In this document: in pieces, positions 1-64,000 of the stretch
Position numbering within the stretch: the stretch's first letter is position 1
How the letters are laid out: each line of letters begins with the position of its first letter
From: Methanobrevibacter sp.
GTDB lineage: Archaea > Methanobacteriota > Methanobacteria > Methanobacteriales > Methanobacteriaceae
DNA length: 64,000 nucleotides
Direction: 5' to 3'
NCBI RefSeq assembly: GCF_030539875.1
Contig: NZ_JAUNXI010000007.1
Span: forward strand, 1 to 64,000
Position numbers and translations under genes: made by a program
The notes under the pieces: generated by a model
The model's database searches: none
Seen by the model: only the letters and a program-made list of their open reading frames with translations
Told to the model about the DNA's origin: nothing

Positions 1-60
1 TAAGTCAAAAATTTTTCAGCACAAAATCAAAAAAATTAATTTTGGCGGACACCCATATAA

Positions 61-100
61 AAAGAAAAAATTTTATAATATGCATCTTTTTGCATATTAT
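61..100 (-). terminator. Hairpin terminator of the first ABC transporter operon
   Basis: A perfect 10-bp stem (75-84 with 91-100, 6-nt loop) lies just past the stop of the leftward ATPase gene. Read leftward it is followed by a T-rich tract (61-74). This is the layout of an intrinsic-type terminator and marks the end of the five-gene transporter operon. Confidence 0.6.
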
Positions 101-104
101 AGTT

Positions 105-716
105 TTAAAGATTGTTTATTTCGTCAAATTTCAAAATGTCATCACAGATAACATCAAGCAGCTCTTTATCATGGCTAACAGCCAATATTCCAATGTTGTT
201 GGATTTGCAATGGCTGATGAGGGCTTCCCATATTTGCACCTGTGTTACGGCATCAAGCATGGTGCTTATTTCATCAGCGATGATAAATTTTGTTTTTGGA
301 TTAAGTGCTCTCAATATACTAAAACGCTGCAATTCCCCACCGGAAAGCTCGTTGGGCCATCGTTTTAACCAGGTGTCTTTAAGACCAAAAGTATCCTTTA
401 ACTCCTGTGAAGGAATCCATGATTCATTTAATACTTTTTCCATTTTCCATTTCGGATTCATTGTCTTTTCCGGATGCTGGAAGATTAACTGAACAGGATT
501 GAAATTTTTTCCCTGAATTTTTTCACCATCAAGGGTTATTTCTCCCGAATAATTGGAAAGGTATCCTGACATTATTTTGCATAATGTACTTTTGCCGGTT
601 CCGCTATCTCCCATCAGACCGATAATCTGATTGCTGTTTAAAGATAATGAAATGTCTTTTAATATCTGTTTTTTCTTAGAATATGAAAATGAAATATTAT
701 TTGCTTTAAGTTCCAT
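105..716 (-). CDS. Nickel/peptide ABC transporter ATP-binding protein, NikE type (copy 1)
   Basis: This is the second ATPase of an importer of the NikABCDE/Dpp family and would energise uptake from the cytoplasmic face. Walker A (GDSGTGKST) is near residues 36-44, the Q-loop at about 80, the signature LSGGE at about 124-128, Walker B (FIIADE) at about 144-149 and the H-loop His near 182. At about 203 residues it is short, as NikE-type ATPases often are, and lacks the Cys-rich C-terminal tail of its partner. The ATG at 716 is preferred because AGGAGG sits at good spacing upstream; it overlaps the end of the upstream ATPase gene. It is the last gene of an A-B-C-D-E operon. The substrate (nickel, metallophore or peptide) cannot be decided from sequence alone. 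Confidence 0.9.
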   Translation of the reverse strand: MELKANNISFSYSKKKQILKDISLSLNSNQIIGLMGDSGTGKSTLCKIMSGYLSNYSGEITLDGEKIQGKNFNPVQLIFQHPEKTMNPKWKMEKVLNESWIPSQELKDTFGLKDTWLKRWPNELSGGELQRFSILRALNPKTKFIIADEISTMLDAVTQVQIWEALISHCKSNNIGILAVSHDKELLDVICDDILKFDEINNL

Positions 717-1653
717 CATTTCCCTCCTCACAGTTAAAACATCTAATCATGATTCCGTTATGTTCAACCAATTCAGGTACATTGTTTTCACATTTATCTA
801 ACCTTATTGGACAGTTTTCCCAATATGGGCATCCCGGAACTTCATCTAATGGTTGAACTCCTTCAGTTAATTTGAAACCGTTTTTAGGTAGTGAATTAAT
901 TAAAGCTTTAGTATATGGATGCAATACATTATCTGCATTTTGGAAGTTTTCCACTTTATTTATTTCAATAACATACCCTGAATAGAATATTGCAATTTTA
1001 TCTGCGGTTTTTAATGCCACGTCTATTTCGTGAGTAATCAGCAATACTCCTTTTCCTTCCTGCTTTAAATTTTTGATATCTTCAATGGTCTCTTTAACAC
1101 TTTTTGCATCAAGACCGGGGGTTGGCTCATCAGCAATTAATAAATCAGGATTATCAATTAATGCTGTAGATAACAATACTTTTCTGGCCATTCCTCCTGA
1201 TAATTCAAAAGGATATAAGTTATCCACACTTTCGTCTAACCCATATCTGCTGAAGATTTCTCTTTGTATTATTTTTTTCTCTTCATATTCATCTTTATCT
1301 TTACACTCGCCAATTGCTTGCTTGGATACTTTCATGAGGGGATCTAAGAAATTAACGGATTGTGGAATTAGGCAAATTTCACTACCTCTTATCTTTTCTT
1401 TCAATTCCTGATTTAAAAGTTGTCCTTTGTATATAATTTCCCCACTTACATTTGAGTTATAAGGTAAAATACCTAAGATTGAATGGGCTAAAAGACTTTT
1501 ACCTGAACCGCTAGAACCTAATATGGCAACAATTTCATTTTTATTAACATCTATTGACAAATCAGATATTACTTTTGAATCATGCCTATTCAATCCCCGT
1601 ACATATTGCGTAAAAGATATTGATAAATTATTCACTTCTAATAATTTTTCCAT
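706..1653 (-). CDS. Nickel/peptide ABC transporter ATP-binding protein, NikD/DppD type (copy 1)
   Basis: First ATPase of the importer, about 315 residues. Walker A (GSSGSGKS) is near residues 46-53, the signature LSGGMARK is in the middle, Walker B is LLIADEP and the H-loop is ITHE. The C-terminus has the oligopeptide/dipeptide ATPase extension with clustered Cys residues (GCPYWENCPIR, then two more Cys pairs), typical of DppD/OppD-like subunits. ATG 1653 is preferred over the longer frame because GGTGAT lies at normal spacing before it. It follows nikC closely and overlaps nikE. It pairs with the short ATPase at 105-716. Confidence 0.9.
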   Translation of the reverse strand: MEKLLEVNNLSISFTQYVRGLNRHDSKVISDLSIDVNKNEIVAILGSSGSGKSLLAHSILGILPYNSNVSGEIIYKGQLLNQELKEKIRGSEICLIPQSVNFLDPLMKVSKQAIGECKDKDEYEEKKIIQREIFSRYGLDESVDNLYPFELSGGMARKVLLSTALIDNPDLLIADEPTPGLDAKSVKETIEDIKNLKQEGKGVLLITHEIDVALKTADKIAIFYSGYVIEINKVENFQNADNVLHPYTKALINSLPKNGFKLTEGVQPLDEVPGCPYWENCPIRLDKCENNVPELVEHNGIMIRCFNCEEGNDGT

Positions 1654-1669
1654 TAAATCACCAACCAAT

Positions 1670-2521
1670 CTATTTATTTGCTTCTGAAGGGTCGAGCAAC
1701 CGTTTTAAATTATCTCCAATAATATCAAACAATAACACTACTATTAATAATGATATACCTGGGAAGAATGCTAGCCACCATGCGCCTATTGCAAGGTATG
1801 TCATCGATTCTGATAAAATTATACCAATTGCAGGTTCGTGTGGTGACAGACCAAATCCAAGGAATGTAATACTTGATTCGTGCATGATTGCATGAGGGAA
1901 TACCAGTAATGTTCCCACAAATATCTGGGATAGTACTAAAGGGAAAATGTGTTCTTTTGCAATCCATAATTTGCTTTTTCCAAAGTTTTTAGATAAAGCA
2001 ACATATTCGGAGGTATTGATTTGCAGCACTTCGGCTCTAAGCACTCTTGTTAAATTAATCCAATGTGAAAATGCCACTGCCACTATCACACCAAATGCAC
2101 CTTTTCCTAATGCAATGGATATCATCATAATCAATAGTATGTGAGGCACTGATGCGAATAAATCAATTAACCAGGATACAAATTCATCACATTTGCTGTT
2201 CATACTTGCAAGAAACGCCAGTAATGTGGCAATAATGCTGGAAATTATTGAAGCACCTATTCCAATCATAATACTTAAGCTTAAACCTTTCACTGTTCTA
2301 ATGAACATGTCTCTGCCCATCCAGTCAGTACCGAAAAGATGTTCAAAGGAAGGAGGCTGCATTCTTATAGCGAAATTAGTGGGCAGATTAGGATCAATCA
2401 TATATCCACTAATAAAAATGATTGCTAAAACTAATCCTGTGAGTGCTATGGTTAATATTGTTTTTTGCCTTAGATTTAGGGAACCAAACAGTTCCTTATT
2501 ATACCAGGGAGTTCTATTCAT
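1670..2521 (-). CDS. Nickel/peptide ABC transporter permease, NikC/DppC type (copy 1)
   Basis: Inner-membrane permease of the importer with about six predicted helices. It carries the DppC-type start (a charged N-terminus before the first helix, then the FGTDWMGRDMF motif) and the EAA-loop region (EYVALSKNFGKSKLWIAKEHIFP) that docks on the ATPases. The ATG at 2521, rather than the GTG at 2530, fits the AGGTG Shine-Dalgarno best. It overlaps the end of nikB by a few bases, so the two are probably translationally coupled. It is clearly paralogous to the permease at 11936-12787. Confidence 0.9.
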   Translation of the reverse strand: MNRTPWYNKELFGSLNLRQKTILTIALTGLVLAIIFISGYMIDPNLPTNFAIRMQPPSFEHLFGTDWMGRDMFIRTVKGLSLSIMIGIGASIISSIIATLLAFLASMNSKCDEFVSWLIDLFASVPHILLIMMISIALGKGAFGVIVAVAFSHWINLTRVLRAEVLQINTSEYVALSKNFGKSKLWIAKEHIFPLVLSQIFVGTLLVFPHAIMHESSITFLGFGLSPHEPAIGIILSESMTYLAIGAWWLAFFPGISLLIVVLLFDIIGDNLKRLLDPSEANK

Positions 2522-3509
2522 CATCTTCACCTCTTATTCTTGGATCGACATATTCATAAATTATATCAGCAATAAAATTTCCTACAAATACGAATACAGT
2601 ACTGATGAGAACTATTCCAAGTAGTAATGGGACATCAGATCTCAATCCAGCAGCTACTGTTGCCTGACCAATGCCGGGGTATGCGAATACTTGTTCAACA
2701 AGAACGGTTCCTCCAAATAATTCATTAAATGAGAGGAATTGAATTGTAATTGCAGGGAGTAAAATATTTCTTATTCCATGATTTTTAATTATTCCCCAAA
2801 AGCTTTCACCTCTGGCTTGTGCAAATAAGAAATAATCACTTTTCTTAATACTTATAAGCTTATCCCGTGTATACATGGTTAAAGAAGCAATTCCCACAAT
2901 ACTTAATGTAAATGCAGGCAGTATTAATCTGTATAGCCATTGCCAAAATGTAACTGTGTCGGATAATTGTCCGATAGGAACTGAAAGCCCTATAGGGAAC
3001 CAGCCTAAATATACTGAAAAGACCATTAAAAGGACGAGCCCTATCCAAAATGTTGGTGTGGACTGTAATATGTAACAATAAGTTTTAATTGCTTTATCGA
3101 TTATGGTGCCTTCTTTTGCACCTGCAAGTACTCCTAATCCGAAACCTACGATTCCGGATATTACCCATGAAACTGCCATGAGCACAACTGAAGCGGTGAA
3201 TTTTTGCATAATCACTTCAGTTACAGGTACCCTATAAATTAATGAGAAACCCATACTTCCGGAAGCTAATGTCTGAAGCCAGCCCATTACTCTTTCACCT
3301 AAAGACAAATTTGTTCCCCAATAATTTCCCATAATGGCAAGTTGTTCTTGACTAACAATTCTTTGGCCAAGATATGCTCTAACTGGATCAATCGGAGATA
3401 ACTGTATCATTATAAAACTTATTGAGGCAATAACAATTAATAAAATTACTAATCTAATAATTTTGTATCCAAAAAATTTAGCTAATTTTTTGTTGTTAAT
3501 TTTAATCAT
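2514..3509 (-). CDS. Nickel/peptide ABC transporter permease, NikB/DppB type (copy 1)
   Basis: Permease of the DppB/NikB type, about 331 residues with six predicted helices. It has the conserved SPIDPVRAYLG motif after the first helix and an EAA-like loop (FAQARGESFWGIIKNHGIRN). The start is odd: GGAGG abuts the ATG at 3507-3509 with no spacer. Alignment with the paralogue at 10954 places that TTG start opposite codon 4 (ATT, 3498-3500) of this gene, which lies at good spacing from the same GGAGG. So either a badly spaced ATG or a rare ATT start is used. Its message is separated from nikA by a hairpin. Confidence 0.88.
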   Translation of the reverse strand: MIKINNKKLAKFFGYKIIRLVILLIVIASISFIMIQLSPIDPVRAYLGQRIVSQEQLAIMGNYWGTNLSLGERVMGWLQTLASGSMGFSLIYRVPVTEVIMQKFTASVVLMAVSWVISGIVGFGLGVLAGAKEGTIIDKAIKTYCYILQSTPTFWIGLVLLMVFSVYLGWFPIGLSVPIGQLSDTVTFWQWLYRLILPAFTLSIVGIASLTMYTRDKLISIKKSDYFLFAQARGESFWGIIKNHGIRNILLPAITIQFLSFNELFGGTVLVEQVFAYPGIGQATVAAGLRSDVPLLLGIVLISTVFVFVGNFIADIIYEYVDPRIRGEDDE

Positions 3510-3558
3510 CCTCCGTGTAAATAAAAAAAAATTATTTTATCTAAAAAATAAGTAAAAA

Positions 3559-3587
3559 AAAATGATTTATTAAAAATAAATCATTTT
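3559..3587 (-). terminator. Intercistronic hairpin between nikA and nikB (copy 1)
   Basis: A perfect 13-bp AT stem (3559-3571 with 3575-3587, 3-nt loop) lies right after the nikA stop. Read leftward it is followed by a T-rich run (3540-3558). In ABC importer operons such hairpins between the binding-protein gene and the permease genes usually stabilise the upstream message or attenuate read-through, so that binding protein exceeds membrane parts. That role here is inferred. Confidence 0.6.
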
Positions 3588-3599
3588 ATATTTTGTTAA

Positions 3600-5204
3600 T
3601 CAAGCTTCTGCTGTTTCATTAATACGATTCCAATCATAGATGTTTCCCCATATGTCTCCTCCGTGAGGGAAAATGAGTTGTGTGCTATTGGATATGTTTA
3701 ATGAATCACTTACGAAGTAGGTGTATGTCATAGTTCCAATCCAAAGATATGGATTATTTGTATTAGCTTGTTGAGATGCTTGAGACCATGTGCTGTATGA
3801 GCTATTTAAATCTAATTCGAGTGCTTTATCAACTAATGAATCTACAGCACTGTCATTAAGATATTCTGGATTGTCGTATCCCATACCTGCTAATCTGGAA
3901 TCATATTGGTGTGCAATAGCATATGGGTCTGCTGAACCGAATCCCCATACAACTCCTTGGCTGTATGCGTTACGTTCGATATCATCCCAACTTCCACCTT
4001 GTGGAATAATTTCAATACCGAATTCTTTAGCTTGTTCTGCAACTGCTACTGCAATTGCCTGTCTTTCTTTTGCTGAGCTGTAATGTATGTTGAATGATGC
4101 TTTTTGACCATCTTTTTCAACTATTCCATCACCGTCAGTATCTTTCCATCCGGCAGCTGAAAGAATAGATTTTGCTTCTTCTATATTGCCGTCTTTAAAT
4201 GTTGGTTCACTTGCCCATGCTAATTGATTAGCTACACCGTTGTAGGATACATTACCGAATCCGTTTAATGAGCCTTCAAATACTTGTTCTCTGTTAATAC
4301 CAACGCTTAATGCTTGTCTTATAGCAGGGTCTCCAGTTACGTTATTACCGATTGAAACATTATTTGGAGATAATTTTCCTTCATCCATTTGTGTAGGTAA
4401 TGAGATTCCACGCACATCGACTGAATCGAAGTATTCAAGATGGTATCCGTCTACTGTTTCATTTGCGTATGCAACCGGCACTTCTGCAATATCTACATCT
4501 CCATTTTTAACTGCCGCAAATGCTGCATCTTGATCAAGGAAAAGGTTAGTTATTTTTTCGAAGTATGGTTCTTTTCCATAGTAGTCATGATTTTTCTCTA
4601 AGATGTATTGTTGTCCTTTATCCCATTGAGCCAATTTATAAGGTCCAGATCCAATAGGGTTTTGTCCGTATGACTCTTCATTATAGCTAGCTTCTGGTAC
4701 GATTCCAACATCAGTTAATTTGTTAATAAATGTTGAATCTTTTTTGTCAAGTGTAAATATTACTTTATTCCCATCAGATTTAACTTCTTTCATGGAACCT
4801 AAATCAGCACCTTCGCCTAATTCTTTTGCTTTAGTGTATGAGAATACTACATCGTCTGCGGTTAATTTGGAACCATCAGTAAAATTTACATCGTCACGTA
4901 TAGTTACGGTGTATGTTTTCAAATCACTTGAAATCTCATAGTCGGTAGCCAAATCATTTACAAAATTGTTGTCTTTGTCTCTTTTAAGAAGTGTACTTTG
5001 TATGAGTGGTTCTGTTCCAGAGTCGTGGTATCCCCAACCGTGCATCGGATCAAAACCGTATTCTGGTTCTTCACCGTGAGCTGCAACACATGTTACTAAT
5101 TCATTTTCAGCACGTTCTGTGTTTCCCCCATTTAAAGCAACTACAGCTATGCCCGCTATTGCAATAACAGCTACAACTGCATAGATAATATATTTTTTTT
5201 CCAT
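3600..5204 (-). CDS. Nickel/peptide ABC transporter substrate-binding protein, NikA/DppA type (copy 1)
   Basis: Extracytoplasmic solute-binding protein of family 5, 534 residues. Residues about 4-24 form a hydrophobic N-terminal anchor. There is no lipobox Cys, so it is probably held by an uncleaved helix or released after cleavage. The SBP family 5 fold is recognisable from DLATDYEISSDLKTYT, the GSGPYKL motif and the late GINREQV block. A DTDGDGIVEKDG stretch looks like a Ca-binding loop. Start ATG 5204 has GAGG eight bases upstream. It is first gene of the operon; an AGTATTAC inverted repeat brackets its TATA region. The paralogue at 9283-10905 has the same layout. Nickel is a plausible substrate, since methanogens need it for F430 and hydrogenases, but peptide uptake is not excluded. 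Confidence 0.88.
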   Translation of the reverse strand: MEKKYIIYAVVAVIAIAGIAVVALNGGNTERAENELVTCVAAHGEEPEYGFDPMHGWGYHDSGTEPLIQSTLLKRDKDNNFVNDLATDYEISSDLKTYTVTIRDDVNFTDGSKLTADDVVFSYTKAKELGEGADLGSMKEVKSDGNKVIFTLDKKDSTFINKLTDVGIVPEASYNEESYGQNPIGSGPYKLAQWDKGQQYILEKNHDYYGKEPYFEKITNLFLDQDAAFAAVKNGDVDIAEVPVAYANETVDGYHLEYFDSVDVRGISLPTQMDEGKLSPNNVSIGNNVTGDPAIRQALSVGINREQVFEGSLNGFGNVSYNGVANQLAWASEPTFKDGNIEEAKSILSAAGWKDTDGDGIVEKDGQKASFNIHYSSAKERQAIAVAVAEQAKEFGIEIIPQGGSWDDIERNAYSQGVVWGFGSADPYAIAHQYDSRLAGMGYDNPEYLNDSAVDSLVDKALELDLNSSYSTWSQASQQANTNNPYLWIGTMTYTYFVSDSLNISNSTQLIFPHGGDIWGNIYDWNRINETAEA

Positions 5205-5259
5205 TTTTTTTCCTCGAAAATTACATTTAATAAAACCTAAAGCAATATCTACTTTTTCA

Positions 5260-5298
5260 GTATTACTTTTTTATATAAATTCGATATATAAGTAATAA
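5260..5298. promoter_or_regulatory. Candidate operator: AGTATTAC inverted repeat around the nikA (copy 1) promoter
   Basis: Half-sites GTATTACTT (5260-5268) and AAGTAATAA (5290-5298) form an inverted repeat. Between them, read leftward, lies a TATA-like TTTATATAA (about 5271-5279), upstream of the nikA gene. An inverted repeat bracketing the TATA box is a classic repressor site. Related elements occur at 7651-7692, 9001-9009 and 9210-9247. NikR is one possible binder, but the half-site spacing differs between copies, so the regulator is not assigned. Confidence 0.5.
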
Positions 5299-5439
5299 TT
5301 ATTTTGTAAAAGATACTACTTTCGTTATATTATGATATTTAAAGTATTTAAAAATTGCTATCGCTCTATTTAATCCATGTGATTTTTTAGTATTAACTTT
5401 AAAGAGATTAAGTTAAAATCTGAATAACTTTTAATTGCT

Positions 5440-5945
5440 GATAGTGTTAAGTGATTATTCAACAAGGGATATGATGCTTCAATCATAAAAAAAGAATTAA
5501 TAAAATGTCTATGCCTTTGATTATTTCATTGATTATTGCCGGTTTTTACAATTTGCTCGACTCTATAGGAATGTCTGGGCTTGGTGGTGATGTTTTTTTG
5601 GGGTTTGATTTTTTACATAAATATCTGGCTTTGAAAATGGATTAGGGTCCTGACTATCTTTTGTATTATCATAATATTTGGGTGAGGATAATAAATTAAA
5701 TGCAGATGATGTCTCATTTAATTATTTTTTTTTGATATTTTTGGTGTAATTTAGATTATAACATGAGTTATTAAATTTATTTAATTCATTTCAAACCCGT
5801 GACTGTTGGTTATATTCAACTTTTTTCAAGGTGTTGAAATGAATTACGTGCAGTGTTTCAAACAATTATTGGAGAATAGGTCTTACAATATTTTCTGCAA
5901 TATTATTAGGTTAGGTTTTGGTGTATGGTGCATGGGGAGTATCTT
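5440..5945 (+). pseudogene. Decayed MATE-family multidrug/Na+ antiporter remnant
   Basis: The 796-bp gap between the two transporter loci (5205-6000) holds no intact gene but shows traces of one. An open stretch at 5505-5645 reads MPLIISLIIAGFYNLLDS and on, which matches the usual first-helix block of MATE (DinF/NorM) transporters; the frame before it is broken by a shift. A second stretch at about 5790-5910 reads in pieces like the later FQPV..GY...LFSRV.EAF..TII block, interrupted by stop codons. The rest of the gene is missing. Identification is by eye from short similarity, so moderate confidence. The remnant probably marks an old insertion or rearrangement site between the duplicated transporters. 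Confidence 0.45.
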
Positions 5946-6000
5946 GTTAGGTGGAAATAGTTTAATATTGTCCTGCTAAAAAATTAATAAGTATTAATGG

Positions 6001-6615
6001 TTAAACACCATTAATGTCTTTTAAATAGATTACTTCATCACAAATGGTTTCCACTAGTGGTTTATCGTGACTTACAATCAACATTCCCATTTTTCTTTTT
6101 TTAACAATATCAATAACTGAAGTTAGGATTTGTACTTGTGTTATGGCATCAAGCATGGTTGTCATTTCATCAGCTATTAAAAATTGTGTTTTTGGGTTTA
6201 ACGCTCTTAGAACAGAAAACCTTTGAAGCTCTCCTCCTGAAAGTTCCTGTGGAAATCTATTAAACCAAGATTTTTGAATACCGAATTCTTTTAGCAATTC
6301 ATCATCAGGCATCCAAGATTCTTCTAAAATATTATTCATTTTCCATTTTGGGTTCATTACTTTCTCAGGGTGCTGAAAAATTAATTGTACTGGGCAAAAT
6401 TCCTTTTTAGGCAATTCTTTACTATCTAATGTTACTGTACCTTCAAAGTTATTTTCATATCCTGATAAAATTTTACACAATGTTGATTTTCCACTACCGC
6501 TATCTCCAACTAATGCAGTGATTTTAGTGTTATCTATGCATATGTCAACATCTTTTAAGATGTATTTGTTTGTGAAAGGGTATTTAAATGAAATATTGTT
6601 TCCTTTTAGTTCCAT
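6001..6615 (-). CDS. Nickel/peptide ABC transporter ATP-binding protein, NikE type (copy 2)
   Basis: About 204 residues and close to the copy 1 ATPase along its whole length. Walker A is GDSGSGKST near residue 36, the signature LSGGELQRFSVLRAL is near 126, Walker B is FLIADE near 147 and the H-loop is SHD near 183. It follows nikD copy 2 by a few bases in a two-gene leftward unit. Unlike copy 1, this unit contains only the ATPases; the binding protein and permeases of the same system run the other way from 9283. Confidence 0.9.
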   Translation of the reverse strand: MELKGNNISFKYPFTNKYILKDVDICIDNTKITALVGDSGSGKSTLCKILSGYENNFEGTVTLDSKELPKKEFCPVQLIFQHPEKVMNPKWKMNNILEESWMPDDELLKEFGIQKSWFNRFPQELSGGELQRFSVLRALNPKTQFLIADEMTTMLDAITQVQILTSVIDIVKKRKMGMLIVSHDKPLVETICDEVIYLKDINGV

Positions 6616-6618
6616 TTT

Positions 6619-7563
6619 CTAGCCATCCTCATATTTAAAACATCTGACTTTTTTATTTTCAAAATCGATTAATTCAGGGCGTTTTTCTCCACATATGTCC
6701 ATGCGTATTTCACATCTATCATAATACGGGCAACCTTTGAGGATTTCTCCATGTAATGGTTGATGTCCTTTTGTTAGGTTAAATCCATTAGCTGGCAGGG
6801 CTTTGTATAATGATTTTGTATAGGGATGTAAGAGGTTTTCTCCATCTCCAGAAAAGTCTTTTTTTTCTGCGATTTCAATTACATATCCGGAATAAAATAT
6901 TCCAATTCTATCTGCTATTTCTAATGCCGCATGGATGTCATGAGTAATTAAAAGCACTCCAACTCCAGCTTCTTTCATGTGTTTGAAGTGATTTAATGTT
7001 TCTTTTACAGTATTTTCATCAAGACCTGGTGTAGGTTCATCTGCTACAACTAATTTTGGATTAGAAAGTAATGCTGTTGATATAAGTACTCTTCTAGCCA
7101 TTCCTCCAGAAAGTTGGAACGGATACATATCATCTACTTCAGGACCAAGATTATAATGTTCGAAGATTTTTCTCTGTTCGATTTTTTTAGCTTTCTTTTC
7201 TTCATCACTTTTAGTATTCCCAATTGCTTGACTGGAAATTTTCATTAAAGGATTTAAGAAATTCACTGATTGCGGAATGAGGGCTATGTCTTTTCCGCGA
7301 ATTTCTTCTTTATCTTTTTGTGATAATTCTTTACCTTTGTATTTGATTTTCCCATTTAAGCTTGCATTTTCTGGAAGTATTCCTAAAATTGCATGTGCGA
7401 GTAAACTTTTTCCAGAGCCACTAGAACCTAATACTGCCAATATTTCTCCTTCAGATACATCTAAAGTTAAATCAGTGATAATTTGTAAATTTCGCTGATT
7501 TAAACCTTTGGTATATTGGATAAATGATATTGAAACATGTTCTACATCTAATAATTTTTCCAT
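6619..7563 (-). CDS. Nickel/peptide ABC transporter ATP-binding protein, NikD/DppD type (copy 2)
   Basis: 314 residues, paralogous to 706-1653, with the same opening and Walker A GSSGSGKS, signature LSGGMARRV, Walker B LVVADEP and a Cys-rich C-terminal tail (GCPYYDRCEIRMDIC). The ATG at 7563 has AAGGTGATC just upstream. A TATA-like AGTATTTAAAAG (read leftward, about 7594-7605) lies at a suitable distance. The gene is divergent from the GNAT gene, and the shared 150-bp promoter region holds a perfect 9-bp inverted repeat. Confidence 0.9.
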   Translation of the reverse strand: MEKLLDVEHVSISFIQYTKGLNQRNLQIITDLTLDVSEGEILAVLGSSGSGKSLLAHAILGILPENASLNGKIKYKGKELSQKDKEEIRGKDIALIPQSVNFLNPLMKISSQAIGNTKSDEEKKAKKIEQRKIFEHYNLGPEVDDMYPFQLSGGMARRVLISTALLSNPKLVVADEPTPGLDENTVKETLNHFKHMKEAGVGVLLITHDIHAALEIADRIGIFYSGYVIEIAEKKDFSGDGENLLHPYTKSLYKALPANGFNLTKGHQPLHGEILKGCPYYDRCEIRMDICGEKRPELIDFENKKVRCFKYEDG

Positions 7564-7650
7564 CAGATCACCTTTCGTGATTCATAATAATAACTTTTAA
7601 ATACTTATTTGTACTTTATCAATATTAAAGTTATTTAAAATTAACTAAAA

Positions 7651-7692
7651 AGTATTACTATTAAAATAACTTTTTAAATAATGAGTAATACT
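7651..7692. promoter_or_regulatory. Candidate operator: AGTATTACT inverted repeat in the nikD2/GNAT divergent promoter
   Basis: AGTATTACT (7651-7659) and AGTAATACT (7684-7692) form a perfect 9-bp inverted repeat with a 24-bp spacer. A TATA-like TTTTTAAATAA lies inside it, placed to serve the rightward GNAT gene. A second short palindrome (ACTTTA/TAAAGT, 7613-7631) lies nearer the leftward ATPase gene. The same half-site recurs at three other promoters of this block. Confidence 0.55.
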
Positions 7693-7715
7693 TTTTTTCA
7701 TCATTGGTGTTGAAT

Positions 7716-8276
7716 ATGAATGTTACAATTGAAAAATTAAGCAATAATCCAAATCAAATTAAAATGGTTCAAAAGTTTCTATTTCGTATGATAAAAAAAG
7801 AATTTGGTTATGGTTATGTTCCAGAATGGCATCAAGATATAATGAAACTGGATGAATATTATATTTCTCCCGAAAAAAATAACTTTTTTGTTGCATATCT
7901 GGAAACCGGTGAAATTATTGCAACAATTGGGATAAGGGCATATGATAAAGATTTTCCAGAATTTATGCATTTGTACTCAAAAGACACAACTTCCAGTATA
8001 TGGAGGCTATTTGTTGATGAACGATACAGACGTTGCGGTTTAGCTTCTAAAATGTTTGCTATTGCTGAAGATTTTGCTAATGAAGTGGGTTATGATGATA
8101 TTTATTTGCATACTCATAGAACTTTGAAAGGGGCTATGGAATTTTGGACAAAAATGGGATTTGTTGTTTCGTTAAATTCAGATGATGGACTTGAAACTGT
8201 CCATATGGACAAAAAAATACAAAGATTAAAAATTAATAAATTGGCAGATAGTTTTTCTTATGCAGTTGAATTATAA
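7716..8276 (+). CDS. GNAT-family N-acetyltransferase
   Basis: About 186 residues. The acetyl-CoA pocket is recognisable from the WRLFVDERYRRCGLASKMF stretch, where RRCGLA corresponds to the Q/RxxGxG/A motif. The later GAMEFWTKMGF block matches the usual GNAT motif B ending. The substrate is unknown. ATG 7716 is chosen because GGTGT lies about seven bases upstream; TTG and GTG codons just before it are in frame but overlap the Shine-Dalgarno. It lies between the two halves of the second transporter locus, shares the AGTATTACT element, and its stop overlaps that of the convergent Fe-S protein gene. A role linked to the transported substrate is possible but only inferred from position. Confidence 0.8.
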   Translation: MNVTIEKLSNNPNQIKMVQKFLFRMIKKEFGYGYVPEWHQDIMKLDEYYISPEKNNFFVAYLETGEIIATIGIRAYDKDFPEFMHLYSKDTTSSIWRLFVDERYRRCGLASKMFAIAEDFANEVGYDDIYLHTHRTLKGAMEFWTKMGFVVSLNSDDGLETVHMDKKIQRLKINKLADSFSYAVEL

Positions 8277-8960
8277 TTTTATATATTTTTGAGTATGTGG
8301 GCATGCAAAAATGCATTTCCCGCATATTGTATCAGATTTTCCTAAATTTTCTTTCGATATTTTAAGAGCATATTCTTCACATTTTTTATAATCATAAAAT
8401 TCATTTCTTTTTAATTTATAACTCCATTCTTTTCCGCTTATTGCACCTCCAAAACAAGCTTTTTTGCATTCCATACAAGTTCCACATTTTGATTTTAGTA
8501 TTGGGGTTCCAATATCTAATGGGGCATTTGTTAAAACTGATGATAATCTTAATGCTGACCCGTATTTGTTTGTTGTAAGCAATGCTGATTTGCCAATCCA
8601 ACCTAATCCTGCCCGTGTTGCTATTGTTTTATGCGGTAATTCAAAGGAGTTAAATTCGCCAAAATTATGCCCTAGTCTTTTTCTTGTTTGAGCATATGCT
8701 TTATATCCTCTATTCATCAAATATTCTTCACATTTCATTCCTATTGAGTCTAACATTATATTTAAACTTATTAATCCCTTTTGATATTCGGGTGTAGGTG
8801 CATTTTGCATATTTTTCATGATTTCTTTAGGATAATTAATATAAAAAACAACGCCGTTATTTAATCCTTTTTTTGGAGTAAATGGAGTTATATCTGCAAA
8901 TCCTACTCCTTTTGCACCATTTTTTATCAGGTATTTTTCTAGTTCAAAAGATAAATTCAT
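8271..8960 (-). CDS. Short QueG-like 4Fe-4S double-cluster protein
   Basis: 229 residues. The N-terminal two thirds resemble the epoxyqueuosine reductase/cobalamin-dependent reductase fold (ATRAGLGWIGKSALLTT near residues 113-129, then SVLTNAPLD). The C-terminus carries two Cys clusters, CGTCMECKKAC and CGKCIFACPH, that would bind two [4Fe-4S] clusters. It is much shorter than canonical QueG (about 350-380 residues) because it lacks the C-terminal HEAT-like part, so a true queuosine role is doubtful, and archaea generally make archaeosine instead. It sits inside the split transporter locus, convergent with the GNAT gene, and has an AGTATTACT half-site in its promoter region. Confidence 0.75.
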   Translation of the reverse strand: MNLSFELEKYLIKNGAKGVGFADITPFTPKKGLNNGVVFYINYPKEIMKNMQNAPTPEYQKGLISLNIMLDSIGMKCEEYLMNRGYKAYAQTRKRLGHNFGEFNSFELPHKTIATRAGLGWIGKSALLTTNKYGSALRLSSVLTNAPLDIGTPILKSKCGTCMECKKACFGGAISGKEWSYKLKRNEFYDYKKCEEYALKISKENLGKSDTICGKCIFACPHTQKYIKL

Positions 8961-9282
8961 ATCTGAATATTTTCTATAAGATATTATTAAAATTTTATGA
9001 AGTATTACTTTTTAAAATATCAATTTTTTTTATTTGTATCTATTTTAGATTAAATAATTGGGTATTGATTAATTTTATTATTTAAAAATTAAATTATCTT
9101 TATTATTTTTGTACTTATAATAAATATTTTTTATTTTTAAAGTTAAGTTTAAAAGTAATAAATAGTTTTTTATATTTCTTTGTTGAATATTATCAAATAT
9201 TAAAATATTATTATTACTTATTAACATTATTGATAAAAAGTAATAATTTTTTTTAATATGTTTAATTTGGAGGTGAAATATT
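8961..9282. other. AT-rich divergent promoter region between the Fe-S protein and nikA copy 2
   Basis: This 322-bp stretch has no gene. It holds the leftward promoter of the Fe-S protein gene with an AGTATTACT half-site at 9001-9009, and the rightward promoter region of the second binding-protein gene. Near the latter is an inverted repeat ATTATTACTT (9210-9219) / AAGTAATAAT (9238-9247) and a strong Shine-Dalgarno (GGAGGTGA, 9270-9277). Confidence 0.55.
9210..9247. promoter_or_regulatory. Candidate operator: ATTATTACTT inverted repeat before nikA copy 2
   Basis: ATTATTACTT (9210-9219) and its exact complement AAGTAATAAT (9238-9247) are separated by 18 bp, 36 bp before the start of the second binding-protein gene. 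It is a variant of the AGTATTAC element found at the other promoters of the block. The surroundings are very AT-rich, which raises the chance of coincidence for any single copy. Confidence 0.45.
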
Positions 9283-10905
9283 ATGGATAATAAAACAAAA
9301 ATGATTATGGCTGGTGTAGCTGTAGTGGCTATTGTTTTAATTGGTGCATTTGCATTTATGGGCGGTTCTAATGATGATGATCCTGCACATTTGAGAGTGG
9401 CTATGCACAGTAACATTGCTGAACCAAAAGCAGGTTTCAATCCGCTCACTGGTTGGGGATGTGGTCATCAGAATTATAATCCTTTGGTGCAAAGTTGTTT
9501 GTTTAAAACCGATGTAAATGGTTCAATTGTTCCTGATCTCGCAACTGGTTATTCAATTAGTGGCGATGGTAAAACTTGGGCCGTGGATGTAAGAGAGGAT
9601 GTTAAATTTTCAGACAATTCTACTTTTGATGCAGAAGATGTAGCATTTACATTTAACACTGCTAAAAAAACAGAATCTGAGTTAGATTTAACTAATATTG
9701 AAAATGTTACAGCAATTAATAAAACTCGCGTTGAATTTAATTTAGTTGAACCAAGATCAACCTTTATTTATGATTTAAGATATGTAGGTATTGTACCATC
9801 TGACTCATATGATAATTCAACATATGGTGGAAATCCAATTGGTACCGGACCATATGTATTGGACCATTGGGATAAAGGCCAACAGGCTATATTTAAAATC
9901 AATGATAATTATTATGGTCATAAACCATACTTTACTCAAATCACACTATTATTCCCTGAAGAATCAACTTGGTTGGAATTAACTAAATCTGGTGAAGTGG
10001 ATGTAGCACCTGTTGCAACTTCTGCATTAAACCAAACTGTTGATGGATACAAATTTGTTGAAAAATCAGCAGGCAGGGCACAAGGAGTATCTTTACCTTA
10101 TCTTAATGATACTGGAATTGTTTATAATGGTACTATGAAAGTTGGTAACAATGTCACTGCTGATAAATCAATTAGAGAAGCATTAAATGTAGGTATTAAT
10201 CGTCAAGTTATCTGTGATGATGTATTTGCAGGTCATGCTACTCCAGAATATACGGGTGTTGATACAAGAGATTTCGCTAATCCTGATGCTAAAGTAGCTG
10301 ACAATGATGTTGAAAAAGCAAAACAAATCTTAAAAGATGGTGGTTGGGTTGACACTGATGGTGATGGAATTGTAGAAAAAGATGGTGTAAAAGCATCATT
10401 TAGTCTATATTATCCACCAGATTATCTTGATAGGCAATCAGTCTCAACTGTGTTTGCAGAACAAGCAAAACAATTGGGTATTGAAGTAAAACTTGTAGGT
10501 GCTGATTGGGATACAATTTATCAAAATTTATATAGTTCAGCAGCATTAATGCAACAAACTTCTCCTGATCCATATAAATCAGTTTATCAACAATACCATA
10601 GTAAAGAAATGGACGGATTTTATATGAATCCGAACTTATACAACAATTCTGCATCTGATAAATTAATGGATGATGCTATGCATGCTAATGATTTTAATCA
10701 AGCTAATTCATTGTGGTCACAATCTGCTCTTGTAAATGGTGGAGGTTGGGGACCTGCTGGAGATGCTCCATGGGTATGGATTGTAAACTATGATTATAAT
10801 TATTTCATTAAAGATGGTATTGATATAGGTAACCAACCTGACGGCTTAGGAAATGATGTTTTAATTAATATTTGCGAGTGGACAAGAACTAATTCTACCG
10901 CTTAA
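9283..10905 (+). CDS. Nickel/peptide ABC transporter substrate-binding protein, NikA/DppA type (copy 2)
   Basis: 540 residues with an N-terminal hydrophobic anchor (about residues 7-26, no lipobox) followed by an Asp-rich linker. The SBP family 5 body follows copy 1 closely (AGFNPLTGWG, IPIGTGPYVLDHWDKGQQ-like block, DTDGDGIVEKDGVKASF). The GWGCGHQNYNPLVQSCLF segment carries two Cys absent from copy 1. The ATG at 9283 has GGAGGTGA upstream. It is first in a rightward unit with nikB and nikC copy 2; the T-rich 45-bp gap after it (10906-10953) may cause partial termination, mirroring the hairpin in copy 1. Confidence 0.88.
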   Translation: MDNKTKMIMAGVAVVAIVLIGAFAFMGGSNDDDPAHLRVAMHSNIAEPKAGFNPLTGWGCGHQNYNPLVQSCLFKTDVNGSIVPDLATGYSISGDGKTWAVDVREDVKFSDNSTFDAEDVAFTFNTAKKTESELDLTNIENVTAINKTRVEFNLVEPRSTFIYDLRYVGIVPSDSYDNSTYGGNPIGTGPYVLDHWDKGQQAIFKINDNYYGHKPYFTQITLLFPEESTWLELTKSGEVDVAPVATSALNQTVDGYKFVEKSAGRAQGVSLPYLNDTGIVYNGTMKVGNNVTADKSIREALNVGINRQVICDDVFAGHATPEYTGVDTRDFANPDAKVADNDVEKAKQILKDGGWVDTDGDGIVEKDGVKASFSLYYPPDYLDRQSVSTVFAEQAKQLGIEVKLVGADWDTIYQNLYSSAALMQQTSPDPYKSVYQQYHSKEMDGFYMNPNLYNNSASDKLMDDAMHANDFNQANSLWSQSALVNGGGWGPAGDAPWVWIVNYDYNYFIKDGIDIGNQPDGLGNDVLINICEWTRTNSTA

Positions 10906-10953
10906 TTAAACATTTTTTCCTTTTTTTTTTAAAAATTGTTGTGGGGGCTTATT

Positions 10954-11943
10954 TTGAATAAAAATCAATTATTAAAATTTTTAAGTTATAAATTAATACG
11001 TTTTGTGCTGTTGATGATACTGGTTGCAATATTCAGTTTCGTATTATTAGATTTGTCTCCTATTGACCCTGTGAATGCTTATCTAAATCAAGCAGCCGTA
11101 TCCGAGTCACAAAGAGCAATACTTTATGAATATTTTGGTACGGGTGTCCCTTTACATATTAAGATATTTCATTGGTTATCCGATTTGTTTCATGGTAATT
11201 TGGGGATTTCTTTAATATATCGTGCCCCAGTTATAAATATTATATTTGAAAAATCTTCTGCATCTATTGTATTGATGGCATTATCATGGTTATTCAGTGG
11301 AATTATTGGGTTCTTTTTGGGTGTTGTTGCTGGAAAAAATAAGGGGTCATGGATTGATAAAGCAGTTAAAGTTTATTGTTATACAATTCAATCTGCACCA
11401 TCATTTTGGGTAGGTATGTTAGTTTTAATGGTATTTGCTGTGTATCTGGGATGGTTCCCAATAGGTTTTGGAGTTCCAATTGGTGTTAACAGCAGCGATG
11501 CTACATTTTTAGAATGGGCTTCAAGATTAGTACTTCCAACTCTAACATTAAGCCTTGTTGGTTTAGCGCCAATTGCAATGTATACTCGTAATGAGTTAAT
11601 TCAGGTTTTATCATCTGATTTTGTATTATTTGCAAAATCTAGAGGTGAAAGCGGTTGGGATTTAATAAAAAATCATGGAATAAGAAATATATTATTGCCT
11701 GCCATAACTTTACAGTTTTTATCATTTAGTGAGTTATTTGGAGGGGCTGTTCTAGTCGAACAAGTATTTTCTTATCCAGGTATTGGTCAAACGGCAGTAG
11801 CAGCAGGTCTTCAAAGTGATGTTCCACTATTGCTGGGTATTGTATTATTCAGTGCAATATTTGTATTTGCAGGTAACTTACTTGCTGATCTTTCATATTA
11901 TTTAATTGATCCAAGAATTAAGGAGAATGAAATCAATGATTAA
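10954..11943 (+). CDS. Nickel/peptide ABC transporter permease, NikB/DppB type (copy 2)
   Basis: About 329 residues and six predicted helices; carries SPIDPVNAYLN after helix 1 and an EAA-type loop (FAKSRGESGWDLIKNHGIRN) nearly the same as in copy 1. Start TTG 10954 is chosen because a GTGGGGGC Shine-Dalgarno sits just upstream and the resulting N-terminus aligns with copy 1. It overlaps nikC by eight bases. Confidence 0.88.
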   Translation: MNKNQLLKFLSYKLIRFVLLMILVAIFSFVLLDLSPIDPVNAYLNQAAVSESQRAILYEYFGTGVPLHIKIFHWLSDLFHGNLGISLIYRAPVINIIFEKSSASIVLMALSWLFSGIIGFFLGVVAGKNKGSWIDKAVKVYCYTIQSAPSFWVGMLVLMVFAVYLGWFPIGFGVPIGVNSSDATFLEWASRLVLPTLTLSLVGLAPIAMYTRNELIQVLSSDFVLFAKSRGESGWDLIKNHGIRNILLPAITLQFLSFSELFGGAVLVEQVFSYPGIGQTAVAAGLQSDVPLLLGIVLFSAIFVFAGNLLADLSYYLIDPRIKENEIND

Positions 11944-12787
11944 GAAAACTGATGATAAAAAACAATGGTTTTTATATCCTGCAAATCTTAGAGTAAAGAC
12001 TATAATTATTATTGTTCTTTCTTTATTTGTCATTTTAAGCATATTTGTCTCTAGTTACTTTATTGGTAATATCCCAACGAATTTTGTTAATGCTAATCAG
12101 ATGCCTTCCATTAATCATTTATTCGGTACTGATTGGATGGGAAGGGATATGTTCCAAAGAACTGTTGCAGGTCTTGGATTAAGTTTGACTGTAGGGTTTA
12201 TTGCATCAATTGTTAGTACTTTCATTTCTATTGTTCTGGGATTGTTTTCTAGCTTCAATAAATTTACAGATGAAACAGTTGCAGGAATAATTGATTTATT
12301 TGGCTCAATACCTCATATTCTTTTAATTATTCTTGTTTCAATAATGTTTGGTGGAGGTGTGTTGGGTGTTGTTATGGGTGTAGGTTTAACTCATTGGACG
12401 CCTCTTGCAAGAGTTTTAAGATCAGAAATTAAAGAAATTAAAACTAAAGAATATATTTCATTGTCTGAAAAACTAGGAAAAACAAAAATGTGGATAGCAA
12501 TAAAACATATTCTGCCATTAGTCATATCGCAGATTATTGTTGGCGTAATTCTCATGTTTCCTCATGCAATCATGCACGAAGCTGCTATTACGTTTCTTGG
12601 ATTTGGTTTACCTCCTCATGAACCTGCTATTGGTGTGATTTTATCTGAATCAATGAATTACTTATCATCTGGATATTGGTGGTTAGCATTTTATCCTGGT
12701 ATGTCATTATTGCTAGTTGTATTATTGTTTGATTTAATCGGGGAAAATGTTGAGAAATTACTCAATCCTGAAACTGCACATAAATAA
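11936..12787 (+). CDS. Nickel/peptide ABC transporter permease, NikC/DppC type (copy 2)
   Basis: About 283 residues with the FGTDWMGRDMF motif after the first helix, an EAA loop (EYISLSEKLGKTKMWIAIKHILP) and a conserved HAIMHEAAITFLGFGLPPHEP region. ATG 11936 fits AGGAG (11921-11925) at ten bases; an ATG at 11927 is too close. It completes the second importer together with the leftward ATPases at 6001-7563. Confidence 0.9.
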   Translation: MIKKTDDKKQWFLYPANLRVKTIIIIVLSLFVILSIFVSSYFIGNIPTNFVNANQMPSINHLFGTDWMGRDMFQRTVAGLGLSLTVGFIASIVSTFISIVLGLFSSFNKFTDETVAGIIDLFGSIPHILLIILVSIMFGGGVLGVVMGVGLTHWTPLARVLRSEIKEIKTKEYISLSEKLGKTKMWIAIKHILPLVISQIIVGVILMFPHAIMHEAAITFLGFGLPPHEPAIGVILSESMNYLSSGYWWLAFYPGMSLLLVVLLFDLIGENVEKLLNPETAHK

Positions 12788-12917
12788 ATTTGATGTCCTG
12801 TTGTTCTAATAAATGTTTATTTGTATCAACATTTTGGCATTGAGTTGTTAAAACATTTGACTAAGGATAATTGAAATGCTGCAAAAGATTTGAAGATATA
12901 CCAACAGAATTTAACAG

Positions 12918-14312
12918 TTATGCATGTTTGATATTTGTGTATTCGGATATTTCGGAGTTTATTGTGCATAAATCATTTATGTTTAAATCATGCACATTGT
13001 CATGTCCGGTAATTCTTGCAAACTGTTTCAATTCCTCTGTTGAAACTTTTAAGTAGTTTTCAACTCTTTTTGCAGCTGCTTCTATTTTAAATCTTTCGCG
13101 ATTTTCAGGATTTTGAGTAGCAACGCCTACAGGACAATATCCTGTGTGGCAAATCTTATATTGCTGGCATGCAGAGGCAATCAGTGCACCGGTTCCAACA
13201 GCTATTGCATCAGCACCCATAGCCAAAGCTTTAGCAAAATCTGATGAAATGCGCAAACCTCCTGTGATTGTTAATGCAATGTCGCTTCTGTTTTCATCCA
13301 AATATTTTCGGGCCCTGCTTAAAGCATAAATTGTAGGAACGGATGTTGAGTCACGAATAATTTTCGGACTGGCGCCGGTAGATCCGCCTCTGCCGTCAAT
13401 GGTGATAAAATCCGGTTCGGCATAACAGGCATGCTCCAAATCATCTTCAATTCTTCCGGCAGCAAATTTTAATCCGATTGGCCTTCCTCCGGATTTTTTT
13501 CTTAAATGTAAAACAAGTTCTTTTAAGTCCTCTTTTGAGTTGATTTCGGGAATTGTAGCAGGGGAGTGGATATCATGGCCTGCAGGTTTATTTCTAATTT
13601 CAGCAATTTCGGAAGTTACCTTTTCGCCTTGCAGTTGACCACCTAAACCCGGTTTTGTAGATTGACCTATTTTTATTTCAATGGCATCAGAGTTTTTCAG
13701 GTTTTCATCATTTACAGAATACTTATTTGGAACATACTCAAAAATATATTTATAAGCGTTTTCCATTTCTTCAGGTAAAATTCCTCCTTCTCCACTGCAC
13801 TGGGCTGTTTTAACACTGGCACTTCCCTTAGAAAGGGCAATTTTACTTTCTCTTGACAATGCTCCAAAGGACATGTGGGCGATATAAACAGGAGTTTCAA
13901 TGACTAACGGTTTTTTGGCATTTTTTCCAATTATGGTTTTTGTTTTAACATCAATACTTGATTCTAAAGGTGGAGGATTTAGCTGACATCCTAAAATTAG
14001 AATATCCTCCCAGTCGGGCATTGATAATTCGGTATACATTGAAGACACTATGGATTCGCCTGAAATTGCCATCTGATGTATTGTATCCATGTGCCTAATA
14101 CTTTCATCATTGCGGGCAAACTCTTCCGGATAATTCAAGTTCAATGTTTCTTTTTTAAAATCAGTGTCGGGCTTTGAATTTTCAAATTCAATAAAATTTG
14201 ATATTTCTTGTTTGCATGTAGGGCATTTATCTAAATCTTTTAATAACACGCCGGTATCTTCTTCATTATGAATGTGGCCACAAATAAGACATTTATATAT
14301 CATATTTTCCAC
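12918..14312 (-). CDS. Archaeal glutamate synthase (FMN domain) with N-terminal rubredoxin-like zinc/iron knuckle
   Basis: 464 residues. Residues about 5-40 contain two CxxC pairs (CLICG and CPTC), a rubredoxin-like module. The rest is the FMN-binding synthase domain of GltB-type enzymes (SKGSASVKTAQCSGEGG, GQSTKPGLGGQL, TIDGRGGSTGASP, GGLRISSDFAKALAMGADAIAVGT), followed by the Cys triad CHTGYCPVG for a 3Fe-4S cluster. It would make glutamate from 2-oxoglutarate and ammonia using reduced electron carriers. There is no N-terminal glutamine amidotransferase domain, as is usual for archaeal split forms, so the amidotransferase must come from elsewhere. It is a single leftward gene. A second ATG at 14303 is possible. 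Confidence 0.85.
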   Translation of the reverse strand: MENMIYKCLICGHIHNEEDTGVLLKDLDKCPTCKQEISNFIEFENSKPDTDFKKETLNLNYPEEFARNDESIRHMDTIHQMAISGESIVSSMYTELSMPDWEDILILGCQLNPPPLESSIDVKTKTIIGKNAKKPLVIETPVYIAHMSFGALSRESKIALSKGSASVKTAQCSGEGGILPEEMENAYKYIFEYVPNKYSVNDENLKNSDAIEIKIGQSTKPGLGGQLQGEKVTSEIAEIRNKPAGHDIHSPATIPEINSKEDLKELVLHLRKKSGGRPIGLKFAAGRIEDDLEHACYAEPDFITIDGRGGSTGASPKIIRDSTSVPTIYALSRARKYLDENRSDIALTITGGLRISSDFAKALAMGADAIAVGTGALIASACQQYKICHTGYCPVGVATQNPENRERFKIEAAAKRVENYLKVSTEELKQFARITGHDNVHDLNINDLCTINSEISEYTNIKHA

Positions 14313-14441
14313 CTCTTTAATTAAAATAGTGGATAAATTTTTATATAAACTTTTAGATTTGTCATGTTTGTAAAATTTTCATGGAATAATTTGATTTTTT
14401 TTTCTTAAACTTTATTTTATATGTTGTAAAATATTATATTG

Positions 14442-15302
14442 ATGAAGAGAACAGCACTTAAAATTGGATATATTGGAACTAATTTCCACGGGTTTCAACG
14501 CCAGCCTGATTTGAGAACGGTCGAAGAGGAATTAATCTATCATTTGCGCAAACTTAATTATATTGACGATTTAAAAAAGTCCAGATTCAGAATTGCCGGA
14601 AGAACCGATGCAGGGGTTCACAGTTTAGGTAATGTAATCAGCTTTCAATCTGAAAAAGAGGTTAGAGTAAATGAAATTAACAATTCGCTACCTGATGATA
14701 TACAAATCCTTGCCAGCGCTCCTGTTCGTTATGCTTTTAAACCGAGATACGCTCAAATGAGACAATACAGGTACATGCTGTTCCAGGATTTGGATGTTGA
14801 TAAATTAAATGAATGTGCTGAATTGTTTAAAGGAACTCATAATTTCACTAATTTTACAAAAAGATTTCAAAAAACCACTACAAGAACTATTGAAGATATT
14901 AAAATCAATAGGGTGGACTTAAATGATTGTCATAAAAAGGAATTCCCAAATCTTCACGATACAATTTCTCCAATTTTTGTAGATATTTACGGAGAGTCAT
15001 TTTTATGGAATATGGTAAGAAAAATGATGAGGGTTTTTGTTGACGTGGCTATTGGCAAGATGGATTTGGATGATGTTGAAAGATTGTTAAATCCTGATGG
15101 GGAGGAACCGAGAGCATATATTAAAGTTATGGAAGCGGAATATCTGATTTTAATGGATATTCAATATGATGGAATCAAATTCAAATATGATGATTATGCC
15201 TGCGAGAGATTTAGGCGGAATTTAGTTGATTCGCTATCTGATTTGCAAAAGAGATATGCAATCAGAGAATCAATGATAAAAAGTTTACAGGATTTGCATT
15301 AG
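14442..15302 (+). CDS. truA: tRNA pseudouridine synthase A (TruA family)
   Basis: About 286 residues. It carries the TruA catalytic segment FRIAGRTDAGVHSLGNV, with the nucleophilic Asp in GRTDAGVHS, and the later ESFLWNMVRKMM block. It isomerises uridines in the anticodon arm of tRNA. ATG 14442 follows directly on an in-frame TTG; no Shine-Dalgarno is visible, and a TATA-like TTTATTTTATAT about 22-30 bases upstream suggests a near leaderless message. Confidence 0.9.
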   Translation: MKRTALKIGYIGTNFHGFQRQPDLRTVEEELIYHLRKLNYIDDLKKSRFRIAGRTDAGVHSLGNVISFQSEKEVRVNEINNSLPDDIQILASAPVRYAFKPRYAQMRQYRYMLFQDLDVDKLNECAELFKGTHNFTNFTKRFQKTTTRTIEDIKINRVDLNDCHKKEFPNLHDTISPIFVDIYGESFLWNMVRKMMRVFVDVAIGKMDLDDVERLLNPDGEEPRAYIKVMEAEYLILMDIQYDGIKFKYDDYACERFRRNLVDSLSDLQKRYAIRESMIKSLQDLH

Positions 15303-15590
15303 GTTTTGGAATACCTTGCTGTGTGATATTAAAAACATGTTACCTTAACACCAAATTTTCCATTTGCCGCAAATGCAACTGGCAATGTGTGAAAAGTGTT
15401 GTTTTAACTCCATTGTCATTTTTTATATATTGTAATCTGGCAATGACTTTTATCACCATTGCTGGAAGTTTATATCAAATACAGGCATTTTCAATATTTT
15501 TATTAATTGGATTGTTGGCATTGCAGGTGGATGTGCTATTTTAAAAATCAAAAAATGTTTTAATGCTTATTTAATAAATATAATAATATT

Positions 15591-16913
15591 ATGAAAATAG
15601 CAACTATTTTGGGAACAAGACCAGAAATTATTAAGATGGCTCCTATTATTGATGAAATCTCTCATAGAGATATTAATCAAATTATTTTACACACCGGCCA
15701 ACATTATGATGAGGAAATGTCTGATAATTTCTTTAAAGACTTGGATATTTCAACTCCGGATTATAATATTCATGTTGGCTCTGGAACTCATGGAAAACAA
15801 ACAGGTTTGATGATGAAAGGCATTGAGGAAGTTCTTCTTGAAGAAAAACCAGATATTGTCTTAGTTCAAGGCGATACTAATGCAGTTTTAGCAGGGGCTC
15901 TTGTTGCATCTAAACTGCACATTGCAATTGGTCATGTTGAGGCAGGACTCAGATCTTTTGACATGACAATGCCTGAAGAACTGAATCGCAGAGTTGCCGA
16001 TGTTTGTTCTACACTGTATTTTGTCCCAACTGAAGAATCGGCCGTTAATCTTTTAGCTGAAGGGTTTTCAAGAAAAAATCTGTTTATCACAGGCAATACT
16101 GTTGTAGATGCTTGTTTTAGACATTTAAAAATTGCTGAAAAAAGAGGATTTGAAGACGAATCTCTTAAAAAGCTTAACATCAATAAAATGGACAATATTT
16201 TAACTTTAACAATGCACAGGGCCGAAAATGTTGACGACAGGGCAAGAGTGAGTGAAATAATTGGAGCTCTCAGAGAACTGGATGACATGAACATTATTTT
16301 TCCGATTCATCCAAGAACTAAAAACGCGCTTGAAAAGTTCGGTTTATTTGATGAATTGAATAATTTGGAGCACGTTCATATTATAAAGCCTTTAGGTTAT
16401 TTGGATTTTCTGCTTTTAACTTCTCTTTCAACTTTGATTTTAACTGATTCTGGAGGTCTTCAGGAAGAAGCAATAATATTGAATATTCCTGCTTTGACTT
16501 TGAGATATAATACTGAAAGGCCGGAAACAGTAACTGCAGGAGGCAATATTCTCGTTGGCTGTGATAAAAAAGCCATAGTCGGCAATGCTTTAAAAATCAT
16601 TAACGATAAAGGTTTTGCCGATAAAATGAAAAATGCAGTTAATCCTTATGGGCAGGGGGATTCTGCAAAATTAACCCTGGATGCAATAGAGAAATATTAC
16701 TCAAGGGGCTTGTTAAATATTAGTGCTCCTGAAAACGTAATGCTTTCATTTTCAAGAAAAATGACAAAGATAGATGAAGGAATCTCTGTTGAAGAATTTG
16801 AAACTAAAGAGAATGCACTTGTTCACATGGTCTTTGACGGGGAAAGAATGATATTTCCGGATGACAAATTAAATTTAAACGGTATGATGGTTTATTATGA
16901 TAAACGAGAATGA
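15591..16913 (+). CDS. wecB: UDP-N-acetylglucosamine 2-epimerase (non-hydrolysing)
   Basis: 440 residues. Begins with [18 protein letters not shown] and carries [21 protein letters not shown] and the DSGGLQEEA motif of the WecB/MnaA family. It converts UDP-GlcNAc to UDP-ManNAc, which feeds UDP-ManNAc uronate for surface glycans and N-glycosylation. The family core ends near residue 370; this protein has about 70 further residues ([16 protein letters not shown] and on) of unknown role. Its end overlaps mfnD by 17 bases, so the two are probably co-translated. Confidence 0.9.
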
Positions 16914-17985
16914 TTCAATTTTGGTATTTGAGTATTTCACTGCTTCTGGCGAAAAGGATAAATGCATAATTTCTGAAGCTGAAGCATTGATATCTGCGCT
17001 TTTAGATGATTTGAAAGACTTTAATATTGATTTGGTGATTAACGAATCCTATAAAAATATCGCCTCTGATTACAATAATGTTAATCCGATTTTAATCAAT
17101 CAGGACATTGTTTTCTGGCTTGAATCCAATGCGGAAAAATTTAATAAAGCCATTTTCATATCTGCTGAGAACAACAACAATCTTTATAATATTACTAAGA
17201 TTTTAGAGGAAAACGATGTGAAAATATACAATTCCTCATCTGAAGCCTGCTTAAAGTCTTCTGATAAGTATGAAACTTATGAGGCGTTACCTAATTTCAT
17301 TCCTCAACCGAGGTCATTTAGATTTAAAATAGATCTGAAAGGATATTGGAAAAGAGCAATTGAAAATTTACATAAAAAATGGCAGGCTGAAGACCCGTTG
17401 ACACCTCTCAAATTAATTATAAAGCCAGTAATGGGTGTTGATTGTGAAAATATTGTTGTCATTGAAAAAATCGAGGATTTAACTCTTGATTTGGATAAAA
17501 TTTTCAAACCGGGGTCCCGAATTATTGTTCAGGAATATATTGAAGGATTGGACATCAGCGTTAGTTTAATCTGCGATGGCAAAAAGGCCATTCCTATAAG
17601 TTTAAATGAACAATATGTGGAATTAAAAAATGATAAGGGAATATATATTGGTGGAAAACTGCCATTTGAAAGCGAACATAAAGAAGAAGCTTTTGATATA
17701 GCAACCAAGGCAGTTGAAGCCATTGGGGGAATGAAAGGTTTTGTTGGTGTTGATCTGTTAATCAATGCAGATGAAAAGGATGTTCACTCAGTTTATTTAC
17801 TGGAAATAAATTCAAGATTTACAACCCCATATGTTGGCTTAAGTAAAATAGCTAATTTTAACATTGCTAAAACAATAGTTGATTTGGTAGATGATAATAT
17901 TGATATTGATGATGTTGATATGTCATTAGACGGAGGGGTAGAGTTTAGGAAATCCGGAGATTCCTTAGAAATCAGGAGAATATAA
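16897..17985 (+). CDS. mfnD: Tyramine--L-glutamate ligase (ATP-grasp), methanofuran biosynthesis
   Basis: 362 residues with an ATP-grasp fold: [19 protein letters not shown] binds ATP, and [17 protein letters not shown] near the C-terminus gives metal-binding Glu/Asn residues. It matches MfnD, which joins the gamma-carboxylate of glutamate to tyramine in methanofuran synthesis. The next gene, one base away, is mfnF, which uses the product; this context supports the call over other ATP-grasp ligases. ATG 16897 lies within the end of wecB. Confidence 0.85.
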
Positions 17986-17986
17986 T

Positions 17987-19009
17987 ATGAAAGTAGCAGG
18001 ATTTGATATTGGTGGTGCAAACACCGATTTGGCAATCATTGACTTTGAGGGTGATGAAATTAAAAATATTGAAGTGGATTTCGCATATCTTCCAATGTGG
18101 AGCAACAATGATGATTTATCGGGGGTTTTAATAGAACTGATTGAAAAAATCTGTCCGGTATCTGAAATTGATGCGGTAGGCATTTCTATGACTGCGGAAC
18201 TTGTTGACGCTTATGACACTAAAAAAGAGGGTGTTTTGGATATTGTTGGGAAATGTGGGGAAACATTTCTCTGTCCGGTAGCTTATGTGGGAATTGACGG
18301 AATGCTGTCTGAACAGGAAATTATTGAAACTCCCTTAAAAGCAGCAGCGGCCAACTGGGTTGCAACAGCACAAATTGCAACATTAATTTCCGATAACTGT
18401 ATTTTTATTGACACTGGAAGTACAACAACAGACATTATACCTATTAAAGATGGAAATGAATGTGCAATCGGCAAATCTGACTTTGACAGATCCGCTACCG
18501 GTGAATTAGTCTACACCGGTACTTTAAGAACAAACCTTGCAAGTTTCCTTGATAAAGTAGAACTGAATGGAAAGGAATATCGTGTAGCCAGTGAATTATT
18601 TGCTCAAACTGCAGATGTATACAGGGTTTTGGAGTTGATCGGTGAAGAGGATTATGTCTGCGATACATTTGATGGTGAAGGCAAATCGAAAATTGATTGC
18701 GCTAAAAGAATTGCCCGTATCGTTTGTGCAGACCTGGAAATGTTAACTTTTGATGATGTCGTTGAACTGTCAAAATTCATTCATCAAAAACAGGTTGAAC
18801 AAATTGCTGACGGATTAAAACAGGTTGTAGAGACTCAGGATTTGGATTTGATTGTTACGACTGGTCTTGGAAAAGATATTTTGGATAAGAAAGCAGCGGA
18901 ATTTTTAGGTTTGGAAGTTAAATCAATGGGGGATTTTTTAACAGACGAAGAATGTGTTGTTGCGCCTGCTGTTGGAACTGCGGTGATGATGAATAAATAT
19001 TTAAATTAA
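17987..19009 (+). CDS. mfnF: Methanofuran synthase step, MfnF (hydantoinase/oxoprolinase-type ASKHA)
   Basis: 340 residues. The ASKHA phosphate loops are visible as GFDIGGANTDLAIID (residues about 4-18) and FIDTGSTTTDIIPI (about 140-153). MfnF joins gamma-glutamyltyramine to the aminomethylfuran diphosphate unit to give the core of methanofuran, the first C1 carrier of methanogenesis. One base separates it from mfnD, and the two form an operon with wecB. It ends facing carS. Confidence 0.85.
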   Translation: MKVAGFDIGGANTDLAIIDFEGDEIKNIEVDFAYLPMWSNNDDLSGVLIELIEKICPVSEIDAVGISMTAELVDAYDTKKEGVLDIVGKCGETFLCPVAYVGIDGMLSEQEIIETPLKAAAANWVATAQIATLISDNCIFIDTGSTTTDIIPIKDGNECAIGKSDFDRSATGELVYTGTLRTNLASFLDKVELNGKEYRVASELFAQTADVYRVLELIGEEDYVCDTFDGEGKSKIDCAKRIARIVCADLEMLTFDDVVELSKFIHQKQVEQIADGLKQVVETQDLDLIVTTGLGKDILDKKAAEFLGLEVKSMGDFLTDEECVVAPAVGTAVMMNKYLN

Positions 19010-19024
19010 GGAGTATCTCTAAAA

Positions 19025-19591
19025 TCAGTACCAGACATTTTTTATGCCAATCAAATAGGCGAAGGTATTGGCTATTAGATGAATAACCAAGGTCAATATA
19101 ATTGCAAGCATTATAACAAACAAATCGACTTTCACAACAAATGAAACCAGAATGAATGCAACAATTAAGAAATCCAACTGGTCTAAAATCGGGGCGGACT
19201 TTCCGCGTTCGATTCCGATTCTTCTTTTTAAAAAACTGCCTATTGCATCACCTAAAAGGGCTCCAAAACCAAGTAAGAAACCTATTAGAATTCCGTCCGG
19301 AATGTTTGTTATTATTGGGGTGGTTATGTGCTGTCCGAACATGGCTGTTACTTGGGGTGCAATGAATCCTTGCACAATGCCGGTTATAATTCCGATTACT
19401 GTCCCGGCAATTAATCCTCTCCATGTTACTCCGTCTCCAATCCAACGAACACCATTTTTATCGGATTTTCCAAAATCAACAGGCAATCCTCCTCCGAACA
19501 ATAATCCGGAACCATTTGAAAAATATGCTGGAAGTATAAAATAAATTGTTGTGATACATGTAATTAATAACGTCTGAATACTAATGGCCAT
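19025..19591 (-). CDS. carS: CDP-archaeol synthase
   Basis: 188-residue membrane protein with five or so predicted helices and the family motifs LPAYFSNGSGLLFGGGLPVDFGK and GDAIGSFLKRRIG. It transfers CMP to 2,3-bis-O-geranylgeranylglyceryl phosphate, making CDP-archaeol for polar lipid synthesis at the membrane. Start ATG 19591 has GGAGAT upstream. It is divergent from the tetraether synthase gene that uses the resulting lipids, so both ether-lipid genes share one promoter region. Confidence 0.9.
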   Translation of the reverse strand: MAISIQTLLITCITTIYFILPAYFSNGSGLLFGGGLPVDFGKSDKNGVRWIGDGVTWRGLIAGTVIGIITGIVQGFIAPQVTAMFGQHITTPIITNIPDGILIGFLLGFGALLGDAIGSFLKRRIGIERGKSAPILDQLDFLIVAFILVSFVVKVDLFVIMLAIILTLVIHLIANTFAYLIGIKNVWY

Positions 19592-19733
19592 TGAATATCT
19601 CCAAAATTTTATTATAAATATATAGAAACTACTATATATTAATTAAGTTTAAATATTACATTAATTTAAATATATAATGATATATAAGTTTGTGCTAATG
19701 ACTTAAAAAGATTGTTAGTAAAGGGTGATTTTT

Positions 19734-21233
19734 TTGAAAATAAAAGATACTAAAAGTTTATGCCCAGATTGTGGTGAACCACTCAGTGCTGAGGTTTTCG
19801 ATGAAAATGGTAAAGTTTTCATTAAAAAAACCTGCGAAGAGCACGGCGAGTTCATTAATACTTATTGGGGCGATGATGATTTATATTATCGTGCGGATAA
19901 TTACATCCCATCAGTAGCTTCTGTTGAAAATCCTTGTGTTGAGGATAATGCCAGTTGTCCTGATAACTGCGGGTTATGTTCAAAACATGAAACTTCAACT
20001 GTTTTGGGATTAATAGATGTAACCAACAGGTGCAATTTAAGATGCCCTGTCTGTTTTGCTAATGCTGCAGCTGCAGGTTATCTGTGCGAACCTAGCCAAG
20101 ATGAAATCAGACAAATGCTTAAAAACTTAAGGAATTTAAAACCTAGTCCGACTCCTGCAATTCAGTATGCCGGTGGAGAGCCTACTGTAAGAAAGGACAT
20201 TGTAGAACTTATTGCAATGGCTAAGGGAGAAGGTTTTACACATGTTCAAATTGCTACCAATGGTATCAGATTGGCTAAAAGGGAACATTTGGCTAGAGAT
20301 TTAAAAGAAGCGGGATTAAATACAGTTTATCTTGCTTTTGACGGAGTGACTCCTGAACCATATATCAATAATAGAGGTAAGGATTTGCTTCCATTTAAAT
20401 TAGAAGCTATTGAAAATTGTAGAAAAGCGGGTTTGGGTATTGTCCTCGTTCCTACTTTGATTAAAGGTGTTAATGACCATCAGATTGGAGATATTATTAA
20501 GTTTGCATTTGACAATAATGATATTGTCTATGGTGTTAACTTCCAGCCTGTTTCATTTTCTGGAAGAACACCTGCCGATCAGGTTGAAGCTCAAAGAATT
20601 ACAATTCCTGATTTTGTCCAAATCATAGAAGACCAGACCAACGGACAAGTTAAAACTACCGATTTTTACCCTCCGTCTGCAGTTGAGCCAGTTGCAAGAT
20701 TCATATCTGCTTTGGATGGAGATGATAAACCTAAGGTTACCTTAAACTGCCACCAGCATTGCGGTGTAGGTACATATGTATTCAGGGAAAAAACCGAAGG
20801 GTCCGGTAGAGATAACTTAATTCCAATTACCCACTTTGTTGATGTTGAAGATTTATTTGAAAAATTAGATGGATATGCAGATAAACTTATTGAAGGTAAA
20901 TTCGGAGCCCGCAAAAGAGTTTTAGCAAGTGCAACCAAAAGCCTTCCTAAACTGGTCCATACTGGCAGAGCTCCTGAAAATTTGGACATTGCTAAAATTT
21001 TATTAAATGTCTTTACTAAAAGGTCATATGATGCTTTAGGAGAATTTTCCAAAGATGCAATGCTCATCTCATGTATGCATTTCATGGACCCGTTCAACTT
21101 TGACACAGACAGAGTTAAAAAATGTGTTATTCATTATGCAACTCCTGACGGCAGAATCATTCCATTCTGTACTATGAATTCAATTTACCGTCAAAGTGTT
21201 GAAAAGAAATTCTCAAAACCTTTAAAAAAATAA
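19734..21233 (+). CDS. tes: Radical SAM tetraether lipid synthase (Tes)
   Basis: About 499 residues. The N-terminus is a Cys-rich module (CPDCGEPL, then CPDNCGLCSKHE), the core has the radical SAM motif CNLRCPVC, and further Cys lie at CHQHCG and near the C-terminus. This layout matches Tes (the MJ0619/MA_1486 group), which couples two archaeol tails to form macrocyclic archaeol and GDGT tetraethers. The start is TTG 19734, with GGGTGAT (19723-19729) upstream; a GTG at 19725 overlaps that site. Position opposite carS supports a lipid role. Confidence 0.85.
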   Translation: MKIKDTKSLCPDCGEPLSAEVFDENGKVFIKKTCEEHGEFINTYWGDDDLYYRADNYIPSVASVENPCVEDNASCPDNCGLCSKHETSTVLGLIDVTNRCNLRCPVCFANAAAAGYLCEPSQDEIRQMLKNLRNLKPSPTPAIQYAGGEPTVRKDIVELIAMAKGEGFTHVQIATNGIRLAKREHLARDLKEAGLNTVYLAFDGVTPEPYINNRGKDLLPFKLEAIENCRKAGLGIVLVPTLIKGVNDHQIGDIIKFAFDNNDIVYGVNFQPVSFSGRTPADQVEAQRITIPDFVQIIEDQTNGQVKTTDFYPPSAVEPVARFISALDGDDKPKVTLNCHQHCGVGTYVFREKTEGSGRDNLIPITHFVDVEDLFEKLDGYADKLIEGKFGARKRVLASATKSLPKLVHTGRAPENLDIAKILLNVFTKRSYDALGEFSKDAMLISCMHFMDPFNFDTDRVKKCVIHYATPDGRIIPFCTMNSIYRQSVEKKFSKPLKK

Positions 21234-21326
21234 TAATTTAATCTTTAAATCACCTTAACTTAATTTTGTATTTGGATGAAATCCAAATACTCATTTTTTT
21301 TAAAATCAATTTTATTAGGGATATTC

Positions 21327-21812
21327 ATGAATATTATAAAAGGAAAAACTTGGATTTTTGGGGAAAATATTGATACCGATGTAATTATTCCTGGAAGGTA
21401 TCTAAGAACATTCAATCCTCAGGATTTGGCAGAACACGTTTTAGAAGGGGAAAGGCCGGATTTTACAAAAAATGTTCAGCAGGGAGATATCATTGTTGCT
21501 GATGAAAATTTTGGATGCGGATCTTCAAGAGAACAGGCTCCTGTAGCTATTAAAACTGCGGGTGTTAGTGCAATCGTTGCAAAATCTTTTGCAAGGATTT
21601 TTTACAGAAATGCAATTAATATTGGTCTTCCGGTCATTGTTAGCGATATTGAAGCTAAAGACGGGGATGAAATAAGTATTGATTTGTCACAGGGGATTTT
21701 AATTAACCAAACAACCGGTGATAAAAAAACTTTTGAACCATTTAAAGAATTCATGTTAGATATTTTGGAAGATGGTGGTCTGGTTAACCATTATTTAAAT
21801 GAATCAGATTAA
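21327..21812 (+). CDS. hacB: Homoaconitase small subunit (aconitase/IPM isomerase family)
   Basis: 161 residues, small swivelling subunit of the aconitase family ([46 protein letters not shown]). The specificity loop reads YLRT at residues 25-28. In Methanocaldococcus this Arg-Thr version marks the homoaconitase subunit MJ1271, while the isopropylmalate isomerase subunit MJ1277 has a Val-Tyr version. So a role in chain elongation for coenzyme B (2-oxosuberate) is more likely than in leucine synthesis. Start ATG 21327 follows TTAGGG. The large subunit is not in the window. Confidence 0.8.
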
Positions 21813-21824
21813 GGAGGCATAAAA

Positions 21825-22445
21825 ATGGAATGTCCAATTTGCGGTTCTTATAATATTGAAATTTTAAATTCAAAACAAAAGTCTTCGAAGAAAAAACTCA
21901 TGGAAGAATATTTATTGAAATGTGAGGATTGCAATCATGTTTTTAAGGATATTTTTTCTGCAAAAAAACCCAAATCATACAGGATGATCATTTCAGAGCA
22001 GGGCAAATCTCATAAAACCACTATTGATTTGTCTCCTAGTGATGAATTGAAAGTTGGAGATGTGCTGCTTTCAAATCTGGGTCAGGTTGAAGTAACAAGT
22101 ATTGAAGTCGGAGATAAAAGAGTCAATAAATCAAAAATTGAGGATATCAATACTATCTGGGCTAATTCTACAGAAATTCCTGCACGTATCGGGTTTTCAG
22201 TAGATTTGCACGGTGAAGTTGATTCTTATAAATTGGATTTGGACAGGGATTTTGAAATAGCTCCAGGCGATGTTGTTAAAATCGACAAACACATCGTTAA
22301 GGTTCATGTTATCAAAACCCAAGATAGAAAATTAACATCCGGCTTTGCTAAAGCTGGAGTAATAAAAAGAGTCTATTCAAAACCTGTTAAATTCAACAAT
22401 TTCGATTATGATTTAACTAAAGACATATTTAAAAAAACTTCCTAG
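21825..22445 (+). CDS. HVO_0476-family archaeal zinc-finger protein
   Basis: 206 residues. An N-terminal zinc ribbon (CPICGS at 3-8 and CEDCNH near 32-37) is followed by a beta-rich domain with two similar halves (LKVGDVLLSNLG and IAPGDVVKIDK). It resembles a conserved archaeal zinc-finger family of unknown function. It starts 12 bases after hacB with GGAGG before the ATG, and sits 12 bases before the tRNA methylthiotransferase gene, so the three are probably one operon. Confidence 0.7.
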   Translation: MECPICGSYNIEILNSKQKSSKKKLMEEYLLKCEDCNHVFKDIFSAKKPKSYRMIISEQGKSHKTTIDLSPSDELKVGDVLLSNLGQVEVTSIEVGDKRVNKSKIEDINTIWANSTEIPARIGFSVDLHGEVDSYKLDLDRDFEIAPGDVVKIDKHIVKVHVIKTQDRKLTSGFAKAGVIKRVYSKPVKFNNFDYDLTKDIFKKTS

Positions 22446-22457
22446 TGAGAAAATACA

Positions 22458-23735
22458 ATGAAAGTATATATTGAATCTTACGGCTGCACATTCAATAAAG
22501 CCGATGGGCAGATTATAGCAGGTATTTTGCAGGAAAATGAAATTGATATTGTGGATTCTATTGAGAAGGCAGATGTCATTATCGTAAATACATGTTATGT
22601 AAAGTTGCCTACCGAAAACAAAATCACTTACAGAATCCAGAAACTTCAAAAAGATTTTCCTGATAAAAAAATAATCATTGGAGGATGTATGGTTGAGATT
22701 GATGCTGAAAAATTAGATAAAATCGCTCCTGACTGTTCATGGATAGGTCCGCATCAATTAAATAAATCTGCAAAGATTGTTGAGGCCACTTATTGCGGAA
22801 ATGTTGTTCGCGAATATGGTTTTTCAAAGGAATCTAAAGTGAATGTTCCTAAACTTGTTGACGATGGTCTGATTCATATCATTCAAATATGTGAAGGTTG
22901 TTTGGGCGTATGCACATTCTGCTGCACTCGTTTTGCCAGAGGTCCTTTAAACAGCTATCCTATTGCAGATATTAAAGAAGAAGCAAGAAAAGCTATTGAA
23001 AATGGTGCCTGTGAAATTCAGCTCACAGCTCAGGACACTGCAGCATTTGGCCGGGACAGCGGCGAGAAGCTATCTGATTTAATCAAAGAAGTGGCTAATT
23101 TAGATGGTGATTTCCGCATCCGTGTTGGAATGATGCATCCTAAAAATATTTTAAATGATGTTGACGAAATTATTGACGCGATGAAACATCCGAAGGTATA
23201 TGATTTCATACATTTGCCCGTTCAAAGCGGAAGTGATAAGGTTTTGTCTGACATGAGGAGGGGCCATACTGTAAATCAGTATCTTGATGTTGTCTCTAAA
23301 TTCAGAAAGGAAATTCCTGACTTGACATTGGCAGTAGACATTATTGTTGGTTATCCAACAGAAACTGATGATGATTTCAAATCAACCATTGAACTTCTTG
23401 AAAATATAAAACCGAGTCTGATTCATCTGTCAAAATATCAGCATAGAAAGGGTGCAGTTTCATCTTCACTTCCTGAAATTCCCCATGAGGTCATGAAGAA
23501 AAGATCAAAATTGCTATCAGAAATTAAATCTAAAATAACTGAAGAAGAAAACAAGGATCTGGTCGGTTCTGTTCAAAAGGTTCTTGTTGTTGAAAAAGGT
23601 TCTAAAGGAGGATTTATTGCTAAAACTGATTCTTATATTCCAGTGATTGTTGATGATGCTAAATTGGGAACTTGTGTTAAAGTAAAAATTACTGAAGCTA
23701 CCTCCACTTACCTTAAAAGTCAGTTATTGGAATAA
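22458..23735 (+). CDS. tRNA (t6A37) methylthiotransferase, archaeal e-MtaB/CDKAL1 type
   Basis: 425 residues. The N-terminal UPF0004 domain has the three cluster Cys (SYGCTF, NTCYVK, GGCM), the radical SAM domain has CLGVCTFC, and a C-terminal TRAM domain ends the protein (VQKVLVVEKGSKGG and on). It would convert t6A37 to ms2t6A in ANN-decoding tRNAs. The archaeal/eukaryotic e-MtaB branch fits better than bacterial MiaB. Confidence 0.88.
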   Translation: MKVYIESYGCTFNKADGQIIAGILQENEIDIVDSIEKADVIIVNTCYVKLPTENKITYRIQKLQKDFPDKKIIIGGCMVEIDAEKLDKIAPDCSWIGPHQLNKSAKIVEATYCGNVVREYGFSKESKVNVPKLVDDGLIHIIQICEGCLGVCTFCCTRFARGPLNSYPIADIKEEARKAIENGACEIQLTAQDTAAFGRDSGEKLSDLIKEVANLDGDFRIRVGMMHPKNILNDVDEIIDAMKHPKVYDFIHLPVQSGSDKVLSDMRRGHTVNQYLDVVSKFRKEIPDLTLAVDIIVGYPTETDDDFKSTIELLENIKPSLIHLSKYQHRKGAVSSSLPEIPHEVMKKRSKLLSEIKSKITEEENKDLVGSVQKVLVVEKGSKGGFIAKTDSYIPVIVDDAKLGTCVKVKITEATSTYLKSQLLE

Positions 23736-23895
23736 TATTTTTTTATTTTTTTTATTTATCCTACTTTTTTTTATTATTGATATGTTTAACCTTAATTTTT
23801 TTATAATGCTTATATTATTTTTCTGATTTTAAAAGTATATTCTAATAAGTGATAAGTTATAATATGGGGCGAATATAGGCATTTTTACCGATACC

Positions 23896-23903
23896 TTTAT
23901 ATA
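23896..23903 (+). promoter_or_regulatory. TATA box of the histone gene
   Basis: TTTATATA preceded by a purine/CC-rich BRE-like CGATACC. It predicts a start site near 23924 and a leader of about 15 nt that contains the strong Shine-Dalgarno GGAGGTG. Confidence 0.55.
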
Positions 23904-23938
23904 CTATTGTGTACTATCTTTTAATTGGAGGTGTCATT

Positions 23939-24139
23939 ATGAGTGAATTACCAATCGCACCAGTCGGTCGTATCTTAAAAAATGCTGGCGCACAAAGAAT
24001 TAGTGATGATGCAAAAATTGCATTAGCTGAAGCATTAGAAGAAAAAGGTGACGCAATTGCACAAAAAGCTGTAAATTTCGCACGCCACGCTGGTAGAAAA
24101 ACTGTAAAAGCTGAAGATATCAAATTAGCAATCAAATAG
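23939..24139 (+). CDS. Archaeal histone (HMf family)
   Basis: 66 residues, a single histone fold without tails ([19 protein letters not shown], then [17 protein letters not shown]), the standard HMf/HMt length. It forms dimers that wrap DNA. ATG 23939 is set by the typical [11 protein letters not shown] start and GGAGGTG upstream; the upstream in-frame ATG at 23909 would add ten non-homologous residues. It stands alone with its own promoter and terminator. Confidence 0.93.
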
Positions 24140-24186
24140 ATTTTCTAATTCGTTATTTTTATAGAGCTTTAAGTGATAAAAATCTA

Positions 24187-24220
24187 TTGGCCATTTTCTT
24201 GGTCAATTTTTTTATTTTTT
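24187..24220 (+). terminator. Histone gene terminator
   Basis: A 6-bp stem (24187-24192 with 24201-24206, one G-T pair) is followed by a long T-run with one A, 48 bases after the histone stop. Confidence 0.5.
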
Positions 24221-24256
24221 AATTATTTACTACTAGTTCTATTCAACTGAGAAAAC

Positions 24257-24266
24257 TTTATATATT
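24257..24266 (+). promoter_or_regulatory. TATA box of the tRNA-Val/tRNA-Phe unit
   Basis: TTTATATATT preceded by GAAAAC. It lies about 35 bases before the mature tRNA-Val 5' end, the usual distance for a stable RNA promoter in these archaea, leaving a leader of roughly 8-10 nt for RNase P to remove. Confidence 0.6.
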
Positions 24267-24295
24267 ACTTTTAATAAATTATAATATGTTGTGTA

Positions 24296-24367
24296 GGACC
24301 GGTGGTCTAGGGGTATGATTCCTCTTTGACGTGGAGGAGATCACGAGTTCGAATCTCGTTCGGTCCA
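24296..24367 (+). tRNA. tRNA-Val (anticodon GAC)
   Basis: A full cloverleaf can be drawn. The 7-bp acceptor stem is GGACCGG with TCGGTCC (one G-T pair), the anticodon loop is TTGACGT giving anticodon GAC, and the T-arm contains GTTCGAATC. Discriminator base A at 24367; no CCA is encoded. Three bases separate it from the next tRNA. Confidence 0.95.
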
Positions 24368-24370
24368 TAT

Positions 24371-24443
24371 GCCATGGTAGTTCAGATGGGAGAACGCTAG
24401 ACTGAAGATCTAGATGTCGCTGGTTCAAGTCCGGCCCATGGCA
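24371..24443 (+). tRNA. tRNA-Phe (anticodon GAA)
   Basis: The acceptor stem GCCATGG pairs perfectly with CCATGGC. The anticodon stem CTAGA/TCTAG encloses CTGAAGA, anticodon GAA, and the T-loop contains GTTCAAGTC. Discriminator A; CCA not encoded. It is co-transcribed with tRNA-Val. Confidence 0.95.
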
Positions 24444-24584
24444 TTACCTTTTAACTATTTTTTCTGTTTTTAATTTTAACATTTGATTTTTAATGTTATT
24501 TTTTACCGTAGTGACTGAATAATATAAAAAAGATTCTAATTTCATTAAAAAAAGAGATTGGATGGTGATGTGGTTTTTTTAAAG

Positions 24585-25313
24585 TTATTTGGTTATTGTG
24601 ATTGGTTTTGGTGTTACTTTCGTATTTTTTCTTAATTCCTTATATGCTTTAACGATTTCACAACCTTGGTCACTTCCAATTCTGTCTGCTCCTGCAGTTA
24701 AAATCTGGTTAGCGAATTTATAATTGTTGATTCCGCCGTCGACTTCAATTTTTATTTTAGGAGCATATTTTTGAATAATGTTGATGTCGTTGACATTTTC
24801 AAAAATGTGATTCGGAGAGACAAAACCGCTAGCTGTTTTTATATAATCTGCACCACTTTTTTCAGCCGCTTTAGACGCATTGGCTTTTTGATAATCTTCT
24901 AGGGCTTTGGTTTCAATAATCACCTTTAGGATTTTATCTCCAACGGCATCTTTTACTTGTCTGATTTCATCTTCAATCAGTTCATATTTTTCATCTTTCA
25001 AATGGCTTAAATTAAGAACCATTTCGAATTCCTCTGCGCCTTTGTCAAGTAGGGATTTTGCTTCAGCCACTTTGGCTTCAGTAGTTTCGAAACCTAAGGG
25101 GAATCCTATTACGCTTCCAACTTTAATGGATGTGTCTTTTAAAGTTTCTTTTGCAAGGGCAACGTAAGTCGGTGAGACAACTACTGCATTGAAGTTTGCC
25201 TCTTTTGCGTTTTCAAGAAATTCTTTCATTTCACTTTCAGTAATTATATTGTTTAAGTTAGTGTAATTTATTAAACTTGCCAGTTCCTTTGAATTTTTTA
25301 TATTGTATACCAT
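24585..25313 (-). CDS. DeoC-like aldolase, catalytic residues altered
   Basis: 242 residues of the DeoC/FbaB TIM-barrel type. The Schiff-base Lys is kept in DYIKTASGF (K159). However, the catalytic Asp of the usual DMVIN motif is Glu (FEMVLN, E97), the second active-site Lys of the usual VKASGGI motif is Glu (KIEVDGGI, E190), and the N-terminal DHT motif reads NYT. These positions make the proton relay in deoxyribose-phosphate aldolase, so plain deoxyribose-5-phosphate cleavage is uncertain. It may act on another aldehyde/ketone pair. It stands alone, leftward. Confidence 0.75.
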   Translation of the reverse strand: MVYNIKNSKELASLINYTNLNNIITESEMKEFLENAKEANFNAVVVSPTYVALAKETLKDTSIKVGSVIGFPLGFETTEAKVAEAKSLLDKGAEEFEMVLNLSHLKDEKYELIEDEIRQVKDAVGDKILKVIIETKALEDYQKANASKAAEKSGADYIKTASGFVSPNHIFENVNDINIIQKYAPKIKIEVDGGINNYKFANQILTAGADRIGSDQGCEIVKAYKELRKNTKVTPKPITITK

Positions 25314-25366
25314 TGTATCACACTCTAATTAGTTAGTATTTATACGAACATTATATTTAAATATTT

Positions 25367-27031
25367 TCATATAATCTTTTTAGCCATATATGGTCCAAGC
25401 TTTTCATAACCGAATTTACGATAATAATTTCTGGTTCCGATTCCACTTATTATGGCTATATCTTCATATCCGTTATCGGCAGCTAAGTTTTCAGCTTCTT
25501 TTAAGAGTTTTTCACCAAATCCGGTGTGCTGACCGACTTTAGGATTCCTGCCTCCTATCTTAATCATATTTCCATAAACATGCAGTTCTCTTACAAGAGC
25601 GGTTTTCTCACCAATCTCTTCTCTAAAATGATTTTTTGATGGAAAACGCAATCTTAAAAATCCGGCAATGCTTTCTTCGTTAATGTCCTCAACAGATAAA
25701 AAGTTTTCAACACCTTCGCATGCAGCATAAGATTCCTTAAATAAATCGAAATCATCTAAAGAATATTCCTTGTTTGTTTTCTTGTGGCCGATTTCGCGAC
25801 AGCGTATACATTTGCAATTAATGTTTTCTTCATCTAATTTATTGTATACGAGTTCCCCCAAATTGGATTTCTTAACTCCGGCTTCAATTAATGTTGACGG
25901 TATGTCTCTTTGAATCCTCATTGTTCTGACCCATTTTGGAAGAATTTTTTTGATTTTAACGATTAATTCAACTGCTTCCTCATCAGTATATGGAGCATAT
26001 TTGCCTTCGGCCCATAAATCATACAATTCACTTCCCTTTGTAACGAGGCAGGGGTAAATCTTTAACATGTCCGGTTTAAAACTATCATCACTAAACAACC
26101 GTTTAAACATTTTCAGGTCCTGTTTTTCATCTGAAAACAAACCTGGCATCATGTGCATTGCAACTTTAATTGCAGAATCCCTTAAAAGCTGATTTGCTTC
26201 AATAACATCTGCTATTGTATGGCCTCTTTTTATCTTTTTATATAATTCGTCTGATAATGTTTGAACGCCAAGTTCAACTCTTGTCACTCCAAAATCAAGC
26301 ATTCTGTTAATATGGTCTTTTTTACAATAGTCAGGACGTGTTTCAAAGGTCATTCCCACACATCTGACTTTTGAGTTTTCATTAGCGCTCTGAACATCGC
26401 TAATCAAAACATAGTCATTTGGAGGATAAGTTTTCAAAACTCCTGTTTCAAAAGATCGGATTTCATCGTAATCTAAGTTGTATTCATAGTTGGCAGGTTT
26501 ATTTTCGATAATTAAACCGAAATCAGTCATTGCTTTTAGACATTGTGAAACAAACCATTCCTGATAACACAAATCTCTAGAAGGGAATGTCCCTCCCATG
26601 ATTATCAGTTCCACCTTATCAATGGGATGTCCTATTTTTTTAAGCTGCTTTAATCTATTGAAGCATTGGATGTACGGGTGATATTCATACATTCTTCCTC
26701 TAAGTGCTGCCGGTTCCTCACCGGTATAACTTGGAGGAGCAATATCGCTTTCGGGACAGTAAAAGCATCTTCCATGAGGGCATTTGTGGGGATGACACAT
26801 TACAGCGACAATTGCAACTCCAGACATTGTTCTAGTCGGTTTTTTCTTCAATATTCCGGAAACAATTTCTTTTTCCTCTGGTTTTGCAAATTCCAATATG
26901 TCTGCATTGCTCATAAATTTAGATAACTTTAAATCACGGCAGAGTTGTCTTTTTCCAACTTCAAGCTCGCGCCGGGTGGATATTTTGCCCTTAAGAATAT
27001 CTTCAATTATGGTTCTGCATGCCTTTTCCAT
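25367..27031 (-). CDS. elp3: Elp3 tRNA uridine-34 acetyltransferase/radical SAM enzyme
   Basis: About 554 residues, the usual archaeal Elp3 length. The radical SAM domain has the atypical Cys motif [14 protein letters not shown] and is followed by the C-terminal GNAT domain (VRELHVYG, then [15 protein letters not shown] for acetyl-CoA, [22 protein letters not shown] at the end). Archaeal Elp3 alone makes cm5U34 in tRNA. ATG 27031 is favoured because GAGGTTAG lies at good spacing; an in-frame ATG at 27046 overlaps that site. Confidence 0.9.
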
Positions 27032-27135
27032 TATTTCTAACCTCATTAACTAATAGTTAATTTTATATTGTGGTTGTATTTAAATATTTAATGATTTATA
27101 TATAATCATGTAGAAAAGTATCGTAGGTGATAAAT

Positions 27136-27414
27136 ATGCAAATTAAAGAATTTTTAGGATCCGTTGTTTTGGATAAAAACGCATACGAAGTTGGTAAAGT
27201 AAGCAATATGGATTTTGATGTTGCATCTGGTAAAATTGAAACCGTTACTTTGACTTTACAAAATAACATCTTCTCTAAAGATGAACTTGAAATTAATTTC
27301 GACGATATTGAGACTATCGGTGCTTATGTTATCTTAAACAAGGAGATCCCTAAAGAAGAAGAAACAGAAGAATCCAGTGAAACTGTTGAAATAGAAATTG
27401 ACGATGAAGATTAA
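27136..27414 (+). CDS. PRC-barrel domain protein
   Basis: About 92 residues. The beta-rich N-terminal 70 residues (KEFLGSVVLDKNAYEVGKVSNMDFD) match PRC-barrel proteins; the C-terminus is an acidic tail of Glu and Asp. The function of the single-domain archaeal forms is unknown; RNA processing or protein contact roles are proposed for the fold. TAGGTGAT precedes ATG 27136. A second PRC-barrel gene lies at 44742. Confidence 0.7.
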   Translation: MQIKEFLGSVVLDKNAYEVGKVSNMDFDVASGKIETVTLTLQNNIFSKDELEINFDDIETIGAYVILNKEIPKEEETEESSETVEIEIDDED

Positions 27415-27430
27415 ACACAAGGTGTTTTAA

Positions 27431-27727
27431 ATGGCTTTAGATGCAAGAAATATGCAAATATCTCTTGATTCTCATGTAAGGTATGTTGATACCGGAACAT
27501 TGGGCCAAGTTATTGATGAAAAGATAACTGACGGTGTTGAATGGGTTAAACTAGATAAAACTGGTTTGTGGTATCAGTCAAATCGTGTTGAGTTATTGGG
27601 AGAAAAGGATATTAAAAAAGGCTCTTGGGCTGACGGTAAGAAAGTAGATGTTGAAGACTTAAAAGACAAAGCCTTGAACTTCGAAGAACTGGAATTATCC
27701 AGCGATGCTTGTAATGGTGGAGGTTAA
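27431..27727 (+). CDS. DUF2098-type conserved methanogen protein
   Basis: 98 residues with a small beta-barrel-like stretch (SHVRYVDTGTLGQVIDEKI, then VEWVKLDKTGLWYQSNRVEL). It resembles the DUF2098 family found mainly in methanogens; no function is known. It follows the PRC-barrel gene by 16 bases, so both are probably one operon. Confidence 0.6.
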   Translation: MALDARNMQISLDSHVRYVDTGTLGQVIDEKITDGVEWVKLDKTGLWYQSNRVELLGEKDIKKGSWADGKKVDVEDLKDKALNFEELELSSDACNGGG

Positions 27728-27740
27728 AATCCTCCATTTT

Positions 27741-29819
27741 TTAATTTTTTACAAATAAACTTATTTTTTCGGCAAGCTTAGGACCGATGCCTTCAACCTT
27801 TTGCAGTTCATTTTCTGAAACATTGCTTAAATCATTTCCAAAAATATTTACAAGATTCCTTGCTCTTTTTCTACCGAGTCTTTTAACGCCAACGACCAGA
27901 GGAATGATGTCTGTTTTAACTCCGTAATACAGTCTTGCAGACAGTAAATCATAGTCTTTTAAATTGGAATAATTTCCAAGAACTTCTGAAGTGTTTTTTG
28001 CAAATTTCACAAGCCGTGATGCTTCATAAGCTGATCTTCTTGTGGAGGCGGAATAAACATTGTACTTATTTTCTATTTCATATTCGCTTCTTTCATTAAT
28101 CCATTCAATTAATGAAACAGTAGTTGCTTCAGGGTTTCCAATGTCAACGGCAAATAAACCTGATTCTGATAGTTTGTCACGTACTGGATCTTTTGATTTT
28201 CTTCCCTTAAAGCTTATTAATGGCAGGTCAGGTGTTTCGGAGAGTGCATAAATAAACTCTTCAACATTAATTTCATCAATGCCTGAAATGTATTCCTTAA
28301 TTTTAACTGCAGTTTCAACAGCATAATTGGATTTGGCAATTAAATTACCAAAATCAGTGGTTTTAAATCCTTCTGGTGTGGCTCTGATAATTCCGTTCTG
28401 AAGTAAAAATTCCAATGCGCTTTCAAGTTCATATACTAAACTATACTCTGCAAATGTTCCCATTGAAGGATTATTGCTCATTTGATAACCATAAAAAGTC
28501 TTTTTAAAGAAATCTGTAAGCTCATCTAAATTTTTAGATAAGGAAGAAGCAATTTGGGCAATAATCTGTTTGTAAATTGCATCTTTATTGTCAACTAATT
28601 TTGAGTTTGTCTGTTCAACATCTCCTTCAACATAATACTCTTCTAAGTTTTGAGCTTCTTCCATTGTTTTTGCAATGATATAAGAATACCCCACGTCGTC
28701 ATATTGGGGCCTTCCGGCTCTTCCTGACATCTGTTCATAATCAAAAACAGGTATCGGCTGAGGTCCGTTATTGGTCCAGCGGGTGTGATCTCTGATTACA
28801 ACAGTTTTTGATGGCAAATTAACTCCATACATCAAACTTGGAGTTGCAGTAATCATTAAAATGTTTCCTTTTCTAAATTCATCTTCAATTATTTCCTTTT
28901 GTTCATTAAAAAGACCTGCGTGGTGGAATGCAACGCCAAGTTCAGCGGCTTCCGCCAGTTTCAAACATGTGCTTGTTGGAAGTGATCCTTTTTTCTTTGG
29001 AACTTCCAATAGCTTATCGGAAACTTCCTTAAATCTTTTTCTCTGTTTTTTGTTTATTTTTTTATTGATTTTCTTTGCAACATATGTTGCTAAGCTTTCA
29101 GTAAACCTTCTTGTTGAAACAAACGCCAGTGCCTGTGATTTGTCTTTAATTGCTTTTTCAACAATCTTGACTATTACGTCATTTTTATTTTTTGTATTAA
29201 ACATTTCCGCATCTAATACTTCCTTGTGTAATGGAACCGGCCTGTAATCATGCTCCACGCAGGTTCCTTCAAGCCAAGATTCAATTTCTTCGATATTTTT
29301 CAAAGTGGCCGAAAGAGCGATAATTCTCATTTTCGGATTTATTATCTTTGCTCTTGTTATTGCGGCTTCAAGTGTCGGACCTCTTGTATATTCACCGATC
29401 ATGTGGAATTCGTCAATAATCAAGGTATCCACATCTCTTAGAGTATTCCAGGAAAATCTTGTAAGGGCATCAAATGACTCAAAAACCATAACTGATAAAT
29501 CTGCGCTGGAAGGATGTTTTCCCACATTAATTCCATTTTCTTCAAATGCTTTAAATTCTTTAATTTTTTCATTTTGAATCGAAAGAAGAGGAGCTGCATA
29601 AACCGCTTTCCCATTATTTAATATTGTTTTTAAAGCAGGCAATATTCCTAAAATGGTTTTTCCACTTGCAGTGGGTATTGAAATTATGTAATTTGAATCA
29701 TCCTCCAAATATCCTGATTCAATCACTGCTTTTTGAGCAGGATTAAAGTCTTTAATATATGGATAAGCGCTATTGATTATTTTTTTAATATCAGTATCTA
29801 AATTTTCCATTTTAATCAT
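27741..29819 (-). CDS. hel308: Hel308 (Ski2-like) DNA helicase
   Basis: 692 residues. Motif I is IPTASGKT, motif II DEFH, motif III SATL, motif VI QMSGRAGRPQYD. The C-terminus has helix-hairpin-helix motifs (RLGRKRARNLVNIFG and VEGIGPKLAEKI). Hel308 unwinds lagging strands at stalled forks. The residue after DE is Phe rather than the more common Ala or Val in the box. ATG 29819 or the ATG at 29810 could be used; no Shine-Dalgarno is seen, which fits a leaderless message. Confidence 0.9.
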   Translation of the reverse strand: MIKMENLDTDIKKIINSAYPYIKDFNPAQKAVIESGYLEDDSNYIISIPTASGKTILGILPALKTILNNGKAVYAAPLLSIQNEKIKEFKAFEENGINVGKHPSSADLSVMVFESFDALTRFSWNTLRDVDTLIIDEFHMIGEYTRGPTLEAAITRAKIINPKMRIIALSATLKNIEEIESWLEGTCVEHDYRPVPLHKEVLDAEMFNTKNKNDVIVKIVEKAIKDKSQALAFVSTRRFTESLATYVAKKINKKINKKQRKRFKEVSDKLLEVPKKKGSLPTSTCLKLAEAAELGVAFHHAGLFNEQKEIIEDEFRKGNILMITATPSLMYGVNLPSKTVVIRDHTRWTNNGPQPIPVFDYEQMSGRAGRPQYDDVGYSYIIAKTMEEAQNLEEYYVEGDVEQTNSKLVDNKDAIYKQIIAQIASSLSKNLDELTDFFKKTFYGYQMSNNPSMGTFAEYSLVYELESALEFLLQNGIIRATPEGFKTTDFGNLIAKSNYAVETAVKIKEYISGIDEINVEEFIYALSETPDLPLISFKGRKSKDPVRDKLSESGLFAVDIGNPEATTVSLIEWINERSEYEIENKYNVYSASTRRSAYEASRLVKFAKNTSEVLGNYSNLKDYDLLSARLYYGVKTDIIPLVVGVKRLGRKRARNLVNIFGNDLSNVSENELQKVEGIGPKLAEKISLFVKN

Positions 29820-29948
29820 TTATTCTTATTTTTTTTATTTATATTAAATATTTGTAGAGAGCATTTGAAACCATTTTTTAAAAGTAACAATTATATATTA
29901 CTAATTATTAAAATAGTTACAAATTAATGTAAAATAGGAGAATTTATA

Positions 29949-30212
29949 ATGACAATTAAAGTAGAAGTATTTTCAACCAATTCATGTCCACATTGCCCTG
30001 TCGCTATTGAAGTCGCTGAGAAGGCTAAAGATAAATTTGGCGATGCAATTGATGTGGAATCAGTAAAAATCGATGAAAGTATGGAAAATAGACAAAGGGC
30101 TATTGATTATCAAATCATGGCCGTACCCACTATTATAATTGATGGTGAGGTTGCCTTTGTCGGCGCACCGACCGAATCCCAACTTATCGAAAAATTAGAA
30201 TCTATGTTATAG
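29949..30212 (+). CDS. Small thioredoxin/glutaredoxin-like protein
   Basis: 87 residues with the redox motif CPHC at residues about 13-16 and the cis-Pro segment VPTIIIDG. It has the size and motif of the archaeal thioredoxin group typified by MJ0307. It would reduce disulfides in the cytoplasm. TAGGAG precedes the ATG. Confidence 0.8.
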   Translation: MTIKVEVFSTNSCPHCPVAIEVAEKAKDKFGDAIDVESVKIDESMENRQRAIDYQIMAVPTIIIDGEVAFVGAPTESQLIEKLESML

Positions 30213-30244
30213 ATTCTCTCTTTTTTTTATTCTTTTTAATTAAA

Positions 30245-31321
30245 ATGACAAATGATAATTATACTGGTGTAACCACCGGCACTATAGCAACTGCATGTTC
30301 TCTTGCAGCATTAGATGCAATTTTAGGCGCTCCCGACATTGTCTGTGTTAGAGTTGAAACTCCAAAAGATGTGCTGGACATCTTAATTGACGAGTGCAAA
30401 ACTATTTCTCAAAATAAGGCTTATGCAGTAGCTCATAAAAATCCGTATAACGATCCGGATGTAACTGTCAATTTGGACATTGTTGCCGCTGTTGAATTAT
30501 TTGACAGAACTGGTGAAAAATCCAATGTTGTCATTACCGGAGGGGAGGGCGTTGGAATAATTACAAAGCCGGGTCTTCAGATTCCCATTGGAGATTATGC
30601 AATCAATCCTGTGCCTCAAAGTATGATTGTCAAAAACCTGTCAGATAAAGTCCCTGAAGGAAAAGTTGCTAAAATCTCAATTTCTATTCCTAAGGGAAAG
30701 GAAATAGCTAAAAAAACCATGAATCCCAAACTGGGAATTGTCGGGGGAATTTCTATTCTTGGAACTACTGGAATTGCAAGGTCAATGTCCAGTGAAGCAT
30801 ATAAAAATTCAATCGTTACACAAATTGACGTTGCAATCGCTTCAAACATTTCCGATTTGGTATTTGTCCCTGGTAATATCGGAGAAAAGTTAGCATTAAA
30901 GCAATTGAACATTACAGGAGAGCAGGTTATTCAAACAGGTAATTTTGTTGGTTTCATGTTTGAGGAAGCCGTCAAACGGGGAATCACTAAATTCATTTAT
31001 TTCGGCCATATAGGCAAGCTAATCAAAGTTGCCGGAGGCATTTTCGATACCAAGCATGCTGTTGCTGACGGCAGACGTGAAATAATGGTTACTCATGCCG
31101 CTTTATGCGGTGTCGATAAGCAAAATCTTCAAAAATTATTTGATTCAAAAACCACTGATGATATGATGTCTATTTTAGATGAACTTGGAGTTTCTCTTGA
31201 AGTTTCAAATAGTATTGCTCTTGCTATTCATGATAGATGCATGCAACGCTTTGATTTGGATTTGACTGTTATCTTAGTGGATATGGAAGGTAATTATTTA
31301 AACAATAATTTTATTATATAA
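30245..31321 (+). CDS. cbiD: Cobalt-precorrin-5B (C1)-methyltransferase
   Basis: 358 residues, the normal CbiD length, starting with the family block YTGVTTGTIATACSLAA. It methylates C1 of cobalt-precorrin-5B in anaerobic cobamide synthesis, required for the corrinoid of Mtr methyltransferase. It lies 33 bases after the thioredoxin gene; no clear Shine-Dalgarno is seen. Confidence 0.9.
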   Translation: MTNDNYTGVTTGTIATACSLAALDAILGAPDIVCVRVETPKDVLDILIDECKTISQNKAYAVAHKNPYNDPDVTVNLDIVAAVELFDRTGEKSNVVITGGEGVGIITKPGLQIPIGDYAINPVPQSMIVKNLSDKVPEGKVAKISISIPKGKEIAKKTMNPKLGIVGGISILGTTGIARSMSSEAYKNSIVTQIDVAIASNISDLVFVPGNIGEKLALKQLNITGEQVIQTGNFVGFMFEEAVKRGITKFIYFGHIGKLIKVAGGIFDTKHAVADGRREIMVTHAALCGVDKQNLQKLFDSKTTDDMMSILDELGVSLEVSNSIALAIHDRCMQRFDLDLTVILVDMEGNYLNNNFII

Positions 31322-31354
31322 TATTATATAGTAATCAATTTGGAGTTTAATTTT

Positions 31355-32437
31355 ATGAAAATAGCTATGGTAGGCCAATTCCCTCCTCATGTAGGTGGTG
31401 TTGGAGTTCATATTCATACCTTGTCAAAAAAATTAGTTGAAGAAGGTCATGAAGTTTACGTAATCACCTATCCTCACAAAGATATTAAGGACATTGACGG
31501 AATTCATGTTATAGGAACTAAAGGAATAAATCTTCCAGGTATTCGGGGGCTGATGTTTAAGAATAATGCAAAAAAAGCTTTAGAAAATCTTTTAGAAAAA
31601 GAGGATATTGATATTATTCATGGGCATTATTTGTTTCCCGCAGGTGCAGCGGCTGTTGAAGTTGGAAAGAAACACGGAATCAAAACATATGTTACTGCAC
31701 ATGGTTCTGACATGTTTGAAGTATATAAAAAACAGCCGTTACTCAGATTTTTACTTAAAAAAGTTCTAAGAGATGCAGACGGTGTTTTTGTTGTAAGCAA
31801 TGCCTTGAAACATGAAGTTATTGCAACAGGAGTTGCTGGAATCGCAAATAAAACTAAAATTTCCTGGAACTCTGTTGATATCGATAAATTTTCGCCAAAA
31901 GAAAATGATTCCTTTAAAAAAGAAAATAAACTGGATGATAAACCAATCGTTCTTTTTGTAGGTAATTTAATTAAAAGAAAAAATGCAGAGTCTCTATTGG
32001 AAGCAAAAAAGGTATCTGAAAGTGATTATTATTTGGTTATTGTTGGTGATGGGCCGCTATTTAAGAGATTAAACAAAAAAGTGCAAGAGGAAAACATTCA
32101 TGATGTGATTTTCACAGGTTCTAGAGATGATATTGAAAATATTATTCCGAGCTGTGACGTGCTGATTTTGCCGTCATTTTCAGAAAGCTTCGGGTTGGTT
32201 TTAATCGAAGCATTAGCATGTGGAAAACCTGTCATTGGAAGTGATGTTGGGGGAATTAGTGAAATAATTAATGATGATGTGGGTCTGCTTGTTAATCCAA
32301 ATAAAATTTCTTCTATATCAAAAGCAATCGATACCATTATTGATGATGATGAACTTAGATTGGCTTTATCACTTAATGCTCGAAATAGGGCAATTGATTT
32401 TTCTGAAGTTACAATTCCTTATGATGAGGTTGATTAA
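31355..32437 (+). CDS. Family 4 glycosyltransferase (GT-B fold)
   Basis: About 360 residues. The N-terminal HVGGVGVHIHTLSKKL and C-terminal SFSESFGLVLIEALACGKPVIGSDVGG (with the E-x7-E signature) place it in GT4. The donor and acceptor are unknown; surface glycan or glycolipid synthesis is likely. ATG 31355 has GGAGT upstream. Its stop overlaps the aroK start by one base. Confidence 0.8.
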   Translation: MKIAMVGQFPPHVGGVGVHIHTLSKKLVEEGHEVYVITYPHKDIKDIDGIHVIGTKGINLPGIRGLMFKNNAKKALENLLEKEDIDIIHGHYLFPAGAAAVEVGKKHGIKTYVTAHGSDMFEVYKKQPLLRFLLKKVLRDADGVFVVSNALKHEVIATGVAGIANKTKISWNSVDIDKFSPKENDSFKKENKLDDKPIVLFVGNLIKRKNAESLLEAKKVSESDYYLVIVGDGPLFKRLNKKVQEENIHDVIFTGSRDDIENIIPSCDVLILPSFSESFGLVLIEALACGKPVIGSDVGGISEIINDDVGLLVNPNKISSISKAIDTIIDDDELRLALSLNARNRAIDFSEVTIPYDEVD

Positions 32438-33303
32438 TGAAAAAAATTGTTAGATCCCCAGGTTCCGCCACAATAATTAACGCTATTGCAACAGGTTTTG
32501 GTTCCGCATTCGGCATAGGTCTTGATATTGAATGCGTTGCTAAAACAACAAATGAATCTATAAAATGTTCAAATGATGTCGGTGCAGACACTGGATTAAT
32601 GGAAATCTGCGTTAAAGATGTTTTTAACCATTATGGCATTGATGAATCCGAATTTGGAATCGATTTAAAAACAAAATCAAAGCTGCCAATGGCATCAGGT
32701 TTATCCAGCAGCAGCGCATCATCCAATGCCATTGTTAAAGCCACGTCTTCAATCATATCTGAAGAATTCAATCTGAAACCTTTAGATGATTTGGATATTA
32801 TTAATATGGCAATTGATGCATCATTAAAAGCAGGAGTCACTATAACCGGTTCATTTGACGATGCTACTGCTTCTTACTTTGGGGGAGTTGTGGTAACTGA
32901 TAATGTTAATAGAAAATTCATCATTAAAGAAAAGATGGGGGAATACTCCATTTTAGTTTACATGCCTGATTATTGCTCAAAATCAGGAGATTCGAATAAA
33001 AATAGGATGAAATTATTGGCACCATTAGTAGAAACAGCCTTTGAGTTTGCACGCAATAAGGATTATTTTAAAGCATTAACTTTAAACGGACTGATATATT
33101 CGGCAGCTCTGGGATTTAATTCATCAATAGCTATTGATGCAATTGAATCTGGAGCTATTGCATCAGGTTTATCCGGAACAGGTTCTTCTTTTGTAGCTGT
33201 TGCAGGTGATGATTCAATCGATAATATTAAATATGCATGGAATAAATATGAAGGTATGGTAATAGAGACAAAAACTGATAACGTAGGATGTAAGATATTA
33301 TGA
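32437..33303 (+). CDS. aroK: Archaeal shikimate kinase (GHMP type)
   Basis: 288 residues. The GHMP ATP loop is LPMASGLSSSSASSNAI (about residues 83-99), and KAGVTITGSFDDATASYFGG is the stretch typical of archaeal shikimate kinase, not of homoserine or mevalonate kinases. The C-terminal GLSGTGSSF loop completes the fold. It phosphorylates shikimate in aromatic amino-acid synthesis; chorismate mutase lies two genes downstream, which supports the call. Its stop overlaps the ATG of the secreted M14-type gene (ATGA). Confidence 0.88.
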   Translation: MKKIVRSPGSATIINAIATGFGSAFGIGLDIECVAKTTNESIKCSNDVGADTGLMEICVKDVFNHYGIDESEFGIDLKTKSKLPMASGLSSSSASSNAIVKATSSIISEEFNLKPLDDLDIINMAIDASLKAGVTITGSFDDATASYFGGVVVTDNVNRKFIIKEKMGEYSILVYMPDYCSKSGDSNKNRMKLLAPLVETAFEFARNKDYFKALTLNGLIYSAALGFNSSIAIDAIESGAIASGLSGTGSSFVAVAGDDSIDNIKYAWNKYEGMVIETKTDNVGCKIL

Positions 33304-34526
33304 AAAAAAGATATTTTATATTGCTGTTACTTTTTGGCTTAATATGTAGCTTGTCAGTTGTTTCAGCATCTGAAAACATATCCCTTTCCAATACAACCGG
33401 AACTGGTGATATGGGTGTATTGCAGGATAATACTCCTGTAGTGGTAGCAAACAATAACACTTCATCTTCAGATAATTCTACAACTGATGATAATGGCGCT
33501 TCTTTTAAAAATGACACTTCGGACAATTCAACTCCAACAGTTAATGACAGTCCTAGGGTGGATAAAGTTATTACAAAACATGTCACTTCGACTTATGGAA
33601 CTGTTGCCAAATATACTGTTAAAGTTCTTGATCAATTCGGAAAGCCGATGCCCGGAAAGGCTGTAGCCGTCACTCTCAATAAAAAGACTATTGAAAGATT
33701 AACAGATGAGAATGGTATGGTTACTTTCACCCTTAATTGTCAGGCTGGAAATTATATAATCAATTATCAAGTTGATAATGTAAGCGGAAACAACTCTTAT
33801 AAAGTTAAAAATAAGATTTCACTTTCTATTTTAAAGTGGGGTCTTAAAGGGGATGTTTCTAAAGTTGCGCTGATTAAAAAGAACATGCCTAATAATGTTT
33901 GGGTAAAAAAAGCTGTTGCAGCAACTAAAAACGGTATTCCATTATTGACGTTTACCGGTGGAAAAGGAAAAGTTGTTTTTATGACTGCAGGTGTTCACGG
34001 CAATGAATTGTCTTCTATTGTTGCGGCAATGAAGATGATTAGTCATTTAACTGATAATCCGATTAAGGGAACTGTCTACATAATGCCATTCGTCAATGTC
34101 AAAGCAATTTCTAAAAAAGTTAGATTCACAGACAAGGATTATAATCGTATAGCTTCTAAATCGGGCACTATACCTAATAAAATTGTTAATTTGGTTGTTA
34201 AATATAAATGTGACTCATATGGTGATTTTCACACTACAAAACCTGGTGGTGTTCCTGGAAAGAATATTGTGATGGGATCTAAAGGTCCTGCATCAAAAAG
34301 TGCAACACTTACAAATTACATTGCCAAATCCTGTAAGGTGAATCAGAAAGTTTACAAATATGCCGGTGAGAAATACCCAGGGTCATTATTTGAAATGGTT
34401 AATAAGAAAAAAATTACATCAGTTATCTGCGAAGTAATGATTAAACACAATACTGTATCTGCAAAAACAATTAATACTTCGTATAATATGATGAAATATT
34501 TTTTAAAATTTAATTCAATAATATGA
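33300..34526 (+). CDS. Secreted M14/aspartoacylase-type zinc hydrolase with Ig-like domain
   Basis: 408 residues. Signal peptide about 1-23 (ends VVSA), then an Asn/Ser/Thr/Asp-rich linker (24-85) with many N-glycosylation sites, a Big/Ig-like beta domain (about 90-170), and a C-terminal catalytic domain. There, GVHGNE gives zinc ligands H233 and E236, DYNR (280-283) equals the DLNR motif, DFH (309-311) gives H311, and CEVM gives the catalytic Glu E378. This is the M14 carboxypeptidase/AstE-AspA pattern. A secreted enzyme of this kind in a pseudomurein-walled cell could trim wall peptides; that is inference. Its ATG overlaps the aroK stop, an odd partner for an exported protein. Confidence 0.75.
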   Translation: MKKRYFILLLLFGLICSLSVVSASENISLSNTTGTGDMGVLQDNTPVVVANNNTSSSDNSTTDDNGASFKNDTSDNSTPTVNDSPRVDKVITKHVTSTYGTVAKYTVKVLDQFGKPMPGKAVAVTLNKKTIERLTDENGMVTFTLNCQAGNYIINYQVDNVSGNNSYKVKNKISLSILKWGLKGDVSKVALIKKNMPNNVWVKKAVAATKNGIPLLTFTGGKGKVVFMTAGVHGNELSSIVAAMKMISHLTDNPIKGTVYIMPFVNVKAISKKVRFTDKDYNRIASKSGTIPNKIVNLVVKYKCDSYGDFHTTKPGGVPGKNIVMGSKGPASKSATLTNYIAKSCKVNQKVYKYAGEKYPGSLFEMVNKKKITSVICEVMIKHNTVSAKTINTSYNMMKYFLKFNSII

Positions 34527-34703
34527 ATAAATTTTTTCATATTTCTTTTATTTTTAATTTCTAATGGCAGTGCAGGATTTTGGACCATTAATGATAAAAT
34601 CATACATATTTTTGAAAGAGTCCAAAGTCAATTAATCATATAGTTTATATACTAGGTTAATCATAACTTATATTATTATCATTATTATCAATTTGGTGAT
34701 TTT

Positions 34704-35045
34704 TTGGATAGAAGTTATGAAATTAAATCTTTTAAAAGTAAAAAAGAAGCTGAAGAACTTCTACTAAAATCAAGAAAATCTATTGATGAAATTGATAGTC
34801 AATTATTCGATTTGATTTCTCAGAGAACTGCTCTTGCAAAAAATATAGCTCTTTCTAAAGATTATCTTGGAATGCCTATTTTTGATGAATCTAGAGAAAA
34901 AGCTGTTCATGAAAAGATTAAGCGATTGTCTGAAGAAAAAAATCTTGATGTTGATATTATTGATCAAATAGTTACCATGTTGACTATTTTAAATAAAAAT
35001 GAGCAAAAAGGAATTTTAAGGAGGAATGTTGATGGGCAATATTAG
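34704..35045 (+). CDS. aroQ: Chorismate mutase (AroQ type)
   Basis: 113 residues, all-helical AroQ fold with [25 protein letters not shown] near residues 24-48. It converts chorismate to prephenate for Phe/Tyr synthesis. Start TTG 34704 is set by GGTGAT at good spacing. It overlaps the S17e gene. Confidence 0.85.
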
Positions 35046-35229
35046 AACTTCATTTGTTAAACGTTTAGCAAAAGAACTTATTGAAACTCACAAAGGTGTT
35101 TTCACTACTGATTTTGAAGAAAACAAAAAATTAGTACAAGAATACTCTACTGTAAGTACTAAACATTTAAGAAATAAAATTGCAGGATATGTAACTAGGC
35201 TTGTAAGGTTAGAACAAACCAGAGACTAA
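35032..35229 (+). CDS. rps17e: Ribosomal protein S17e
   Basis: 65 residues, the archaeal S17e core ([20 protein letters not shown], then [17 protein letters not shown]). ATG 35032 is chosen because AAGGAGG (35018-35024) is seven bases away, while the in-frame ATG at 35026 is too close. It overlaps the end of aroQ, so expression is coupled. Confidence 0.92.
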
Positions 35230-35494
35230 GCTTTTTTTCATATTTTCTATTACTCTTTTTTTATTTAATTATTTTTTAATTTTAAACTTTTTTTGGATTT
35301 TTTTCTAAAATATTTCTTTTAAAATAAGTTGAGGGTTTATAAAAAACAAAAAAGAAAAAAATCACACAATTTTCTGACAGTCCCGTTTATTTTATAAAGT
35401 TTATTAATATGGTTAGATAAAAATATATATGGATATTTTATAATTGATATTTTGACATAATTTCAATGAATTTTTTAAGAAATAGGTGAACTTA

Positions 35495-36715
35495 ATGGAT
35501 TTGATAGTAGTAAAATTTGGTGGAACCTCGGTAGGTGATGGTTCCAGGATTAAAAAAGCGGCACAGTCCGTTGTAAATGAGTATATGAAAGGCAATCAAG
35601 TAGTAGTTGTAGTTTCAGCTGTTAACAAGACCACTGATGAGCTCATTGGATTATCCAATGATGCTATTGGAGGAAGCATGACTGATAAGCAGAAGGCAGA
35701 AATTATGGCTATGGGAGAATTAACTAGTGCTAGATTGTTTTCAGCAACTATTGAATCTTTAGGTGTAAAGTCTGAATTTGTTGATCCTTATAATGAATTA
35801 TGGCCAATCATAACTGATTCCAATTCTTTAGATGCAAAAATAGATTTGAATACCACTCACAAGAAAACTGATGGAATTAAACGTCTTGTTAATCAGGGTG
35901 TTGTACCGGTTATCTGCGGATTTTTAGGAAAAGGTCCTAGTGGGGAAATTACAACTTTGGGAAGAGGCGGAAGTGATATCACCGCATTTTTAATGGGGCA
36001 TTGTTTAGATGCAAATGAAGTTGTCATTGTCACTGATGTTGATGGAGTAATGTCAACTGATCCTAATAAAATTGAGGATGCCGAATTACTGGATGACATA
36101 TCTGTTGAGGAATTAAGGGACTTGGCCACTCATGGAGCACAGGTTTTACATCCTCATGCATTAAAATATAAAGATCCATTAATAAGTGCAAAAATTATTA
36201 ATTTTGAAAACGGGGATTTGACCTCAAAGGGAACTCGTATTGTGGGGCCTTTTGAAGGTGAAATGCTAAAATGCGTTACCCTTTATAAGGAACCTATTTC
36301 ACTTATAGCTATTGTGGGAGAAGCAATGCTTAAAAAAGTTGGTTTGATGGCTAGTTTAACTACTGCCCTCGCCAATGAAGGCATTAATATTTTCGGTATA
36401 TCTGCAGGTCAAAATTCAATTACTGTATTTGTAAATAAATCCGATTCTAATAAAGCATATTACTTATTGCATCAGCTGGTAGTTGATACGGATGTTTTAA
36501 GTTCTTTATCACTTGGAAGAGATACAGCCATGATAACTTTTGTCAGTCCGGACATTATCGAAACTCCAGGCATCATATCTGATGTTACCGAACCGCTTAG
36601 AAAAAATAACATCAATATTTTAGAAATCACTTCATCACAAACAGCGATTGTTGTATTTGTTGATTGGGAAGATGGTGAAAAAGCTCATGAATTAATTAAA
36701 GAGGTTTTAGAATGA
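35495..36715 (+). CDS. lysC: Aspartate kinase
   Basis: About 406 residues. The kinase domain begins [13 protein letters not shown] and contains [12 protein letters not shown]; two ACT domains follow (from about residue 270), implying feedback control by an end product. First step of Lys, Thr and Met synthesis. ATG 35495 has TAGGTGA upstream. First gene of a lysC-dapA-dapB-asd operon. The 265-bp region before it holds a TATA-like AAAATATATATG near 35418-35432 and nothing else clear. Confidence 0.92.
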
Positions 36716-37605
36716 ATTTTGAAGGAACATATGTTGCAATGGTCACTCCATTTACGAAAGAGGGAACTTTTGATGAAGAAGGTTTTAGATCAAATATCAA
36801 TTATTTGATTGATTTGGGAGTAAATGGTTTAGTTGGTGCAGGAACTACCGGTGAATCCGCTACTATGGGTCACGATGAACATCAGAAAGTCATCGAAGTT
36901 TTAGTAGATGAAGTTGATGGCAGGGTTGATGCTATTGCAGGAACAGGAAGTAATTCCACATCCGAAGCTTTATCTCTCACTAAACATGCTTGTGATGTCG
37001 GTGCTGACGGTGCTTTGTTGATTACTCCATATTATAATAAACCGCAGCAGCACGCTTTAATAAAACATTATGGGGATATTGCGAATTCTTGCGATATTCC
37101 AATTATCGTATATAATGTTCCGTCACGTACCGGATGCAATATTGAAGTGGATACTGCTGTTGAACTTGCTAAAATTGACGGTATAGATGCTATTAAAGAA
37201 GCAAGTGGAAGTGTTGATAAAGTGTCAGATATTTACAGGGCTCTTTGTCATGAAGGTCTTGAAGACAAATTCAATATTCTCTCAGGTGAAGACTCTTTAA
37301 CTTTGCCGATTATGGCAGTTGGAGGTACAGGTGTAATTAGTGCATCAGCAAATATTGATGCTAAAAGAATGGTTTTAATGGTTGACAGCATCTTAAATGA
37401 TGATTATACAAGAGCATTGGAACTTCACTATGAAATGTTGGAATTGATAAGGGCTCTTTTCATTGAAAGCAATCCTGTTCCTGTAAAAACAGCAATGGGT
37501 TTAATGGGTCTTCCTTCAGGACCGTTAAGACAGCCATTATGTGATATGAAAGAAGAAAACTTAGAAATTCTTAAAAAAGCATTAAAAGATTCTAATTTAA
37601 TTTAA
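36712..37605 (+). CDS. dapA: 4-hydroxy-tetrahydrodipicolinate synthase
   Basis: 297 residues. [16 protein letters not shown] and [10 protein letters not shown] are the DapA hallmarks; the Schiff-base Lys is in IDAIKEASG. It condenses aspartate semialdehyde with pyruvate. Its start overlaps the lysC stop (ATGA). Confidence 0.95.
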
Positions 37606-37617
37606 ATGGGTAATAAT

Positions 37618-38439
37618 ATGATTAAAGTAGCAGTAACTGGGGCTGCTGGAAGAATGGGCTCTGGTATTATTAAAAGAATTACTGAACAAGATGATATGGA
37701 AGTAGTTGCAGCTATTGAGAGACCAGAAACTCCTTTTGCAGGCAAAGATGCAGGTCTTCAGGCAGGTATTGACGAACTTGGTGTTGAAATAGTCGGGTCT
37801 GAAAACTTGGAAAAAGCATTAAAGGATTCTGGTGCTGAAGTATTGGTTGATTTTACTATTGCTCCGGCTGCTGTTGAAACAATTAAGGTAGCTACTTCTT
37901 GTGGAGTAAATATTGTTGTGGGAACTACCGGTTTTAGTGATGAACAGATGGCTTTGAACATTAAAAATGTCGAAGATAACAATGTGGGTGCTGTTATCTC
38001 ATCAAACATGGCTATAGGGGTTAATGTGTTTTTCAATACATTAAAAAGACTTGCTCCTCTATTATATGATTATGATATTGAAATTATTGAAGCCCATCAC
38101 AATCAAAAAGCTGATGCTCCTTCAGGAACAGCGATGACTGCATTTGAAGTAATTGCAAAAGAATTAGATAGGGATCCTGAAGAAGTTGGAATTTTTGGAA
38201 GAAACGGATTGGTTGGAAAAAGAACTCCTGAAGAAATTGGAGTTCATGCTATTCGTGGCGGAGATATTGTCGGAGACCACACAGTAATGTTTGTGGGCGA
38301 AGGTGAAAGATTGGAAGTTAAACATCAGGCTCATACCAGGGAAGTATTTATTGCAGGCGTAATTAGGGCTATAAGATATGTGCCTACTGCACAAAAAGGT
38401 ACTGTGAGCAGTATGAATGATGTATTAGGTTTGGAATAG
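37618..38439 (+). CDS. dapB: 4-hydroxy-tetrahydrodipicolinate reductase
   Basis: About 273 residues. NAD(P) loop VTGAAGRMGSGI and catalytic HHNQKADAPSGTA block. ATG 37618 is preferred over ATG 37606 because GGGTAAT lies just before it and the protein then begins MIKVAVTGA as in relatives. Third gene of the lysine operon. Confidence 0.95.
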   Translation: MIKVAVTGAAGRMGSGIIKRITEQDDMEVVAAIERPETPFAGKDAGLQAGIDELGVEIVGSENLEKALKDSGAEVLVDFTIAPAAVETIKVATSCGVNIVVGTTGFSDEQMALNIKNVEDNNVGAVISSNMAIGVNVFFNTLKRLAPLLYDYDIEIIEAHHNQKADAPSGTAMTAFEVIAKELDRDPEEVGIFGRNGLVGKRTPEEIGVHAIRGGDIVGDHTVMFVGEGERLEVKHQAHTREVFIAGVIRAIRYVPTAQKGTVSSMNDVLGLE

Positions 38440-38448
38440 GTGAATTAT

Positions 38449-39498
38449 ATGGTAAATGTAGGTGTACTTGGTGCAACCGGGATGGTTGGTCAAAGATTTA
38501 TTCAACTGCTTGAAAATCATCCTGATTTTGAAATTACAGCATTAGCAGCATCTTCCCGTTCTGCAGGTAAAAGATATGAGGATGCTACTACCTGGTATTT
38601 GGATAATGAAATGCCTGAATCTGTTAAAGACATTGTTGTTTGTGAAACTAATCCTGATGATATGGATAATGATGTGGATATTGTATTTTCATCTCTTCCA
38701 ACAGAATTTGCAGCTAAAGTCGAAAAAGACTTTGCTCATGACTATGTTGTTGCAAGTAATGCTAGCGCACACAGAATGAAAAAAAATATTCCTTTGGTAA
38801 TTCCTGAAGTAAATCCGGAGTATTTGGACATGATCGATGCTCAACAAAAGGAGAATAACTGGGACGGGTTTATTGTAACTAATCCTAATTGTTCAACTAT
38901 TGCATTGACTTTAACATTAAAACCGATTGTTGATAATTTTAATGTAAATTCAATCAGGGTATCAACCATGCAGGCAGTATCCGGTGCAGGATACAACGGG
39001 GTCCCATCAATGGCTATTGTTGATAATCTTGTTCCCTATATTGGCGGTGAAGAAGAAAAAATGGAAATTGAAACACTTCACCTGTTAGGTTCTTATGACG
39101 GTGCGGAAGTTACTAATGCAAATTTCAAATTAAGCGCTTCTTGTCATAGGGTTCCGGTTGTTGATGGTCATACTGAAGCAGTATTTGTTGAATTGGATGA
39201 TGAGTTTGACATTGATGATGTTAAAAGTAAAATGGCAAACTTCAAGGCATTGCCACAAAAACTTAATTTGTTTTCAGCTCCTGAAAATCCTGTCGTTGTT
39301 AAAGATGAAAATGACAGACCACAACCACGTATGGATAGAAATGCCAGCAATGGTATGGCAGTTACTGTTGGCAGATTAAGAAAAGACCAAGCATTTGACA
39401 ATAGCTTTAAATATGTTCTTGTTGGACATAATACTGTTCGCGGTGCTGCCGGTGCATCTATATTAAATGCGGAATTGATTAATGATAAAATACTTTAA
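38449..39498 (+). CDS. asd: Aspartate-semialdehyde dehydrogenase
   Basis: About 349 residues. NADP loop [13 protein letters not shown] and active-site Cys in [10 protein letters not shown]. Archaeal/fungal type. ATG 38449 with AGGTGA upstream. It supplies the substrate for dapA, so the operon holds the entry to lysine and threonine/methionine synthesis. A T-rich run after the stop may end the operon. Confidence 0.95.
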
Positions 39499-39728
39499 TT
39501 TTATCATTTTATTTTTTCTTTTTTTTTTAAAATTTTTTATTTTTCCGTTCTGTTTTCTTATTTGTTTTAGTTTTATTTTTAAGTTAATTTAAGGGTTTAA
39601 TTTAAATAGTATAAAATTAATAATTATCATTAAGGAATTATATTGTGCAATATATAACAGTTTTCAAATTCATAAAAAATTATTAATTTGAATTTGATAT
39701 TGGGATAAAATTTAAACTAAGGGATAGA

Positions 39729-40886
39729 ATGGAACAAGGAATTGATGATGAGAAAGATATCTTACAATCTTTAATTCGATTTTCCTTATTGGAGATTAAT
39801 GAGTTAAAATATGATTTAACTAGGCTTGAAGTGGAAAGGGCTAATGACAACACTCCGCAAAGGATTAGGGAACTCGAAAAAAGCATTGTTGATAAAGAAA
39901 AGGAAGTTTCTGTTATAAAATTTAAAGCGGAAGATGAAATAAATCTTTTGAAAAAACAGCTTGACGAAAAAGATATTTTAATTAAAAATCAGGAGGACAG
40001 AATTTATGAATTAGATTATGTCAACAATTCTCTTGATGAAATTAAAGAATATTTTGCTGAACAGTTATGGGATTATAAGAAAAAAGAGTTAGCTGAAGTA
40101 AATGAAAGATTAACAGAGTCTTATAAAACTATTGCTGAGAAAGAAGCTACAATCAATTCCCTTTCAAGAGTTATTGACGAGTATAAAATTAAAGTTATTA
40201 AACTTGAAAATAATGTTGAATCTCAAACTCAAATTTTGGAACTTGAAAAGCAGCTTGAACTTAAAAGCAACGAGGTTCTAATAAAAGATAGTGAAATTAA
40301 TAAAAGAGATTCAGAGTTAGATGTTCTAAAACAACAAACTATCCCTAAAGACGAGTACATGTCTCTTCAAACTCAGTTTGAATCCGAAATCAATGCAATG
40401 GATGCAGAAATTATCAGTTTAAAACAAGATTCAATTCCCAAAAAAGATTATGATGACCTTAAATTCAAGTTCGACTCTGAAATTAAAAATTTAAATAATC
40501 TGATTAACAGCCTAAAAGAAAATACTATCCCTAAAGACGAGTATATTAATCTTGAAACAAGACTTAAAAATGAAATTTCAGCCCGTAATAGCGAATTGGA
40601 GTTTTTAAAAGAAAGATCAATTCCTAAAGAAGATTATGTTGCTCTTCAATCTCAATTCGAATCAGAAATTAATGCAAGGGACAATGAACTTCGCCATTTA
40701 AAAGAACAAACAGTTCCTCGTGAAGACTATCTTACTCTTAAAAATGAGCTTGCAAGAACCGGCGATAAAATTAAAAGATTGGAAGAGATTAACGCATTCT
40801 TTAATGAGCTTCAAGAAGAACAAGATGCTTATGAAACTCAAGAAACAACTCCTCCTTTCAGGCTAGAGAAAAAGCAAGGTAGATAA
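39729..40886 (+). CDS. Long coiled-coil protein with 31-residue repeats
   Basis: 385 residues, nearly all predicted helical coiled coil, rich in Glu, Lys, Leu and Ile, with no signal peptide or membrane span. From residue about 205 a 31-residue unit is repeated four times and begins a fifth: each starts with IPK-D/E-D/E-Y, then L..QFESEIN-like and ends LKE-type. The units lie at 40341, 40434, 40527, 40620 and 40713. The Pro at each unit start should kink the coil regularly. Not assignable to a known family; a structural or scaffolding role is inference. AGGGAT precedes the ATG. Confidence 0.7.
   Translation: MEQGIDDEKDILQSLIRFSLLEINELKYDLTRLEVERANDNTPQRIRELEKSIVDKEKEVSVIKFKAEDEINLLKKQLDEKDILIKNQEDRIYELDYVNNSLDEIKEYFAEQLWDYKKKELAEVNERLTESYKTIAEKEATINSLSRVIDEYKIKVIKLENNVESQTQILELEKQLELKSNEVLIKDSEINKRDSELDVLKQQTIPKDEYMSLQTQFESEINAMDAEIISLKQDSIPKKDYDDLKFKFDSEIKNLNNLINSLKENTIPKDEYINLETRLKNEISARNSELEFLKERSIPKEDYVALQSQFESEINARDNELRHLKEQTVPREDYLTLKNELARTGDKIKRLEEINAFFNELQEEQDAYETQETTPPFRLEKKQGR
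40341..40755 (+). repeat. 93-bp in-gene tandem repeat (31 codons, 4.4 units)
   Basis: Units start exactly 93 bp apart at 40341, 40434, 40527, 40620 and 40713 (last one partial). Some stretches are identical at the DNA level, such as ATCCCTAAAGACGAGTA at 40341 and 40527, pointing to fairly recent duplication. Confidence 0.8.
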
Positions 40887-41020
40887 TTATCTATTTTTTC
40901 TTTTTTTATTTCAATTTTCTGTTTGCAAATTCCAATTAAATTTCCCTATTGTATTTGTGTTTTTTACCTATGCTGGGGGGATTATCTTTTTCTTACCTTA
41001 ATTTATTTTATACCATAAAG

Positions 41021-41031
41021 TATTTATATAA
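41021..41031 (+). promoter_or_regulatory. TATA box of the thermosome gene
   Basis: TATTTATATAA preceded by ACCATAAAG. It predicts a start near 41050 and a leader of about 90 nt before the ATG. No clear heat-shock operator was recognised. Confidence 0.45.
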
Positions 41032-41142
41032 CCTTAAACTCATTTATTATGTAGAAAGGTTTTGTCAACACTATAACTTATTCTCATATGTTGATTATTA
41101 AACTGATCTAATTATTTATAAATAGAAAAAAGGTGATTATTA

Positions 41143-42753
41143 ATGGCACAAGGACAACCAATTTTTATTTTACCTGAAGGTACTAACAGGTCTGTCGGCA
41201 GAGATGCACAAAGAAATAACATTTTAGCTGGTAAAGTATTAGCTGAAACAGTAAGAACTACTTTAGGTCCAAAAGGAATGGACAAAATGTTAGTCGACGG
41301 ACTCGGAGATATTGTAGTAACCAACGACGGTGTTACAATCTTAAAAGAAATGGATATTGAACATCCTGCAGCAAAAATGCTTGTAGAAGTAGCAAAAACT
41401 CAAGAAGATGAAGTTGGAGACGGAACTACTACTGCAGTAATCATTGCTGGTGAATTATTAAAAAAATCCGAAACTTTACTTGACTCTGACATTCACCCAA
41501 CTATCATAGCTATGGGATACAGAAAAGCTGCTGAAAAAGCACAAGAAATTTTAGACCAAATCGCAATTGATGATGTGGACTCTGAAATTTTAATTAAAGT
41601 GGCTATGACTGCTATGACTGGTAAAGGAACTGAAGCAGCACGTGAACCATTAGCAAAATTAATCGTTGATGCAGTAGAAGCTGTTGCTGAAGATGGTGAA
41701 GTTGACACTGATAACATCAAAATCGAGAAAAAAGATGGAGCTGTTGTTGAAGAATCCAACTTAGTTGAAGGTGTAATTGTAGATAAGGAAAGAGTACACC
41801 CTGGAATGCCAGCTAAAATCAACGATGCAAAAATCGCATTAGTTAACGCTCCTTTAGAAGTTAAAGAAACTGAAGTTGATGCTGAAATCAGAATCACTGA
41901 TCCTGCTCAAATGCAAGCTTTCATTGAACAAGAAGAAAAAATGGTTAAAGATATGGTAGATAAAATCGTTGCTGCTGGTGCAAATGTATTATTCGCACAA
42001 AAAGGTATTGACGACTTAGCACAACACTACTTGTCTAAAGCAGGCGTATTAGCTGTAAGAAGAGTTAAAAAATCAGACATTGAAAAATTATCCAGAGCAA
42101 CTGGTGCTAATGTTATCACCAACTTAGATGACTTAACCGCTGATGACTTAGGTGTAGCAGGCCTTGTTGAAGAAAGAAAAATCTCTGGTGAAGAAATGAT
42201 CTTTGTCGAAGAATGCAGCGGAGCTAAATCTGTAACCTTATTCGTAAGAGGAAGTACCAAACATATTGTTGATGAAATTGTAAGAGCAATTGAAGATGCT
42301 ATTGGTGTTGTAGCTGCTACTTTAGAAGATGATGAAGTTGTAGCTGGTGGAGGAGCTCCTGAAATCGCAATGGCTAAAAAACTTAAAGACTACGCAGAAT
42401 CCATTTCTGGAAGAGAACAATTGGCTGTAAACGCATTTGCAGAAGCTTTAGAAGTTGTACCAAAAACCTTAGCTGAAAACGCAGGTTTAGACAGCATTGA
42501 CTCTTTAGTAGATTTAAGAGCAGCTCAAGAATCCTCTCACTACATGGGATTAGATGTATTCTCTGGTGAAGTTGCTGATATGAAAGAAGCTGGTGTAATT
42601 GAACCAAAACGTGTCAAAAAACAAGCTATCCAATCTGCATCTGAAGCAGCTGAAATGATTTTAAGAATCGATGATGTAATTGCGTCCACTAAAGGCCCTG
42701 AAGATATGGGTATGGATCCTTCCGCAATGGGCGGAATGCCTCCAATGATGTAA
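41143..42753 (+). CDS. thsA: Thermosome subunit (group II chaperonin)
   Basis: 536 residues. ATP-site motif [30 protein letters not shown], and GGGAPEIAM; the C-terminus ends in Gly/Met-rich repeats ([14 protein letters not shown]). It forms the double-ring protein-folding chamber. AAAAAGGTGAT precedes ATG. Codon use is strongly biased toward preferred codons, fitting high expression. Confidence 0.95.
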
Positions 42754-42757
42754 GTTT

Positions 42758-42800
42758 AAAGAAATTTATATAATTTCTTTTCTTTTTTTATTTTTTTTAT
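42758..42800 (+). terminator. Thermosome gene terminator
   Basis: A perfect 9-bp stem (42758-42766 with 42772-42780, 5-nt loop) followed by a T-run, five bases after the stop codon. Confidence 0.65.
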
Positions 42801-43126
42801 AATTATTTTGATAGATTTATTTTTAATTCATCTCTAAAATTCAGATGTGAATTAATTAATTTTCAACATCGGGATTTTTCATGATAAACCTAAAAATCCA
42901 TGATGCAGGTAACTGCATAATTGATGAATGCAGCTCACTTCAAATTGATTTAAAATTTTCAACTTGTTGTTTACGATATCATGATTTAATAATCTGGCAA
43001 TGGTATTAATATCCTTTAGAATTTGGATGTAATGGCATATATCAACATCATACAATACTGCACTTATTTTAAATTATCTAAAAGAGCAGAAAAAAATTAA
43101 TAATTAATCCGGTTGGATTAACAATT
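42801..43126. other. Gap between thermosome and xseB
   Basis: About 330 bp of AT-rich sequence with no supported gene. A 42-codon open frame at 42881-43009 starts with ATG but has no Shine-Dalgarno and no recognisable similarity. It may be a gene remnant. Confidence 0.4.
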
Positions 43127-43345
43127 TTATTCGCAAGGGTTGAAATCTAAAATTTCCCCGTTTTCTTTAACTATTTTGGCAATTGATTCTTCTGCAACCT
43201 GTAATTTTTCATTACAAATATTTACTAATTTCATAGCTTTGTTAAATTCATCAATTGCATTATCCAATGGTACATCACCAGTTTCTAGTTTATCAACAAT
43301 TTCTTCTAATTTTTCCAGACTTTCTTCAAAACTTAAATTTTCCAT
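43127..43345 (-). CDS. xseB: Exodeoxyribonuclease VII small subunit
   Basis: 72 residues, the typical XseB start NLSFEESLEKLEEIVDKLE and a helical-hairpin pattern. It forms the ExoVII single-strand DNA nuclease with XseA, whose gene overlaps its start codon. ExoVII is a bacterial enzyme found only sporadically in archaea, so transfer from bacteria is likely. Confidence 0.88.
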   Translation of the reverse strand: MENLSFEESLEKLEEIVDKLETGDVPLDNAIDEFNKAMKLVNICNEKLQVAEESIAKIVKENGEILDFNPCE

Positions 43346-44601
43346 TATATCACCTTTGTATTTACTGTTCCGTCATTAAATTCAACATCAAGCTTGTCTC
43401 CTTTTTTAACATCTTTTGCAGAAGAGACAACTTTATCATTGCTTTTTGCTAACGTATAACCTCTTTTCAATGTCAGAAGAGGGTTTAAAATTTCTAATTT
43501 TTCAATATTTCTTAAACATGCTTCCCTTTTTGATTTTGTTATTTCGATGGGATTTTTCATTATAATTGAGTTTTCCAAATTGGATAATTTTGTTTTATTG
43601 TCCTTGATTATGCTTTTTGATACATAGTTCAATTTGCTGACTAAATTGTCCAAACTCATGCTCTTGATTTCATAAATCGATTCGGGATTTTTAAAGATTT
43701 GTTTTTTGGAAATGTGCTTTAACTTAGTTTTATTTTGCACAATCTCATTGTTCATATTCTTGATTAACCTGTTTGAAAGTTGGATTACATTATTTTTAAC
43801 ACTGTTTATGTCTGGAACAGCAATCATCGCAGCTCCTGTTGGTGTGGGGGCTCTTTTATCAGCTACAAAATCAGATATTGTAAAGTCGATTTCATGGCCT
43901 ACCGCACTTATCACTGGAACTTTACAGTTATAAATCGCATATGCAACAATTTCTTCATTAAACGGCCATAAATCCTCAATGCTGCCTCCTCCTCTGCCAA
44001 CAATTAATGTATCGATATCAGAGATTTGAGCATGATTGATCTGCTTTACGATTTGAGGGGCGGCCAGGTCTCCTTGAACTAATGTTGGAAAAATCAATAT
44101 TTCACAAATCGGATATCTTTTCTTTATGGTTGTAATAATGTCCCTAATTGCAGCGCCTGTCTGTGCTGTAACAACTCCGATTCTTTTGGGATATTTGGGT
44201 ATTTCTTTTTTATGGGAATCATCAAATAATCCTTTTCGTGAAAGTTCTTTTTTCAGCTGTTCAAAAGCAAGGTGCAAATTTCCTTCTCCGTCCTCTGTCA
44301 TTTTAGTGGCATATAATTGATAGTTTCCGTTTTTTTCATAAACTTCAATTTTGCCCTTTATTATCACTTTCATTCCGTTTTCAGGTTTAAACTTAAGGAA
44401 TCTGTCTTTATTGCCTTTAAACATCACTGCATCGATTTTTGATTTTTCGTCCTTTAGTGTGAAATAGCTATGTCCGCTGGGATATTCTTTATAGTTGGAA
44501 ATTTCACCTTTAATAAGAATATTTTTCAGATTTGAATCAAATTTCAATTTTTTGTTAATGTAGGCGTTAATCTGAGATACAGTATAAGTTTCTTTTTCCA
44601 T
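43345..44601 (-). CDS. xseA: Exodeoxyribonuclease VII large subunit
   Basis: 418 residues. N-terminal OB fold (YTVSQINAYINKKLKFD, GEISNYKEYPSGHSYFTLKDEKSKI), the catalytic region with GRGGGSIEDLWPFNEE and GHEIDFTISDFVADKRAPTPTGAA, and the C-terminal coiled coil with an ending GYTLAKSNDKVV. It degrades single-stranded DNA to oligonucleotides. Operon with xseB (one-base overlap). Confidence 0.93.
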   Translation of the reverse strand: MEKETYTVSQINAYINKKLKFDSNLKNILIKGEISNYKEYPSGHSYFTLKDEKSKIDAVMFKGNKDRFLKFKPENGMKVIIKGKIEVYEKNGNYQLYATKMTEDGEGNLHLAFEQLKKELSRKGLFDDSHKKEIPKYPKRIGVVTAQTGAAIRDIITTIKKRYPICEILIFPTLVQGDLAAPQIVKQINHAQISDIDTLIVGRGGGSIEDLWPFNEEIVAYAIYNCKVPVISAVGHEIDFTISDFVADKRAPTPTGAAMIAVPDINSVKNNVIQLSNRLIKNMNNEIVQNKTKLKHISKKQIFKNPESIYEIKSMSLDNLVSKLNYVSKSIIKDNKTKLSNLENSIIMKNPIEITKSKREACLRNIEKLEILNPLLTLKRGYTLAKSNDKVVSSAKDVKKGDKLDVEFNDGTVNTKVI

Positions 44602-44741
44602 TTCTTCACCTTAAAATCAATAGTGTTAGTATGTTGTTTATAATTAATACAATTTTCTTATGAGTGGTCTATTTTTACTATTAGAAATATGAGAAATATA
44701 TTTTAAATTGAAAATACATATTAAAAAATAGGTGTTTTTTT

Positions 44742-44972
44742 ATGAGAATCAAAGAAGATTTATTTGGTAAAGAAGTTCTCGATGCAGAAATTCAAATTGT
44801 TGGAAAAGTTTCAGATGTTCTTTTTGACAAGAACACTTTTGAACTTACAGATTTAGTAATTAAAAAAACAGGATTGTCAGAACAAATCAAAGCCAGTGAA
44901 AATATTGTTCCGGTGGAATTGGTAAAAGTAATTGGTGATAAAATTTTACTTAAAGGTGAAGATGATATATAA
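44742..44972 (+). CDS. PRC-barrel domain protein
   Basis: 76 residues, beta-rich, FGKEVLDAEIQIVGKVSDVLFD motif of PRC-barrel proteins. No second domain. The following pyrE starts directly after its stop codon, so they share a transcript. Function unknown. Confidence 0.7.
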   Translation: MRIKEDLFGKEVLDAEIQIVGKVSDVLFDKNTFELTDLVIKKTGLSEQIKASENIVPVELVKVIGDKILLKGEDDI

Positions 44973-45509
44973 ATGATTTATATGGCTTCAAAAGAATATT
45001 TAATTGATTTATTAAAAGAGAACAAGGTATTTCTTGAAGGCGATTTCACATTATCTTCCGGAAAGAAAAGTAATTATTATATTAACATGAAAAAGGCTAT
45101 TACTGAACCTGAAATTCTTTCCACCATTTCAAAATTGATTACTGAAAAAATTAATTTGGATGAAATTGATAAGGTTGCAGGACCTGCTTTGGGTGCAGTT
45201 CCGATTGCCACTGCTGTTTCTTTGGAATCTAAACTTCCATTATTAATGATTCGTAAAGAAAAGAAAGGTTATGGTACTTCTAAACTCATTGAAGGCGAAT
45301 TGAATGAAGGTGACAATGTTATTGTTGTTGAAGATGTTTCAACAACCGGAGGTTCACTTTTAAAAGCCATTAAAGCTATTAAAGAGAATGGAGGTAATGT
45401 AAAAAGAGCTTTTGTAGTGGTTGATCGCCAGGAAGGGGCAATTGAAGAATTTGAAAAAGAAAATATTGTATTGGAACCTTTAATAAGTGTTAATGAATTT
45501 TTTGACTAA
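44973..45509 (+). CDS. pyrE: Orotate phosphoribosyltransferase
   Basis: 178 residues. [18 protein letters not shown] at the N-terminus and the PRPP loop [14 protein letters not shown] are typical of PyrE. It makes OMP in pyrimidine synthesis. ATG 44973 or ATG 44982 may be the start; neither has an ideal Shine-Dalgarno, though GGTGAAG lies in the end of the preceding gene. Confidence 0.9.
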
Positions 45510-45520
45510 AAAAAATAAAT

Positions 45521-45552
45521 AATGATGAAAAATTAATTTCATCATTTTTTAA
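45521..45552. terminator. Bidirectional terminator between pyrE and moaB
   Basis: A perfect 10-bp stem (45521-45530 with 45537-45546, 6-nt loop). It is followed by T on the plus side (TTTTTT from 45545) and by an A-run on the other side, which reads as T leftward. It overlaps the stop codon of the leftward moaB gene and can serve both convergent genes. Confidence 0.65.
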
Positions 45553-46048
45553 CATGATGAACAAAATGGGGAAGTTCATCGATAATTATGCTGAATGCGG
45601 TTTTAACGGCATTAGGAGAGCCGGGCATGGAAAAAATAACTGTTTTTTTATATATTCCTGCTGTAGCTCTTGAAAGTAATGCTCCAGGACCGATTTCATC
45701 ATAAGATTTTGCTCTAAACATCTCACCAAAGCCATCAAGTTTTTTTTCGAAAAGTGCTTCAACCGTTTCAACTGTGATATCGCGGGAATCAAGACCTGTT
45801 CCTCCAGTTGTTAGAATAACATCAATATCATCATCAATCATATTTTCGATAGATTTAATCAAATCGTCTTTTTCATCAGGAATTATAATTCTAGATTTTA
45901 ATGTGTATCTGGAGTTAATTTCCTCAGCCATGTATTGGCCGGACAAATCAGCTTTTTGTGATTTTCTGCTATCGCTTAGAGTGATTATGCCACAAGCAAT
46001 ATCATTTGATGACATTTTTTGATGTTCAAAGGTTGTTTTACTTTTCAT
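45542..46048 (-). CDS. moaB: Molybdenum cofactor biosynthesis protein MoaB
   Basis: 168 residues. GIITLSDSRKS, TGGTGLDSRDITVETVE and FSMPGSPNAVKTAF are the MoaB/MogA-like motifs. It adenylylates molybdopterin; methanogens need Mo/W cofactor for formylmethanofuran dehydrogenase. The gene start overlaps the end of the upstream HTH gene; an inner ATG at 46015 is an alternative start. Confidence 0.9.
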   Translation of the reverse strand: MKSKTTFEHQKMSSNDIACGIITLSDSRKSQKADLSGQYMAEEINSRYTLKSRIIIPDEKDDLIKSIENMIDDDIDVILTTGGTGLDSRDITVETVEALFEKKLDGFGEMFRAKSYDEIGPGALLSRATAGIYKKTVIFSMPGSPNAVKTAFSIIIDELPHFVHHVKK

Positions 46049-46382
46049 CTTTTTTACCTTTTAATTCAATTTTAAGAAATTTTCTAATTAGACTATATTC
46101 TTCTATGCAATTATATAACTTTCTGCTCGGATAATATAAATAGCTATTTGAAAATTTTTCTTTTTCCAGATATTTATAATCAATCATGATGTCTAAGTGA
46201 TAGGTTATTGTTTTATAGTCTAATTTCAACACTTTTGATAACTGATTTGCATTGCTTGGATGATGCAATATTTCATCAGTTATTATGACGGTAGTTATAC
46301 CGCCTTTTCTACCTATTAATAAATTAGCAAGTTCTTTGTCCTTGAATTTTTCCATTTTCAAAAGTAATTTATTATTTGACAT
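46038..46382 (-). CDS. ArsR-like winged-helix regulator
   Basis: 114 residues. A winged HTH is visible in HHPSNANQLSKVLKLDYKTITYHLDIMIDYKYLEKE. No metal-binding Cys set is seen, so the signal is unknown. It overlaps moaB by 11 bases and sits downstream of two larger regulators in one leftward run. Confidence 0.75.
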   Translation of the reverse strand: MSNNKLLLKMEKFKDKELANLLIGRKGGITTVIITDEILHHPSNANQLSKVLKLDYKTITYHLDIMIDYKYLEKEKFSNSYLYYPSRKLYNCIEEYSLIRKFLKIELKGKKDEK

Positions 46383-46397
46383 GATTAACCTCTTTTT

Positions 46398-47198
46398 TTA
46401 TTCAATTGGAAAAAATTGAATTAGATTCAACGCCCATCTCAATGCATTTTCATCTTTTCCAATCAATATCTGGGAATCATCATAATGTCCATCTTTTAAA
46501 AATAATGTCAGTGACATAAAATTCTTAGAATATGTTAAAAATAATTTTAAATCGTGTTTAATGCATTTCACCCTCACTTTTTCGTGTTTAATCAAATTTT
46601 CTTCTAAATCAGGATTTTCTTTAATTGAAGTTAGGATTTTATTGTTAACTATCAACTCTAGGCTTTGTAGCCGATTTTCATTTAAAAGATTAATCATGTG
46701 TTTAAAGTGATTTTCGGAGTATATCGGCAGTATTATGTGCAGTTCTTTCGATTCTGAAATCAAATCAATGTATTTATTGAATGCGTTTGATAAATCACTT
46801 GTAGTTGATGTTTCATATTCCGCATCTTTTAAAAGATAAATGTTATTTAGAAGACTTTCAGGAATATCGGATAAATCGTGGTTATTCCAAAATTTTTCAC
46901 TTTTATTAATTGAATACCAGTTTTCAATTAATTTTATCATGTTTGTTGTTAGAAGATATCCGTTTGATGTCAGTTCGTAGTGTTTTTGAACTTTTTGAAT
47001 CAGATTTATATTTTCCAATTCTTTAAGCCCGTGCAGTATTGTTGCTGAAGGCTTTTTTAGTTCATTTCTTAGTTGTTCCAGATTTTTTGATTCTTCGTAA
47101 ATTGACAATAGTAATCTTGTTCGCATGCCTGATGTTAAAATGTATTTTACATTTTGATATTCATCACTTAGTTCTTTTTTGGTTTGAACGTTGGTCAT
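46398..47198 (-). CDS. FilR1/DUF1724-type HTH regulator (paralogue A)
   Basis: 266 residues. An N-terminal winged HTH (TSGMRTRLLLSIYEESKNLEQLRNELKKPSATILHGLKEL) is followed by a C-terminal domain of the FilR1/DUF1724 type, found in methanogen regulators. It has about the same size and plan as the next gene upstream, so they are tandem duplicates that have diverged. The start overlaps the previous gene's stop by four bases. Confidence 0.75.
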   Translation of the reverse strand: MTNVQTKKELSDEYQNVKYILTSGMRTRLLLSIYEESKNLEQLRNELKKPSATILHGLKELENINLIQKVQKHYELTSNGYLLTTNMIKLIENWYSINKSEKFWNNHDLSDIPESLLNNIYLLKDAEYETSTTSDLSNAFNKYIDLISESKELHIILPIYSENHFKHMINLLNENRLQSLELIVNNKILTSIKENPDLEENLIKHEKVRVKCIKHDLKLFLTYSKNFMSLTLFLKDGHYDDSQILIGKDENALRWALNLIQFFPIE

Positions 47199-47986
47199 TC
47201 AATCACGTCCTGTTTGATATTTTCAAATAGATTTCTAGCCCATTTCTGTGATTTTTTGCTTTGTGAAATTAATATTCTGTTTTGATCGAAGCTTTCATCT
47301 TCCTTGAATAATCCGAAACTCATGGTTTCATCACAAAGTGTTAAATATACTTTCAAATCATCTTCAAAGAGATGAATTGCTAATCTTTTTTCTTTAATTG
47401 ACTTTTTCCTGATTTCAGCATCAATTCTTGATGTTATTGGATTGAGTATGCTTTTTGGAATTATCAGTTCAACATTTCCATTGTCTTTTAATATGTTCTC
47501 AATTAACTGAGGATATTCCGGATGCAGATATGGAAAAATTGCTTTAACGGATTTTGAGTTCATCATTTGACTTTTGATGGTGTTGTGGGTTTTATAAATG
47601 TCAAGCGGTGTTGTTTTTATCAGTTCACAATCATTTAAATCAGTGAGGTTTTTCATACACTCAATACTTAGCTGATTTAGGTCATGTTTGTCCCAAAATT
47701 CCGTATAGTCTTGGATTATTTCCACGCTTTCTTTAAAGTCCATTAAGGTCTGGTAATATATTTTTGCTTTATGGTTTAGGTAGTATTTTGTTTTTATTTT
47801 TTTAATGTAGTTTTTCTGCTCTAATTTTGATATATTGCTTGATACGGAACTGTAGGTTATTTTTGTTTTTTTAACAAGTTCCTGTATGCTGTTAGGTCCG
47901 CTTTTCAATTCACTTAAAATTTTCAGCCGAATTTCCGACTTTGCAAGAAATTTGATATCATTGTTGATTTCGTTGTGAAAATCCAT
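47195..47986 (-). CDS. FilR1/DUF1724-type HTH regulator (paralogue B)
   Basis: 263 residues with an N-terminal winged HTH (KSEIRLKILSELKSGPNSIQELVKKTKITYSSVSSNISKLEQ) and the DUF1724-type ligand or regulator domain. GGAGGAACACCGAT precedes the ATG. First gene of a leftward set of three regulators and moaB. Confidence 0.75.
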   Translation of the reverse strand: MDFHNEINNDIKFLAKSEIRLKILSELKSGPNSIQELVKKTKITYSSVSSNISKLEQKNYIKKIKTKYYLNHKAKIYYQTLMDFKESVEIIQDYTEFWDKHDLNQLSIECMKNLTDLNDCELIKTTPLDIYKTHNTIKSQMMNSKSVKAIFPYLHPEYPQLIENILKDNGNVELIIPKSILNPITSRIDAEIRKKSIKEKRLAIHLFEDDLKVYLTLCDETMSFGLFKEDESFDQNRILISQSKKSQKWARNLFENIKQDVIE

Positions 47987-48209
47987 ATCGGTGTTCCTCC
48001 AATTTTTTTATAATATCAAATTTTTTCATTTAAATTTAAATAGATTTTTCCAAAACTCTCCCAGAAGTGTCCCAAATCTATTTCATGTTTTTATCATACT
48101 TAGTTTAATGTTCTCAATCGTATGTAATATTTTTATGTCTAAATATCAATTTTGCCGTTGTCTTTTTAATTACTAAAATTTATTAATTTATAAAATTTAA
48201 TATATCAAT

Positions 48210-48716
48210 ATGGAAATTTGTTATATATTGGATGCATCAGCTTTCATTAATGGATTTAAATTGGATTTTGATAATAATTACACAGTTCCAGAAATTACTG
48301 CTGAAATTAAAGATTTTGAATCTAGACTGACATTTGACATGGCCATTGATGAAGGCAAACTTCTCATACAGGATGTCCCGGACAGGTATATATCTTGTGT
48401 TAATGATATCATATCTGATTCCGGTGATATTTTAAGGTTGTCTTTGCCTGATAAAAAATTAATATCCCTTGCTTATATGTTTTTAAAAGAAGGAAGGAAT
48501 GTTAAGGTTATTAGTGATGATTACACTATTCAAAATACACTTAAAATAATGAATATTCCTTATTCCGGAATTATAACCGGAGGAATTAAAGAAATTTACA
48601 ACTGGAAAAAAGTTTGTGAAGGCTGTAAAAAGCAGTACGGTGAAGATTATCCTTTTGATGATTGTGAAATTTGCGGATCAAAAATATTTAAAAAAAGAAT
48701 TAAGGTGAACAGATGA
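48210..48716 (+). CDS. nob1: Nob1-type rRNA endonuclease (PIN domain plus zinc ribbon)
   Basis: 168 residues. The PIN domain starts YILDASAFINGF with the metal-binding Asp at residue 8; the C-terminal zinc ribbon has CEGC and CEIC. Archaeal Nob1 cuts the 3' end of pre-16S rRNA. It overlaps the next gene by four bases. A TATA-like TTTATAAAATTTAATAT lies directly before the start, consistent with a short leader. Confidence 0.85.
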   Translation: MEICYILDASAFINGFKLDFDNNYTVPEITAEIKDFESRLTFDMAIDEGKLLIQDVPDRYISCVNDIISDSGDILRLSLPDKKLISLAYMFLKEGRNVKVISDDYTIQNTLKIMNIPYSGIITGGIKEIYNWKKVCEGCKKQYGEDYPFDDCEICGSKIFKKRIKVNR

Positions 48717-49828
48717 GAATAGGTATAGTTGTTCATGGCCCAAATATTATTGATTCGGGATATGCTTTAAAGTTGATTAACTTGCTTAAAAATTATGGGG
48801 ATGTTTCAGTAAGGCTTGGGGGAACAATAGGCCGTACGGCGGTTATTGATGCGAGTTTGGAAAATATTATTGATATTTCCCGCAAATTGGTTCCGAGCGA
48901 TTCCCTAAAAATCTTTCACGATGAGGATGTTGATGTAATTTTTTTAATTAATTACGGCAAATCCGACGTTACAGGTCAGGTTTTCGGATATAAGGTTTAT
49001 AACCATTATGTAAATAAAATATCCGATAATAATATTCCAGTAATTCAAATTGAAAGGCCTGGTGAACATGACGGCAGCATAATTCCATGGAATAATGATT
49101 CAGATATTGCTGGAGATTTGTCTGAAAAATTAGGTTTGGATATTGTTTCTCCGGAAGAGGTCTATAAAAACCACATCAAAAGTGATGATGAGGGGGTTAA
49201 TCAGCGAATTGTTCATGGAGTAAGTCCTGGTGAAAATATAATGGTGAATAGTGTCATCATCGGCAGGACAAATTCGGATAAGCTTACATTAATATCCCGG
49301 AATAATCGTATTGTTGATATTGTCGGCGGCGAACTTAAACAACATGGCCTTGAAAAATTAGGTGAGGTTGATTTGGATAATGCAATTATAAAAACAGGGC
49401 TTTTAAGGCATGCAAAAGTCACACCAAGAGTTATTTCAAATGATAAATCTGATGAGTTTAAAATAACCTTTTTAGACCATGCCGGTGAAGATGTTTATGA
49501 ATTTGTAGATTCGTCGTTGGTTGTCACAATTGGTGATGATACGACTTTAATATCTTCCGATATTTTATATAGATTTGACATACCTATTATTGGAATAACT
49601 GATGGGGATCTGGATAAAGTTGTGGAAGATGGATTCAAGGTTAAAAATTCTGTTATTTTCGAAGTTGAAAGCGGTTTTGACGATATTGTTGGTCGGGATA
49701 TTAAAAGAATAGTCTTTGAGGGTAAGCTGGAATCATATGACTATTCAAACATCAGTGAAGTTAAAGACAAAATTGTTGAAATAATAAATAATATTAATTG
49801 CAAATACAATATTAGTTATATTGATTAA
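48713..49828 (+). CDS. DUF2117-type conserved methanogen protein
   Basis: 371 residues. Starts MRIGIVVHGPNIIDSGYALKLINLL, the DUF2117 family found in methanogens; the function is not known. The middle part has GTIGRTAVIDASLENI and the C-terminal part ITDGDLDKVVEDGF, which hint at a nucleotide or cofactor-binding protein, but that is a guess. Coupled to nob1; mmp2 starts 16 bases later. Confidence 0.65.
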   Translation: MRIGIVVHGPNIIDSGYALKLINLLKNYGDVSVRLGGTIGRTAVIDASLENIIDISRKLVPSDSLKIFHDEDVDVIFLINYGKSDVTGQVFGYKVYNHYVNKISDNNIPVIQIERPGEHDGSIIPWNNDSDIAGDLSEKLGLDIVSPEEVYKNHIKSDDEGVNQRIVHGVSPGENIMVNSVIIGRTNSDKLTLISRNNRIVDIVGGELKQHGLEKLGEVDLDNAIIKTGLLRHAKVTPRVISNDKSDEFKITFLDHAGEDVYEFVDSSLVVTIGDDTTLISSDILYRFDIPIIGITDGDLDKVVEDGFKVKNSVIFEVESGFDDIVGRDIKRIVFEGKLESYDYSNISEVKDKIVEIINNINCKYNISYID

Positions 49829-49844
49829 GTAGGAAGTGTGATCT

Positions 49845-50819
49845 TTGGATTTTAAAAATCTTGTTAGTGAAATTCAAGAATTTAAAGGAGTGTCCCGTAA
49901 AAGTTCAATAAATAATGTGATTTCTACTCTAAAGGAGGCATATAGTGTTTCCGGAGATGTTGTTATTGATATTGGAGATGATGCCTCAGCTATAGATATA
50001 GGAAACAATCAGGTAATACTCATGGCTGCCGATGGTATTTGGGGAGATATTATGAATGTAAATCCCTACTGGGCAGGATATTGTTCTGTTTTAGTAAATG
50101 TAAACGATATTGCTGCAATGGGGGGGAAACCTTTAGCCATGGTTAATATAATGTCAGTTTGTGAAGAGGGCATTTATGAAGATTTGCTTAAAGGCCTTAA
50201 AGACGGATGCTTGAAATTTGGCGTCCCTATGGTTGGCGGGCATTTACATCCCGATGCAGAAGTCGATTCAATCGGAGTGGCTATTGTAGGTATTGCCCAA
50301 AAAAATAAACTTATAACCAGTTTTGGAGCCGAAGTTGGAGATAAAATAATTGTAGCTATTGACCTTGATGGAAAACCTCATGAAATGTTTAACTTGAATT
50401 GGGATACAACTTATGATAAAGATGCACAGCTTGTCAGGGATCAGATTACAGCAGTTCAGTACCTGGCAGAAAATGATTGTATAAAATCCGGAAAGGATAT
50501 TTCAAATCCTGGAATTTTGGGAACTTTGGAAATGCTTTTGGAGACTTCTAAAAAAGGAGCTGTTGTCAATTTGGAAGATATTCCTAAAAATGAAAATATC
50601 GAATGGGCGGATTGGCTCAAATCATATCCAGGTTCAGGATTTGTTTTTACGGCAAATGAAGACAAATGTGAATTTATTAAGGAATATCTGAAAAAATATT
50701 CTATTGAAGCAGCAGTTGTTGGTGAGATAACTGATTCAAGCAGCCTTTATTTAAATTATGGTGATGAACAGGCTGAAGTTTTCAATCAGGAGAAAAACCC
50801 TGTCTTTCTTTTTAGATAA
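49845..50819 (+). CDS. mmp2: Methanogenesis marker protein 2 (AIR synthase-related)
   Basis: 324 residues with the PurM/SelD-like fold: IGDDASAI, NVNDIAAMGGKPLAMVNIM and GGHLHPD match methanogenesis marker 2. This family is near universal in methanogens and its exact role is unknown; an ATP-dependent step in coenzyme or Mcr-related metabolism is usually assumed. Start TTG 49845. Confidence 0.8.
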   Translation: MDFKNLVSEIQEFKGVSRKSSINNVISTLKEAYSVSGDVVIDIGDDASAIDIGNNQVILMAADGIWGDIMNVNPYWAGYCSVLVNVNDIAAMGGKPLAMVNIMSVCEEGIYEDLLKGLKDGCLKFGVPMVGGHLHPDAEVDSIGVAIVGIAQKNKLITSFGAEVGDKIIVAIDLDGKPHEMFNLNWDTTYDKDAQLVRDQITAVQYLAENDCIKSGKDISNPGILGTLEMLLETSKKGAVVNLEDIPKNENIEWADWLKSYPGSGFVFTANEDKCEFIKEYLKKYSIEAAVVGEITDSSSLYLNYGDEQAEVFNQEKNPVFLFR

Positions 50820-50891
50820 TTTTGGATTTGCATAACTTATAATTTTAATTTAATTTTATGTTATGGTTTTTTTTAATAACTAAAAAAATAA

Positions 50892-51632
50892 TTAAGGATT
50901 GCACATTCTGCAAGAAGTGTATCCCTGATTAATTGCATCGTTTCTGTTTGAGAAAAATACTTTATTGTACTCGGCCATGCGGCTAACTCCTCTGCAGTTA
51001 GGAGTGTGGAATTTTCCAGAATTTGCATTTCCGATGTATTTGGCAGAACCTGATGAGCTTGTAGATTTTGTGCTTGTAGGGCTACTTGATGATGAGCTGT
51101 GGGTTGTATCTACATGAGTGCCATTAGTTCCCCATTCAAATGGATTGAATTCACTTGGAGGCATGTACATGATTTCGGCAAGACCTTCTTTTAAAAGCAT
51201 TTCATTTACATTTTTTCCGTCAACAATCACTACTGCTAATGTTCGTCCATAACGGTCAAAGCCTTTTGAATCATCAATATCGATACCTACTTTTTTATTT
51301 AAACATAATTTTTGAACAAAGTTTTTAGAGGTGATGTAACCTTCAACACCACGTTCAGGAGTGTTTACTCCAACGAAACGTATTTTTTTACCATTGTCCA
51401 GATAAATGGTATCTCCATCAACCACTTTTGTACAAACTCCAACTTCTTCAACATGGCAGTCCGTTTTATTGTATTTTCCTAAAATATCTGAAGCCGAAAG
51501 GTCCTGGTATTTTGAAGCGGGAATGTCATGTGAAAAACCGGTTCCCACATAGGCACTAGCTATCGAAACTGTTCCAAGTGCAATAACAAGAATGATTAGT
51601 AAAGAAAAAAGATGTTTTCTATTAATTGTCAT
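50892..51632 (-). CDS. Secreted thermonuclease-like protein with C-terminal Ada-type metal-binding module
   Basis: 246 residues. Signal peptide about 1-27 (cleavage after ASA). The staphylococcal-nuclease domain has KVVDGDTIYLDNGKKIRFVGVNTPERG and the ending ADRYGRTLA-like stretch DRYGRTLAVVI with the catalytic Arg. A Ser/Thr-rich linker is followed by a small domain with HTPNC and CRMC, an Ada-type Zn-binding fold. It probably cuts nucleic acid outside the membrane. GGAGGGA precedes ATG. Archaeal cases of this fusion are uncommon. Confidence 0.8.
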   Translation of the reverse strand: MTINRKHLFSLLIILVIALGTVSIASAYVGTGFSHDIPASKYQDLSASDILGKYNKTDCHVEEVGVCTKVVDGDTIYLDNGKKIRFVGVNTPERGVEGYITSKNFVQKLCLNKKVGIDIDDSKGFDRYGRTLAVVIVDGKNVNEMLLKEGLAEIMYMPPSEFNPFEWGTNGTHVDTTHSSSSSSPTSTKSTSSSGSAKYIGNANSGKFHTPNCRGVSRMAEYNKVFFSNRNDAINQGYTSCRMCNP

Positions 51633-51647
51633 TTTTTCCCTCCTTAA

Positions 51648-51717
51648 GATAATGTTATCATTTTGTGTTAATATAACTTTTGTAAATATAATAGTTTTAA
51701 TATATGATAATGATAAT
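51648..51717. promoter_or_regulatory. GATAATGTTATC palindrome and GATAATGATAAT element in the mmp3/nuclease divergent region
   Basis: A perfect 12-bp palindrome GATAATGTTATC (51648-51659) lies just upstream of the Shine-Dalgarno of the leftward nuclease gene. GATAATGATAAT (51706-51717) lies directly upstream of the TATA-like AATAAATATATATG of mmp3. The motif resembles bacterial iron (Fur) boxes, but the binding protein in this archaeon is unknown. Confidence 0.45.
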
Positions 51718-51755
51718 AAATATATATGTTATAAATTCTTAAATTAGGGGATTAC

Positions 51756-53303
51756 ATGTTAATAAAAATTAATGGAGAAGAAATTGATGTTGCCGAGTCT
51801 TCAACAATTCATGATGTAATTGACAAGACCAATGCACCATATGCTCCTGGCAGTATTGTTTGTTTAATTAAAGGTAAACAAGAACTGGAAAAAAATGTTA
51901 GTAAATATAAAATTAAAACTAATAAAGGTTCTATTATTATCCAATTAGATGAATCTGATGAAGCCAAACCTCTTGTTGACGTTTGGAAAAATCAATATGG
52001 TGAATTCAATGATTTAAACATTAGATGGTCTACTTCTATTGAAGTTGCTGTCGGTCCTATTGTAACTGATTTAGAACCTACTTCTGAGGAATACAAATAT
52101 TATGAAGGAGATGTGGTTTTAAGTTTATCTAGTTTTAGTAACGAGTCTACTCATTTGATAATGCTTAAAGAGAACACCACTAATGTTTATAGTGTACCGC
52201 AATATAATAAAGGTATTTTTGCACATATTATAGGCGGTAAAAAAACTTTAGAAAACTTAACAGATGATGATAAGGTAATAGGCATCGAACCGATTATTGA
52301 AAGAAGCATATCAACAGACAGAGTTTCAATTTCTGATTTAAGCACCGTATTGCAAGAAGGCAATGAGTTATACACATATATCTCATTTGAAATTGATGAG
52401 GATTCTCCAATCTGTGTTGAACACTTGTTTTCTTATATTAAAGATGACAAACTTAAAGTTTCATATGATTGTGAATCGTTTTTAGGTTTTTATGACTTGG
52501 AGGGTATTGATAAGCCAAAAGAACATAATACTCAAAGAACTAGAGGAACAATCACTGTAAGAAATGAAGGTGTTGGTGTTGGTAAGTTATTCATTTATCG
52601 TGAAAACAGAGTTTTATATCCGAACCACACTACTGTTGGAAGAGTTTTAAACGGTATGGAACTGATTGACATTGCAAAAGAAAATGATTTTATCACTGTT
52701 AAATCACAGCAAAAGCAGTTAATGCTATTGAATAAAACTCAAAGTGAAGCTACCGATATCTTGTCTGCAGCATGTGTTGAGCATGTAATGGAGGGACTTG
52801 TTGATGATGATGCAATTATTGTTGAACAAAGCCCCCAATACACTGTTGATATCCTAAAGGAAGGTAAAGTCATAACCAAATCAATTAAAAAAGATGACTT
52901 GTGCACAATTAAGTTTGTAGATAATGCACCAAGGTCTGTAAGATACTTTAAATTGCTGTCAGGACTTTTAGAAAATCCTGTAGGGCAAATTAAAATCCAC
53001 TTTTCAGTTCCGGGGATGCATATTGTTATTTTTGAAGGGGACAAAAAGGCAGCTAAAGGTTTAATACCTGAAAATAATCCTGTTGATAAGGTAATAAGGG
53101 GTCAAATAGGAATTACTAATATGGCTTCAAAAAGTGCCGGTTTAATCGGTATCCGATTTGAGGACAATTCAGAATTCGGTCCAACAGCGGAAAACTTTGA
53201 AGCGACTAATATAATTGGGGATATCACTTCTGATTATGATTATCTTGAAAAATTAAAAGAGGGAGTTGTAGTGTATGTTACAGAATCTAACAATGAGTCC
53301 TGA
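51756..53303 (+). CDS. mmp3: Methanogenesis marker protein 3
   Basis: 515 residues. Ubiquitin-like/N-terminal small fold (LIKINGEEIDVAESSTIHDVI), then regions with cyclophilin-like motifs (HFSVPGMHIVIFEG; NTQRTRGTITVRNEGVGVGKLFIY). Mmp3 is part of the ATP-driven complex that activates methyl-coenzyme M reductase. First gene of mmp3-mmp6-mmp5-mmp15-mmp17. AGGGGAT before ATG. Confidence 0.85.
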   Translation: MLIKINGEEIDVAESSTIHDVIDKTNAPYAPGSIVCLIKGKQELEKNVSKYKIKTNKGSIIIQLDESDEAKPLVDVWKNQYGEFNDLNIRWSTSIEVAVGPIVTDLEPTSEEYKYYEGDVVLSLSSFSNESTHLIMLKENTTNVYSVPQYNKGIFAHIIGGKKTLENLTDDDKVIGIEPIIERSISTDRVSISDLSTVLQEGNELYTYISFEIDEDSPICVEHLFSYIKDDKLKVSYDCESFLGFYDLEGIDKPKEHNTQRTRGTITVRNEGVGVGKLFIYRENRVLYPNHTTVGRVLNGMELIDIAKENDFITVKSQQKQLMLLNKTQSEATDILSAACVEHVMEGLVDDDAIIVEQSPQYTVDILKEGKVITKSIKKDDLCTIKFVDNAPRSVRYFKLLSGLLENPVGQIKIHFSVPGMHIVIFEGDKKAAKGLIPENNPVDKVIRGQIGITNMASKSAGLIGIRFEDNSEFGPTAENFEATNIIGDITSDYDYLEKLKEGVVVYVTESNNES

Positions 53304-53745
53304 TTTAGGTACTGAAGATTGGGATCCTGATGTAATTACTCGTATGATTTTTATTGGGCCGGGAGCTCATGTAAGTGAACAGCAGATTGTCAATGAGTTT
53401 CACATGCTTGACTTGCCACTTACTATTAAAAATACTTGTTATGGGTCCATGATTAGTGGAAAAAGTAAGGATGTTTATAAGGCTATCGAAGAAATTAGAA
53501 AACTGGATCCAAATCACATTTTTACAAAAGAAAGAGGTTTTGCTCCAGGTGACCCTAGAAGATGCAGAGGGCACAGGTTTGGTCCAAGAGAAGGTTTCCA
53601 CCAAATGGAAAAAGAATACCGGATACTCGGTTTTGTTTCTGAAGCTTTAGAAAACCCTAAAGAAGTCGAAGTTGAAGATAAAAAACCAATTAAAGTTGAC
53701 GAATTTAAAAAAATCATGAATAAATGTTTAGAAAATAAAGAATAG
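53275..53745 (+). CDS. mmp6: Methanogenesis marker protein 6
   Basis: 156 residues. Family hallmarks include MIFIGPGAHVSEQQI and GFAPGDPRRCRGHRFGPREGFHQ. Its function is unknown; it is conserved beside the Mcr modification/activation genes. Its ATG lies inside the end of mmp3 (29-base overlap), with GAGGGAG upstream; another ATG at 53293 is possible. Confidence 0.8.
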   Translation: MLQNLTMSPDLGTEDWDPDVITRMIFIGPGAHVSEQQIVNEFHMLDLPLTIKNTCYGSMISGKSKDVYKAIEEIRKLDPNHIFTKERGFAPGDPRRCRGHRFGPREGFHQMEKEYRILGFVSEALENPKEVEVEDKKPIKVDEFKKIMNKCLENKE

Positions 53746-53754
53746 GTGAAAAAC

Positions 53755-54210
53755 ATGGTTAAAATAGCTATTTATCCTCCAAATTCATTAATCTTAGCAG
53801 ATTTACTTGAAAGAAAAGGACATACTCCTTTAGTTCTTCAAAAACAAATCAGGCAAAAAATTAAAGACCCGGAGATTGATTCTCCTCCAATGAATCTTAC
53901 AAGTGATGATCCGATTAAAGGGCTTAAATACGCGGCAATTGAGGTTCCTTCAGGTGTTCGCGGAAGGATGTCAATTATTGGCCCTCTTATTGATGAGGCT
54001 GAAGCAGCCATTCTTGTCGACGGAGCTCCATACGGCTTTGGCTGTGTTGGATGTGAAAGAACTAATGAATTGTCAATTTTTCTACTTAGGAATAAAGGCA
54101 TTCCTGTATTGGAACTTGATTATCCTACTAATCAGGATGAAACATATGTGATGGTAAATAAAATTAATGAATTTGCAGATTCTTTACAAGAAAACAGTGG
54201 GGAGGAATAA
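53755..54210 (+). CDS. mmp5: Methanogenesis marker protein 5
   Basis: About 151 residues. Pattern [30 protein letters not shown] and [24 protein letters not shown] with a CVGC pair that may hold metal. Exact role not known; conserved marker in methanogens. TAGGTGA precedes ATG 53755. Confidence 0.8.
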
Positions 54211-54212
54211 TA

Positions 54213-55454
54213 ATGGTAAAGATTGCTTTGGTTTCATGCGGAACCGAATATAGTGGAGTTCAAAAGGAAATTGAAAAAGCAGCAAATAAGTTTGGTGCTG
54301 AGATTATTCTTCCTGAAATTGATTTGGATTATATTGATGAATCTTATGAGAAATTTGGATTTTCAGCTCAAAGTTCAAGTTTAAAGCTAATGATTGCAAG
54401 GGCTATGGCTATTGTTGAAGGCAGGTCTAAACCTGATGCAGTATTTATTGCAACCTGTTTTAGATGTGCAGAAGCAGCACTGGTTAGAAATGAAGTAAGA
54501 AGATTCATACAAAACAATACTCGTATTCCTGTAGTTACCTATTCATTTACTGAGAGAACAAAAGCAGATGAGTTATTCATCCGTATGGAAGCACTGGCTA
54601 CTACTGTAACTCGTAGAAACATTTTGGCCCGTGAAAAACAAGAAGGCCTCACTCTCGGTTTGGATTCCGGTTCAACTACTACAAAGGCAGTGCTTATGGA
54701 AAACAATAAGGTTATTGGAACTGGTTGGACATCCACAAAAGATATTGTTGAGTCTGCAAAAATAGCTGCTGCTGAAGCATTTGGCGAAACTGACTATAAA
54801 TGGGATGATGTTGATGGTATTGGAACTACAGGTTATGGCAGATTCACTATGGGTAAGGAATTTGGTGCTGAACTTATTCAGGAAGAATTATCAGTTAATG
54901 CAAAAGGTGCAGTATACCTTGCTGATTGTCAAAAGGGTGAAGCTACTGTTTTAGATATTGGTGGTATGGACAATAAGGTAATTACTGTAAATAATGGTAT
55001 TCCTGATAATTTTACTATGGGAGGTATTTGTGCAGGAGCATCCGGAAGATTTTTAGACATGACCTCACGCAGACTTGATGTTGATATTACTCAGTTAGGT
55101 CCTCTTGCTGTTCAGGGGGATTGGAGAAATGCCATGTTGAACTCTTACTGTATTGTATTTGGTATTCAGGACCTTGTTACTACATTGGCGGCAGGAGGTT
55201 CCAAAGCGGACGTGGCTGCAGCGGCATGTCACTCCGTATCTGAACAGGTTTATGAACAGCAACTTCAGGAAATTGATATTCGTGAACCTTTAATTCAGGT
55301 AGGTGGAACAAGTTTAATTTCAGGTCTTGTTGAAGCAGTAAGTGATACTTTAGGAGGAATTGATGTTATTGTGCCGGAATATTCCCAGCATATCGGTGCT
55401 GTAGGTGCTGCTCTTTTAGTATCCGGTATGGGACGCAGACAAGATGACAAATAA
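54213..55454 (+). CDS. mmp15: Methanogenesis marker protein 15 (BcrAD-type activase fold)
   Basis: 413 residues. After a CoA-enzyme-activase-like N-terminus, the ASKHA phosphate loop [14 protein letters not shown] and [12 protein letters not shown] appear, then [28 protein letters not shown]. This resembles activases of 2-hydroxyacyl-CoA dehydratases, which drive ATP-dependent electron transfer from an iron-sulfur cluster; an analogous role in Mcr activation is likely. Two bases after mmp5. Confidence 0.85.
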
Positions 55455-55478
55455 ATAATATTAAAGAGGGTTGGTTTG

Positions 55479-56039
55479 ATGTTAGTTGAATGTTATGATG
55501 AGAGAGGCGCAGAAGTTTATGAAATCATCATTAAACAGATTTTTCAAGATTTAGTTTTAAGTTCATCTGTTGATGATTTAAAGGCGTATGTAAATCCTGA
55601 TGACCCCGTATTTGTTTTAGCTATTAAGATGAGGAAAACTTCCAATGCTATTAAATTTGAGGATGTGGCTAATCTAATCTATGATAAGCAAAATGATGTC
55701 ACAAGAATTTTAATTGATAATGAGAATTATCTTCCCCATATCCTAAAAGAACTGTGGAAACAATTTTCAAGAGAGGAAATATATCAGCCAAATAGATATC
55801 AACTTGAAATAGGTGGGGATCACACAGATTTAAAAACAATCATTGTTGATGACCCTCATTCTAACTTACAAAGGCGCATTTACGATGCAATCTTTAGAAT
55901 ATTGCCTGAAGGATTTAAAATTATTAAGGATTTATCTACTGAGAATATTGTGACTGTTGTAGCTACTGATGAACTAATTAAAGATGCATGGATTGAAAAA
56001 GCCAATGAGTTTATTGATGAGTTGAATAAAGGAATGTAG
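55479..56039 (+). CDS. mmp17: Methanogenesis marker protein 17
   Basis: About 186 residues, starting MLVECYDERGAEVYEIIIKQI. Mmp17 was found as a component of the Mcr activation complex. It contains few Cys. Start ATG 55479 rather than the TTG at 55476. Last of the mmp set; nifB follows after 69 bases with its own likely leader. Confidence 0.85.
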   Translation: MLVECYDERGAEVYEIIIKQIFQDLVLSSSVDDLKAYVNPDDPVFVLAIKMRKTSNAIKFEDVANLIYDKQNDVTRILIDNENYLPHILKELWKQFSREEIYQPNRYQLEIGGDHTDLKTIIVDDPHSNLQRRIYDAIFRILPEGFKIIKDLSTENIVTVVATDELIKDAWIEKANEFIDELNKGM

Positions 56040-56108
56040 AAAAATTTATATATTTGTTCGTATCAATACAAAATAACAGTAGTTATATTTTAGAGGAGTA
56101 GTGGTATT

Positions 56109-56975
56109 ATGAATGGACATAACGGTTCAAGATTTGCACATATTACAAGAGCACATCCATGTTTTAATGAAAAAATGCACGATAAAGTCGGAAGAGCACA
56201 TGTACCTGTTGCACCGAAATGTAATATCTTTTGCAACTTCTGTACAAGAGATATTAACAATGAAGAAGACAGGCCGGGTGTAACAAGTTGTATTATGAAA
56301 CCGGATGATGCAATTACTCATATTAATGATGTTACTGCAGATGGACCTATTGCTGTTGTAGGGGTAGCAGGACCTGGAGATTCACTTGCTAATGATGAAA
56401 CATTCGAATTTTTTGAAAAATTAGCAGCTGAACAACCGGATTTAATTAAATGTATGAGTACTAACGGACTTTTACTTCCAAAATATGCAGATAAACTTGC
56501 AGAAATTGGAGTAAACTCTGTCACTGTTACAATCAATGCAATTGACCCTGAAATTGCTGAGAAGATTTATTCTTTCATAAAATACGGTGGAAAAGTTTAT
56601 AAAGGCCGTGAAGCAGTTGAAATTTTAATTAAAAATCAGCTGGAAGGTATTGAGAGGGCAGCTGCTAACGGGCTTGTTGTTAAAGTAAATTCCGTTTTAA
56701 TTCCTGGAGTAAATGATGAACATATTGTTGAAATTGCCCGTGAAGTTGAAAAACGCGGTGCGGCTTTAATGAATGTTTTGCCTTTAATCCCATTGGGAAA
56801 AATGAAAGATCTGCAGAGGCCTGACTGTTCTATGATGGAAAAAGTCAGAGAAGAAGTCGAAGAGATTATACCTGTATTCAGAGCATGCACTCAATGTAGG
56901 GCGGATGCTTACGGAATTCCCGGTAAAAAAAGCGAAGACCATCATTTAGGAATGACTCCACAAAGTCATTACTAA
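56109..56975 (+). CDS. nifB: NifB-type radical SAM enzyme (core NifB)
   Basis: 288 residues, the short NifB core without the NifX tail. The radical SAM motif is CNIFCNFC, and the N-terminal HPCFNEKMHDKVGRAHVPVAPKC block and the C-terminal CTQCRADAYGIPGK give extra cluster ligands. NifB builds the carbide-containing 8Fe cluster (L-cluster type) of nitrogenase cofactor. No nifHDK or nifEN is present in the window. Its position 69 bases after mmp17 supports use of an L-cluster-like cofactor in the Mcr activation complex. AGAGGAGT precedes ATG. Confidence 0.88.
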   Translation: MNGHNGSRFAHITRAHPCFNEKMHDKVGRAHVPVAPKCNIFCNFCTRDINNEEDRPGVTSCIMKPDDAITHINDVTADGPIAVVGVAGPGDSLANDETFEFFEKLAAEQPDLIKCMSTNGLLLPKYADKLAEIGVNSVTVTINAIDPEIAEKIYSFIKYGGKVYKGREAVEILIKNQLEGIERAAANGLVVKVNSVLIPGVNDEHIVEIAREVEKRGAALMNVLPLIPLGKMKDLQRPDCSMMEKVREEVEEIIPVFRACTQCRADAYGIPGKKSEDHHLGMTPQSHY

Positions 56976-57117
56976 ACTTTTTTTTTTATTTTCAGCTGTT
57001 ATCACTGTTAACCGCATATTTTTTTAAACATTAGTTTTATAGCAATATTAAATATGGATAAAATACATATTTATTAATTGATATTTATTTTATTTTTATC
57101 AATGAGGAAAAGATATT

Positions 57118-58038
57118 ATGGTTAAAACTTATGTTTTTGGACATAAAAGTCCAGATAGTGATTCAATTACTTCAAGTTTAGTAATGGCTAATTTAGAAAA
57201 AGAACTGGGCAATGAACATGCTCAAGCTTACAGATTAGGAAATCTTAATAAAGAAACTGAATTTATTTTAAATTATTTGGGTATTGATGCGCCTGAGCTT
57301 TTAGAAAGTGTTGAAGATGGTGCGGATGTTATTTTAGTAGATCACAACTCTCCTGCAGAGTCTGTTGAAAACTTAGAAAATGCAAACATTTTAAAAGTTG
57401 TCGATCATCATAAACTGGCTTTAAATACTTCTTATCCTTTATCTTTAAGATTCGAACCGGTTGGATGCACCGAAACAATTCTCTGTAAGTTATATGAGGA
57501 AAACAATGTTGGGATTTCAAAGGAAATTGCAACTTTAATGTTGTCAGCAATTGTTTCAGACACTTTGCTCTTAAAATCTCCAACCACAACTGAAGATGAT
57601 GAAATGGCTGTTGAAAAACTTGCCAAAATAGCTGAAATTGATGTGGAGGAATATGGTTTGGAAATGCTTAAAGCAGGAACAGATTTAAGCAGTTTTTCAA
57701 TTGATGAAATTTTAGCTTTAGATGCAAAACAAATTGATTTTAAAGATGTCAAATCTATTGTCAATCAGATAAATACTGCAAGCATTCCTGATGTTTTAGA
57801 AATGAAAGATGATTTGGAAAAGGGTATGAATAAAATCATTGAAGATGAAAATCTTGATTTGTTCATGCTTTTAATCACTGATATTGTAAACAGTAATTCT
57901 CAAGTAATTGCTTTGGGAAAACATGCCGATTTGGTTGAAAAAGCATATGGTGTAAACCTTGAAGATAACATGGTTCTGCTTGAAGATGTAGTTTCACGTA
58001 AAAAACAAGTTGTACCTATCATGACTGAAAGTGCATAA
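57118..58038 (+). CDS. ppaC: Manganese-dependent inorganic pyrophosphatase (family II)
   Basis: 306 residues of the DHH/DHHA2 fold: GHKSPDSDSITSS, VDHNSP, VDHHKL and the C-terminal RKKQVVP. It hydrolyses pyrophosphate in the cytoplasm. GAGGAAAAG precedes ATG. It is a single gene. Confidence 0.92.
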   Translation: MVKTYVFGHKSPDSDSITSSLVMANLEKELGNEHAQAYRLGNLNKETEFILNYLGIDAPELLESVEDGADVILVDHNSPAESVENLENANILKVVDHHKLALNTSYPLSLRFEPVGCTETILCKLYEENNVGISKEIATLMLSAIVSDTLLLKSPTTTEDDEMAVEKLAKIAEIDVEEYGLEMLKAGTDLSSFSIDEILALDAKQIDFKDVKSIVNQINTASIPDVLEMKDDLEKGMNKIIEDENLDLFMLLITDIVNSNSQVIALGKHADLVEKAYGVNLEDNMVLLEDVVSRKKQVVPIMTESA

Positions 58039-58112
58039 TTTTTTTTTAAAAAACTTTTTTTTCAGTTTTTTATAAAAATTTATAAATGATAATAGAATAA
58101 AGTATTATGTAG

Positions 58113-58129
58113 ATGTATTTTTAATACAT
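58113..58129. repeat. Short hairpin between ppaC and mtnA
   Basis: ATGTATT (58113-58119) and AATACAT (58123-58129) form a perfect 7-bp stem with a 3-nt loop. T-runs directly after the ppaC stop are the more likely terminator; the hairpin could be an operator. Confidence 0.3.
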
Positions 58130-58275
58130 TTCTAATCATCCATTTTGGATATTTGAATATGGGAGCATAATTATAAAAACCTTTAATTGTATTTTCATAC
58201 ATTAAAAAAATTAGAAACTAACGCTAATTATGCTTTCCTATTTATTTACTATTTTTTTTAAAACAGGGTGTTATT

Positions 58276-59205
58276 ATGAAAACACTTGAATGGGAAGATA
58301 ATAAATTAAAGTTAATAGATCAAACAAAACTTCCTGATGAGTTAAATTATGTTTATTGTGAAAATTATCGGGATGTTATTGTAGCAATTAAAGATATGAT
58401 TGTTCGCGGCGCTCCAGCTATTGGTGTTTCAGCCGCTTTTGGAATGGCCTTGGCAGACATTGAAGGTGTTTCTTTAGATAAAGCGGCTTCGGAAATTAAA
58501 GCTACAAGACCAACAGCGGTAAATCTTTTTTGGGCAGTTGATAGGGTTTTAAACAGTGACAATGCCTTAGCCGAAGCATTAAAAATGTATGAAGAGGACA
58601 TGGCAACAAACAGGGCTATTGGAAAATTCGGCTGTGAAGTTATCGATGATGGAGACACTATTTTAACTCACTGTAATGCGGGGGCTCTTGCATGTGTTGA
58701 TTATGGGACAGCACTTGGAGTAATCAGGGCCGCTCATGAACAGGGAAAAAATATTAATGTGATATGTGATGAGACTCGTCCTCGCGGGCAAGGAGCAAGT
58801 TTAAGTGTTTGGGAAATGCAGCAAGAAAACATTCCGGTTAAACTAATTCCCGATGTCGCTTCAGGATTTTTAATGTCTCAGGGAAAAATTGATAAGGTTG
58901 TAATCGGCGCAGATAGGATTGCACGCGGAGGTGTTGTAAATAAAGTTGGATCATTAATGGTTGCACTTGCCGCCAAACATCATAATATTCCGTTTTACGT
59001 TGCAGCTCCTTATTCTACCTTTGATCAGGAAATCTCAATATTTGACACAGTCATTGAAGAGAGGGATGGTGATGAGGTCAGATATTATGGCGGAGCAAGA
59101 ATTTGTCCTGAAGGCACTGATGTGATTAATCCTGCTTTTGACATAACTCCAAAAGAATTGATAACCGGAATCATCACCGAAAAAGGAATTATTGACCCGA
59201 TTTAA
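58276..59205 (+). CDS. mtnA: S-methyl-5-thioribose-1-phosphate isomerase (eIF2B-like)
   Basis: 309 residues. RGAPAIGVSAAFG near residue 45 and VICDETRPRGQG with GADRIARGG are the MtnA/eIF2B-like isomerase motifs; catalytic Cys and Asp candidates are in LTHCNAGALAC and GADRIA. It isomerises methylthioribose-1-phosphate (or 5-deoxyribose-1-phosphate in some methanogens). The related ribose-1,5-bisphosphate isomerase is a less likely alternative. Confidence 0.85.
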   Translation: MKTLEWEDNKLKLIDQTKLPDELNYVYCENYRDVIVAIKDMIVRGAPAIGVSAAFGMALADIEGVSLDKAASEIKATRPTAVNLFWAVDRVLNSDNALAEALKMYEEDMATNRAIGKFGCEVIDDGDTILTHCNAGALACVDYGTALGVIRAAHEQGKNINVICDETRPRGQGASLSVWEMQQENIPVKLIPDVASGFLMSQGKIDKVVIGADRIARGGVVNKVGSLMVALAAKHHNIPFYVAAPYSTFDQEISIFDTVIEERDGDEVRYYGGARICPEGTDVINPAFDITPKELITGIITEKGIIDPI

Positions 59206-59335
59206 ATAATTCCATTCTTTTTTTTATTTTAAAAATTTCACATAAATTTCTCGATTATTGTATACTATTTATATTAGTTAGTTTATACTAAATTCATTAA
59301 AGGGTAATTTGTTAAGTTAGGTGAGGTGTATTATT

Positions 59336-59773
59336 TTGGATAAAAAAATAGTGTTTGTCTTATTTACATTAATTGCTGTTTTAGCTTTGTTTTTGGTTTC
59401 GGCTAATGACAATCCTTCAGATAAGTCCAACAGGACAATATTGAATGTATCCTCTGAAGGGCCTTTAAACCTTTCCAAGGTTATTAAGGGCATTAAAACT
59501 AATCCGTTATACGAAGATTGTGATAACAAAACATTGAGGTGGATGGATTCATTAGGCGACAAGTATGTTTTCACTTCCTCTGATGAAATTGTAATTATGG
59601 ATAAATGTGATGCAGATAAGATCCCCTCAATTTTCATTTGTGATGTATATATCTATGAAATCATTTCATGCAATGTTTTGGAAAACCGTTCATTAGGCGA
59701 TAATCACAGGGATGTTTTGCTAGTCAGTGATGTTGAATTTATCAAACAGGAGGAATATCATGTATTGGTTTAA
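59336..59773 (+). CDS. Small secreted/anchored protein of unknown function
   Basis: About 145 residues with an N-terminal signal or anchor helix (IVFVLFTLIAVLALFLVSA) and five NxS/T sites (NRT, NVS, NLS, NKT, NRS), so exported and likely N-glycosylated. No family recognised. Start TTG 59336 fits GAGGTG eight bases upstream. Convergent with trm5. Confidence 0.55.
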   Translation: MDKKIVFVLFTLIAVLALFLVSANDNPSDKSNRTILNVSSEGPLNLSKVIKGIKTNPLYEDCDNKTLRWMDSLGDKYVFTSSDEIVIMDKCDADKIPSIFICDVYIYEIISCNVLENRSLGDNHRDVLLVSDVEFIKQEEYHVLV

Positions 59774-59801
59774 TAATGGTGTGTGGTGTTTTAAATCTCA
59801 T

Positions 59802-60800
59802 CTATATTATTTTTCCGTCGATAGCCACATGCCATTCTCCAGGCGATGTTGATTTGACTTTGCGGCAATTGATTATTTCAACTTCTTTTCCGGCTTCATT
59901 TGCAGCACTTTTTAATCGTTTTATGCCCTGTTCATATGAGTCGGAAAACTCATAATAATTGATTATTCCACCATCTTCAATTAAATTGACAGCCACATCA
60001 AGGAAAGTATAGGCAAGTCCCGGCAAATTCATAATTATTCTATCAAACTTGGAGTTAAATTCACTGCTGACCTGTCTTATATCTCCGAGGCAAGTTTGAA
60101 TATTGCCTTTCAACTTATTTAACTTAATATTTTCATCTAAATATCTTATTGCAGATTCATTAATATCAACTGCAGTTATATCAACATCTTTATTACGGGC
60201 TATTACAATGGGAAATGGTCCGATTCCACAGAACATATCCAATATTCTTTCCCCATCCGTAACACTTTCCATAACACGTTTTCTTTCTGTTGCAAGTCTT
60301 GGGGAAAAATAAACTTCACGAACATCTAACTTTAATCTTGCGCCATGTTCCCTGTGGATTGTAACCGAATCATCCTTTCCTGACAGGAATTCTAAATCCC
60401 GGACACGTGTTGTTCCTTTAATCGCACTTTTCTTCATGTAAATTGATTTTCTTTTTGTAAACTTGAGCGCAGCATCTCCAATAATCTGTTTTTTATCCTG
60501 TAATTCTTCAGGGATTTCTAAAATCACAATATCTCCTACAGTGTCAAAGGAGGTTCTTAAATTTTCAATTTCCTCATCAGTTAATTCATTTTTAAGCAAT
60601 TCAGAAAAATTATGTGGAACTTTTTTCATTGGTTCAAGTTCAACATCAACAATCTCATAATCATCAGTATCTTCATTTATTGGAATATATCCGAAATCGC
60701 CGGAGGCTTTTATTTTATATTCCATATTCATCATATCATTTTCCATTAATTTTATGCGAACATCATTTAATTGTTTTAACGGAACTTTTACACATTTCAT
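59802..60800 (-). CDS. trm5: tRNA (guanine-37-N1)-methyltransferase Trm5
   Basis: 332 residues, the archaeal/eukaryotic Trm5 fold: N-terminal THUMP-like D1/D2 domains, then DMFCGIGPFPIVIA for SAM and the catalytic NLPG. It makes m1G37 to prevent frameshifts. Single leftward gene; its promoter region abuts that of dphB. Confidence 0.9.
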   Translation of the reverse strand: MKCVKVPLKQLNDVRIKLMENDMMNMEYKIKASGDFGYIPINEDTDDYEIVDVELEPMKKVPHNFSELLKNELTDEEIENLRTSFDTVGDIVILEIPEELQDKKQIIGDAALKFTKRKSIYMKKSAIKGTTRVRDLEFLSGKDDSVTIHREHGARLKLDVREVYFSPRLATERKRVMESVTDGERILDMFCGIGPFPIVIARNKDVDITAVDINESAIRYLDENIKLNKLKGNIQTCLGDIRQVSSEFNSKFDRIIMNLPGLAYTFLDVAVNLIEDGGIINYYEFSDSYEQGIKRLKSAANEAGKEVEIINCRKVKSTSPGEWHVAIDGKII

Positions 60801-60835
60801 AAAGTTTTTTATGTTTAAATTATTATATAATATAT

Positions 60836-61627
60836 ATGTTTTATTTAGTGGGTTTAGGACTATTTGATGAAAAGGACATATCCTTAAAAGGATTGGAATG
60901 TTTGAGAAATGTTGATAAAATTTATGCCGAGTTTTTCACCTCAAGATTATTCGGCTCAAGCTTTGATGCTATTGAAGAACTAATCGGTCAAAAGATTGAA
61001 GTTTTAGTAAGGGGCGAAGTTGAAGAGGAAAGTAAATTTATAAACGAAGCTAAAACACGGGATGTTGCTTTAATTACTGGTGGCGATCCCCTAATTGCAA
61101 CAACCCACAGTGATTTTTTAGTTCAATGTTCTAAAAAAGGAATTGAGTATGAAGTTATTCATGGTTCATCAATTTTATCTTCAGCTCCTGCAATTTCCGG
61201 TCTTCAGGGTTATAAATTCGGTAAAGTAACAACCATTCCGTTTCCTGATTATAATTTTTATCCGAAATCTCCTTATGAAGCTATTGAAGAAAATTTAAAA
61301 ATGGATCTTCACACTCTTGTTTTACTTGACATTCAGGCTCACAAGGACCGTTATATGACTGTTAACCAAGGTTTGGAATATTTGATGAATATCCATGATA
61401 CTCTTGACAGGGAAGGTTTGGTTTGTGAAAACACTTTGGCAATGGGTATTGCCCGTGTAGGTTCAAAAGATGTTTGTGTTAAAGCAGGTGCAATCAGTGA
61501 ATTGATTGATTTTGATTTTGGAGGTCCGCTTCACTGTATTGTAATTCCATCAAAACTTCACATTGTTGAGGCGGAATATCTGGTGGAAGTTGCTGGAGCA
61601 GATTCAAGTATTCTTGATGATGTTTGA
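60836..61627 (+). CDS. dphB: Diphthine synthase
   Basis: 263 residues, typical length. FYLVGLGLFDEKDISLKGLE and GGDPLIATTHSD are the family motifs of the SAM-dependent tetrapyrrole-methylase-like fold. It methylates the modified His of EF2 in diphthamide synthesis. No Shine-Dalgarno; the start is probably leaderless. The stop lies just a few bases from the 3' end of the leftward RNA element B. Confidence 0.92.
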   Translation: MFYLVGLGLFDEKDISLKGLECLRNVDKIYAEFFTSRLFGSSFDAIEELIGQKIEVLVRGEVEEESKFINEAKTRDVALITGGDPLIATTHSDFLVQCSKKGIEYEVIHGSSILSSAPAISGLQGYKFGKVTTIPFPDYNFYPKSPYEAIEENLKMDLHTLVLLDIQAHKDRYMTVNQGLEYLMNIHDTLDREGLVCENTLAMGIARVGSKDVCVKAGAISELIDFDFGGPLHCIVIPSKLHIVEAEYLVEVAGADSSILDDV

Positions 61628-61630
61628 TTT

Positions 61631-61754
61631 AAAATAAGGGGGGAGAAGAAGTAGTACTGTTTTTCCTACTTCTTTTTGTTTTTTCATGATTTTCTTTAGT
61701 GATTAAAGAGGCTGATTTGTGTTAATCAAGGATATGAATTTTACTTCATATCGT
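61631..61754 (-). ncRNA. Candidate C-rich small RNA, copy B
   Basis: No protein-coding frame supports this region. Read leftward: a TATA-like TTTAAATAT (61775-61783) predicts a start near 61753; the transcript then opens with a perfect hairpin (stem 61745-61752 with 61731-61738), has a middle stem (61722-61727 with 61701-61706) whose loop reads CACAAATCAGCCTCT, then a 3' hairpin (61666-61674 with 61646-61654, 9 bp) and CTCCCCCC followed by TTATTTT. Length about 120 nt. The order and many bases repeat in copy A. On the plus strand the 3' hairpin plus T-run can also act as a dphB terminator. Confidence 0.6.
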
Positions 61755-61774
61755 ATATTAGTTTTATTTTAAAA

Positions 61775-61783
61775 ATATTTAAA
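61775..61783 (-). promoter_or_regulatory. TATA-like box of small RNA copy B
   Basis: Read leftward as AAAAGATTTAAATATTTTT with the box near its centre, about 26 bases before the predicted RNA start. The matching position in copy A has TTTATATAAT. Confidence 0.5.
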
Positions 61784-61851
61784 TCTTTTTATTTTATTTT
61801 TTCAATGTCTGTTAAAAAATAGTTACAATAAATTTAATTTTTTTTAATTTT

Positions 61852-61981
61852 AAAAAAGAAAAGGGGGGGAGTGGAAGTAGGATGTTTCTTCTACTTCCTA
61901 AAATAAACATTTTCTATCATTTTGGAGATTATAAAATGATTGATGTTTTTAATATTTGAAATGAATTTTTCTTCATATCGT
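61852..61981 (-). ncRNA. Candidate C-rich small RNA, copy A
   Basis: Read leftward: TATA box TTTATATAAT (62001-62010) with AAAAAGA before it, predicted start near 61980, and the same opening ACGATATGAAG as copy B. The first hairpin (61972-61979 with 61958-61965) has one mismatch; a middle perfect 8-bp hairpin (61933-61940 with 61916-61923) has the loop ATAATCTCC; a 3' hairpin (61891-61898 with 61873-61880, 8 bp) precedes ACTCCCCCCC and a T-rich end (TTTTCTTTTTT, 61852-61862). The gap between dphB and marR is otherwise empty. A base-pairing regulator of G-rich Shine-Dalgarno sites is a reasonable guess. Confidence 0.62.
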
Positions 61982-62000
61982 TTATTAGTTATATCTTACT

Positions 62001-62010
62001 ATTATATAAA
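62001..62010 (-). promoter_or_regulatory. TATA box of small RNA copy A
   Basis: TTTATATAAT read leftward, preceded by AAAAAGA. This is close to the TATA boxes seen at the tRNA and histone genes in the same window. Confidence 0.55.
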
Positions 62011-62101
62011 TCTTTTTATTTGATTTTTCAGATATTGCCGTGTAAGTTACTTTGACATTCAATAGAATTTTTAAATAATTGTTTTTATAAAATATATCTT
62101 G

Positions 62102-62566
62102 ATGAAATTTAAAAAGACAATGGGTTTTTATGATTCAAATAGACTTGGGGACATTTTATTCATTTTCCATAAGAATCATAAAAAATATCTCAATGATGAA
62201 CTTTCCAAGTATGATTTGAGCTTAATACAGGCATTATGTATTCTGATGATTTATGAAAGCGGGGAATTAAATCAAAAGGATTTGTCTGAAGGATTATATT
62301 TAACTAAAGGTGCAATTACAAAAGCGATTAAAAAATTAGAAAGTGGGGGATGGGTCGTGCGTGAAAAATCCTCTAAGGATAAGCGTTATTATATTTTAAA
62401 ATTATCTGATAAAGGTGAAGATTTTATTCCGGTTATGGATGAAATCAATAAAAACTGGGAATCCAAAATGGGATTGGATAATTTAAATCCTGATTTTATG
62501 AATGTGTTTAATGAATTAACTTTAAAAGCTATTGATTTGAATTTAAAAAAAAATGAAAAGGATTAA
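62102..62566 (+). CDS. MarR-family transcriptional regulator
   Basis: About 154 residues. The winged HTH is LNQKDLSEGLYLTKGAITKAIKKLESGGWVVREKSSKDKRYYILKLSDKG, the MarR pattern with the wing DKRYY. Start ATG 62102, probably leaderless (TATA-like TTTTTAAATAATT about 30 bases upstream). It overlaps the stop of the convergent dehydrogenase gene by four bases; it may control that gene. Confidence 0.85.
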   Translation: MKFKKTMGFYDSNRLGDILFIFHKNHKKYLNDELSKYDLSLIQALCILMIYESGELNQKDLSEGLYLTKGAITKAIKKLESGGWVVREKSSKDKRYYILKLSDKGEDFIPVMDEINKNWESKMGLDNLNPDFMNVFNELTLKAIDLNLKKNEKD

Positions 62567-63498
62567 TATTCGTAAAATCCTTTTCCAGCATTAACGCCTG
62601 TTTCACCGGCGTCGATTTTTTCTTTAAGCATTTTGGCAATTTTTCCGGGGGTGGTTTCAGGATCTTTTGATTCAGGATTCATAACCACAATATTATAAGC
62701 AGTTTCAAGTCCCACAATGTCCAGTATGTGGAAAGGCCCTACAGGAGAACCGGTTGCTAAAATCCAAGTTTTATCAATTGTTTCAGGATCTGCTACATCA
62801 TTTGCAAGCAATGCCTGGCCTGCATTTAAGAATGGAACCAGAAGGGAGTTTAATATATAACCTGGCTGCTCTTTTTTAAGTTTTAAAGGAATCATGTTGA
62901 TGTCCTCAGCAAACTTGACAACCTCGTCATAGTATTTCTGTTCAGTTCCCGGATGGCCCATTACTTCAGCAGTATTGTTTGCCCAAATTGTGTTTGCAAA
63001 GTGCAGTGAAAGATATTTTTCAGGTCTTCCGGTATATTCGGCAAACATTGATGGAAGCAATGTTGATGAGTTTGTTACGAGTATTGTTTCATCTTCCATA
63101 TGCTTTGCCAATTCTTGATAAAATTCAATTTTATGTTCCGGATTTTCAGAAATGGCTTCAATAATTAAATCAGCATCTTTCGCCGCTTCTTCATAACTTG
63201 TTGTTAATGTTAAACTATCATATGCGTTTTGTGCCTGTTTTTTCAGTTCATCTAATTCTTCAGAACTTAATTCTGTTTTTTTAGATAAACCTCTGCAGTA
63301 TGCACTTGCATCTGTTTTCATTTTTTCAAGAGTATCAACATAGATGTTTTTAAACCTTTCGAGTTTTGGTTGAGCTCTTTTTATAGATCCTTCACTTCTA
63401 AGCCAGATTGCAACATCAAATCCACAGTATGCTGATTGAAGGGCAATTTGACTTCCAAGTACTCCTCCGCCTGCGACAACGACTTTTTTTATACTCAT
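62563..63498 (-). CDS. 3-hydroxyacyl-CoA dehydrogenase-like NAD enzyme
   Basis: 311 residues. NAD loop VVVAGGGVLGSQIALQSA at the N-terminus, ILVTNSSTLLPS and HFANTIWANNTAEVMGH with the catalytic His region, then the C-terminal helical domain with GPFHILDIVGLETAYNI. This is the 3-hydroxybutyryl-CoA dehydrogenase/L-gulonate dehydrogenase family. Such a fatty-acid-type enzyme is unexpected in a hydrogenotrophic methanogen and may be acquired from bacteria or act on another hydroxy acid. Confidence 0.8.
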   Translation of the reverse strand: MSIKKVVVAGGGVLGSQIALQSAYCGFDVAIWLRSEGSIKRAQPKLERFKNIYVDTLEKMKTDASAYCRGLSKKTELSSEELDELKKQAQNAYDSLTLTTSYEEAAKDADLIIEAISENPEHKIEFYQELAKHMEDETILVTNSSTLLPSMFAEYTGRPEKYLSLHFANTIWANNTAEVMGHPGTEQKYYDEVVKFAEDINMIPLKLKKEQPGYILNSLLVPFLNAGQALLANDVADPETIDKTWILATGSPVGPFHILDIVGLETAYNIVVMNPESKDPETTPGKIAKMLKEKIDAGETGVNAGKGFYEY

Positions 63499-63555
63499 TT
63501 TAAAAACCTCAATAGTTTACTTGTATACTATTTTATATTGTTTTTACTATATAAA

Positions 63556-64000
63556 ATGCTAAGTTTATTAAGTATCGATAATAAAAAAATATATATGGAT
63601 GGATTAAACAGTCTGCAAAAAAGGAACAATTCCTTAAAATCAAAATTAAGGCACAAACAATTAAAATATGGGATTTATCCTTTTAAAAAACTTAATAAAA
63701 ATCAATTAAAGGTTTTAAATGCATATAAATCGAATAAATCTCTTTGCAAAGCAGCATCAAGTTTGGGCATGGATAAACATACAGTTATGGATTGGTACAT
63801 TTGGGGGATCTGTGGAAATCCTAATTTTAGACAGTTTTATTTGGCCGTTGCACATATTAACGGTGATTCAACCAGAAGCCATGATGATATTGTTTCACAA
63901 GTCGGCGAAATCAAAAAAGAGGATAAAATCTCTAAAATAGGAAATGCATGGGCTTACACTACTCAAATCGATGATAAAAAGATTTCCGTCATGTCCGGTG
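63556..64000 (+). CDS. Partial HTH-containing hypothetical protein (cut by the window end)
   Basis: An open frame from ATG 63556 (or ATG 63595) runs to the window end without a stop, at least 148 codons. A helix-turn-helix-like stretch is visible (SLCKAASSLGMDKHTVMDWY, residues about 62-81), followed by GNPNFRQFYLAVAHINGDSTRSHDD. I do not recognise the family. No Shine-Dalgarno is seen; the region before it is AT-rich. Confidence 0.55.
   Translation, partial: MLSLLSIDNKKIYMDGLNSLQKRNNSLKSKLRHKQLKYGIYPFKKLNKNQLKVLNAYKSNKSLCKAASSLGMDKHTVMDWYIWGICGNPNFRQFYLAVAHINGDSTRSHDDIVSQVGEIKKEDKISKIGNAWAYTTQIDDKKISVMSG

Follow-up and report, generated by a model that had tools for sequence, protein, structure and literature searches.

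A conserved putative small RNA family of Methanobrevibacter with predicted antisense pairing to the translation start of the formate dehydrogenase gene fdhA

The window, i.e., the whole stretch of 64,000 nucleotides analysed here, contains two small units, A and B, between dphB, which encodes diphthine synthase (60836-61627, plus strand; TIGR00522, 325 bits), and a marR-like gene. Both units lie on the minus strand, convergent with dphB, and follow the same plan: their alignment comprises a common archaeal promoter AAAAGATTTAWATA, then ACGATATGAAG, a 5' hairpin, a GAAGTAG...CTACTTC hairpin, a C-run and a T-rich tract, and TTTAWATA is situated ~30 nt 5' of CGATATGAAG in both. Compared with shuffled sequences, RNA folding of the minus strand was strong (z -5.6 for unit A and -4.5 for unit B), whereas that of the plus strand was weaker (z about -2.4 in the A region and about -2.5 in the B region). 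The minus-strand location, this folding and the regular spacing of the promoters bear out the first-pass annotation, which had described two leftward units of one plan. An Rfam cmscan of the window returned two tRNAs only, with no unit above the curated gathering threshold, and the genome holds just two copies of the putative sRNA, A and B.

Unit B (about 61863-61981, minus strand), with predicted ends at ACGAT (5') and the C-run (3'), matches a covariance model built from 65 aligned units (R2) at 61864-61980 with an E of 2e-16. Its promoter (62003-62017), recognised from the sequence, consists of a BRE-like AAAAAGA and the TATA box TTTATATA, 30 nt before CGAT. On the same strand follow a 5' hairpin (61958-61980), supported by folding and by stem analysis of the family; the middle hairpin with the antisense seed, UCAAUCAUUUUAUAAUCUCCAAAAUG (61918-61943), identified by complementarity to the organism's own fdhA; a 3' hairpin GGAAGUAG/CUACUUCC (61873-61898), supported like the 5' hairpin; and the 3'-terminal C-run (61863-61869), which is conserved in the family and followed by a T-rich tract. 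Unit A (61638-61754, minus strand) has a TATA box TTTAAATA (61776-61783), a 5' hairpin (61731-61753) and a 3' hairpin GAAGUAG/CUACUUC (61648-61672), the hairpins both predicted by folding. The C/U-rich middle loops of the two units had been regarded as equivalent, which they are not: unit B alone keeps the loop of the family, whereas the middle region of unit A, GCCTCTTTAATCACTAAAG, is a diverged version of it. Judged by folding, alignment and duplex energy, unit A is a duplicate from which the seed has disappeared, and no target was detectable for its loop CTTTAGTGATTAAAGAGG (six matches including itself vs. four in the control). A conserved peptide was rejected as the product of the units because the ATG of B opens 15 codons and that of A only two. 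A promoter of its own and the lack of a conserved open reading frame, as in trans-acting sRNAs that mask ribosome-binding sites, thus characterise the family.

A covariance model built from A and B alone, a search already proposed in the first-pass annotation, detected the RNA in the organism's own genus only, in 54 genomes out of 139 searched across the taxonomic family. With the model from 65 units, matches were obtained in ~58 of the 67 genus genomes, counting sRNA loci and leaving out matches on the opposite strand of fdhA, and in one genome each of three other genera, where the copies are diverged; these three were borne out by a pattern search, which also brought up two further genomes of genus g9. 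Since the RNA recurs in ~58 of 67 genomes, chance can be excluded. The dphB gene adjoins it in 57 of 60 genus loci and is also its neighbour in other genera, and two recognisable units are present in 16 of the 52 loci parsed. The marR gene is no constant partner, being found at only 9 of 60 loci, some of which are short, and MarR was therefore rejected as a linked regulator. A third unit, weak and diverged (R2 E 3e-4), lies outside the main locus of one genome (L392, G038:C5:38025-38126), and another genome carries one copy (L049, G073:C14:75234-75333) away from dphB, Trm5 and MarR, with a ferredoxin-like reading frame nearby. In a search of 84,980 genomes, a 20-mer of the loop was nearly confined to Methanobrevibacter, the contigs bearing it being named as such and including M. 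millerae, M. thaueri and M. olleyae. Three matches outside the genus fall in one coding sequence common to clostridia and were discarded. In a MAG labelled 'Cellulosilyticum' (L280, JAGAVZ010000229.1), the same leader precedes an fdhA that resembles the Methanobrevibacter gene; this contig is probably mis-binned.

The distance from the start of TTTAWATA to CGAT is 30 nt in 59 and 29 nt in 7 of 68 units (66 of 68 together). In the predicted stems 91.6% of the cells are paired, vs. at most 52% when the structure is slid along the alignment, and pairing in the middle stem amounts to 86.7% across 65 units. Nine pairs are changed on both sides, vs. 4.0 in shuffles that do not keep relatedness, so that this result is support for the stems and not a probability; the 5' hairpin showed more compensatory changes once other genera were added. 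The lack of an Rfam match, the wide occurrence in the genus and the presence of some compensatory changes all agree with the earlier proposal of an undescribed RNA family with conserved stems. Column conservation is highest in the middle loop (mean identity 96.5% for AATCTCCA and 93.5% for CATTTTATAATCTCCAAAAT), and the conserved element is this middle hairpin, CAUUUUAUAAUCUCCAAAAUG, not the C-run. These data bear on the proposal that there is no sRNA at all and that the hairpins merely terminate plus-strand read-through from dphB. The 3' hairpin of unit A does lie just past dphB, with T-runs next to it on the plus strand, but conservation of both the promoter and the 5' hairpin points to the minus strand, plus-strand folding is the weaker, and the most conserved part is a loop that matches fdhA, all of which renders this proposal scarcely credible.

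Read on the other strand, the conserved loop is a ribosome-binding site, a spacer and a start codon, GGAG-ATTATAAA-ATG. A search of the organism's own genome with the loop gave exact matches at the sRNA itself, a formate dehydrogenase gene, a membrane-protein gene and argC. The formate dehydrogenase alpha gene, fdhA (TIGR01591, 701 bits), is on a different contig (C11) from the sRNA, in the gene order fdhC-fdhA-fdhB, in which fdhC encodes a formate/nitrite transporter and fdhB is labelled by an F420-hydrogenase-beta-like match and its position. The sRNA hairpin is an almost perfect 25-letter antisense of the fdhA translation start, including its Shine-Dalgarno site and start codon. In the organism's own genome, 26 contiguous pairs can be drawn between unit B and this region, and the predicted duplex with the fdhA leader amounts to -35.4 kcal/mol for unit B and -14.1 kcal/mol for unit A. 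The first-pass annotation had suggested looking for targets at G-rich translation starts, and this match, which it had missed, is what such a search yields. Its idea that C-rich parts pair with Shine-Dalgarno sites is supported for the CUCC of the unit B loop, which pairs with GGAG, but not for the C-run. In the gap between the organism's fdhC and fdhA (L394 about 3813-3896) a terminator-like hairpin GAAGC...GCTTC with a T-run is followed by a TATA-like stretch, and therefore fdhA may have a short leader of its own.

When the 67 genus genomes were searched with the 25-mer ATTTTGGAGATTATAAAATGGTTGA, allowing up to three mismatches, matches in 61 of them fell nearly all at sRNA loci and fdhA starts; the reversed 25-mer, used as control, gave none in any of the 67. 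The motif is present in 38 of the 44 fdhA leaders read, and at fdhA in nearly every genome in which this gene follows fdhC. Five of the six leaders without it belong to an fdhA that follows an fdhB-like gene instead of fdhC, and the sixth (G101) holds a near-match. When each sRNA was paired with the fdhA leader of the same genome, the predicted duplex energy was mostly -28 to -41 kcal/mol, vs. about -12 to -16 kcal/mol in three genomes without the motif; several diverged second copies likewise gave weak duplexes. The antisense strand of the fdhA leaders weakly matches the RNA covariance model, which might hint at an origin of the sRNA by inverted duplication, but the score probably derives mostly from the common 25-mer.

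For a genome-wide comparison, the complete genome G042 of a relative (1,853,160 bases) was scanned on both strands in 40-nt windows with a step of 20 against its own sRNA core. Apart from the sRNA itself, the fdhA start scored best (-33.3); next came a membrane-protein start situated 15 nt before mobA (-28.9), and then moaE (-26.5); the best site for the reversed core was -26.4. The same three genes are the only ones among 1661 predicted in G042 with GGAGATTA[TA]AAA directly 5' of the start. In the window's own genome, too, mobA follows the membrane-protein gene, and the site lies in a 21-nt gap inside the operon. The protein (own genome L393:1785-2546, C26; G042:C1:225965-226717) matched no NCBIfam family. 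Because its site, GGAGATTA, is kept in nearly all genus leaders read, while in most species the moaE starts have only GGAGAT in common, mobA is a probable second target on sequence grounds and moaE a doubtful one; the moaE site is too unspecific to be retained as a conserved target. The exact 15-mer at argC in the own genome was likewise set aside, argC being absent among the matching gene starts of G042. The start of a small two-cluster ferredoxin gene also matches the loop (G042:C1:197816; G064:C136, L156; CATTTTGGAGATTATAAAATGGCTGA in G064), which makes it a possible further target. A molbindin (Mop) gene of the own genome has GGAGATTATGAAATG at its start (G000:C8:43334-43348), a sequence that pairs with the sRNA loop when one G-U pair is included.

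The other genera provide one clear case of co-change between loop and leader. The fdhA leader of G003 (genus g3) deviates at a single base (TATATAATGG), and the sRNA loop carries the matching change (CCATTATATAATCTCC). This is support rather than proof of pairing, since it is a single event that a shared DNA operator could also yield. Mismatched cases occur as well: G078 and G081 have an intact seed and yet an fdhA without the site, in G041 the fdhA site is intact and the sRNA loop degenerate, and most g9 genomes keep the fdhA site, with the sRNA found in only three of them; in the others, diverged copies may have been missed. A DNA operator, CATTTT-N9-AAAATG, through which one transcription factor governs the sRNA locus as well as fdhA, would reduce the antisense relation to mere orientation. 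It would account for the partly palindromic motif, for the same DNA word at both places and, through an altered specificity of the protein, for the co-change in G003. The conserved core GGAGATTATAAAATGGTTGA is asymmetric, however, and spans exactly the Shine-Dalgarno site and the start codon; its orientation is antisense in all sRNA units read; the fdhA leaders of g9 and g6 mostly also read TGGAGATTATAAAATGGTTGA but lack the CATTTT arm, and thus the palindrome; and the mobA site sits within an operon. We therefore consider an operator improbable.

In our view it is likely that unit B belongs to a new family of trans-acting antisense sRNAs and represses translation of fdhA through kissing hairpins, unit A being a seedless copy. 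What the sequence itself shows is a family with a promoter and stems and with a co-conserved complementarity to fdhA; from this we infer how the RNA would be expressed, would kiss and repress its target, and would be triggered. The archaeal promoter of unit B would drive transcription of an RNA of about 115-120 nt in the direction of dphB, and this RNA would expose, in its middle hairpin, the loop UAAUCUCC between the arms CAUUUU and AAAAUG. The start of the organism's fdhA is predicted to fold into a mirror of this hairpin, CAUUUU-GGAGAUUAU-AAAAUG, the loop of which would contain the Shine-Dalgarno site and the 3' arm the start codon; this mirror folding makes a loop-loop interaction plausible. 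Most likely, according to the predicted structures, the two loops kiss (UAAUCUCC with GGAGAUUA), after which the duplex would spread to about 25 bp. It would then hide both the ribosome-binding site and the start codon, and for this reason translation of fdhA would be repressed, probably together with that of fdhB. The same pairing might conversely activate fdhA, e.g., by opening the leader hairpin, which the start might need, or by protecting the mRNA, but a duplex that covers the Shine-Dalgarno site and the start codon should block the ribosome, and activation is thus very unlikely. As a repressor, the sRNA most likely switches the production of formate dehydrogenase off. The weaker conserved site ahead of mobA hints that this RNA would also tune synthesis of the molybdopterin guanine dinucleotide (MGD) cofactor that formate dehydrogenase needs.

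Antisense pairs with kissing hairpins are known from CopA/CopT of plasmid R1, in which CopA is encoded in cis, opposite its target. Unit B and the fdhA leader resemble this pair in that two mirror hairpins with complementary loops are predicted, one of them presenting the ribosome-binding site or leader, with kissing here a deduction from these folds, but here the sRNA is encoded far from fdhA. Methanosarcina mazei sRNA162 is reported to be a trans-acting methanogen sRNA; the mRNA whose ribosome-binding site it masks is postulated to encode a product that represses genes for the use of methylamines (PMC3510493; PMC3600222). Hence sRNAs of this kind are already known in methanogens. As described there, sRNA162 shares with our candidate its action in trans and the masking of a ribosome-binding site for metabolic control, and conserved complementarity to the ribosome-binding site of an unlinked gene, characteristic of this kind, was indeed found here. 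It differs in that it comes from another order, and our candidate has fdhA as its target and a longer complementarity (25 nt); the likeness is one in kind.

The trigger could be the supply of hydrogen vs. formate, or a shortage of molybdenum or tungsten (Mo/W), as both would fit the set of targets. The latter recalls RyhB, a metal-sparing sRNA of bacteria. IsrR is another such bacterial RNA (PMC11257911). By analogy, we can only tentatively, and with more doubt than confidence, envisage an archaeal counterpart of RyhB for Mo/W, i.e., a kissing-hairpin sRNA that Methanobrevibacter-like gut methanogens have retained over a long time and that shuts down formate dehydrogenase and MGD synthesis together. 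Such a shut-off, when metal or formate is short, would spare Mo/W for the essential formylmethanofuran dehydrogenase. If this is true, a metal enzyme and its cofactor genes would be repressed by pairing at translation starts, as by RNAs of the RyhB and IsrR type, with Mo/W as the metal, Archaea as the domain and a metal trigger that is here a guess as the differences. Among the targets expected on this analogy, fdhA is strong, the site in the mobA operon is conserved and that of moaE is not.

Formate is, together with hydrogen, a main substrate for methanogenesis of gut and rumen Methanobrevibacter. The literature searched, which included few subscription papers, contained no description of this sRNA family and nothing on post-transcriptional control of formate dehydrogenase in Methanobrevibacter, by an sRNA or otherwise. 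As far as that literature goes, this would be the first sRNA family of Methanobrevibacter with a predicted target. If the proposed pairing is true, the target of an archaeal trans-acting RNA would be readable from comparative genomics alone, and such a conserved sRNA, directed specifically at a 25-nt target, would constitute a concrete switch acting on the choice between hydrogen and formate.
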